Virus record (IMG/VR): IMGVR_UViG_3300042988_002085
Span: 1-32,134 of that record
Reading direction: 5' to 3' (one strand)
Source of the DNA: a virus
Length of the DNA: 32,134 nt
A program made the position numbers and the translations under genes. Each line of letters starts with the position of its first letter. The first letter of the stretch is position 1. Positions 1-32,134 of the stretch are shown here, in pieces. The notes under the pieces were generated by a model. The model made no database searches. It was not told the origin of the DNA and saw only the letters and a list, made by a program, of their open reading frames with translations.

Positions 1-113
1 AAGGCGATTGCTGGCTCACTTCGCTCGACGTGCAATATCCAAACAACGAGGTCGTAACGTATAGTTTGGAACTTACCGTAAACGGCAAGCCGACTAGCTC
101 GATCATTGTTTAG
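1..113 (+). CDS. Major tail tube protein, C-terminal part (5' end outside window)
   Basis: The third frame is open from the window edge to a TAG at 111-113 and encodes 36 residues, including LTSLDVQYPNNEVVTYSLEL, a beta-rich stretch typical of the end of lambda gpV/TP901-1-type tail tube proteins. The gene sits just before the G/GT chaperone genes, as expected for the tube protein. The N-terminal part is at 31826-32134, at the other end of the window. Joining the two ends directly is out of frame. One extra base at the junction (CCT-AAA-GGC) would give a continuous 140-residue protein. A strong terminator follows the stop. The identification is by position and general character, not by a diagnostic motif. 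Confidence 0.75.
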   Translation, partial: GDCWLTSLDVQYPNNEVVTYSLELTVNGKPTSSIIV

Positions 114-138
114 TTTAGTTTCATTCTTTCACCCGCAA

Positions 139-167
139 AAAAGGCCCGCCAAAACGGGCTTTTTTAT
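139..167 (+). terminator. Intrinsic terminator after the tail tube gene
   Basis: The stem GCCCG (144-148) pairs with CGGGC (155-159), extended by A-T pairs, around a CCAAAA-type loop and followed by a T-rich run (160-170). It lies 30 bp after the tube stop codon and just before a -7 promoter box. It probably separates abundant tube mRNA from the chaperone and tape-measure transcript. Confidence 0.8.
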
Positions 168-169
168 TT

Positions 170-177
170 TACCTTTG
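170..177 (+). promoter_or_regulatory. Bacteroidetes-type -7 box (TACCTTTG) before the chaperone gene
   Basis: TACCTTTG matches TAnnTTTG and lies directly after the terminator, 25 bp upstream of the ATG at 203. No TTG is seen at the expected -33 distance, so this is only a half-match. Its CCTTTGTAG context resembles the stronger promoter at 15696-15703. Confidence 0.5.
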
Positions 178-202
178 TAGGAACAAAACAAAAAAGAATG
201 TT

Positions 203-538
203 ATGGTACACACTGTAAAAACAGCAAACGGCGAGCTTGTAAACTTTCAGTTCACAGTTCCCAAAATGTTTTTGGCCCTGAAAAATTGCGGCCTTGAGCT
301 ATCAGACCTCGGCGATCAAAATTCAATTATGGCGTTTGTATTTGAATACATTACTCAAGCCTTGCCACAAAACCTCCCGGGCCGTGCTGACTTTATAGAA
401 ACGTTAACGGAGGCGCAACTGCAAACCGTTATTGAAGTGGCTCAAAAAAGCATAGCTAACAAAACCGATTTTTTTTCGCGGATAGCAGGGGCTGGGGCGG
501 CTCAGGCTACACAACCGGAGGCCCAAAACAGCAAATAA
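203..538 (+). CDS. Tail assembly chaperone, short form (lambda gpG-like)
   Basis: This 111-residue protein lies between the tail tube and tape-measure genes, the conserved place of the tail assembly chaperones that coat the tape measure before tube polymerisation. Its sequence is not diagnostic: a small N-terminal beta segment (MVHTVKTANGELVNFQF), a helical middle and an Ala/Gln-rich tail. Strong support comes from a run of eight T at 469-476 in frame T-TTT-TTT. A -1 slip there enters an open frame that continues to 843 and gives a longer G-T-type product. The ATG at 203 follows an A-rich leader. Role assigned by synteny and by the frameshift arrangement. Confidence 0.75.
   Translation: MVHTVKTANGELVNFQFTVPKMFLALKNCGLELSDLGDQNSIMAFVFEYITQALPQNLPGRADFIETLTEAQLQTVIEVAQKSIANKTDFFSRIAGAGAAQATQPEAQNSK
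469..476 (+). other. Programmed -1 frameshift site (T8 slippery sequence)
   Basis: In the chaperone frame the codons read GAT TTT TTT TCG. The heptamer T-TTT-TTT (469-475) fits the X-XXY-YYZ rule for -1 slippage. After the slip translation resumes with TTC GCG GAT AGC and stays open to the stop at 841-843. There is no ATG in the -1 frame until 616, deep inside the downstream domain, so the second part has no good start of its own. The arrangement matches G/GT frameshifting in lambda-like tails. Confidence 0.8.
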
Positions 539-843
539 CAAACGCCTATTTAGAAGAGGATTTAGAAGCGTGGGCAATAGGGAAATTAGGGCTTTTGCGA
601 GAGCAATACGAGGCTATGTCTTACGCTGATTTAACGCTTAAAATAAGTGCGTATTTGCTCGAGCAAAGCAAGCAATGGGAGCAAACAAGGTACTTAGCAA
701 GTATCATTGTAAACGTAAACAGGCCCGCAAAAAAGGCCGCGATTGCACCTGAAAAACTTATGAAATTGCCGACAGATCCAAAGCCAAAAAGCATATCAAA
801 CACAATAGCCGATATGTTCGCATTTATCAATAAATTTGAGTGA
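475..843 (+). CDS. Tail assembly chaperone T domain, made by -1 frameshift (G-T fusion 203-843)
   Basis: The -1 frame from the slip site is open for 122 codons, starting FADSRGWGGSGYTTGG and continuing into a helical acidic/basic domain (AYLEEDLEAWAIGKLGLLRE, then LKISAYLLEQ). Fused to the first 91 residues of the short form, this gives a predicted 213-residue GT protein. In lambda the T domain contacts the tube subunit while G contacts the tape measure. The next gene is the tape measure. The only independent starts are a TTG at 595 and an ATG at 616, both inside what looks like one continuous domain, which favours frameshifting over reinitiation. Confidence 0.75.
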   Translation, partial: FADSRGWGGSGYTTGGPKQQITNAYLEEDLEAWAIGKLGLLREQYEAMSYADLTLKISAYLLEQSKQWEQTRYLASIIVNVNRPAKKAAIAPEKLMKLPTDPKPKSISNTIADMFAFINKFE

Positions 844-880
844 AAATCACACGTTTGAATTTATAGGGAAAACGGTTAAG

Positions 881-906
881 GGCGGTCGCAATGTGGCCGC
901 CTTTTT
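881..906 (+). terminator. Stem-loop with T run between chaperone and tape-measure genes
   Basis: GGCGGTC (881-887) pairs with GGCCGCC (895-901), seven pairs with one G-T, around a seven-base loop and followed by five T. It is a plausible weak terminator or attenuator that would lower tape-measure expression relative to upstream genes. A -7-like box TAAATTTG at 910-917 follows without a visible -33 element. Confidence 0.5.
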
Positions 907-939
907 CGTTAAATTTGATGTATATAAACAGGTAGCAAA

Positions 940-3570
940 ATGGAGTTTGCAAATAGCATAGTAGTATATCTAAAAGCCGATAACTCGGACTTGCAAAAGC
1001 GGCTGAACGAATCCGCCCAAATTTTGCAGCAACACGGCAAAAAGATACAGGATATAGGCGAAAAAATGAGCCAACAAATAAGCGCGCCTATTGCTGTTTT
1101 TGGTGCGCTTACTTTGCGAACGGCGGGCAACTTCGAGGCCGCAATGAATACGGTTCAAGCCTTATCTGGGGCTACCGCTAAGGAGATGGAGGTATTAACG
1201 GCTAAGGCAAAAGAGCTAGGCCGTACAACTCAATTCAGCGCAACCGAGGCGGCGCAGGGGATTGAAACGCTGTTAAAAAACGGCCTGAATACGCAGCAGG
1301 TAATGAACGGCGCGTTAGATGCTACTTTGGGACTTGCTGCCGCTACAAAAACAAGCCTAGCCAACGCTGCGGATATTGCTACCGATGCGATGTTGCAATT
1401 CAATTTACAAGCTACCGACTTGAATAAGGTAGTCGACCAAATTGCAGGCGTAACAATTGCCTCAAAATTTGGAATAGACGATGTGCGCTTAGCACTTGCA
1501 AACGCGGGCGGCGTAGCTGGGCAAGTCGGCGTAGAATTTCAAGATTTTGCGGTTGCAATTGCGGCTACTTCGAGTGCGTTTTCAAGCGGCGCGGATGCGG
1601 GCACTTCTCTAAAGACTTTTCTAACTGCTTTAAATGCAAAGTCCACACCTGCAAAAGAGGCAATGCAGGAGTTAGGATTGTCGTTTTTTAATGCTAAAGG
1701 CGAGCTGGATAGCATGGCCGTTATTGCTCAAAAATTACAAACGGCATTTAGCGGCCTAAGCGAACAACAGAAACTCCAAGCGGCTGAAACGATATTTGGA
1801 ACTGATGCTATGCGAACGGCCCTACTCCTTGCTAATCAGGGCGCCGAGGGCTTTAATAGGCTTGCGCAAAGCATTAATAAAGTCAGCGCAGCGGATATGG
1901 CGGCAATTCAAATGCGAGGCTTTAGCGGCGCTTTAAAAAAGTTAGAAAGTAGTTTTGAGGCGTTTCAAATTGCACTGGCAAATTCTGGAATGTTGGAGTT
2001 TTTTGGTAAGCTAATTAATGCACTTGCTGGCGTATTTCAAGGCATGAGCGGATTGCGGCCCGAGATACTTTCCGCTATTTCTGTTTTTGCTGGTTTGGTT
2101 GCTGCGGTCGGGCCTCTTTTGTTTGTTGTTGGCAAGCTATCAGTAGTGCTGCCGGGGCTTTTTGCTACACTTAGCGGAGGGTTAGTTGTTGTTAAAGGGT
2201 TTGCGGCTAGCGTTGTTATTTTGAGCGCAAAAATCATAGCAATAGCTGCTATTATCGTAGGCGCAATTGCAGTAATAACAGCAATTGGTATAGCTATTAA
2301 ATCGGCTTATGATAGCTTTGAAACGTTTAGAAAAGTAGTTGACTTTGGCGCTCAAAAAATAGGCGAATATTTTAAGTTTATACAACGTGTATTTACTGAA
2401 GTTTGGAGTGCGCTTACTGAAGGCTTTAAGATGTTTTCTAAATGGATTACAGAAACGGGCAAAGCATTAGGAATATTAGGAAAAGATGAAAACGCAAAGA
2501 AAGTAGCGGCGCAAATAAGCACGCTAAACAAAGAAATTAACAAAGATGCCGGGGCTACATTTGCCCAAAATTTTGAGCGCAATTTTAACGGGCTTGTTAC
2601 AGCGGTAACGGCAGGGGCAAGTAAAGCAAAAAGCGCAATTTCCAATATGATTTTTACGCCTGAATCTGCGCCTACTGCTTTGCCGGGCGGAGGTGCTGCG
2701 CCAGTTTCTCCTATTGCGCCGGGTGCTGCGCCAAATGCAAACGGATTAGTAGCAGCAGGTAACGCGGCAGCGGATGTTACAAAGAAAATGAATGAAGCAA
2801 GTTTAAGTGCTGCGCTTTTTTACGGGCAATTACAGCAATTAAACAGAATCGAAACCGTAAAGGAAAATTTTACAGGGCTATTGAATGAAAGTCTAAACCC
2901 AACAGACGAGGCCCTAAATAGGATTAGTGCCACTATGACAAAAGTAAATGAAACTATTGCGGCTGCACCCCTGCCCAAATTCAACGAGCAAATAACAGCA
3001 ATTTTAATGCAGTTAAGGGACGGCGAGTTTACGTGGGATAAGTTTGGATTAGCAATAAGCAACGTATTTGCGAAACTAGGGCAAGATGTGGCACAGGGCG
3101 GCAAAGATTTAGCAGCATTCGCGCGGAGTGCTGTAAACAGCATTAGGCAGGTTATAAGCGCGCTAATCGCTGAAGGTATTGCGGCAGTAGTTTCAAAAAC
3201 TTTGATTAGTAGTGGCCTTACTGGGCCTTTTGCGGTGGCAATTGCGGGCGCGGCAGGCGCGGCGGCGGCGGCCTTGTTTAATACGATTATCCCGGCTTTT
3301 GCAAATGGTGGTATTGTTAGCGGCCCTACCATCGGCCTTATGGGTGAATACCCTGGAGCGCGCTCAAACCCTGAAGTAATTGCCCCATTATCCAAATTGG
3401 AAAACATGTTAGGAAATAGGGGCAGCGATAACAGCGATATTGTTAGCGCAATTCAAAACAACCCTCCGACCGTTGTAACAATAGACAAAAACGGCTTTGC
3501 TACAAATATTCAAAATGGCATAAATCGCACTCAAATAATCAACAACCGTTTTAGCTGGAAATCCAAATGA
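940..3570 (+). CDS. Tape measure protein
   Basis: At 876 residues this is the largest protein of the tail module. It sets tail length and is probably ejected with DNA. Residues about 60-330 resemble the TP901-type tape-measure core (FEAAMNTVQALSGATAKEME, followed by AKELGRTTQFSATEAAQGIE). Residues about 375-460 form a long hydrophobic Ala/Ile/Val-rich stretch with several potential membrane segments, as usual in tape measures. A Gly/Pro/Ala-rich linker near 575-610 precedes a second hydrophobic, Ala-rich region near 755-800. At roughly 1.5 angstrom per residue a tail near 130 nm is expected. It overlaps the next gene by ATGA. The ATG at 940 is the first start in frame after the terminator. 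Confidence 0.9.
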   Translation: MEFANSIVVYLKADNSDLQKRLNESAQILQQHGKKIQDIGEKMSQQISAPIAVFGALTLRTAGNFEAAMNTVQALSGATAKEMEVLTAKAKELGRTTQFSATEAAQGIETLLKNGLNTQQVMNGALDATLGLAAATKTSLANAADIATDAMLQFNLQATDLNKVVDQIAGVTIASKFGIDDVRLALANAGGVAGQVGVEFQDFAVAIAATSSAFSSGADAGTSLKTFLTALNAKSTPAKEAMQELGLSFFNAKGELDSMAVIAQKLQTAFSGLSEQQKLQAAETIFGTDAMRTALLLANQGAEGFNRLAQSINKVSAADMAAIQMRGFSGALKKLESSFEAFQIALANSGMLEFFGKLINALAGVFQGMSGLRPEILSAISVFAGLVAAVGPLLFVVGKLSVVLPGLFATLSGGLVVVKGFAASVVILSAKIIAIAAIIVGAIAVITAIGIAIKSAYDSFETFRKVVDFGAQKIGEYFKFIQRVFTEVWSALTEGFKMFSKWITETGKALGILGKDENAKKVAAQISTLNKEINKDAGATFAQNFERNFNGLVTAVTAGASKAKSAISNMIFTPESAPTALPGGGAAPVSPIAPGAAPNANGLVAAGNAAADVTKKMNEASLSAALFYGQLQQLNRIETVKENFTGLLNESLNPTDEALNRISATMTKVNETIAAAPLPKFNEQITAILMQLRDGEFTWDKFGLAISNVFAKLGQDVAQGGKDLAAFARSAVNSIRQVISALIAEGIAAVVSKTLISSGLTGPFAVAIAGAAGAAAAALFNTIIPAFANGGIVSGPTIGLMGEYPGARSNPEVIAPLSKLENMLGNRGSDNSDIVSAIQNNPPTVVTIDKNGFATNIQNGINRTQIINNRFSWKSK

Positions 3571-6122
3571 CAAATGACCTTTTTAAATTCGTTTTGAGTG
3601 CGAAATATAGCACGCCACTTGAATTGACTTACGCGCCTTTGGGGTGGAATGAAGTTGAATTTGAATTGCGGCGCGACCCTGATGTTCACGGCGTTTTTGA
3701 ATTATCCAATATCCCTTTGCGTTTTCACGATGGTTATAAATCATATATCCTAAGCAATTACAACCAATACGGAGTAGATGCTGAAATTGAAATAGATATT
3801 CAAGCCTTGCAACAAAACGGGGCTTATAAATCTATATTCAAAGGGCTATTGGATTTAACCACACTTGTAAAGCAAACTAGGGCCACAGATTACAATCGCA
3901 TAGGCCAAGAAATAGATGATTATTTGTGGCTTGAATGTGATATTATAAATAACAGTCCGGGCCAAAAATTAAGAGAAAGGGCAGGCGTTGAATTTCGCCT
4001 AGAAACGCAATTAAGCCCAGATGGAGTAATATTAGAAAATTACGCCATGCCTTATCGTTTGCCAATGCACAGTCAGGCAATTTTTAGGGGCGGCAGGTTT
4101 AGGATTTTGCCCGTAAATCTAGCCTTGGGCGGCCCTAGTAGTGGCGGAATAATCAAAATTGCCGGGCCAAATGCAGGCAGCGATCCCGGCTATTGGGTGG
4201 CTGAAGATAGCGCGACTCCTACCTTTAATTTAGGGGGCGGCAGCACCAAATTTTTGATTAAAAACATAGCAGATACAAGCGTGTTTACGCTATTTGCAAA
4301 AGGCACTTTGCGTTATGATTATGAACTAACAGGTGATGAAAAAACAATAACTTTTGGCTACGTTTTGGAAGGCGGCCCGCCTACTACGTTAATTGCGGTT
4401 TGGGGTGCTACGCTTTTCCCCAACAGCAATTTTCAAGAAACCGTTAATTTTGATTTTGCCGTAAATTTCAATCTTGCAAGCGGGCAGCACGTTTGGGCAG
4501 GGTTTGTGATTACGCATGGAACAAACCCCGGTGATAGCCTTATTCTAAATCTGGAATTTTCGGATATAATCCAAATCACAACAGCAAGTACACAGGCCGA
4601 AAGTTGGAACCGGGGCTGGCTCGTTTTTGAGGCTTTGCAAAAAAGTATAGACTTTGCAACAGACAAACAAACATTACTTTCAAGCAACGTTTTCGGGCGT
4701 TTAGATAGTCAACCAACAGCATACCCTTCAGACGGTCGGCACAGCCTTTATTTCGTTTCCAACGGCCTAAGAATACGCGATTTAATAGATGCCAAAGGCC
4801 CGCAATTATCATATAAAAAGTTGTATGATAGTTTGAATGCTTGCTTCTGTTTAGGCTGGAGCGAAAAGAGAGTTTCCAATGATAGAATAATTGAAATAGA
4901 AACAAGGGATTATTTCTATCAAAGCGAAGTAATAAAGCAATTTAGCAATGTGCCTAATATCGTAGTCAGGGCGGCCCGCGACTTGTATTTTCAACGGGCA
5001 AGGTTTGGATTTTCGACTTATGAAATAGATGAAACAAACAACTCTTTAGATGAATTTTGCACACAACACACTAGGTTTAACTTTCTAAAAACCGTAAACA
5101 ACGAATACAACGCGGTTTGCGATTTTGTGGCTAGTGGCTACGCTATTGAAAGGCTGCGCCGGATTGCGTATGAAGGCGACCCGACAAAGGGCGACAAATA
5201 CGATGAAAACAACTTTATCATATCTCTCAAACGAGGCGAAAACTGGCCTTTTGAAACAGCCCGCAATGAAGATTTTGAAAGTGTGGGCGGTTGTTTTTCT
5301 CCTAATACACGTTACAATTTAAAGCTATCCCCTTCCCGTAATTTTACGCGCCATTTAAAATGGCTAAACGGCTCACTTTGGAAAATTCCTAATCAGTTTT
5401 CCAAATGGATTTTCGGCACAGGAGAAGGGAATATAAACCTTCAAACCCAAGATATTGAGGATGCCGACTTTGCCGATGTGCTGGCCGAAACCCAAGATAT
5501 TACTACTTCGCAAAGTGATTTAGCAATATACTATCCTGAATTTATAGAGTTTACCGTGCCTTTGGATTTGGATTTGTGGTTTACTCTTTTGGATTTGGAG
5601 AATAAGTACAAAGCAATAGAGGTATCTAATGCCGAAAACAACTATCTAAAAGGCTGGATTTGGAGTGTTAAGATTATGCCCAATTATCCTAACAATTGGG
5701 ATATGGCTTTTACTCTTTTGTCATTTGGCAATGGCTATGATTTTGCCAATATTGCCCCGCCTGAGCCGCCTAGTTTGACTTATGATTTTGCTTACATTGC
5801 TAACTCTTTTGTGTTGGGCGGAAGCGTTTTGAGGGGCATTTTGGGAACGCAAAGCGCGGAGGCCCTAGACTTGCTTAAATGTGGCGAAAACGTAATTATT
5901 CGTTGGTGGCACAACGGCAATACGTTTACAGAATCGCACACAATTAGCCCTGCCGTTTCGGGCGGCGAGTGTGGCGGCGTTCAAATATATTTGCAAAATG
6001 CGTTTTCTAATTTGCCAGGTTCAACGCAATTGAACGGCGTTAATATGAAAATCAGAATAGTAAGTAGTGGCGTAATTTTGAAATTTGGCCCTCAAGCCGA
6101 TCAATTATTAGCAAACCCGTAA
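3567..6122 (+). CDS. Distal tail / baseplate protein (large)
   Basis: This 851-residue protein starts at an ATGA overlap with the tape-measure gene, the position where siphoviruses encode distal tail (Dit) and tail-associated (Tal) proteins. The N-terminal 130 residues (FKFVLSAKYSTPLELTYAPL, then GWNEVEFELRRDP) look like a Dit-like adaptor. The rest is beta-rich with many aromatic and Asn/Asp residues and no recognisable enzymatic motif. It may combine Dit and Tal functions in one chain, since no separate Tal-sized gene follows. No signal peptide or membrane segment is seen. The role is inferred from position and size. Confidence 0.65.
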   Translation: MTNDLFKFVLSAKYSTPLELTYAPLGWNEVEFELRRDPDVHGVFELSNIPLRFHDGYKSYILSNYNQYGVDAEIEIDIQALQQNGAYKSIFKGLLDLTTLVKQTRATDYNRIGQEIDDYLWLECDIINNSPGQKLRERAGVEFRLETQLSPDGVILENYAMPYRLPMHSQAIFRGGRFRILPVNLALGGPSSGGIIKIAGPNAGSDPGYWVAEDSATPTFNLGGGSTKFLIKNIADTSVFTLFAKGTLRYDYELTGDEKTITFGYVLEGGPPTTLIAVWGATLFPNSNFQETVNFDFAVNFNLASGQHVWAGFVITHGTNPGDSLILNLEFSDIIQITTASTQAESWNRGWLVFEALQKSIDFATDKQTLLSSNVFGRLDSQPTAYPSDGRHSLYFVSNGLRIRDLIDAKGPQLSYKKLYDSLNACFCLGWSEKRVSNDRIIEIETRDYFYQSEVIKQFSNVPNIVVRAARDLYFQRARFGFSTYEIDETNNSLDEFCTQHTRFNFLKTVNNEYNAVCDFVASGYAIERLRRIAYEGDPTKGDKYDENNFIISLKRGENWPFETARNEDFESVGGCFSPNTRYNLKLSPSRNFTRHLKWLNGSLWKIPNQFSKWIFGTGEGNINLQTQDIEDADFADVLAETQDITTSQSDLAIYYPEFIEFTVPLDLDLWFTLLDLENKYKAIEVSNAENNYLKGWIWSVKIMPNYPNNWDMAFTLLSFGNGYDFANIAPPEPPSLTYDFAYIANSFVLGGSVLRGILGTQSAEALDLLKCGENVIIRWWHNGNTFTESHTISPAVSGGECGGVQIYLQNAFSNLPGSTQLNGVNMKIRIVSSGVILKFGPQADQLLANP

Positions 6123-6128
6123 AGAAAT

Positions 6129-7823
6129 ATGCTTAGGATATTTAGAAATAACGGCATTAGATTTTATCCGGTTGATGCCCTTTTGCAGCCGATCGGCACG
6201 CGCTTTTTGGAACTGCCTTTTGCACTTCAAAACATACCTTTTCAAGCTAAGCAAACTTGTAAAAAAGGGTGCGCGGTGTGGTTTGACGATTTGATTAAAA
6301 TTCAAGTTGTTTCAAGCGAAGCAAGTGTATCTTTCAATTTGCGTAACGCTGCTGGGGCTACCTTGCTAGCGGGCAATTTCGTAAACCGTGGGGCATTTGA
6401 TGGAGCTACGCTGTTTTGGGTTACAATCAATTTGGCTGCGGTTGCTGGAATCAATAACGGCTCTACGCTTTTAATACAGGCAGGAACAGAAAGATATTTA
6501 AGCGAGCCTTTATACAACGAGCCACAAACCACAATCAAAATCCAATATTCTAATTATTTAGATAATTACGATTATGGCAGTTTTCGCTCGTGCGAGGAAA
6601 TGGTTACGTATGTGCGGGCGGAGCTAGTTCAAAACTTGCTACCTCAAAATAAAATCACTTATGAAGATGCACGCGGCCAATTCAAAAACATAGCGCACAG
6701 TTGGCACGATGGCAGGCAGCTACAAACGCAAAGTCTAAACTGGTACGAAATACAGATTTTACAAGCGGCCTTAATGCACGATAAAATTAGAATAACAGAG
6801 CGGCCCGGGCTTTATTCTGTTGTTTCTGATTATGAAGTTTGGGGCGAGGAGATGCCGCAAATAAGCAAGCAAATAGAAAACTACCAGGGCTATGTTTTAA
6901 GCGTTCCTTTAGTGGAAAAACAGACGTATGGGCGCAGGCTGGCAGGTAGTGATAATACTCTTTTGGCTTTGCTTGTTTCTCTTTTGCCTGAAACAAATGT
7001 AGGCGCGACGGCCTTTACAGCCAATTGGCAAGCCCTTTTAGGTATTGATTTTTACGAAGTTCAAATATCAACTGACCCCAATTTCACAACAATTGTACAA
7101 AGTGCAACAGGCATAACAAATAATAGTTTTACGTTTTCGGGGTTAACCTCGTGCACGAAATACTATTATAGAGTTAGGGCGTCAAGTTGCGGTGTATTTT
7201 CGCCGTGGAGTTCCAATGTTTCGCAACAACGGCAAACAATACATTTGCGCGGAGTTTTCCAAAAAGCGGTTGCCAATTTTGATGAAAAAATAATTGGATT
7301 GCAGGTTAACAACTTGCTCGGCCTTGCAAGCAATATCCAATATAAACTACTTAGCGGAACGCTTACAAATCCAAACGATGCCGCTTGGGATTTGCAGCCT
7401 TTTCTAACACTCACGCAACTACAAAACAATATAGATTTGCAGGCAGGGCCTTATTCTGTTTTGTTTATTGTTACTGGTTTTGCTTTTGGCACGGAGGCCG
7501 TTTTGGAATTGGCCTATAATACGGCCTCTTTTTGGCTGCGCGTAGGTTGCACTACTTATAATTTCCAAAGCGGAATTAGCCAGGATCTACTAATCGGCGG
7601 CTCAAGGCGTATGCAAATAGATAGCATTACGCTTACAAATAGTGCAACTGTTTTAGGCTACGAATTGATTTTGAGCAATACACAAAGCCCCGTTTTATTT
7701 GCCACAAACCTCGCGGCACTTAATAGCGCAATTGCGGCCCTGTTGCCCACGCAACAGTATATAATCGGCATTTACGTAAGCAATTCAAATACAATTGCAA
7801 CAATTAACATAAGCTATTTATAA
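6129..7823 (+). CDS. Tail tip / fibre protein with a fibronectin type III domain
   Basis: This is a 564-residue late structural protein. Residues about 285-370 have the FN3 pattern: a fold start with ATAFTANWQALLGIDFYEVQ, a middle strand with ISTDPNFTTIV, and the end CTKYYYRVRASSCGVFSPWS. FN3 modules are common in tail proteins that touch the cell surface. The N-terminal half is beta-rich and unassigned. The C-terminal 180 residues contain several repetitive beta-like segments. The gene follows the distal tail gene by 6 bp and is followed by a lectin-like gene, so it probably belongs to the host-recognition tip. Confidence 0.7.
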   Translation: MLRIFRNNGIRFYPVDALLQPIGTRFLELPFALQNIPFQAKQTCKKGCAVWFDDLIKIQVVSSEASVSFNLRNAAGATLLAGNFVNRGAFDGATLFWVTINLAAVAGINNGSTLLIQAGTERYLSEPLYNEPQTTIKIQYSNYLDNYDYGSFRSCEEMVTYVRAELVQNLLPQNKITYEDARGQFKNIAHSWHDGRQLQTQSLNWYEIQILQAALMHDKIRITERPGLYSVVSDYEVWGEEMPQISKQIENYQGYVLSVPLVEKQTYGRRLAGSDNTLLALLVSLLPETNVGATAFTANWQALLGIDFYEVQISTDPNFTTIVQSATGITNNSFTFSGLTSCTKYYYRVRASSCGVFSPWSSNVSQQRQTIHLRGVFQKAVANFDEKIIGLQVNNLLGLASNIQYKLLSGTLTNPNDAAWDLQPFLTLTQLQNNIDLQAGPYSVLFIVTGFAFGTEAVLELAYNTASFWLRVGCTTYNFQSGISQDLLIGGSRRMQIDSITLTNSATVLGYELILSNTQSPVLFATNLAALNSAIAALLPTQQYIIGIYVSNSNTIATINISYL

Positions 7824-7825
7824 TT

Positions 7826-8653
7826 ATGGCAAACTCTTTTTTGGCAGGTGTTGCTGGGGATTCACAACGCAAACAATTTAGGTTGTTTAACAATGCGTTG
7901 TTTTTAGATGGAATAAATGACTATGTAAGGCTCGATTATCTTACTGCTCCTGCTGCATATCAAGCCTTTTGGCCCGAAAATAATTTTACTATTTCGGCAT
8001 GGGTGAAAAACCCATCGTTAAGGCCGTTCCCCCACATAATTACTTGCTCGTTCCAAAATGCCACAGGCGCAAGCCCTGATGTCATTCAAATATTTTTTGG
8101 CACACCTTATATTGGGTATCAGGCCGTAAATTTTACAAGTGGAATTGCTACCGCTACGTTTCGCGTTTTTTGCGCAGCCTCGGTGGGCAACAACTGGAGT
8201 CATATCGTTTTTACAGGCGAAATAGGAACGGGGCAGGATCGCATTAAAATCTATCAAAACGGACGTTTATTAACGCCTAGTTTGGTGGCAAACCAAACGT
8301 TAACTAAACGTTATACGCAATTTGATCCAAGTAACGCTGCTTATTCAAAACCAACAATAGGAGTTACCCCTAGTGGCACAACAGCCAACTTTGATAGCTA
8401 CTTAATAACAGACTTTCTGTATTCAGCCAAAACAGCAACTCCGAGCGAAGTGCGTAGGCTGTTTAATTACGGTTCTAATACTAGCTTTGCAAACTACCCG
8501 ACTAGCCTAATCCCTCAACTTCATTTGCCACTAGGCGAGGTTGGGCAGTTTACAACTGGCAGCCCCCTTTTGGCAAACGATATATCAGGCAATTTGAGAA
8601 ATTGCACAGTATTAGGGCAAGGCACAATCCCAACGTTAAACGCATTTTATTAA
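7826..8653 (+). CDS. LamG/concanavalin-like adhesin, probable receptor-binding protein
   Basis: This 275-residue protein has the hallmarks of a LamG/laminin-G-like jelly roll: LDGINDYVRLDYL near the N terminus, FTISAWVKNP, then NNWSHIVFTGEIG and RIKIYQNGRLL, and finally DFLYSAKTATPSEVRRLFN. Such domains bind glycans, and in phages and Bacteroidetes surface proteins they act as adhesins. It lies 2 bp after the FN3 tail protein and just before the lysis gene, the usual slot for a receptor-binding protein. Ligand unknown. Confidence 0.75.
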   Translation: MANSFLAGVAGDSQRKQFRLFNNALFLDGINDYVRLDYLTAPAAYQAFWPENNFTISAWVKNPSLRPFPHIITCSFQNATGASPDVIQIFFGTPYIGYQAVNFTSGIATATFRVFCAASVGNNWSHIVFTGEIGTGQDRIKIYQNGRLLTPSLVANQTLTKRYTQFDPSNAAYSKPTIGVTPSGTTANFDSYLITDFLYSAKTATPSEVRRLFNYGSNTSFANYPTSLIPQLHLPLGEVGQFTTGSPLLANDISGNLRNCTVLGQGTIPTLNAFY

Positions 8654-8654
8654 T

Positions 8655-8957
8655 ATGAAAACATATTACGTTTTTAATTACGCCAAAGTAAAATTAGCCG
8701 AGCAACTCCTGCCGCAGCGTATTGGGCAAGGTGCGTTTGACTTCAAAACGCACCAAAAAAATATCAGGCAAACTGCCCTGCCATTATCAAATATCCAAAA
8801 CAAAACGTTAACCGAAACAAGGCCCGTTTTGATATTGGAGACTGATTTTGCTGAAGAGGATAACGAGCTAAGAATTTTGGCCGAAAACGAGGCCGAGTTC
8901 CACTCGACGGCGGCGGGGGAAATTCATAACTATTTGGCCCAATACGATAATGAATAA
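8655..8957 (+). CDS. Small protein of unknown function between adhesin and endolysin
   Basis: This 100-residue protein begins one base after the adhesin stop and overlaps the endolysin start by 8 bp, so it is co-translated with both. It is mixed in charge, with an acidic C-terminal half (TDFAEEDNELRILAENEAEF) likely to be helical. No signal peptide or membrane segment is present. Position suggests a fibre accessory or chaperone role or a lysis accessory role, but nothing in the sequence decides between them. Confidence 0.6.
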   Translation: MKTYYVFNYAKVKLAEQLLPQRIGQGAFDFKTHQKNIRQTALPLSNIQNKTLTETRPVLILETDFAEEDNELRILAENEAEFHSTAAGEIHNYLAQYDNE

Positions 8958-9456
8958 CGAGCTAAAATATTTGGTTATTCATTGCAGCGCAACTCCGGCA
9001 GGGCGCGATGTGCGGGCTGAAGAGGTCATTGCATGGCACGAGGCTAGGTGGGGCAAAGGGCGGATAGGCTACCGTTCCTTTGTAGAATTGTCGGGCAATG
9101 TGGTACGTTTGAGGGCGGCAAACCAAAACGAAATCGTAGAGCCTGAAGAGGTAACTTGGGGCGTTACTGGTATCAATAAAAATGCTCACCATGTATGCTA
9201 TGCTGGCGGCCTTTCACGCGACCTAAAACGCATACAAGATACACGCACAGACGGCCAAAAAAAGGCCCTTGAAAACATTGTAAAAACCTACCTACGCTTT
9301 GCGCCCAACATTCAAATCGGCGGCCATAACCAGTTTGATAATAAGGCTTGCCCGTCGTTTTGGGTTCCGGCATGGCTGCGCGAGATCGGCGTACCTGAGC
9401 GCAATATTTATCAGGCCGATCCGTATGGATATAAGTCATACTTCAGAAGGTTCTAA
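8950..9456 (+). CDS. Endolysin, N-acetylmuramoyl-L-alanine amidase (T7 lysozyme-like)
   Basis: This 168-residue protein fits the single-domain Amidase_2/PGRP family that cleaves the MurNAc-L-Ala bond of peptidoglycan using zinc. Visible residues are H11 in YLVIHCSAT, Y41 in the GYR segment, H126 in GGHNQFD and C134 in KACPSF, with the K132 that precedes the Cys ligand in T7 lysozyme. There is no signal peptide, so a holin or similar must release it. It is the last gene of the late operon and is followed by a terminator. The only nearby holin candidates are on the opposite strand. Confidence 0.92.
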   Translation: MNNELKYLVIHCSATPAGRDVRAEEVIAWHEARWGKGRIGYRSFVELSGNVVRLRAANQNEIVEPEEVTWGVTGINKNAHHVCYAGGLSRDLKRIQDTRTDGQKKALENIVKTYLRFAPNIQIGGHNQFDNKACPSFWVPAWLREIGVPERNIYQADPYGYKSYFRRF

Positions 9457-9485
9457 TTTTGTTTTTTTGTTTTGCAACTGATAAG

Positions 9486-9518
9486 AAAAAAGCCCGAGGC
9501 AATGCCCCGGGCCTTTTT
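9486..9518. terminator. Bidirectional terminator between endolysin and the minus-strand membrane genes
   Basis: A hairpin GCCCGAGGC / GCCCCGGGC with one A-C mismatch and an AAT loop is flanked by an A run on the left and a T run on the right. It can stop the late + transcript and the converging - transcript that ends at 9538. Confidence 0.85.
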
Positions 9519-9537
9519 ATTTATTCATAACCATAAC

Positions 9538-10182
9538 TCACAACTCTTTAACATCTTTTTGCTTTGGCCTTTTGGCATTAAGGCTCAAAATTGCACTCCG
9601 GTGGAACGCATATTGCGCCTCAATATCCCCGCTCTCGAGTACTGAATACTTTGCTTTTAAGGCTTGCAAATTTTGCTCACTTTGCTCGGCCTCTTGTTTC
9701 GCGCTTGCTATTTCGGCCTGTGCTTTTGCTTCTCTTTGCTTTATGTAATATGCCGCTTGCTTTTTAACCAAGTCAATTTGCTTTGTCAAATCTTCGTTTT
9801 GCTTTTGCAAATCTTCAATTTGCTTTGTCAAATCCTCGTTTTGCTTTTGAACTTGTATGCTTTGCTCGGCCAATTGCTTCACATTTTGCTCGTTTGCTTG
9901 CAAAACATCTATCAATTGCCCCAAATTTAGGCCCGTAGCCGCGATTTTGTTTATCGCCTCTACTAAGTAGGGGCGAGCCAAAAAGAAATAATATATAGGC
10001 TCATTTTGCGCCCAGCGGTTAACCATATTGCTGAAGGCCAAAACCATTGTAACAACACCAACAACTATAACAAGCGCACCGTCGGGCAGGTCGGAGAAAC
10101 GCTCGGCAATTGCGGCAGGGATCAGGCCGAGCAACACCAAAAGGCAAGCCCGGGCAACGTCTGAAAACGATATGAAATTCAT
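9538..10182 (-). CDS. Membrane-anchored coiled-coil protein
   Basis: This 214-residue protein has two hydrophobic N-terminal segments (about 10-27 and 33-52) followed by a long Gln/Lys/Glu-rich coiled coil (about 95-185). The coiled coil contains a near-perfect repeat of QKQNEDLTKQI, visible in the DNA as repeated TTTGCTTTTG-type words. It lies 14 bp downstream of another membrane gene in a minus-strand pair next to the endolysin. A role in lysis (holin or spanin-like) or in the host envelope is possible. No family is recognised. The 23340-23819 protein has a similar build, one membrane segment plus coiled coil. Confidence 0.75.
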   Translation of the reverse strand: MNFISFSDVARACLLVLLGLIPAAIAERFSDLPDGALVIVVGVVTMVLAFSNMVNRWAQNEPIYYFFLARPYLVEAINKIAATGLNLGQLIDVLQANEQNVKQLAEQSIQVQKQNEDLTKQIEDLQKQNEDLTKQIDLVKKQAAYYIKQREAKAQAEIASAKQEAEQSEQNLQALKAKYSVLESGDIEAQYAFHRSAILSLNAKRPKQKDVKEL

Positions 10183-10196
10183 AAGGCATTAAGCGT

Positions 10197-10766
10197 TTAA
10201 ACCTCTTCAAAAACCAATTTCCCGTCTTTGCCTACTGCAATAGTCGGCTTTTTGTACATAGCGGCCACCAAATCCTTAAAAAATGGCATTTTGGCAAGCT
10301 CCGCCGCAAGGTTGTTAGAACATACGCTTATAAGTGTGGAGCTAATTCCATTCATAAGGGCAATTCCCAAAATAAGCGTAGCCGTTACGGGCCTATTTGC
10401 GCTTAACATAGCGTAATACGCAAACGTAGCCACAGCCCAAAAAGCAACCGAAAAAGAGGTCGCCCAATTTTTTGAGCCTATCAGACGGAAAACAAAAACT
10501 CCTATTGACTGCATAGCGGCCAACAGCAAGCCAATTGCAAAAGAGATACCTGCGCCGAGGCCAATGCCTGCGCTCCAGCCTACTTTTGCTAAGTACATAT
10601 TTAGCTTGCTCACAAATAAATCAGAATAGAATAAAGCTATTCCAATTGACTCGACGCACCCCGCGAGGGCAATCAGCGTAATTTGGCCGATGGGCAAAAC
10701 CCAAAAGGCAATAAGATAAAGCGCAAACATATTTGCGCCCTTCAGGAAAGAATGTCCGTTATTCAT
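10197..10766 (-). CDS. Polytopic membrane protein of unknown function
   Basis: With ATG at 10766 the protein has 189 residues and about four hydrophobic segments (near 12-45, 64-95, 102-121 and 125-145), then a soluble tail ending GKDGKLVFEEV. The frame can be extended to 10793, but that would place the start inside the -7 box at 10793-10800, so 10766 is preferred. It is the first gene of the minus-strand pair with the coiled-coil protein. Location beside the endolysin suggests a holin or a membrane-modifying early protein. It is larger than usual holins and carries no known motif. Confidence 0.7.
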   Translation of the reverse strand: MNNGHSFLKGANMFALYLIAFWVLPIGQITLIALAGCVESIGIALFYSDLFVSKLNMYLAKVGWSAGIGLGAGISFAIGLLLAAMQSIGVFVFRLIGSKNWATSFSVAFWAVATFAYYAMLSANRPVTATLILGIALMNGISSTLISVCSNNLAAELAKMPFFKDLVAAMYKKPTIAVGKDGKLVFEEV

Positions 10767-10792
10767 TGGTTTGCTTTTTGTTTGAAACTTCA

Positions 10793-10800
10793 CAAATATA
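10793..10800 (-). promoter_or_regulatory. Bacteroidetes -7 box for the minus-strand membrane genes
   Basis: On the minus strand this reads TATATTTG, matching TAnnTTTG, 27 bp upstream of the ATG at 10766. Possible -33 TTG triplets lie 16 or 22 bp further upstream, inside the T-free CAAA-rich tract, so spacing is not ideal. It fits the start of a two-gene minus operon. Confidence 0.65.
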
Positions 10801-10809
10801 AGAATTTTT

Positions 10810-10869
10810 AAACAAACAAAAGCAAAAGCGAAGCAAACAAAAGCAAACGAGCAGCAAGCAAAAGCAAAA
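10810..10869. repeat. T-free, CAAA/AGCAAA-rich low-complexity tract
   Basis: Sixty consecutive + strand bases contain no T and are built from repeats of CAAA and AGCAAA. The tract lies immediately upstream of the minus-strand -7 box. It could act as an UP-type or spacer element, or as protein-binding DNA. No ORF uses it. Confidence 0.6.
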
Positions 10870-10875
10870 TCTAAT

Positions 10876-10883
10876 TAGCTTTG
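10876..10883 (+). promoter_or_regulatory. Possible -7 box TAGCTTTG
   Basis: TAGCTTTG matches TAnnTTTG, but no TTG is present at -33 because the upstream tract is T-free. If active it would give a transcript of about 55-60 bases ending at the terminator 10916-10949. Weak evidence. Confidence 0.3.
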
Positions 10884-10915
10884 CACGCTTCATAAAAACA
10901 GAATAGGTTAATAAC

Positions 10916-10949
10916 AAAAAGCCTCGTTCAATTTGCGCGAGGCTTTTTT
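10916..10949. terminator. Bidirectional terminator in the control region
   Basis: AAAAAGCCTCG (10916-10926) pairs with CGAGGCTTTTT (10938-10948), eleven pairs, with A and T runs on either side. No + gene lies just upstream, so it insulates the minus-strand membrane operon from the rightward control region or ends a very short RNA. The -33 element of the following promoter sits in its loop. Confidence 0.8.
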
Positions 10950-10962
10950 ATTTATATATTTG
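10933..10962 (+). promoter_or_regulatory. Promoter for the candidate structured RNA (TTG-N19-TATATTTG)
   Basis: TTG at 10933-10935, a 19-bp spacer and TATATTTG at 10955-10962 match the Bacteroidetes consensus fully. No gene start follows. Instead a 160-base GC-rich, highly structured stretch ends in a terminator at 11099-11127. Confidence 0.8.
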
Positions 10963-10965
10963 TAT

Positions 10966-11127
10966 CCTAATAAGGGCTGGGCGGCCTCGGGTCGTCCTGG
11001 CCTTAAATCGTACCATAGGGAATTGAAACATACTGAAGATTATGGCCACTCGGCGCGGCTTCGGGGTTCATCCCGCCGCCGCAAAACCCGGCCAAATTAG
11101 GCTGCTCAAGTTTGGGCAGCCTTTTTT
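10966..11127 (+). ncRNA. Candidate structured small RNA
   Basis: Between a consensus promoter and a strong terminator lies about 160 bases without a plausible ORF. The ends close: CCTAAT (10966-10971) pairs with ATTAGG (11096-11101), and GGCTGGG (10975-10981) pairs with CCCGGCC (11087-11093) with one G-U. Inside are GGCC (10983-10986) with GGCC (10999-11002), CCATA (11013-11017) with TATGG (11041-11045), and a GC-rich hairpin from about 11052 to 11080 around GGTTCAT. The closing stem overlaps the terminator stem by two bases. The start site should fall a few bases after 10962. No known RNA family is recognised. The next gene has its own promoter, which favours a stand-alone RNA over a leader. 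Confidence 0.65.
11099..11127 (+). terminator. Terminator of the candidate structured RNA
   Basis: AGGCTGCTC (11099-11107) pairs with GGGCAGCCT (11114-11122), with one G-U, around the loop AAGTTT and followed by six T. There is no upstream + coding sequence to terminate, which supports a non-coding transcript. Confidence 0.85.
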
Positions 11128-11220
11128 CTTGCCTACCTAAAATATTTTCCCAGCTAACTGCCTGATTTACAGCCAATACCAGCAAGCCGAAAAAATATTT
11201 TCTTTTTTTGGTGCAAACAT

Positions 11221-11251
11221 TTGGAATTTTGAATAGGCCGCCATATCTTTG
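11221..11251 (+). promoter_or_regulatory. Early promoter, copy A (TTG-N20-TATCTTTG)
   Basis: TTG at 11221-11223 and TATCTTTG at 11244-11251 with a 20-bp spacer match the Bacteroidetes consensus. The 47-bp stretch from TTGG to GGAAA differs from the promoter at 15673-15703 at about seven positions, and similarity extends upstream through an A/T-rich stretch. It drives the 64-residue gene at 11283 and probably the operon that follows. Confidence 0.85.
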
Positions 11252-11282
11252 TAGCACATTAAAGGAAAGAAAAAAGCCACGC

Positions 11283-11477
11283 ATGGAAAAGAACAAAAAA
11301 TTCCCCGTTTTCGCCGCAAAGGACGCGGCCAAAATAACAAAATATATAACCATTGCAGACCTGCCCGACCACACGGCGTTTTGTGCCAAGTGCGGGTTGG
11401 TGAAAAAACTATACGAAACGCGTAGCGGCCAGCTTCGCTATGTGGATCATATAGGCGATACGCACAAGGTTTGCTAA
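11283..11477 (+). CDS. Small CxxC protein, first gene of the rightward early operon
   Basis: This 64-residue basic protein starts MEKNKKFPVFAAKDAAKITK and contains one CAKC pair near residue 34 and a second Cys at its end. A partial zinc-ribbon-like site is possible, but a full four-ligand set is not seen. The ATG at 11283 lies 32 bp after the -7 box of promoter copy A. The in-frame extension upstream would run through the promoter and is rejected. Function unknown. An early DNA- or RNA-binding role is possible from size, charge and position. Confidence 0.7.
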   Translation: MEKNKKFPVFAAKDAAKITKYITIADLPDHTAFCAKCGLVKKLYETRSGQLRYVDHIGDTHKVC

Positions 11478-11542
11478 AATGCTGGGGGATGCCGAAAACC
11501 CGAAAAAAAGAGTAGGCGCAATTCAAAAAACGCATAAAAAAA

Positions 11543-12049
11543 ATGAGCAACATTGTAATTCAAGACGGCGAACTGCCTGAAGATGGCCAAAATAAAAAGG
11601 CCGTTCAAACCTTCGACCCGATGGCGGCCAATACGATGGCGGCCTTTGAATCGGGAGTAACTATCCCTATTGATGAAATAGCCGAGAGTTGGCAACCCGA
11701 GCAAATCGGGGAGTCAAAACGCCTTTTGTTTATTGGCTGCGGTGTGGAACTGTTCACAGATACGGCCACAGGCGCGGAGAAACCGACGGCAAAAGCGTAT
11801 TTCGTGGAACTTCGCAAAGCCCCAAACGGATCGCCCTATTTGAAACGGGTGAAAATGGGAACGATTGAAACGGTAAGCACCGTTTGCAACATCACCAAAA
11901 AAGGGGATACCATTGTAAGCGTTACGCCAAAAGCCGGATACCTAAATACAATGTGGGATGTTACCCTTACGGGCTCGCGCAAAAGCAAAACAAACGGGCT
12001 TAATAAAATCTCGACGTTTAGTATGAATCGTGTTGTAATTGCCCAGTAA
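11543..12049 (+). CDS. Unknown early protein next to the PD-(D/E)XK nuclease
   Basis: This 168-residue protein has a disordered acidic N terminus (about 1-45) and a beta-rich body (AKAYFVELRKAPNGSPYLKR, then KKGDTIVSVTPKAGYL). Size and placement two genes before a RecE/Cas4-like nuclease recall phage single-strand-binding or annealing proteins, but no diagnostic motif is seen. Its TAA overlaps the next ATG (TAATG), so the genes are translationally coupled. The ATG at 11543 follows an A-rich leader. Confidence 0.65.
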   Translation: MSNIVIQDGELPEDGQNKKAVQTFDPMAANTMAAFESGVTIPIDEIAESWQPEQIGESKRLLFIGCGVELFTDTATGAEKPTAKAYFVELRKAPNGSPYLKRVKMGTIETVSTVCNITKKGDTIVSVTPKAGYLNTMWDVTLTGSRKSKTNGLNKISTFSMNRVVIAQ

Positions 12050-12294
12050 TGAATAAGGCCGAAAAAATCGCAAAGCTCCAAAGGGATTTGGAGTTTTGCG
12101 CTAGGCCCGAAACTGAATTTGAGCAACACGGGCCAAATTACTCGAACAAAGCAAGCCTTTACCTATATTTCCCTGAGAGCCTAGGCCCGTTTGTGGCATT
12201 TATATTGGCCGAGGCAAAATTGAAGCTAACAGACCTAATAGACTGCCACGAGCAAGAAATTCAAAACGAGCTAAACGCACTGCAAAATGAATAG
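12049..12294 (+). CDS. Small helical protein of unknown function
   Basis: This 81-residue protein, rich in Lys, Glu and Leu, is predicted mostly helical (KAEKIAKLQRDLEFC at the start, QEIQNELNALQNE at the end). It starts at a TAATG overlap and overlaps the nuclease gene by 8 bp, so the three genes form a coupled unit. The pattern suggests a partner of the nuclease or of the preceding protein, but no family is recognised. Confidence 0.65.
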   Translation: MNKAEKIAKLQRDLEFCARPETEFEQHGPNYSNKASLYLYFPESLGPFVAFILAEAKLKLTDLIDCHEQEIQNELNALQNE

Positions 12295-13204
12295 CAACGA
12301 AATGTACAACATGTTTCTAGCGGCCGCTAACTTGCTGCCTGAAACAACCCAAAGCGCACCTTCAAAAATTAACGCTGGTTTGCGCCCTGCCCCTGCCCGC
12401 GAGGACGGCCTTAATCAATTGCGCGAAATTTCGGCACAATGCCAAAAAGGCAATTATGCTAGCAATAGGCCGCTATCTTACTCGAGCCTGAAGCATTTTG
12501 CAAAGCACCCTCTTTGTTATTTGGAATACTGCAAACAACCCAAAAGCGAGCCGACTAGCGCACAGGTAATCGGGTTGCTTTTTGAAAGTCTGTTAGTCGC
12601 TGGCCAATTGCCTGAAGGCATTATTAGCGCCGAAAACAGGCCCGATCCTTCAGCCACATTTGCGGCAAAAGCTAATAAGGAATGGAAGGCCGCAAAAGAG
12701 GCCGCAGGGCTTACAATAGCTAGCCTCGAGCAAATAGAAACGGCCCGGGCAATGGCCGCCGATGTACTCAAGAACAGCCCTTTTTTGTCGGGCAAGGGAG
12801 GCGCGCCCAAATACCAAGCGCAGCATAACATCACACTTTGCGGCCTAGATTTGGTTTGCATTACCGACCTCGAGTTTCCCGATTGTGTAGTGGAAATAAA
12901 AACCACTAACACTATCTCCGGTTTCCGCAATCAATTTTTTAAAGAGTGCTACTGGCTTCAGGCGGCCCTGCAACACGTAGCTACCCAAAAGCCCGTTTAT
13001 TTCCTAGTCGTGCAAAGCGAGGCCCCGTTTATCCACGAGGTTATCCACATTACGGAGGGCCAAATGGCTGAATACAAGCGTAGGCTGCGGGCCTTGCTTT
13101 TGAACTTTCGCACTTGCCTCCGGCATGGGTTTCGGCACGATGAAAAATTGCTATCAATAGAGCCTACATACGAATTTAAAAACGTGGAGCAATGGTATTT
13201 TTAG
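12287..13204 (+). CDS. PD-(D/E)XK nuclease, DUF3799/RecE-like
   Basis: This 305-residue protein has the DUF3799-type layout. The early motif LSYSSLKHFAKHP (about 63-75) is followed by a central helical region and the catalytic core with D194 in ITDLEF and E203-I204-K205 in VVEIKTT. Q225 follows in the helix CYWLQAALQ. This is the pattern of RecE/Cas4/AddB-like exonucleases that degrade DNA ends, usually paired in phages with a single-strand annealing or binding protein. The two coupled genes upstream are candidates for that partner. Likely role: recombination or replication-coupled DNA processing. Confidence 0.8.
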   Translation: MNSNEMYNMFLAAANLLPETTQSAPSKINAGLRPAPAREDGLNQLREISAQCQKGNYASNRPLSYSSLKHFAKHPLCYLEYCKQPKSEPTSAQVIGLLFESLLVAGQLPEGIISAENRPDPSATFAAKANKEWKAAKEAAGLTIASLEQIETARAMAADVLKNSPFLSGKGGAPKYQAQHNITLCGLDLVCITDLEFPDCVVEIKTTNTISGFRNQFFKECYWLQAALQHVATQKPVYFLVVQSEAPFIHEVIHITEGQMAEYKRRLRALLLNFRTCLRHGFRHDEKLLSIEPTYEFKNVEQWYF

Positions 13205-13320
13205 CAATTGTTATCGGCTACATATTACTCACTTTGGGCTTTATGTTTGGGCTTAACTTTTACTTTAATGAAGCCGAAAAAAGCCGTTACGAGCGAACCC
13301 GCCGCCGACGTTACAAGTGA
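13192..13320 (+). CDS. Small membrane peptide with a basic tail (overlapping ORF)
   Basis: This short frame of 42 residues starts at an ATG inside the last codons of the nuclease gene and reads MVFLAIVIGYILLTLGFMFG followed by LNFYFNEAEKSRYERTRRRR. It has one clear membrane segment (about 3-23) and an Arg-rich cytoplasmic-type tail. It overlaps the following gene (ATG 13268) by 53 bp in another frame. Small single-pass proteins with basic tails are common among phage early inhibitors and holin-like peptides. The overlap makes it a weaker call, but the composition is unlike a chance frame. Confidence 0.45.
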   Translation: MVFLAIVIGYILLTLGFMFGLNFYFNEAEKSRYERTRRRRYK

Positions 13321-13513
13321 TGTTCGCTTAGACTTGCTAAAAGCGTATTTAAAAGAGTTTCCCCAAAATCAAAAGCCGCAAAGCGCGGCACAATGGGCAG
13401 ACTTTTTTAAATACGCACAAAGCAAGCAAAGCGAGTTTTTGAGGCTAACAGGCCTGCGCGAGCCGCTTAGCACTGCCGAGCGCAAAAGGTTTTATTCATT
13501 CCTAAAAATCTAA
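13268..13513 (+). CDS. Small soluble early protein, unknown
   Basis: With ATG at 13268 the protein has 81 residues (MKPKKAVTSEPAADVTSDVR, then LDLLKAYLKEFPQNQKPQSA), ends KRFYSFLKI, and is mostly helical and charged. An upstream TTG at 13208 in the same frame would add a hydrophobic stretch, but the ATG is preferred. It lies 6 bp before the next small gene. No domain recognised. Confidence 0.6.
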   Translation: MKPKKAVTSEPAADVTSDVRLDLLKAYLKEFPQNQKPQSAAQWADFFKYAQSKQSEFLRLTGLREPLSTAERKRFYSFLKI

Positions 13514-13519
13514 AAACAG

Positions 13520-13723
13520 ATGGCAAAAAGCATAGAAAACCTGCTTTCGGAAATCTTAGCCGTATGCGAAACAGCAAACGTAACAATCGCTAGAGAAACC
13601 GTTTATCTATCTTCGCTTTATATTAATAAGCGATTTAGGAGCGGCACGCTAGAAGAAAAATTATCACAGGCACTAGAATCGCTAAAAAGCGAAAAAGAGG
13701 CCTACGAAAAAAGGAGGGCGTAA
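13520..13723 (+). CDS. Small helical protein, unknown
   Basis: This 67-residue protein runs MAKSIENLLSEILAVCETAN to a Lys/Glu-rich end (LKSEKEAYEKRRA), all helical in character. It begins after the leader AAAAACAG and is coupled to the next gene by TAATG. Possibly a small coiled-coil adaptor. No function can be assigned. Confidence 0.6.
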   Translation: MAKSIENLLSEILAVCETANVTIARETVYLSSLYINKRFRSGTLEEKLSQALESLKSEKEAYEKRRA

Positions 13724-13977
13724 TGCAAAAAATATCAAAATGGGAAGCGAAAGACATAGAACTTCTCGTTTCACAGTACGCAGAGCACGGGGTTAACATA
13801 CCGGAGCTTGCCGAAAAATACACACAGAAAGAGATGCGGGCGGTTGTGCACAAGTACGGCCTCAAAACCGAGAAAGAACACATTCTCGACAAAATCTGGG
13901 CAGGGCGCACGCTTTTGCCCGAGGAGCGCGAAAAAGCGGCACAATGGAAATTTATCGCGCGGCGGCCCGGCTTGTAA
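13723..13977 (+). CDS. Small HTH-like protein, unknown
   Basis: This 84-residue protein includes HGVNIPELAEKYTQKEMRAV (about 22-41), compatible with a helix-turn-helix in which NIPELAEKY is the first helix, and a basic C-terminal part. It is coupled by TAATG to the gene before it. It ends 16 bp before the -7 box at 13993, so it closes this operon section. A DNA-binding regulator is possible but not shown. Confidence 0.55.
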   Translation: MQKISKWEAKDIELLVSQYAEHGVNIPELAEKYTQKEMRAVVHKYGLKTEKEHILDKIWAGRTLLPEEREKAAQWKFIARRPGL

Positions 13978-14000
13978 ATTCAAAAAAAGGAGTATCTTTG
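13972..14000 (+). promoter_or_regulatory. Probable promoter before the attenuator-like leader
   Basis: TATCTTTG at 13993-14000 matches the -7 box. A TTG at 13972-13974 gives an 18-bp spacer, one short of the usual 19-21. The box lies 112 bp upstream of the HNH gene and is followed by a structured leader ending in a terminator. Confidence 0.6.
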
Positions 14001-14006
14001 TTTGGC

Positions 14007-14101
14007 AAAGCATTTGGCGGAGGTAGGAGCCCGGCTGATGCCTTGCTTAGGATCGTGTTTAGCGAACCTGCCCCGTAGCTCCTACCTGCGGGGCTTTTTT
14101 T
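14007..14101 (+). ncRNA. Candidate attenuator leader or small RNA with a loop-complementary terminator
   Basis: About 95 bases follow a promoter and end in a terminator only 12 bases before the HNH start codon. AGGTAGGAGC at 14021-14030 is a perfect 10-base reverse complement of GCTCCTACCT at 14078-14087, which forms most of the 13-base loop of the terminator hairpin. Pairing of the two segments should compete with, or form a pseudoknot with, the terminator stem 14070-14075/14089-14094. This is the arrangement expected of a transcription attenuator or riboswitch. A stand-alone RNA is the alternative. No known riboswitch class is recognised. Confidence 0.6.
14070..14101 (+). terminator. Terminator just upstream of the HNH gene
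   Basis: GCCCCG (14070-14075) pairs with CGGGGC (14089-14094), with a 13-base loop and seven T. It ends 11 bases before the ATG at 14113, so HNH expression from this promoter would require read-through or antitermination. Confidence 0.8.
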
Positions 14102-14112
14102 ATTTTAAAGAC

Positions 14113-14523
14113 ATGCCAATTGACTATAAAAAGTATCCGGCAAACTGGAAAACAGAAATAAGGCCCGCGATTTTGGAACGCGAGGGGCACAGGTGCAAGT
14201 TTTGTAAAGTGCCTAATTATTGGCCTATTATAAGAGGGGAATGGAACGGCGAGGCAGTATGGCAAGATATTGATGGGGAAATGCATAGTGCGGCAACCGG
14301 GGAATACTTAGGCTCAACCTATGTAGGTGATGTACATTCTACAAACCTGCCAGTTAAAGTTGTGCTTACCATCGCTCACTTAAACCATAACATTGCCGAT
14401 AATAGGCCAGAAAACCTTGCTGCCCTTTGCCAAAAGTGCCATAATACGCACGATTTGGAATACCGCAAAGCTAACCGCAAAGCAACCCTTAACAAGAAAA
14501 AAGGCTTGCAAGATTTGTTCTAA
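14113..14523 (+). CDS. HNH endonuclease
   Basis: This 136-residue protein has a Cys4-type HNH module. C28 and C31 (CKFC) form the first zinc pair. H89 in TIAHLNHN is the general-base position, followed by DNRPENLAALC. C106 and C109 (CQKC) form the second zinc pair, with H110 and H113 completing the fold. An in-frame upstream extension from a TTG at 14002 is open but runs through the structured leader and is rejected in favour of the ATG at 14113. It cuts DNA. Free-standing HNH genes in phages act as homing nucleases or in genome packaging. It lies far from the terminase genes here, which favours the former. A terminator follows. Confidence 0.85.
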   Translation: MPIDYKKYPANWKTEIRPAILEREGHRCKFCKVPNYWPIIRGEWNGEAVWQDIDGEMHSAATGEYLGSTYVGDVHSTNLPVKVVLTIAHLNHNIADNRPENLAALCQKCHNTHDLEYRKANRKATLNKKKGLQDLF

Positions 14524-14527
14524 CACA

Positions 14528-14562
14528 AAAAGCCCGGGCCTCTTCGCTTTGCCCGGGCTTTT
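14528..14562. terminator. Strong bidirectional terminator between HNH and initiator genes
   Basis: AAAAGCCCGGGC pairs with GCCCGGGCTTTT, twelve pairs, loop CTCTTCGCTTT, with A and T runs. It isolates the HNH unit from the replication initiator gene. Confidence 0.85.
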
Positions 14563-14599
14563 AAGTAAATTTCTCTCTCTTAAAAACACCCTCAAAGTT

Positions 14600-15547
14600 A
14601 TGGCTTTTACTGGAATTTGGATACCTGTTGAAATTTGCCTGTGCAATGGATTTGATGCTCAGGAAAAAATCATTGTTGGGCAGGTTATAGGCTTTAAAGA
14701 GGCCAAAAAGCCCTGCTATGTAAGTAACAATTACTTTGCTTCAATACTGGGCGGTCTATCCGCTAAACGAGTAAGCACAATTATAAACGGCCTAATTGCC
14801 AAAGGTGTAATACAAAGCACCTTGAATAAAGAGTCGGGCAATATGCGAGTTTTAGAACTTAACGAGTCTGGGCTGAAGGCTTTTTTGGCTAAGTACCCTA
14901 TCCCCGAAAACGGGAATACTATCCCCGAAAACTTCCATACCCTATCCCCGAAAACAGGGATACCCTATCCCCGAAAACAGGGATACCCTATCCCCGAAAA
15001 CAGGGATACCCTATCCCCGAAAACTTCCACCAATAATAAAGAAAATAATAAAGTAGATAACATAATTGAAAGTGTATGCAAAAACGAATTTTTGCAGCCA
15101 CGCACACACAAGCCACAAACAATTGAAGAGGCTTTTGGGGATTATGAAGCAACCGAGCAACAGCAAGAAAAAAACCTGCCTACCTTAAACGCCAAAGCCC
15201 AAACGGGCGCAAATACACCGAGAGTTGGGCGCGGCGGTGTAAAAAATACACTAAGCCAATTTGTGCCGCCAAACGAGGCCGAGTGCTTTGATTTTTTCAA
15301 GGCCGCTGCGCCGGGCCTACCTGAATACTTTCTTAAAAGCGAAGCAACTAAGTTTTACAACTACTACGAGGCCCGGGGCTGGGCGGGCATAGTGAATGCC
15401 GAGGCCCTTGCCGTAAGTTGGGCAAGGGCGGATAGGTTCAAAAAAGATGCTGAAGCGCACAGGCCCGCTGCCGCCTCGTTTGTCGAGCAAGTACGGGAAG
15501 ATGCCCAACGGCGCGGCCTCAAGATTTTTGGCGCGGGTTCGTTTTAA
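14600..15547 (+). CDS. Replication initiator (lambda O-like organisation) with internal origin
   Basis: This 315-residue protein has an N-terminal winged-helix-like domain (about 35-92: YFASILGGLSAKRVSTIING, then LIAKGVIQSTLNKESGN with a wing MRVLEL). A repeat-coded linker (about 99-143) contains the iterons. The C-terminal domain (about 230-315: ECFDFFKAAAPGLPEYFLKS, ending RRGLKIFGAGSF) is of the kind seen in phage initiators that meet a helicase loader. The 23-bp DNA repeat is not a multiple of three, so the linker is read in three frames (IPEN, SPKT, YPRK). This shows selection on DNA rather than protein. An earlier in-frame extension overlaps the HNH gene and terminator and is rejected. 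A DnaC-like ATPase gene follows. Confidence 0.75.
   Translation: MAFTGIWIPVEICLCNGFDAQEKIIVGQVIGFKEAKKPCYVSNNYFASILGGLSAKRVSTIINGLIAKGVIQSTLNKESGNMRVLELNESGLKAFLAKYPIPENGNTIPENFHTLSPKTGIPYPRKQGYPIPENRDTLSPKTSTNNKENNKVDNIIESVCKNEFLQPRTHKPQTIEEAFGDYEATEQQQEKNLPTLNAKAQTGANTPRVGRGGVKNTLSQFVPPNEAECFDFFKAAAPGLPEYFLKSEATKFYNYYEARGWAGIVNAEALAVSWARADRFKKDAEAHRPAAASFVEQVREDAQRRGLKIFGAGSF
14899..15024 (+). repeat. Six iterons, probable replication origin
   Basis: TATCCCCGAAAAC occurs at 14899, 14920, 14943, 14966, 14989 and 15012, at distances 21, 23, 23, 23 and 23 bp. The full unit TATCCCCGAAAACAGGGATA is itself a partial dyad (TATCCC / GGGATA). About two helical turns separate the copies, so bound proteins would line up on one face. 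All lie inside the initiator gene, as in lambda O. Confidence 0.85.
15030..15072 (+). other. AT-rich stretch beside the iterons, candidate unwinding element
   Basis: The bases from 15030 are AATAATAAAGAAAATAATAA followed by more A/T-rich sequence to about 15072, directly downstream of the sixth iteron. In iteron origins this is where the duplex first opens. It codes for an Asn/Lys-rich linker (TNNKENNKVDN). Confidence 0.65.
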
Positions 15548-15573
15548 TCGTTTTCGTGCGTACAGGTAAACGT

Positions 15574-15606
15574 GGGCAGTTGTAAAGTATTACTTTACAA
15601 CTGCCC
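15574..15606. repeat. 33-bp near-perfect palindrome
   Basis: The arm GGGCAGTTGTAAAGTA (15574-15589), one T, then TACTTTACAACTGCCC (15591-15606): sixteen perfect pairs with a one-base centre. No T run follows, so it is not an ordinary terminator. It lies 26 bp after the initiator gene and about 67 bp before promoter copy B. It could be an operator for a dimeric protein, a replication element, or an extruding hairpin. Confidence 0.85.
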
Positions 15607-15672
15607 TAGAATGTCCTACAAGCCCGTTTTTGCCCTAGTCGGAAAAAATCTTAAATATTTTTTAGCAAGGTA

Positions 15673-15703
15673 TTGGAAATTTGAATGGCCCGTTATACCT
15701 TTG
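15673..15703 (+). promoter_or_regulatory. Early promoter, copy B (TTG-N20-TACCTTTG)
   Basis: TTG at 15673-15675, a 20-bp spacer and TACCTTTG at 15696-15703. It is a near duplicate of the promoter at 11221-11251, including the transcribed start region TAGCAC-TTAAAGGAAA. It drives the 48-residue gene at 15739. Confidence 0.85.
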
Positions 15704-15738
15704 TAGCACGTTAAAGGAAAAACAAAACACACAAAATC

Positions 15739-15885
15739 ATGGAAAAGAAATTCGCGTACCAAGGCACAGACTGCACCTACGTTGTAAGCGCCACTTCTAA
15801 AAAAGAGGCCGCACAAAAGCTCAACAGCTTTGAGTATTTGAAGCTGCCAAAACTCGCAGCCAAAGATATTTATCGCTACAACTAA
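15739..15885 (+). CDS. 48-residue protein behind the duplicated promoter
   Basis: A short frame, MEKKFAYQGTDCTYVVSATS then KKEAAQKLNSFEYLKLPKLA and a basic end. It starts 35 bp after the -7 box of promoter copy B, and the gene under promoter copy A begins in a similar way (MEKNKKF). The protein is basic, with no membrane segment or known motif. The strong promoter, clean spacing and the flanking inverted repeats argue it is real. A small early host-takeover or regulatory protein is a reasonable guess but not shown. Confidence 0.65.
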   Translation: MEKKFAYQGTDCTYVVSATSKKEAAQKLNSFEYLKLPKLAAKDIYRYN

Positions 15886-15896
15886 TCGCACCAAAC

Positions 15897-15916
15897 GGGC
15901 GGCCCGTAAGCCGCCC
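15897..15916. repeat. Stem-loop after the 48-residue gene
   Basis: GGGCGGC (15897-15903) pairs with GCCGCCC (15910-15916) around a six-base loop. It is followed by AAATAGATA rather than a T run, so it may stabilise the mRNA end or act as a weak terminator. Confidence 0.6.
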
Positions 15917-15966
15917 AAATAGATAATACTGTAGTTGTTGTTTAATTCTTTCATAGATTGATTTAA

Positions 15967-15987
15967 GGCAGGGGAATTTCCCCTGCC
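15967..15987. repeat. 21-bp palindrome before the next operon
   Basis: GGCAGGGGAA, one T, TTCCCCTGCC: ten perfect pairs with a one-base centre, the same design as the palindrome at 15574-15606. It lies 24 bp upstream of the -7-like box 16011-16018, a position suitable for an operator. Confidence 0.75.
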
Positions 15988-16010
15988 CTAACTGGATAGC
16001 AGAGGCATAA

Positions 16011-16018
16011 TATTTTTG
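16011..16018 (+). promoter_or_regulatory. Possible -7 box (TATTTTTG) for the helicase-loader operon
   Basis: TATTTTTG matches TAnnTTTG and lies 24 bp upstream of the ATG at 16042. No TTG is found at the right distance, so any promoter here may need an activator or be weak. A palindrome sits just upstream. Confidence 0.45.
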
Positions 16019-16041
16019 AGCAAAACAAAACGACTAAGCAA

Positions 16042-16347
16042 ATGAAGATTTATCAGGTGAAATATGGCCGGGTGTTTGAGCGCGAGGGCGAAATTTTACA
16101 AGGCAATTGGGTGCGCTACAAAACGGCTCAAGGCAAAACAATAACAGAGCCTACGCTCAAAAATGAATTTTTTGCTTCTTTTGAAGAGGCCCGGGCGCAG
16201 GCTATCAAATACCAACAACAGCAAATTTTTATCAACAGATTTCATTTGAGCAGGGCAATCGAGAACCTTAATGCCCTACTTCAAAACGACCTGCCGGAGC
16301 TAGCGATACAAATTGACGAGGAGGAGATTGAAGATGAAAACGCATAG
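16042..16347 (+). CDS. Unknown protein before the helicase loader
   Basis: This 101-residue protein begins with a beta-like segment (MKIYQVKYGRVFEREGEILQ), has a helical middle and ends in an acidic tail (IQIDEEEIEDENA). It overlaps the helicase-loader gene by 14 bp, so the two are translationally coupled. It may be a loader partner or a replication accessory. No family recognised. Confidence 0.65.
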   Translation: MKIYQVKYGRVFEREGEILQGNWVRYKTAQGKTITEPTLKNEFFASFEEARAQAIKYQQQQIFINRFHLSRAIENLNALLQNDLPELAIQIDEEEIEDENA

Positions 16348-17089
16348 GCAGCTATTTTGGGATTTAGTGCAACTGCTTAGCAATAACACCTACAAAGTTG
16401 CGCCTGAAAACACGGCGGCAACTGGGCAGCTAGTAAACTACTTTGCCGCAAAGCCCGGGGAACTGGATTTGACAAAGGGGGTTTTGTTGCTAGGCCCGCC
16501 AGGCACGGGTAAAACGTTCCTTTTGCGGGCTTTTCAAATTCTTTGCCGCGACTCAGATCATAGCTTTGGGATGAAGTCGGCTATTGAAGTTGCAACCGAC
16601 TATTCAGAAACGGGCCAAATTTCGCTTTTACGGGCAGGCCGGGCAATGGCCTATGATGATATAGGCTTTGAGGGGCAATCGTCGCACTACGGGCAAAAAA
16701 AGGCCGTTTTCGTGGATATTATCCATGCCCGTTACAGAGCGTTTTGTGAAAGTGGCGTAAAAACGCACTTTACAAGCAACCTGAACCCCGTGCTGCTCGA
16801 GAAGGCATACGGCCCCGCTATATTTTCAAGGCTCACCCATTTATGCAATATTGTGATTTTGGTAGGGCAAGATAATAGGGCTATTGCCCCTGCCCCTGCC
16901 GCTATTTCGCCTGAGCAATACTACACGCTTCCTCGTTTTTTTGAGAGCAAAAGCGCAAAGGAACGGGCTGAAGTATTGCGCTGGTATGAAGATTTGAAAA
17001 ACGCCCCGCAGGTTGTGCATAAGCAGACGGCCCGGGAAAAATTTGAGGAGTTAATCAATTCGCTAACGCAAAACAAAAAAGCACAATGA
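16334..17089 (+). CDS. DnaC-like AAA+ ATPase, helicase loader
   Basis: This 251-residue protein has Walker A GPPGTGKT (54-61), Walker B AMAYDDI (104-110), sensor 1 in HFTSNLN (145-151) and an arginine in IFSRL (R166) that fits the arginine finger. This matches the DnaC/IstB/DnaI group, which load the replicative helicase at an origin. Since an iteron-bearing initiator gene lies upstream and no helicase is encoded, it probably loads the host helicase, playing the part of lambda P. The first frame start is a TTG at 16313. The ATG at 16334 is chosen because it gives a normal N terminus. Confidence 0.88.
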   Translation: MKTHRQLFWDLVQLLSNNTYKVAPENTAATGQLVNYFAAKPGELDLTKGVLLLGPPGTGKTFLLRAFQILCRDSDHSFGMKSAIEVATDYSETGQISLLRAGRAMAYDDIGFEGQSSHYGQKKAVFVDIIHARYRAFCESGVKTHFTSNLNPVLLEKAYGPAIFSRLTHLCNIVILVGQDNRAIAPAPAAISPEQYYTLPRFFESKSAKERAEVLRWYEDLKNAPQVVHKQTAREKFEELINSLTQNKKAQ

Positions 17090-17310
17090 AGCACTTTCTT
17101 TTTCTCGTTTTCGCGGCCCTAGTAGGCTGCAAAACTTTGGTAATTGGCAAAGAATATAACTTACCAAACGGCGCAAAAATCGTAGAAAGTACGCACCGCC
17201 ATGTTTACATTAAGTCTGGCGGATACCTGATTAAGGTCGGGCAAAATGGCTCGGTTACAAAAACGGATAGTTTGGGCAATGTTTATCTTATGCAAAAAGA
17301 TGGCAACTAA
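17086..17310 (+). CDS. Small lipoprotein
   Basis: This 74-residue protein has a signal peptide with lipobox (MKHFLFLVFAALVGCKTL, Cys15 after LVG), so it should be lipidated and exported. The mature part is a small beta-rich domain (KEYNLPNGAKIVESTHRHVY, then IKSGGYLIKVG). It overlaps the helicase-loader gene by ATGA. Phage lipoproteins expressed early often block receptors or DNA entry of related phages (for example T5 Llp), so superinfection exclusion is a candidate role by analogy. Nothing in the sequence shows the target. Confidence 0.75.
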   Translation: MKHFLFLVFAALVGCKTLVIGKEYNLPNGAKIVESTHRHVYIKSGGYLIKVGQNGSVTKTDSLGNVYLMQKDGN

Positions 17311-17569
17311 AATATCTTTCAACTTGTCGCCTCAAATGTGCGAAGCAACACAAAAAGCCGTAAAGGCCCTGCCGCAATTGCAGCGGCTTGCCTATTTGGT
17401 TTTGCCAGACGAATTTACGCTCGATCATGCCCTTGCAATACATTCACAATTGAAGCTTTGCAGCGTTCAAACAATCAAAAAAATGCTTAGTAATAAGGAT
17501 TTATTTGATTGTAGCGTTCACCCGACCATTCACCCGAAAATTAAGTTTTACAAAAAGAAAAAAATATAA
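17300..17569 (+). CDS. Unknown small early protein
   Basis: With ATG at 17300 this has 89 residues, beginning MATKISFNLSPQMCEATQKA and ending in Lys-rich sequence. It overlaps the lipoprotein gene by 11 bp and abuts the next gene by TAATG. An upstream TTG start (17246) lies wholly within the lipoprotein frame and is rejected. Mostly helical, no known motif. Confidence 0.6.
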   Translation: MATKISFNLSPQMCEATQKAVKALPQLQRLAYLVLPDEFTLDHALAIHSQLKLCSVQTIKKMLSNKDLFDCSVHPTIHPKIKFYKKKKI

Positions 17570-17820
17570 TGAAAACAGAAAGCCCAACACTAGAGGACAC
17601 AGGGCAAATCAAGGTGCACAACTATCCGCCATCGTCTAAAACATATTCCTATATAACAAGAATATATAGGAAGTATGAAAAAAATGTTTTAGGTTGGAAA
17701 GAGGCAGACGGCCCGCCGATATATTTCCACGATTTACCGCCGGAGCTTTTGGCTTTGGCAGAAATTGTAGGCAACGCTCAAAATGTTTTAACCGCAAAAT
17801 TGCCCCGAGAGGCGTTTTAA
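17569..17820 (+). CDS. Unknown small early protein
   Basis: This 83-residue protein is coupled to the preceding gene by TAATG. It contains TYSYITRIYRKYEKNVLGW (aromatic and basic) and a helical C-terminal part. No membrane segment or catalytic motif. Part of the cluster of small early genes 17086-18390. Confidence 0.6.
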   Translation: MKTESPTLEDTGQIKVHNYPPSSKTYSYITRIYRKYEKNVLGWKEADGPPIYFHDLPPELLALAEIVGNAQNVLTAKLPREAF

Positions 17821-17832
17821 TTCAACTGTAAT

Positions 17833-18390
17833 ATGCAAAACGAAAAAACAACCCCGCTCACTAGCTCAATTAATAATTTTTGCGAACAGCAAAAAGTACC
17901 CGAGAGGCAACTAAAAGCAGCCGCCGACGCTTTTGGCATACCCGACTTTGATACCTGCGTAAAGCTAGGCTTTGCGTATGGTTATAACGATGGGTTTCCA
18001 GATGTCAAATATTTGTGGCAAACGTATAAAGGCAAAATAATGCTATGCCTTTACACGCCTTTTGAAGCCCCCAAAACATTGCGCGATTTTGGCAGCCTTC
18101 AGCCGACCGAAAGCGAATTTGACGGCATAGACATACACGAGGCCGAGGCTTATTACGCCCCGACTTTGTCGGATATTTTGAGCAGGATTTATAGCGATTT
18201 TGGGGCACTAAAAGTCGAGTTTTCACAAAGCCCCGAAAGCGACATTTTTATTTGCGTAACCGCAGTTAGGATAAAGGGCTTCGCAATAGGAGAAGTGTTG
18301 ACTCTAACACAAAGCAACAACTTTGCGCAGGCCGCTGCCGAGATGTACTTGAAAATCAAAAAACTAATAGAAAACAATGCACGAAAATAG
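17833..18390 (+). CDS. Unknown early protein, last gene of its operon
   Basis: This 185-residue acidic protein contains CVKLGFAYGYNDGFPDVKYL (about 35-54), a segment centred on FPDVKYLW and a helical C terminus. It is followed by an intrinsic terminator at 18429-18458. It has no known domain, but its mixed alpha/beta layout and size suggest a folded protein rather than a chance frame. Confidence 0.65.
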   Translation: MQNEKTTPLTSSINNFCEQQKVPERQLKAAADAFGIPDFDTCVKLGFAYGYNDGFPDVKYLWQTYKGKIMLCLYTPFEAPKTLRDFGSLQPTESEFDGIDIHEAEAYYAPTLSDILSRIYSDFGALKVEFSQSPESDIFICVTAVRIKGFAIGEVLTLTQSNNFAQAAAEMYLKIKKLIENNARK

Positions 18391-18428
18391 CTAGCGAAAT
18401 TCACAAGCAATGGTCGCAAGTTTTCTAG

Positions 18429-18458
18429 AAAAAAAGCCTTAGCAATAGGGCTTTTTTT
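18429..18458. terminator. Terminator after the 17833-18390 gene
   Basis: AAAAAAAGCC (18429-18438) pairs with GGCTTTTTTT (18449-18458) around TTAGCAATAG. It closes the helicase-loader operon and is followed by a new -7 box. Confidence 0.75.
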
Positions 18459-18485
18459 ATTGCTTATTTTGTGTTTAATATTTCT

Positions 18486-18493
18486 TATATTTG
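18486..18493 (+). promoter_or_regulatory. -7 box (TATATTTG) before the 18518 gene
   Basis: TATATTTG matches TAnnTTTG exactly and lies 25 bp upstream of the ATG at 18518, just after a terminator. TTG triplets lie 14 and 23 bp upstream, neither at the usual distance. Confidence 0.55.
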
Positions 18494-18517
18494 TGAAACA
18501 TTAAACACTTGCAAAAC

Positions 18518-18976
18518 ATGGGAAACAAAAAGCTAATGGCCGTTAAGTATGTGGCCGAAAAAGAAACATTCAAGCTATCATTTTTGGATAGAATTGGAAA
18601 CGAACAGCCCGAAAAAGTAAGGCTTGAGCTATCCGCTGGGCATGAAATAACCAAGCGTTTTTTTGATATATCGCTTGCTTTCGGGGAATGGTTCAAACCT
18701 CAAAACGAATACTCGCTCGTCGGCTACGAAATTAAGCCCGTAAACAAGGGCAAAAACGAGGTCATATCTTTCTCTTATTCCACGTCTGAAAACGGACTAG
18801 GACTGGGCATCAAAACCGAGAGGGTTGTTTTTACAAAGCCCAATAAAGAGGGGTGTTTGGCCAAATTGCAAGAGGATGGGGACGTGCGCTGGGCCAATTT
18901 GGCGGCGTTTGCAGACTTGTATCAGGCCGTTAAGGATTTTGAGGATTATTGTTTGGATTTGTACGAATTGAAATAG
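18518..18976 (+). CDS. Unknown early protein, possible paralogue of the next gene
   Basis: With ATG at 18518 this has 152 residues. It begins with beta strands (KKLMAVKYVAEKETFKLSF), has a helix with AFGEWFKP near 50-57, and ends with YQAVKDFEDYCLDLYE. The following protein has the same order: KKIKSISYDKDTSRVSVSF, AFNCFEAWLMP, LEALYNYCLNDFE. The two may be a diverged tandem duplication. No family recognised. A TTG start at 18509 is possible but unnecessary. Confidence 0.65.
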   Translation: MGNKKLMAVKYVAEKETFKLSFLDRIGNEQPEKVRLELSAGHEITKRFFDISLAFGEWFKPQNEYSLVGYEIKPVNKGKNEVISFSYSTSENGLGLGIKTERVVFTKPNKEGCLAKLQEDGDVRWANLAAFADLYQAVKDFEDYCLDLYELK

Positions 18977-18984
18977 TAGGCCGT

Positions 18985-19440
18985 ATGACAAAGAAAATCA
19001 AAAGTATTTCCTACGATAAGGATACGAGCAGGGTTAGTGTATCTTTCGCGGAAACCGAAAACGGGAAGGCCCGCAAACGCACTATAAAGCAAACGTCGAC
19101 TTTGCGTTTTGAGGCCCTTTGGGGCGCGGCGTTTAATTGCTTTGAAGCGTGGCTTATGCCTGATACGTTTTTTAGGTACACTAGGCCGCAAGATATTCCG
19201 CAAAGCCTTTTAAGCATTAAGCTAAAAATAACAGTACATACGCTTACAATTGCCTATGAATTTGAGAGCAAGAGCTCACTTATTCACAAAATGACATTTC
19301 ACCACTGTTATAGCGGAGGCGAAAATCCTTTTGAGCCAAACATGACTACAAAAGAGCGGAGCAAAAACGTGCTAAAAAGCCTTGAGGCACTATACAACTA
19401 TTGCCTAAATGATTTTGAGAATGAAAACCCCTGCGCTTAA
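18985..19440 (+). CDS. Unknown early protein, possible paralogue of the preceding gene
   Basis: With ATG at 18985 this has 151 residues, 8 bp after the previous stop. Same general build as its neighbour: beta-rich start, a helix with an aromatic EAW motif, and a C-terminal helix containing YNYCLNDFE. It overlaps the GIY-YIG gene. No enzymatic motif is visible. Confidence 0.65.
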   Translation: MTKKIKSISYDKDTSRVSVSFAETENGKARKRTIKQTSTLRFEALWGAAFNCFEAWLMPDTFFRYTRPQDIPQSLLSIKLKITVHTLTIAYEFESKSSLIHKMTFHHCYSGGENPFEPNMTTKERSKNVLKSLEALYNYCLNDFENENPCA

Positions 19441-19771
19441 TACTCGCTCAAATAACCCTCTTTTAGTGAAACTGAAGGGGGTTTATAAAATTACCTGCCT
19501 AGAAAATGGCCGTTTTTATATTGGCTCTTCAGTATCAATACAAGATCGCTGGCGCGAGCATATTACGGCGATGCTACAAAAGCTAAATCCTGAAGCGGCC
19601 AAACTAAGTAACAAAAGGTTGCTTGCCGATGCTTACCAGTACGGCCTACACTCGTTTACATTCCAAATTTTGGAATTATGCCCTACGCTAAACAGAGAGC
19701 AATTAGAAGAGCGAGAGTACGAATTGATTAACCAACTTTCACCGTATTACAATATCCGATATGATTATTAA
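19409..19771 (+). CDS. GIY-YIG endonuclease
   Basis: This 120-residue protein has GVYKITCLENGRFYIGSS (about 24-41), the GIY-YIG signature as GVY/YIG. The active-site arginine is in DRWREH (R48) and the conserved glutamate lies in the EEREYELI helix near 103. It is a single nuclease domain with no visible DNA-binding extension, like free-standing phage homing nucleases. It overlaps the gene before it by 32 bp and the HTH gene after it by 11 bp. ATG at 19409 or 19421 are both possible. Confidence 0.85.
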   Translation: MILRMKTPALNTRSNNPLLVKLKGVYKITCLENGRFYIGSSVSIQDRWREHITAMLQKLNPEAAKLSNKRLLADAYQYGLHSFTFQILELCPTLNREQLEEREYELINQLSPYYNIRYDY

Positions 19772-20492
19772 GAAAATAAAAGAATTGCTCGAGTCAGGGG
19801 CAAGTTTTCAGGAAACGGCAAAGGCCGTAAACATGACAAAAAAAGAGCTAAAGGTTTATTTGGATTTACACCCAATAGATATAAAACGCCCAGAGGCTCC
19901 GGCAAAGCGCGTTTATACAAATTCATTCAAAAAATGGAATGAAGAGTGCGATCGGCTGAAGGCGTTAAAAGCAGAGGGCAAAACTTCAAAACAGATAGCC
20001 GAGATTTTTGGCGTATCTGATAGTACCATTCAAAGCGTATTGTCTTATTATGGGATTTTGCGGCCTCCTTTTCGCAAATCTAGCCTTGAAATTGTAAGGC
20101 TTTATTGCCTTGAAAATAGGCCCGATTTGGCGGCCAAATTTGGCAAAACAGAAGGGCAAATAAGTAAGACATTCTATGCTCAAATTAATCGTTTTGAGAA
20201 TAACACGGGCTTTGCAGATGCCGAAATTCAAGCATATCAAAACGGCGATTTTGGCACATTGACCGAGGCCGAAATAAAGGCTCTTAAATACCAATTGGCC
20301 CGGGTTGAAAAACTGAAGGTGCGCGATTTAACAGACGAGCAAAAGCAGTTTGTTTTGGCCAATAGAGACGGGCAAAATTGGGTAGAGCTAGCCAAAAAGC
20401 TAAACGCAAATTTTGGCCTCAAGGCTACTAAATATCAAGTACATTACTGGTATTATCAATTGCGAAATGAAAAACACAATAAAAAGCTATAA
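19761..20492 (+). CDS. Protein with several helix-turn-helix units
   Basis: This 243-residue protein shows at least two HTH-like segments: SFQETAKAVNMTKKELKVYL (about 15-34) and TSKQIAEIFGVSDSTIQSVL (about 75-94), the latter a textbook resolvase-type HTH. A third may lie near 190-225 (NWVELAKKLNANFGLKATKY). It is coupled to the GIY-YIG gene and may give the nuclease a DNA-binding partner, or act as a transcription regulator. It is not CI-like, with no peptidase or dimer domain. The N-terminal part resembles multi-HTH proteins that bind long sites. Confidence 0.7.
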   Translation: MIIKKIKELLESGASFQETAKAVNMTKKELKVYLDLHPIDIKRPEAPAKRVYTNSFKKWNEECDRLKALKAEGKTSKQIAEIFGVSDSTIQSVLSYYGILRPPFRKSSLEIVRLYCLENRPDLAAKFGKTEGQISKTFYAQINRFENNTGFADAEIQAYQNGDFGTLTEAEIKALKYQLARVEKLKVRDLTDEQKQFVLANRDGQNWVELAKKLNANFGLKATKYQVHYWYYQLRNEKHNKKL

Positions 20493-20970
20493 AGGCAAAC
20501 TAAGCGACTTTTTACAGCATATCAAAAACACCAAAAGCACAATGCAAAACGAAAAAGAAAAACTACCTAGCAAGGCCCGGATGAAGGCAGGGTTGCTACT
20601 GCCCAAATTGGCTCAAATCATACTGGAAAACGGCAAAGCCAAAATAAGCCCCAAAGCCGAGCGCGCGCTCGAGCGTGTTGCAAGCGTAGAGGCCTCCGAG
20701 CCGTTTGGCAGCGTATTGGCTACTTACGAGCAGCTAATGGCTGAAGTAAAGGCTCAAATTGGCCCTATGCGTTTTTTTAAGGCTACCTGCGCGGCGTTTA
20801 GGTATCACGCCGGAGTTGTTGGCTACAGCACAATTGTAATGCGTAATTTGATGCCATTCATAAGCGAGCAAGCTACGTTTTCAATACCTGCTGATGTTAA
20901 CCTTGTTTATGCCTGTGAGCCAAAAGATATTACCGTTTACGACGACGGCACAGCCGAAATAGAAATATGA
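20467..20970 (+). CDS. Unknown early protein
   Basis: With ATG at 20467 this has 167 residues. It has a basic N-terminal third (KNTIKSYKGKLSDFLQHIKN), helical segments (AERALERVASVEASEPFGSV) and a C-terminal part with YACEPKDITVYDDGTAEIEI. It overlaps the HTH gene by 26 bp and the next gene by ATGA. Function not recognised. Confidence 0.6.
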   Translation: MKNTIKSYKGKLSDFLQHIKNTKSTMQNEKEKLPSKARMKAGLLLPKLAQIILENGKAKISPKAERALERVASVEASEPFGSVLATYEQLMAEVKAQIGPMRFFKATCAAFRYHAGVVGYSTIVMRNLMPFISEQATFSIPADVNLVYACEPKDITVYDDGTAEIEI

Positions 20971-21167
20971 ATTTCTTAGACTTCGCTGCCGCTATTAAGG
21001 CCAAATTGGAACGCTATAACGCTAGGCGCAAAGCGTACTACTTACGCAAAATCCAAAGCACAGACTTTGCGCAATTGGATTTTGAAGCCATTGAAACTAT
21101 CTACTTTGCTATTGAAAAAAGCGAAGTGCAAAACGAAAACAAAAAAGAAAATGAATTACCATTTTGA
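20967..21167 (+). CDS. Small helical protein, unknown
   Basis: This 66-residue protein, MNFLDFAAAIKAKLERYNAR and so on, is helical and highly charged, ending NKKENELPF. ATGA overlap at the start and 17-bp overlap with the next gene. No function assigned. Confidence 0.6.
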   Translation: MNFLDFAAAIKAKLERYNARRKAYYLRKIQSTDFAQLDFEAIETIYFAIEKSEVQNENKKENELPF

Positions 21168-21582
21168 CCTCGTGGGAAAACTAACCGCTATGTGCATAAA
21201 CGAATTTGCAGGGCGAGTTAAGACTGTGCAAGTCGGGCAAAAGATTGAAATAATCACTCCGTTTGTTACGCTCAAAAAAGAGCCAGTAAGGGTGTTTGTA
21301 GAACCCTTAATGCCGCCATTATACAACGCGCTTTTATTCAGCATTTCAGACGGCGGCACAATTGCAAAAGATATTCCAGACGGGCTTAATATCACAATTA
21401 CTGATTTAGTTTTCGGGCAATACTTTCATCGAAAAATGGAAAATGATTGCGCTATTATTTACCGTTCTGTTTTGTCAAAATATGAAATAAGCAATGCCGT
21501 TTTTGAGCTTGCTACGCTTATTCAATTGTGCGAAAACCTAAAATTTCTTGCAGTAAATGATACTTCGCAGACTAGGCAATAA
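21151..21582 (+). CDS. Unknown early protein before the methylase
   Basis: With ATG at 21151 this has 143 residues and is beta-rich in the middle (KTVQVGQKIEIITPFVTLKK, then EPVRVFVEPLMP) with a helical end. It overlaps the methylase gene by 26 bp, so the two are coupled. No motif. A TTG start at 21067 lies within the preceding gene and is rejected. Confidence 0.6.
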   Translation: MNYHFDLVGKLTAMCINEFAGRVKTVQVGQKIEIITPFVTLKKEPVRVFVEPLMPPLYNALLFSISDGGTIAKDIPDGLNITITDLVFGQYFHRKMENDCAIIYRSVLSKYEISNAVFELATLIQLCENLKFLAVNDTSQTRQ

Positions 21583-22330
21583 AAAGAAAATTGCCCCTAA
21601 AATCTATTCTCTTTTTTTGCAACATGCCACATACATAGAGCCATTTTTTGGCGCTGGTGGAATGTATTTTTTTAAGCCTAGAGCAAAGTATAATTTGCTT
21701 AATGACTTAGATAATGAAGTGTTTAACCTTTGGCGTGTAGTGCGCGAAACACCCGACTTGCTGAGAGATGAAATTATTAGCTTGCCAATACACCCAAGCA
21801 TTTCGAAGTATTGGAAAAAACACAAAGAAATTGACCCAATTTCACGGGCAGCGCGGTTTCTGTTTATATCCAATTTTGGCTATATGGGCATGCCTGAAAC
21901 TTTGCGGATTGAAGGCAATAACCAAAATTCCAAAGCCTTTATTTTTCGCGATATGGGCCTTGCAAATAAATTGCTTAAAGATTGCGTTTTTGATAATAAA
22001 AATGCAGTTGATTTTTTGAGGGCCATAAGGTTTCACGGCGTTAAGCCTGTTCAAAATCCTTTTATCTATTGCGATCCGCCGTACCTCAAAACAGGTAACA
22101 ACTACACAACAAAAGTTTGGGGCAGCGACGACTTGTACGAGCTAGTGAAAGGCTTGCAAGCTACTAACGCGCCGTTTGCTATTTCGGAGTTTTATTCCAA
22201 AGATGCAATTTCTGTTTTTAATGATTGCGGGTTGTTTATTAATGTAATATGTGAGCGGCAAACAATGAAAAACAGAAACACGGAAATTTTGGCTACTAAT
22301 TATAATCTTTCACAAAAAACATTGTTCTAA
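21557..22330 (+). CDS. DNA adenine methyltransferase, Dam/DpnM type
   Basis: This 257-residue protein has motif I EPFFGAGG (28-35, AdoMet binding) and motif IV DPPY (173-176, catalytic) in alpha-group order, with the start MILRRLGNKKKIAPKI typical of Dam-like enzymes. It transfers methyl to adenine N6. Many relatives recognise GATC, but the target here is inferred only. No restriction enzyme gene is nearby, so it is an orphan methylase, usual for phages evading host restriction. It lies 1 bp before thyA. GATC looks rare in this genome. Confidence 0.9.
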   Translation: MILRRLGNKKKIAPKIYSLFLQHATYIEPFFGAGGMYFFKPRAKYNLLNDLDNEVFNLWRVVRETPDLLRDEIISLPIHPSISKYWKKHKEIDPISRAARFLFISNFGYMGMPETLRIEGNNQNSKAFIFRDMGLANKLLKDCVFDNKNAVDFLRAIRFHGVKPVQNPFIYCDPPYLKTGNNYTTKVWGSDDLYELVKGLQATNAPFAISEFYSKDAISVFNDCGLFINVICERQTMKNRNTEILATNYNLSQKTLF

Positions 22331-22331
22331 A

Positions 22332-23135
22332 ATGCGCAATTACCATTCCTTACTTCACTACGTTTTGACAAACGGCGAGCCTCGCAACGACCGCACAGGT
22401 GTAGGCACATTAGCAATTTTTGATGCCCGTTTGGAATTTGATTTGTCGGCGGGATTTCCCCTGCTCACCACTAAAAAAGTTAGCTTCAAAAATGTAATAA
22501 GCGAACTATGCTTTTTTGTGAACGGCAAAACAAACGTTGATTATTTGCACAAGTATAATAATCGCATTTGGGATGCTTGGGCAAATGAAACCGGGGAACT
22601 TGGGCCTATTTACGGTGCGCAATGGCGTAACTGGTGGGGGTCAGAATTTCCATGCGTTGACCAATTAAAAAACCTCGTGCGCGACCTGATTAAATCACCA
22701 CAAAGCCGGAGGCATTTGGTTAGTGCATGGAATGTAGGGGAAATTCCGCAAATGGCCCTACCCCCTTGCCACTACGCTTTCCAATTCTATGTTACCAATA
22801 CGGGCAAACTGGATTTGAAGGTAAATATGCGTTCTACAGATTGCTTTTTAGGCTTGCCGTATAACATTGCTTCATACGCTGCGCTAAATCACATGATAGC
22901 CAAAATTTGCAATTACAGGCCCGGGAGGTTAATCATGAGCCTTGCCGATACGCATATCTACAAAAACCACGTAGAGGCCATAAACACGCTATTGCAGCGC
23001 GACCCAAATCGATATGCTTTGCCACAATTGCGCCTTAACGGGGAATTTGACTTGAGCGAAGAAATACACCCCGAGCAATTTGAAATTGTAGGGTATGAAA
23101 GTTATCCGGCAATTAAAGCAGAGGTAGCAATTTAG
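22332..23135 (+). CDS. thyA: Thymidylate synthase
   Basis: This 267-residue ThyA family protein methylates dUMP to dTMP with methylene-tetrahydrofolate. Visible are R21 in the RTGVGT phosphate loop, R126-R127 in SRRHL, the nucleophile C146 in ALPPCHYAF, D170, and N178 in GLPYNIAS, all in proper order and spacing with full length. It boosts thymidine supply during phage replication. It is next to the methylase gene in the same operon. Confidence 0.95.
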   Translation: MRNYHSLLHYVLTNGEPRNDRTGVGTLAIFDARLEFDLSAGFPLLTTKKVSFKNVISELCFFVNGKTNVDYLHKYNNRIWDAWANETGELGPIYGAQWRNWWGSEFPCVDQLKNLVRDLIKSPQSRRHLVSAWNVGEIPQMALPPCHYAFQFYVTNTGKLDLKVNMRSTDCFLGLPYNIASYAALNHMIAKICNYRPGRLIMSLADTHIYKNHVEAINTLLQRDPNRYALPQLRLNGEFDLSEEIHPEQFEIVGYESYPAIKAEVAI

Positions 23136-23139
23136 ATGT

Positions 23140-23343
23140 ATGCTAGAAACCTTGCTTTTTTTAAAACAGAATTTAGAACTAGGCAAAAAATACAAGGCCG
23201 AAACTATCTACAAAAGGCTTATTGAAATAGGCAAATTAGATAGCAATACGACCTTTGCGGGCTTTGTTCTGTTTTGCTATGTGCATACGGTTTTAGAAAC
23301 AAGCTGGGAAAACGAAACGCCTTTTATTTATCGTAAAGATTAG
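23140..23343 (+). CDS. Small protein after thymidylate synthase, unknown
   Basis: This 67-residue protein, MLETLLFLKQNLELGKKYKA and so on, is helical, with an aromatic-rich end (ENETPFIYRKD). It starts 4 bp after thyA and ends overlapping by 4 bp with the convergent minus-strand gene at 23340. No motif or membrane segment that would allow a function call. Confidence 0.6.
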   Translation: MLETLLFLKQNLELGKKYKAETIYKRLIEIGKLDSNTTFAGFVLFCYVHTVLETSWENETPFIYRKD

Positions 23344-23819
23344 CCGTTTCTTTTTTCACTTAACATTTTGCCGACTAGCAGTGCTAGCTCGGCAAATTGT
23401 GTTTTTATTTCGGCATCAATTTGCGATTGTTTTGCTTTTATTTCGGCATAGTGTTCTTGAATATACGTTTCTAATTTCAGAAAACGCTCGTTGTTGGTTT
23501 CTTGCACTTCTACTAGCTTATTCAAAAGAACGGTTTTCCTAGTCATTTCCAACTGCATTAATTGGATTGTTTCTAGCGTTTTGGCGGTTTCCATATTACG
23601 GGCTACGGTTTGCCGTTCCGTATATTCCATAAAGGTTTTGGTTATTTCGCTAATTGTTGTGGTATAGCTTTTATTTTGCTCTGCAAAGCTATCCGTTTGC
23701 GTTTTATCTTTTTCGTTAATTCTGTTAATTAACGCTTTTGTAATAAGGTAAAGCGCGAGCAAAAGTACGCTGCCGCCGCCGCCAAATTTTGCAAGTTCAA
23801 TCCAAATTGAATTAGCCAT
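23340..23819 (-). CDS. Holin-like protein with one membrane segment and coiled coil
   Basis: With ATG at 23819 this has 159 residues. There is one N-terminal membrane segment (about 8-30, WIELAKFGGGGSVLLLALYL then ITK) followed by a long Gln/Glu/Lys/Thr-rich coiled coil. The design (short N-out, single membrane helix, coiled coil) fits some phage holins and membrane accessory proteins. It lies 7 bp after the DUF1353 gene. An upstream TTG at 23840 would overlap the previous stop and is less likely. It resembles 9538-10182 in build but not obviously in sequence. Confidence 0.65.
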   Translation of the reverse strand: MANSIWIELAKFGGGGSVLLLALYLITKALINRINEKDKTQTDSFAEQNKSYTTTISEITKTFMEYTERQTVARNMETAKTLETIQLMQLEMTRKTVLLNKLVEVQETNNERFLKLETYIQEHYAEIKAKQSQIDAEIKTQFAELALLVGKMLSEKRNG

Positions 23820-23826
23820 AAGAGAG

Positions 23827-24219
23827 TTATTTACGCCCAACTATCCGCAAAAAGTGATCCCCTAGTTTTTGAACGCCTAAGTAATAAACGTAAGCCCAAA
23901 AACGAGAAAAACCATATTCAATTAACATATCATAAAACAGCCTATCAATGGCCTCTCGAGTGATTTCATGCTTAGGATAATACTTGTATAAAACATCATG
24001 CACGAGGCTAGGATAATAGCCACGAGGCAGCCCGTCAGGGCCTTTTTTGCCGTCAGGCACTAAGGTTGCGCCGTCCCAAACAAACCCGGGCCTTACTGTT
24101 ATTTCGCCGTCAGGCTTTACTATTAAAAACGTAGAAATAAACGACTTGCCCAATATTTGCGTTTTATAAACAAATTCGTTTTCAAGCGTATAACGGCGGT
24201 CGGTCGGACTTTTAAGCAT
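23827..24219 (-). CDS. DUF1353 family protein
   Basis: This 130-residue protein carries the DUF1353 signature: GFVWDGATLVP (about 48-58), the turn GYYPSLVHDVLYKY with His, then a helix with AIDRLFYDMLIEYG. DUF1353 proteins are common in phages near lysis or tail genes and their biochemical role is not established. It is the first gene of the minus-strand pair with the holin-like protein, transcribed from the 45-bp divergent region shared with the terminase operon. Confidence 0.8.
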   Translation of the reverse strand: MLKSPTDRRYTLENEFVYKTQILGKSFISTFLIVKPDGEITVRPGFVWDGATLVPDGKKGPDGLPRGYYPSLVHDVLYKYYPKHEITREAIDRLFYDMLIEYGFSRFWAYVYYLGVQKLGDHFLRIVGRK

Positions 24220-24241
24220 AGGATAATAAAATTAAGATAGG

Positions 24242-24249
24242 CAAAAATA
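24242..24249 (-). promoter_or_regulatory. Possible -7 box for the DUF1353/holin-like pair
   Basis: On the minus strand this reads TATTTTTG, matching TAnnTTTG, 22 bp upstream of the ATG at 24219. No proper -33 TTG is seen. On the + strand the same short region has only a near match (TAATTTTA at 24253-24260) for the terminase operon. Confidence 0.45.
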
Positions 24250-24264
24250 ACCTAATTTTACATT

Positions 24265-24576
24265 ATGAAACGGGCGCGAAAAATAAAGGATTTAGATAAG
24301 TATATCAGACAAAAGTTAAACGAGGCCGATAGCTCCGGCATTACAGCCCTTGAAAAAATTGTAGTTAACTTAATAGATTTGGCGGCCACTACCAATAACG
24401 TAAAGATTGCCGAATTGCTGTTTAATCGCGCTTATGGCCCTACCAAACAACAAAGCGAAGTATTGCACACACATAGCAATATCCCCCCTATAAACTGGGC
24501 TGAAGGAGGGCAAACCGTTATCAATTTTGAGCTAAGCGAAACAGAAAAAAAGGCTTTGGGAAATGGCAATGAATAA
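24265..24576 (+). CDS. Terminase small subunit (probable)
   Basis: This 103-residue protein starts with a basic segment (MKRARKIKDLDKYIRQKLNE), continues with helices (ALEKIVVNLIDLAATTNNVK) and ends with an acidic tail. It overlaps the large terminase gene by 14 bp, the standard arrangement. It is shorter than many small subunits and has no clear HTH, so identity rests on position, size and charge. It would recognise phage DNA for packaging. Confidence 0.7.
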   Translation: MKRARKIKDLDKYIRQKLNEADSSGITALEKIVVNLIDLAATTNNVKIAELLFNRAYGPTKQQSEVLHTHSNIPPINWAEGGQTVINFELSETEKKALGNGNE

Positions 24577-25777
24577 AAAATATATTGCCCTTTACACTAG
24601 CCTAGCCCGTTATTTTTTCGTGTACGGTGGGCGCGGGTCGGGCAAGTCCTATGCTGTTGCCGAGTTTCTGTTAAGGCTTACTTATGAAGTCGGCCATGTA
24701 ATTCTTTTTACTAGGTACACAATGAAGTCGGCGGAAATATCCATTATCCCCGAGTTCAAAAGCAAAATCATTGAATTAAATGCTGCAAAGGATTTTGAAG
24801 TAACAAGCGACCACATTTTGAATAAGCGGTCAGGCTCACGCTTAATCTTTCGTGGAATAAAAACAAGCGAAGGTATCCAAACCGCAAACCTAAAAAGCAT
24901 TAAGGGCCTAACTACGTGGGTTTTAGATGAGGCCGAGGAGTTGCACAATGAAGATGTATTTGATAAAATAGATGAAAGTATAAGGGCTATAAACACGCAA
25001 AACAGGGTTATCTTTATTCTTAATCCTACGCTCGTTTCACATTGGATTTATAAACGTTTCTTTGCTTCATTGCCCGAGTTTTTTACTGGGCAGGTAGGCA
25101 ATACTGAATACATTTACACAAGTTATTTGGAAAACCTTAAAAACCTAGCGGCCTCGTTTGTGGAAAAAGGGCAAATACTCAAAAGCCAAAACAGCCTGAA
25201 GTACAAATGCCGTTATTTAGGGGCATGGGCAAAAGAGAGCAGCGAGGCTTTGTGGCGGTTTACAGATATTACTTATAAGCAACCTAGCGAACTAAAACGT
25301 ATTTGCGTAGCTATTGACCCGGCAGTAACAAGCAACTTGAATAGCGATGAAACGGGCCTAGTGGTTTGCGGAATTGATAGCGAAAACAAGGGCTATGTTT
25401 TAGAAGATTGCAGCGGGGTATATCGGCCTGAAGCATGGGCGAAATTGGCCGTTAACCTTTATCATAAGCATAAAGCGGATTTTATAGTGGCTGAAGTAAA
25501 TCAGGGCGGCGACCTAGTGAAGCAAATAATTAGGCAATTTGATAGTAATGCCAAAGTTGTAACGGTACACGCCAATAAGGGCAAATATACCAGGGCCGAG
25601 CCTGTGGCATCTTTGTATTCAGAAAACAAAGTTTTTCACATAAAACCGTTTACGCAATTAGAAGAGCAGATGATTACTTGGCAAGCAATGGCCGGGGAAA
25701 AATCACCTGATAGAATTGATGCCCTTGTGTACGGATTAACTAAATTGCTATTGACAAAACAATTAGTTACTAGTTAA
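24563..25777 (+). CDS. Terminase large subunit
   Basis: This 404-residue packaging motor has an ATPase domain with Walker A GGRGSGKS (22-29) and Walker B VLDEAEE (120-126), then an RuvC-like nuclease domain with D251 (VAIDPA), E310 (VAEVNQGG) and D385 in DRIDALVYG. The order and length match PBSX/Terminase_3-type proteins. It cuts concatemers and drives DNA into the prohead through the portal encoded next. A start at 24563 overlaps the small subunit. Packaging mode (cos or headful) cannot be read from this, though the circular map fits either. Confidence 0.93.
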   Translation: MAMNKKYIALYTSLARYFFVYGGRGSGKSYAVAEFLLRLTYEVGHVILFTRYTMKSAEISIIPEFKSKIIELNAAKDFEVTSDHILNKRSGSRLIFRGIKTSEGIQTANLKSIKGLTTWVLDEAEELHNEDVFDKIDESIRAINTQNRVIFILNPTLVSHWIYKRFFASLPEFFTGQVGNTEYIYTSYLENLKNLAASFVEKGQILKSQNSLKYKCRYLGAWAKESSEALWRFTDITYKQPSELKRICVAIDPAVTSNLNSDETGLVVCGIDSENKGYVLEDCSGVYRPEAWAKLAVNLYHKHKADFIVAEVNQGGDLVKQIIRQFDSNAKVVTVHANKGKYTRAEPVASLYSENKVFHIKPFTQLEEQMITWQAMAGEKSPDRIDALVYGLTKLLLTKQLVTS

Positions 25778-25789
25778 CTAAATTGCATT

Positions 25790-27082
25790 ATGAAAAATTG
25801 GCTATTGAAAAATATTTTCGGTGTAAATGTAAGGCCCGACTTTGCGAACGAGCCAATACACAAACTTAACTTTCTGTATGGCACAGAGGCGTTAAAAAAC
25901 ACTTTGGCCGCAGGGGAGCTAGCGGATAGCGATGCCACATACATAGAAAAAGCATATCACTTTAACGATATTGTTTTTGCGGTTGTGGAATACATTGCTA
26001 GCATTTGCGCGAGCGTTCCCTACGTTTTCAAAACAGAAATAAACGGGCAAATTGAAGATGCCCCTGATAGCCCTGCCCTGCGCAAAGCCAAAAAACTTTT
26101 GGAACGGCCTAACTCGTTTTCTACTTGGGAGAGTTTCGCCAAAACAGAAATTACTTACAACCTGATTTGCTCGAAGTCTATCATTTGGAAATATAGAAAT
26201 GGGCTACAAGAAATAAGCGAGCTATTCAATGTTAACCCCGCCGATACTAGTATTATTTGGGAAAATGAATTTTACCGGATAATCAAAAGTGTAACCATTT
26301 CGCAGGCGGGCGCGGGAGGGAATATTAGCCCTAGCCCAAACGATTTGATTATTAGATATAATAACGATTTGCGCGCGCGGGCCGATGGGCGTTCTCGTTT
26401 GGCGGCAGGGCGGCGGGCTGTGCTAAAATCCAATAACGCTAAAAACGCCGCAAACAAACTTTTTGAAAACTCCGGTGCTTATGGTTTTTTGGCGGTAGAG
26501 GATGAAAACATATCTTTTGAAGATGTTCAAAACATTGAAAAAGCATATCAAAAAAAGCATACTGGGGTCGGCAGTCAGGGCAAAATCGTATTTACAAACG
26601 GCAAAATTCGTTTTGAGCGCACAGGGATGAGTGGTTTAGATATGCAATTGGCCCAAAGCGATTTGAACGATTTAAGGGCAATTTGTAGCCTTTTTGGAAT
26701 GCCATCGCAATTGCTTAACGATACTGAAGCAAGTACATTTAGCAACTATAAAGAGGCTCGGCGCAGCCTTTATTCTAATACTGTTTTGCCTAACCTAAAA
26801 AACCTTTTTGCTAAGCTATCGTGGGAGCTATTGCCTCAAATAGATAAGAGTTTGGACAGCGTTTTTATCGTGCCCGATTTGGCTGCAATACCGGAGTTGC
26901 AAACAACGATAGAAGAGCAAGCCTCGGCATTACGTAATTGCGAATGGTTAACGCCAAACGAAAAAAGAGAAGCAATGGGCTATCAAAAAATTGATACGCC
27001 TGAAATGGATTTAGTTTATATGAATGGGCAGCCAATAGAATTTGTCGCAAATGGAATATCAACCGAAAACGAACCCGGCTAA
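25790..27082 (+). CDS. Portal protein (HK97 family)
   Basis: This 430-residue protein is directly after the large terminase. HK97-type portal features include the start region followed by YHFNDIVFAVVEYIASICAS, the SVPYVFK strand and a C-terminal section with ERTGMSGLDMQLAQSDLNDL and FGMPSQLLND, where ligand-side helices line the channel. It forms the dodecameric entry for DNA and the base for neck proteins. It overlaps the next gene by 32 bp. Confidence 0.9.
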   Translation: MKNWLLKNIFGVNVRPDFANEPIHKLNFLYGTEALKNTLAAGELADSDATYIEKAYHFNDIVFAVVEYIASICASVPYVFKTEINGQIEDAPDSPALRKAKKLLERPNSFSTWESFAKTEITYNLICSKSIIWKYRNGLQEISELFNVNPADTSIIWENEFYRIIKSVTISQAGAGGNISPSPNDLIIRYNNDLRARADGRSRLAAGRRAVLKSNNAKNAANKLFENSGAYGFLAVEDENISFEDVQNIEKAYQKKHTGVGSQGKIVFTNGKIRFERTGMSGLDMQLAQSDLNDLRAICSLFGMPSQLLNDTEASTFSNYKEARRSLYSNTVLPNLKNLFAKLSWELLPQIDKSLDSVFIVPDLAAIPELQTTIEEQASALRNCEWLTPNEKREAMGYQKIDTPEMDLVYMNGQPIEFVANGISTENEPG

Positions 27083-27770
27083 ATACTTTTTGTCATACGA
27101 ACGTAAGGCCGCCAAAATGATTTTTGATCAATGGAAAAAGGTCGCGGCCAATTATCCTACACAGGGCCTTTTAGCCCTTGAAACTGTGTTTGCAGGGCGC
27201 GAGGTTGAAGATTATTTATTAGACCTTTATAAGCGTATTGGAACGGCGACTGCCCGCGAGGTTTTTGAGGGCATTAACAAGGCTGTAAGCAAAGAAAGTA
27301 TAATTGAATTTGCAATTGCTCGAGTGCTGTTTTACTTACAACAATTTGCGCTTACTAAAATAACCAGCATTACAAACACCACAAAAGAGGATATTAGAGG
27401 CGTTTTAGAAGATATGATTAAGCGCGGCCTCTCCCCTTTGGATATTGCTAAGGAACTGGCAAAAGTTGGGCGCGGGTTTAGCCGAAAACAAGCTATTACT
27501 ATTGCCCGCACAGAAAGTATTGCAGCGTACAATTTTGGCGCAATACAAGGCGCGGCAGCAACCGGAATGGCTACGCATAAAGTTTGGAGAAGTGCAAGGC
27601 AAAAGCGCACGAGGCCCGACCATATTGCAGCAAATAATCAAAAGGTAAAATTTGACGATTATTTTATTGTAGGCGGGGAGCGGCTTAGGCACCCGGGCGA
27701 TCCGCGAGGCTCGGCAAAGCAGGTTGTAAATTGTCGTTGTGTAATGAAATTTGAATTGAAAAAACCTTAA
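27051..27770 (+). CDS. Head morphogenesis protein (SPP1 gp7 / Mu gpF-like)
   Basis: This 239-residue protein carries the C-terminal Mu F-like signature: ITIARTESIAAYNFGAIQGA, then KRTRPDHIAANNQ and GGERLRHPGDPRGSAKQVVN with CRC at the end. Such minor head proteins bind the portal and affect DNA ejection or assembly. ATG at 27051 is preferred over a TTG at 27042. Its place between portal and protease is standard. Confidence 0.85.
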   Translation: MEYQPKTNPAKYFLSYERKAAKMIFDQWKKVAANYPTQGLLALETVFAGREVEDYLLDLYKRIGTATAREVFEGINKAVSKESIIEFAIARVLFYLQQFALTKITSITNTTKEDIRGVLEDMIKRGLSPLDIAKELAKVGRGFSRKQAITIARTESIAAYNFGAIQGAAATGMATHKVWRSARQKRTRPDHIAANNQKVKFDDYFIVGGERLRHPGDPRGSAKQVVNCRCVMKFELKKP

Positions 27771-27772
27771 TT

Positions 27773-28441
27773 ATGAAAAAGTATAAAAGCATTGCGCAAA
27801 GCATTAAAGATGTTAGCGAGGCCGATGGAATTGTAAGCGGGTATCTTTCTGTTTTTGGCGTAACGGATAGCGACGGCGATATTATAAACGCCGGGGCTTT
27901 TGCCAAAACGATAGCCGAAAACGGGCCAAATGGAAAAGACCGGATTAAGTTTTTGCGCGAGCACGACTACCGGAAACCAATAGGCAAATTTTCTCTTTTG
28001 AAAGAGGATAGTTATGGCCTTTATTTTGAGGCCAAACTAAACCAAACGCGGGAGGGGAAAGATGCGCTTATTTTATACCTAAACGGCGAGTTAACAGAAC
28101 ATTCAATAGGCTTTCAGCCAATTACGTATTCAGTAATAAATGATAACACGGGCCGTTTTATTGGCTACTCTTTTGCCGAGGTAAAACTGTGGGAGGGCAG
28201 TGCTGTTTTGTGGGGCGCAAACGAGGCCGCAAAGGTGCAAGAAATAAAAGCCCGATTTGAGGCAATTAGGCAAATTGGAAATTTGTCGGACGAGGTTTTG
28301 AAAACAATAGAAAATAATATTCTAACTTTGGAGAAACTCAAAAACCCGCAGGCCGATTTGGATAATCAAGCCAACGAGCAAAAACAGAAAGCAGTTTTTG
28401 AAGCAATTCAAGATTTCAAAAAAAGTCTAAACATACTCTAA
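27773..28441 (+). CDS. Prohead protease (HK97 gp4-like, U35)
   Basis: This 222-residue serine protease matures the capsid. H64 in FLREHDYRKPIG and S111 in EHSIGF form the catalytic pair, and E141 in KLWEGSAV is at the third conserved position. It lies between the portal group and the major capsid gene. The C-terminal tail (about 165-222) is charged and may be a scaffolding-like part removed by self-cleavage. Confidence 0.9.
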   Translation: MKKYKSIAQSIKDVSEADGIVSGYLSVFGVTDSDGDIINAGAFAKTIAENGPNGKDRIKFLREHDYRKPIGKFSLLKEDSYGLYFEAKLNQTREGKDALILYLNGELTEHSIGFQPITYSVINDNTGRFIGYSFAEVKLWEGSAVLWGANEAAKVQEIKARFEAIRQIGNLSDEVLKTIENNILTLEKLKNPQADLDNQANEQKQKAVFEAIQDFKKSLNIL

Positions 28442-28442
28442 A

Positions 28443-29642
28443 ATGACGGAGCTAGAAGTAAAAAACGAGATTAAGCAAATCGGCGATGAAATTGGCCGTA
28501 GGCTTAAAAGCCTTGAGGACGGGCGCGAGGCCGAAAACCAAACCTACAAAGGAATTTGGGATGACCTCAAGTCGGCAATAGCAGAGGCCAAAAGCATAGC
28601 CGAAAAAACGGCGCAGCGGGCCGATCAACTCGAGAAGCTGGGCGCAAGTCAAGAAAAAAGCGAAAGTTTCGCTATGGCCCTAAAAAAGGCCCTAGATGCC
28701 GAAAAAGATAGACTCGCCCAATATGCTAAATCGCGGCAGCGTTTCTCGTTCACAAAATCGGTCGGCGATATGTCAACCGCAACGAATTTGACAGGCCAAA
28801 TTGCCGAGGCCGAGCGCAGGCCAGGAGTTTCGGCACAGCCTTACAGGGTGCACGCGCGAAACATTTTGCCGGTTGCTAGCTCGAGTTTGCCTCTTACCGA
28901 ATTTGTAAGGCATACATTCGGGGAGGGCGTTCCCGATTATCAGGCCGAAGGCGCAATTAAGGCTCAAACAGATAACGATTTTGCGCTCGTAACTGTTAAC
29001 AATTATACGCTTGCACACTGGGAACGACTGCCCGCGCAATGGCTCGAGGATTACGCTTCAATCTATGCGTTTATTCAAAATAATATGATTGAAAGGCTGC
29101 TTAACAGAGAAGATAGCGAGCTTCTGTTTGGCGGCGGCGGCAGCGCTATTCAGGGCCTCTTCGCGGGTGCTTCTGGGTTTGCCCCGGGCGTAACAGTTCC
29201 CAACCCCCAGCGTTTTGACGTTTTGCGCCTTGCTATTGCGCAATTGCAGCAAACAAGCATTAACGGCGGCGGCTTTATGCCCGACTTTTGCCTCGTGTCG
29301 CCTATGACGTTTGCTGAGTTGCAACTCACCAAAAATCAGGACGGCGACTATATTTTGCCTAGCTTTTTGAGCGAAGCTGGCGGAAGTGTTAGCGGTGTTA
29401 GGATTGTGCCGCATCGCGCCATGCCAAACGACGGGTTTTTGATGGGCGACAGTATGCAATGCTTGTTGCAAATTTACAGCCCTATCACGCTCGATATTAG
29501 CAACGAGGATCGCGATAACTTTGTGCGCAACCTTGTAACTGTAAGGGTAGAAGAACGCATCAAGTTCCCAATATTTCAGCCGCAGGCGTTCTTGTATAGC
29601 GATTTCCAAGAGGCAATTGCAACTATCACTCCCGGTATCTAA
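28443..29642 (+). CDS. Major capsid protein (HK97 fold)
   Basis: This 399-residue protein has a coiled-coil N-terminal delta domain (about 1-95; repeats of Lys/Glu/Ala-rich heptads such as KNEIKQIGDEIGRRLKSLED) that would act as internal scaffold and be cut off by the protease encoded upstream. The remainder is an HK97-like core (SSSLPLTEFVRHTFGE, AHWERLPAQWLEDYASIYAF, PDFCLVSPMTFAELQ, FLMGDS). It starts right after the protease stop and is followed by a strong terminator, in line with high expression. Confidence 0.93.
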   Translation: MTELEVKNEIKQIGDEIGRRLKSLEDGREAENQTYKGIWDDLKSAIAEAKSIAEKTAQRADQLEKLGASQEKSESFAMALKKALDAEKDRLAQYAKSRQRFSFTKSVGDMSTATNLTGQIAEAERRPGVSAQPYRVHARNILPVASSSLPLTEFVRHTFGEGVPDYQAEGAIKAQTDNDFALVTVNNYTLAHWERLPAQWLEDYASIYAFIQNNMIERLLNREDSELLFGGGGSAIQGLFAGASGFAPGVTVPNPQRFDVLRLAIAQLQQTSINGGGFMPDFCLVSPMTFAELQLTKNQDGDYILPSFLSEAGGSVSGVRIVPHRAMPNDGFLMGDSMQCLLQIYSPITLDISNEDRDNFVRNLVTVRVEERIKFPIFQPQAFLYSDFQEAIATITPGI

Positions 29643-29702
29643 ACTCAAAAACAGAAACGCCCTGCCGTAACTGGCAGGGCGTTTTCTAAACTCAAAAACA
29701 GA
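29638..29702 (+). repeat. 18-bp direct repeat around the capsid terminator
   Basis: TCTAAACTCAAAAACAGA occurs at 29638-29655, overlapping the capsid stop codon, and again at 29685-29702, just before the next ATG. The two copies, 47 bp apart, flank the terminator stem-loop. The second copy acts as the leader of the next gene. A similar AAAAACAG leader precedes the gene at 13520. Confidence 0.8.
29655..29686 (+). terminator. Terminator after the major capsid gene
   Basis: AAACGCCCTGCC (29655-29666) pairs with GGCAGGGCGTTT (29673-29684), twelve pairs, loop GTAACT, then TTTTC. It is flanked by an 18-bp direct repeat and limits read-through from the capsid gene into the neck genes. Confidence 0.8.
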
Positions 29703-29703
29703 T

Positions 29704-29898
29704 ATGCAAACATTTAAATTTTATCGCGCAATAGCCGTAAATGGCAGGTCGTTTAGCCCTGGCGATGTGGCACAGGTAAACGAGCAAGAGCTTGAATTTT
29801 TGAACAAAAAACGGGCTGGGCTGGTGGTATCAAACGAGCCACAAAAAGAGAAAGAGGCGCAGCCTAAAAAACACAAATACTACCGTAAAAATGATTAG
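29704..29898 (+). CDS. Small protein after the capsid gene, unknown
   Basis: This 64-residue protein has a compact N-terminal part (MQTFKFYRAIAVNGRSFSPG, with SPGDVAQVNEQELEFLNKKR) and a Lys-rich tail. Proteins of this size at this place are head-tail or head-decoration proteins in other phages. The GDVAQVNEQELEFL segment is reminiscent of small neck-region domains. Function not certain. It overlaps the next gene by 8 bp. Confidence 0.6.
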   Translation: MQTFKFYRAIAVNGRSFSPGDVAQVNEQELEFLNKKRAGLVVSNEPQKEKEAQPKKHKYYRKND

Positions 29899-30361
29899 TG
29901 TTTTTGAGCAGTTTCGGGCCAAATATGGCCTTGTTTCGGAGGCAATTCCTAGCGCAATATGTTTAGAGCATCAGGTTTTAGCCGATGACAAAATCGCTGC
30001 TATTGACTTAGAAACACTCAAAAAATATTTGCGCGTAGATGGCTCGTTTGAGGATGACTTGCTTTTGCTTTTGTTAAGGGCCGCCGTCGTTGAAATAGAG
30101 AAGCGAAACAATGTTTCTATTTCAGGCAAACACATAAAAGCGTGGTACTCGTGGGGCAAAATAGATATTACGCAGTTGCCGTTTGCAAATCAGATAGAAA
30201 ACTGGTTAGTTTGCGAAATACAAAACAGCGTTTTTGTTTTTGAATACACGACAAAGCCGAATGAAAACGAGGCCGAATTTTACAAGATGGAAGTTCTCGC
30301 CTTGTGCGAGAAAAGGTACAACGAAAGAGGTGCGCAGCATGGCAAAAGAATATTCGTTTAA
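29891..30361 (+). CDS. Head-tail connector (gp6/gp15-like)
   Basis: This 156-residue helical protein has the Phage_connect_1-like pattern: LETLKKYLRVDGSFEDDLLL with LLLRAAVVEIEKRNN, then an exposed segment and a C-terminal helix EFYKMEVLALCEKRYNERGA. It would form the ring beneath the portal. The order after capsid is connector, head closure, gp10-like, terminator, which fits. Confidence 0.8.
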   Translation: MISVFEQFRAKYGLVSEAIPSAICLEHQVLADDKIAAIDLETLKKYLRVDGSFEDDLLLLLLRAAVVEIEKRNNVSISGKHIKAWYSWGKIDITQLPFANQIENWLVCEIQNSVFVFEYTTKPNENEAEFYKMEVLALCEKRYNERGAQHGKRIFV

Positions 30362-30659
30362 TGAGCGGATTACGGCGTATGAAGCTACAAACGCAGCAGA
30401 CGGCCTCGGCGGATTTTCGCAGGTTCACAATCCTAGCTTTACACTTTGGGCTAATTGCGTTTTTGCAGAGCCAAAAGGGATTGATTTTGCACAGTATAAA
30501 GAAACTTTGCAACTCAAAATAGTAGTTAGGAATAATGAAATATCAATAAAAATTGCACCAGATTTTTTGGTGGAATTTCGCGGCAAAAAATACAGAATCG
30601 CGGGCCGCAAAAGTGATAGCAAATACATATATTTAACTTGTTATGAAGCTATCGTATAA
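30339..30659 (+). CDS. Head closure / head-tail joining protein
   Basis: With ATG at 30339 this has 106 residues with the Phage_H_T_join layout: MAKEYSFNERITAYEATNAA, DGLGGFSQVHNPSFTLWANC, then strand sections ending GRKSDSKYIYLTCYEAIV. It resembles SPP1 gp16/HK97 gp9-like stoppers that seal DNA in the head. Longer in-frame starts lie inside the connector gene and are rejected. Confidence 0.8.
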   Translation: MAKEYSFNERITAYEATNAADGLGGFSQVHNPSFTLWANCVFAEPKGIDFAQYKETLQLKIVVRNNEISIKIAPDFLVEFRGKKYRIAGRKSDSKYIYLTCYEAIV

Positions 30660-30969
30660 AGTAGAAACTAAGTTTAAAAGGCTTGTTTTTAATCAGGCCA
30701 AACTCGAGCGCACAGTAGCCTATTATGCAAATGAATTGCGCAACGAGGTTGTAGATAATATTAATGCACATAATTTGATAGATACGGGAACGCTAATAAA
30801 TAGCAACCAAGTGCAAGCAACTGGCTTAGAGGCTGAAGTCGGCACACGCATACATTACGCAATATATCACGAGCTAGGAACGTCAAAGCTAAAAGCACGG
30901 CCTTTTTACGCTCCGGCAATTGCGAAAATTGAACCCGAGTTTATTAAAGCTATCAGGAAAATAATTTAG
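30643..30969 (+). CDS. HK97 gp10-like neck/tail protein
   Basis: This 108-residue protein has the HK97-gp10 signature: helix with NELRNEVVDNINAH, LIDTGTLINSNQ, and the end IHYAIYHELGTSKLKARPFY with APAI. It overlaps the previous gene by 17 bp. Members of this family join the neck to the tail. Confidence 0.88.
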   Translation: MKLSYKVETKFKRLVFNQAKLERTVAYYANELRNEVVDNINAHNLIDTGTLINSNQVQATGLEAEVGTRIHYAIYHELGTSKLKARPFYAPAIAKIEPEFIKAIRKII

Positions 30970-30972
30970 AAA

Positions 30973-31383
30973 ATGAGCGCGGAGGAGTTTATACAAAGGG
31001 GATATTTTGAGGCACTAAGCAAAAACGGGCTGCCCGTTTATGACGTTTTGCCGACAAAAGAGAAACTTCCTGCCGTTATGTTTTCCCGGGTAACTACTTT
31101 TGAACAAACTTGCTGTTATGCAATAGTTGAAATAGTTTTAAATATACTTTCACCTAGTACAAGTAAAGCGGATTTATATAGTCTTGTTTACAATTCACAG
31201 GCGATTTTAGAAAGTGTTGGTTTTGAAAACGAATATTATAAACTTGGGTTTAATAAGCTAAAAAGCAGCGAAGTGCAAACATATCGGCCTGATAGCGGGC
31301 TTAACTCCGACGGCGAAATTTGGCAAATGGCTATTATCAAATATAATAACGTAGTAAGCAAATGTGGCAAAAAAATAACATAG
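30973..31383 (+). CDS. Tail terminator / completion protein
   Basis: This 136-residue protein with the gpU/DUF3168-like pattern (FEALSKNGLPVYDVLPTKEK, LPAVMFSRV, IVEIVLNILSPSTSKADLYS, VYNSQAIL) is placed between the gp10-like gene and the tube gene. It caps the tail tube and joins it to the head. Motifs are weak, so the call relies on gene order. Confidence 0.72.
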   Translation: MSAEEFIQRGYFEALSKNGLPVYDVLPTKEKLPAVMFSRVTTFEQTCCYAIVEIVLNILSPSTSKADLYSLVYNSQAILESVGFENEYYKLGFNKLKSSEVQTYRPDSGLNSDGEIWQMAIIKYNNVVSKCGKKIT

Positions 31384-31820
31384 TGGCGGTCGGCTCGGAC
31401 GTGGCAGAGCGTTTGGATATTGCAACACGGCAAAGCGAAAGTTGCACCCTGAAGATTACGCTTTACGATCCGACTACTGGGCAGCCTTTTGACTTAACAG
31501 GCTTCTCTTTTGTTTTATCGTTTTCGGCAAATGGAACGAGCGAAGTATTGAGCGCAACAACTGGCTCGGGCCTTACAATTGGTGCAGGTGTAATAACTGT
31601 AAACCTGCTTCCTGCGCAAATGAATTTTAGCGCGGGGCAATACGTTTACAGGCTTACGGCCACTAGTGCAAGCGTTACAAAAACATGGCTTCAGGGCCTT
31701 GTTAACCACGTTGCACAATGGCAACTTCAGCCCGCGAGCGAAGTGCTAAAAAACAGCGGGCAAACCTATGTTAGGATCGGCGAAAAAGATATTTTGGTTT
31801 CTATCACAAATAACATTTAA
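31362..31820 (+). CDS. Beta-rich structural protein, BppU N-terminus-like
   Basis: This 152-residue protein has the pattern of the N-terminal domain of baseplate upper/BppU-like proteins: LKITLYDPTTGQPFDLTGFS, then VLSFSANG, AGVITVNLLPAQM and AGQYVYRLTAT. Ser/Thr-rich, all-beta. It lies unusually between tail terminator and tail tube genes and overlaps the terminator gene by 22 bp. It might decorate the neck or tail. Identity is suggestive only. Confidence 0.6.
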   Translation: MWQKNNIVAVGSDVAERLDIATRQSESCTLKITLYDPTTGQPFDLTGFSFVLSFSANGTSEVLSATTGSGLTIGAGVITVNLLPAQMNFSAGQYVYRLTATSASVTKTWLQGLVNHVAQWQLQPASEVLKNSGQTYVRIGEKDILVSITNNI

Positions 31821-31825
31821 TCAAT

Positions 31826-32134
31826 ATGGCAGCAACAGACGGCGTACACAAAGGCGACCTTTATAGGATTGTTTTGAGCGATGGCACTAGCGAAATGGTA
31901 GGATGTATTACTACCCTATCTTGGAACGCTACAATGGATAGCACAGAGGTTCCGGCTTGCCGAGGCGCGGCTGCTGAAACGGGCGGATGGAAAAAGTTTA
32001 TCCCCGGGGACAAAAGTATGACTATCTCGGCGGAGGGGCAGGTGCTTATGGCTGAAGATTGGACTCCCCATCGCTTTTTTGGCGCAATGGATAACGAAAC
32101 GGAGCTAGCGTTTATACTTGAGCCTGTAGGCCCT
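31826..32134 (+). CDS. Major tail tube protein, N-terminal part (3' end outside window)
   Basis: 103 codons from the ATG at 31826 to the window end: MAATDGVHKGDLYRIVLSDG, followed by a Gly/Thr-rich beta segment and EDWTPHRFFGAMDNETELAF. These are features of gpV/TP901-1-like tube proteins. The C-terminal 36 codons are at 1-113. The open frame ends CCT, and the first codon at the other end is preceded by AA, so adding one base at the circular junction gives CCT-AAA-GGC and a 140-residue protein. This supports a circular genome cut inside this gene. Confidence 0.8.
   Translation, partial: MAATDGVHKGDLYRIVLSDGTSEMVGCITTLSWNATMDSTEVPACRGAAAETGGWKKFIPGDKSMTISAEGQVLMAEDWTPHRFFGAMDNETELAFILEPVGP

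Follow-up and report, generated by a model that had tools for sequence, protein, structure and literature searches.

Two adjacent minus-strand genes, encoding a polytopic membrane protein (MEM189) and a two-segment coiled-coil protein (CC214), lie 81 nt from the endolysin gene of a phage of Bacteroidota-type bacteria and may provide what the neighbouring amidase needs to cross the inner membrane at lysis, a reading to which we give a probability of about 0.45. The DNA analysed, called the window here, is a whole IMG/VR virus record of 32,134 nt (Table 1). By position, elimination and architecture, the pair appears to be the best holin candidate in it. The main alternative, an early or middle function at the host envelope, cannot be separated from lysis by sequence alone.

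Table 1. Features of the endolysin region, the opposing gene pair and the CC159 unit (window coordinates).
Feature	Position	Strand	Description
Endolysin, N-acetylmuramoyl-L-alanine amidase	8950-9456	+	phrog_822, E 4.2e-37; Amidase_2, 25.6 bits, just below the cut-off of 26
Hairpin between the converging endolysin and pair operons	9486-9524		T run on both strands; -18.6 and -24.2 kcal/mol for 9478-9530
CC214	9538-10182	-	214 aa, ATG start; two N-terminal hydrophobic segments (about 3-21/6-28 and 36-54), then a helix of ~97 residues (87-183); no relative found
In-frame 42-nt (21-nt) repeat	9757-9852	-	codes for the 14-aa repeat QVQKQNEDLTKQIE / DLQKQNEDLTKQID in the CC214 coiled coil
MEM189	10197-10766	-	189 aa, ATG start; polytopic membrane protein, 3-5 hydrophobic segments, Gly-rich helix 66-96; no relative found
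Pair promoter core TTCTTATATTTGTGAA	10789-10804	-	-7 box TATATTTG at 10800-10793; identical 16-mer only at 18482-18497 (+)
Three 21-nt direct repeats (AAACAAACAAAAGCAAAAGCG family)	10810-10872		directly upstream of the pair promoter
Second terminator-like hairpin	10916-10948		with a T run; upstream of the pair promoter
Promoter core TTCTTATATTTGTGAA	18482-18497	+	serves the operon starting at 18518
CC159	23340-23819	-	159 aa; one hydrophobic segment (13-31) and a long charged region; third inner-membrane candidate, rival holin
DUF1353 protein	23827-24219	-	PF07087, E 9.9e-07; one minus-strand unit with CC159

A coding gene pair opposite the endolysin

The two genes are co-oriented within 9538-10766, MEM189 first and CC214 second, with an intergenic gap of 14 nt. 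Scored for codon usage after training on 17 of the phage's plus-strand genes, both genes did best in their annotated minus frame (0.38 and 0.22), the five other frames scoring from -0.38 to 0.00 and from -0.54 to 0.06 over the two stretches. Both genes therefore look coding, as the first-pass annotation had supposed in placing a minus-strand pair beside the endolysin, and spurious open reading frames can be set aside as an explanation. A longer MEM189 frame opens with a GTG at 10793; ATG 10766 is probably the better start, since transcription, judged by the -7 box, would begin only downstream of that GTG.

MEM189 had been described as a four-segment membrane protein. It does carry several hydrophobic segments, and four is one of several defensible counts, cut-offs of 1.6, 1.4 and 1.2 on the Kyte-Doolittle scale giving 3, 4 and 5. 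Its single-sequence AlphaFold2 model is mostly helical at low confidence (pLDDT 52), too poor for a fold search. For CC214, described as two segments plus a coiled coil, two hydrophobic segments were indeed counted, and the coil is backed by the predicted helix (single-sequence AlphaFold2, mean pLDDT 72.7, residues 87-183 mostly above 85) and by many weak matches to coiled-coil families; the internal repeat noticed in the coil is likewise present, at both the nucleotide and the protein level. The charge count (2 vs 0 K/R), a weak basis, leans towards an N-in/C-in topology with the coil more likely on the cytoplasmic side. Holins are small inner-membrane proteins with 1-4 TMs, a description that suits CC214 and, at the stricter cut-offs, MEM189; both proteins exceed typical holin size.

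The window is close to a complete genome

A second contig (IMGVR_UViG_3300047552_002039) was picked up because its DUF1353 gene is identical; it is 100% identical to the window in the stretches compared (6390, 1200, 409 and 1508 nt). It joins position 32134 to position 1 through 40 nt that preserve the reading frame of a gene split across the window ends. Judged from this join, the genome is circularly permuted and about 32.2 kb long, and the window is without only those 40 nt, inside one gene. Because the genome is near-complete, its lack of other strong holin or u-spanin candidates genuinely counts in favour of lysis. The second contig spans window positions 11094 to 1508 and, starting and ending where it does, gives no second copy of the pair. 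Of the terminase relatives that align over most of the protein, the best is about 52% identical, so the phage, as far as pattern searches reach, appears to stand alone at genus level in the collection apart from the identical contig; no relative was found with an 851-aa tail protein as query. Twenty window proteins were scanned against Pfam and PHROGs (10 first, 10 more later), and no integrase was recognised among the proteins scanned or read.

No other lysis gene stands out in the window

The amidase endolysin has no export or other hydrophobic segment and no SAR segment. That it is without a holin beside it on its own strand, as first proposed, agrees with our survey of hydrophobic segments, in which no plus-strand holin candidate was found beside the amidase or elsewhere in the window. 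The credible inner-membrane proteins of the genome are MEM189, CC214 and CC159 only, all on the minus strand; elsewhere, hydrophobic segments occur in the tape measure, as isolated stretches in a handful of soluble or structural proteins, and in a doubtful 112-aa frame at 15616(-).

A lipobox scan of the window returned six frames. One is a plausible lipoprotein (74 aa, 17086-17310) without a C-terminal TM, and the five others are unsupported, although one of these, which runs antisense within a structural gene, has a downstream hydrophobic segment. Apart from this antisense frame, no u-spanin (lipobox plus C-terminal TM) was found in the window, and u-spanin features are absent from both MEM189 and CC214. 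CC214 does not resemble an i-spanin either, a type with a single N-terminal TM, a coiled coil in the periplasm and an o-spanin lipoprotein as partner: it has two segments, its coil is (weakly) predicted to be cytoplasmic, and the sole lipoprotein is distant. The lysis reading thus leaves the breakage of the outer membrane unexplained, in a group whose phages are reported to use u-spanins exclusively (PMC12596118).

Lysis-type genes of related amidases

The amidase query returned 48 loci, of which 13 had less than 3 kb downstream and were dropped, leaving 35; the window's own locus (L001) was also left out of the counts. A 4-TM protein family was present in 30 of these 35 loci, 948-1355 nt downstream of the amidase, and a u-spanin-like family in 33, both always on the amidase strand. 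Given these frequencies, membrane lysis-type genes appear normally to follow this amidase family. Neither family occurs at two loci (L103 and L107), where two other hydrophobic proteins precede the amidase. The names of both families reflect architecture alone: when one member of each was scanned against Pfam and PHROGs, neither a holin nor a spanin was matched, and 35 of 38 u-spanin-like members passed a lipobox-plus-C-terminal-segment test. By hhalign, MEM189, CC214 and CC159 are unrelated to either family. The window is thus like these related IMG/VR phages in that membrane genes follow the same amidase family, and differs from them in that theirs lie on the amidase strand and include a u-spanin-like gene. 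In the genome contig collection, the amidase had seven related loci (L130-L136), all in one Xanthocytophaga flavus genome and spread over six contigs.

A probable promoter of the pair's own

As the first-pass annotation had proposed, the pair seems to be transcribed from its own promoter against the late operon: a Bacteroidota-type promoter match stands on the minus strand at 10800, converging with the endolysin operon. Its -7 box fits the Bacteroidota consensus TANNTTTG, which has been refined to TAHHTTTG (PMC6847099). Boxes of the TATATTTG type are common (57 in the window) and thus weak proof alone, so the weight for a promoter rests on position and on the shared 16-mer. The core has two exact occurrences in the window; 16 nt was the longest word common among 11 upstream regions, a length reached by none of 300 shuffled sets (maximum 15) and by none of 1000 shuffled pairs of the two promoter regions (maximum 15). 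The operon that starts at 18518 holds an HTH gene, matched by a library profile, and genes that by inspection look GIY-YIG-like, Dam-like and thymidylate synthase-like. The reverse strand of the pair and the promoter core that it shares with this DNA-metabolism operon suggest expression at middle rather than strictly late time, while late expression is characteristic of confirmed holins (PMC9239132). The objection is softened by the operon from 18482, which runs on into the terminase operon with no plus-strand terminator or good promoter seen at 23343-24265, so that late genes, too, may be read from promoters of this class. The hairpin at 9486-9524 is a predicted terminator common to the endolysin operon and the pair.

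Several other elements were seen around these operons. The DUF1353/CC159 unit and the end of the plus-strand operon share 4 nt, and plus-strand transcripts reaching the terminase genes would run antisense through it (23340-24219). A perfect 13-nt inverted match links 10841-10853, in the repeat tract upstream of the pair promoter, to 9887-9899 in the CC214 coding sequence, and could be due to chance in K/Q-rich sequence. A different promoter class (TAYCTTTGTAGCACRTTAAAGGAAA) is found at 11244-11268 and 15696-15720 (+), its core occurring among viral contigs only in the contig of the same phage. A small RNA is possible at 10955-11130 (+), where a promoter-like TTG-N19-TATATTTG box ends at 10962, a stable fold covers 10968-11130 (z -3.57) and a terminator hairpin with a T run lies at 11099-11122; no plus-strand gene is assigned to the region and no Rfam family matched that strand. 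The Rfam DUF805b RNA (RF02914) was recognised at 11482-11518 (+), just upstream of the 11543 gene (40.1 bits, gathering score 35.6), and a tandem array of 5.8 copies of a 23-nt unit (TACCCTATCCCCGAAAACAGGGA) occupies 14894-15024 inside the 14495-15547 gene.

The pair proteins are orphans

Neither MEM189 nor CC214 has a recognisable relative in any collection searched. Used singly as queries against the viral contig collection, both came back empty; against phage records, tblastn returned nothing for MEM189 and one 43-residue coiled-coil match (E 0.02) for CC214. MEM189 found no relative in the genome contig collection or in 31 phage records, and its best PDB sequence match had an E-value of 0.38. 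A fold search with CC214 in BFVD gave seven matches, none at E<=0.001. Among 395 Bacteroidota genomes, matches to MEM189 in nine (E<=0.01, best 9e-4), several with internal stops, and to CC214 residues 1-90 in seven (best 0.0017), in frames of 351-756 aa, were read as chance. A screen of 152 loci for further two-TM coiled-coil proteins turned up nothing beyond CC214 itself and a single unconvincing protein with one TM. Because pattern searches detect only close relatives, more distant ones may exist. In Pfam, PHROGs and NCBIfam, neither protein matched a holin family and no DNA-binding domain was detected; no defence or exclusion family was matched beyond weak coiled-coil hits. Missing holin homology is expected, since holin-like sequences are very diverse: the 46 TM proteins of the Gordonia phages make up 34 families (PMC9671378).

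Lysis or another membrane function

We infer a scheme for lysis in which CC214 would be the holin, a two-segment membrane hairpin most likely oriented N-in/C-in, whose cytoplasmic coiled coil would drive oligomerisation and timing and which, on triggering, would open the membrane and let the amidase reach the wall. MEM189, translated just before CC214 from the same transcript, would be its partner, as a second holin or an antiholin. Since the unit has a sigma-ABfr-type promoter of its own, the pair would be made independently of the plus-strand late operon, with the two-way terminator separating the converging transcripts.

The first-pass annotation had offered, beside an unusual lysis set, an early envelope function such as superinfection exclusion. 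MEM189 and CC214 would then form an inner-membrane complex that is made with the DNA-metabolism genes and would alter the host envelope, prevent a second phage's DNA from entering or shield the infected cell, with lysis left to CC159 or an unrecognised protein. The host-type promoter with its 16-nt identity to the one at 18482-18497, and the transcription of a terminator-ended unit against the late operon, fit this. Against it, the pair matched no defence or exclusion family beyond the weak coiled-coil hits, and the amidase would have no release protein next to it. The best-known cases of superinfection exclusion come from prophages, which also counts against it in a genome where no integrase was recognised among the proteins read or scanned. 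Of the two functions first offered, lysis is thus argued for by the missing holin and u-spanin candidates, the shared promoter core pulls towards non-late expression, and exclusion found no specific support; we hold an envelope function to be a serious, if less probable, reading.

CC159 is another candidate holin. With one TM and a predicted N-out/C-in orientation (KR 1 vs 4), it would have the topology of Mu releasin gp25 (PMC9239132) and LysF1b (PMC13056207), and the pair could then be an accessory such as an antiholin or lysis regulator. However, CC159 is encoded about 14 kb from the endolysin gene, adjoins the DUF1353 gene, which belongs to a PHROG with the label tail assembly chaperone, and gave no holin match in Pfam, PHROGs or NCBIfam when scanned with a longer TTG start, and we regard this arrangement as improbable. 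Slightly more improbable still is a membrane anchor for replication or host takeover, with MEM189 as membrane base and the coil and basic C-terminus of CC214 fastening replication proteins or phage DNA to the membrane in the way suggested for phi29 p16.7, which organises membrane-associated phage DNA replication (PMC11476376): the promoter core common with the DNA-metabolism operon and the long coil predicted on the cytoplasmic side of CC214 agree with it, but no DNA-binding domain was detected in the pair and the fold evidence, for CC214 only, is weak.

Comparison with known lysis systems

The lysis reading has its closest parallel in the gp11 holin of mycobacteriophage D29 (141 aa), which has two N-terminal TMs, an N-in/C-in topology and a C-terminal coiled coil that affects oligomerisation and timing (PMC9671378). 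CC214 likewise has two segments followed by a long predicted helix, and by its weak charge count may share the orientation, with the coil on the cytoplasmic side, but it is longer, has a helix of ~97 residues and is encoded opposite its endolysin; the likeness is one of architecture, sequence having been compared only through family libraries. MEM189, at one threshold, has four hydrophobic segments like P2 LysA and the four-TM lysis proteins of Gordonia phages, and also lies beside an endolysin gene (PMC9671378). Unlike them, it is an orphan, has 3-5 segments by cut-off and sits on the reverse strand; in the same Gordonia phage survey, PokyPuppy gp38 is reported as the only TM gene in reverse orientation. 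Flavobacterial phage genomes likewise have endolysins beside unnamed TM proteins (PMC8776804). With Mu releasin gp25, a lysis accessory, the shared feature is a TM with a charged cytoplasmic tail; gp25 differs in having 99 aa and one TM and in acting on a SAR endolysin (PMC9239132), whereas the window amidase is without a SAR segment.

If the pair is a lysis set, holin and endolysin would stand on opposite strands of a compact genome under separate promoters, and a Bacteroidota phage would do without the u-spanin, the reported sole spanin type of its group (PMC12596118). The full arrangement, a lysis unit opposite its endolysin's strand under its own middle-class promoter, with hole formation timed independently of endolysin synthesis and, there being no u-spanin, the outer membrane broken by other means, we consider doubtful. 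If the pair instead serves the envelope, the phage must lyse its host with CC159 or something unrecognised. If the phage encodes a holin, one of MEM189, CC214 and CC159 should be it. On either reading, the pair marks a small, testable gap in how Bacteroidota phages leave their hosts.
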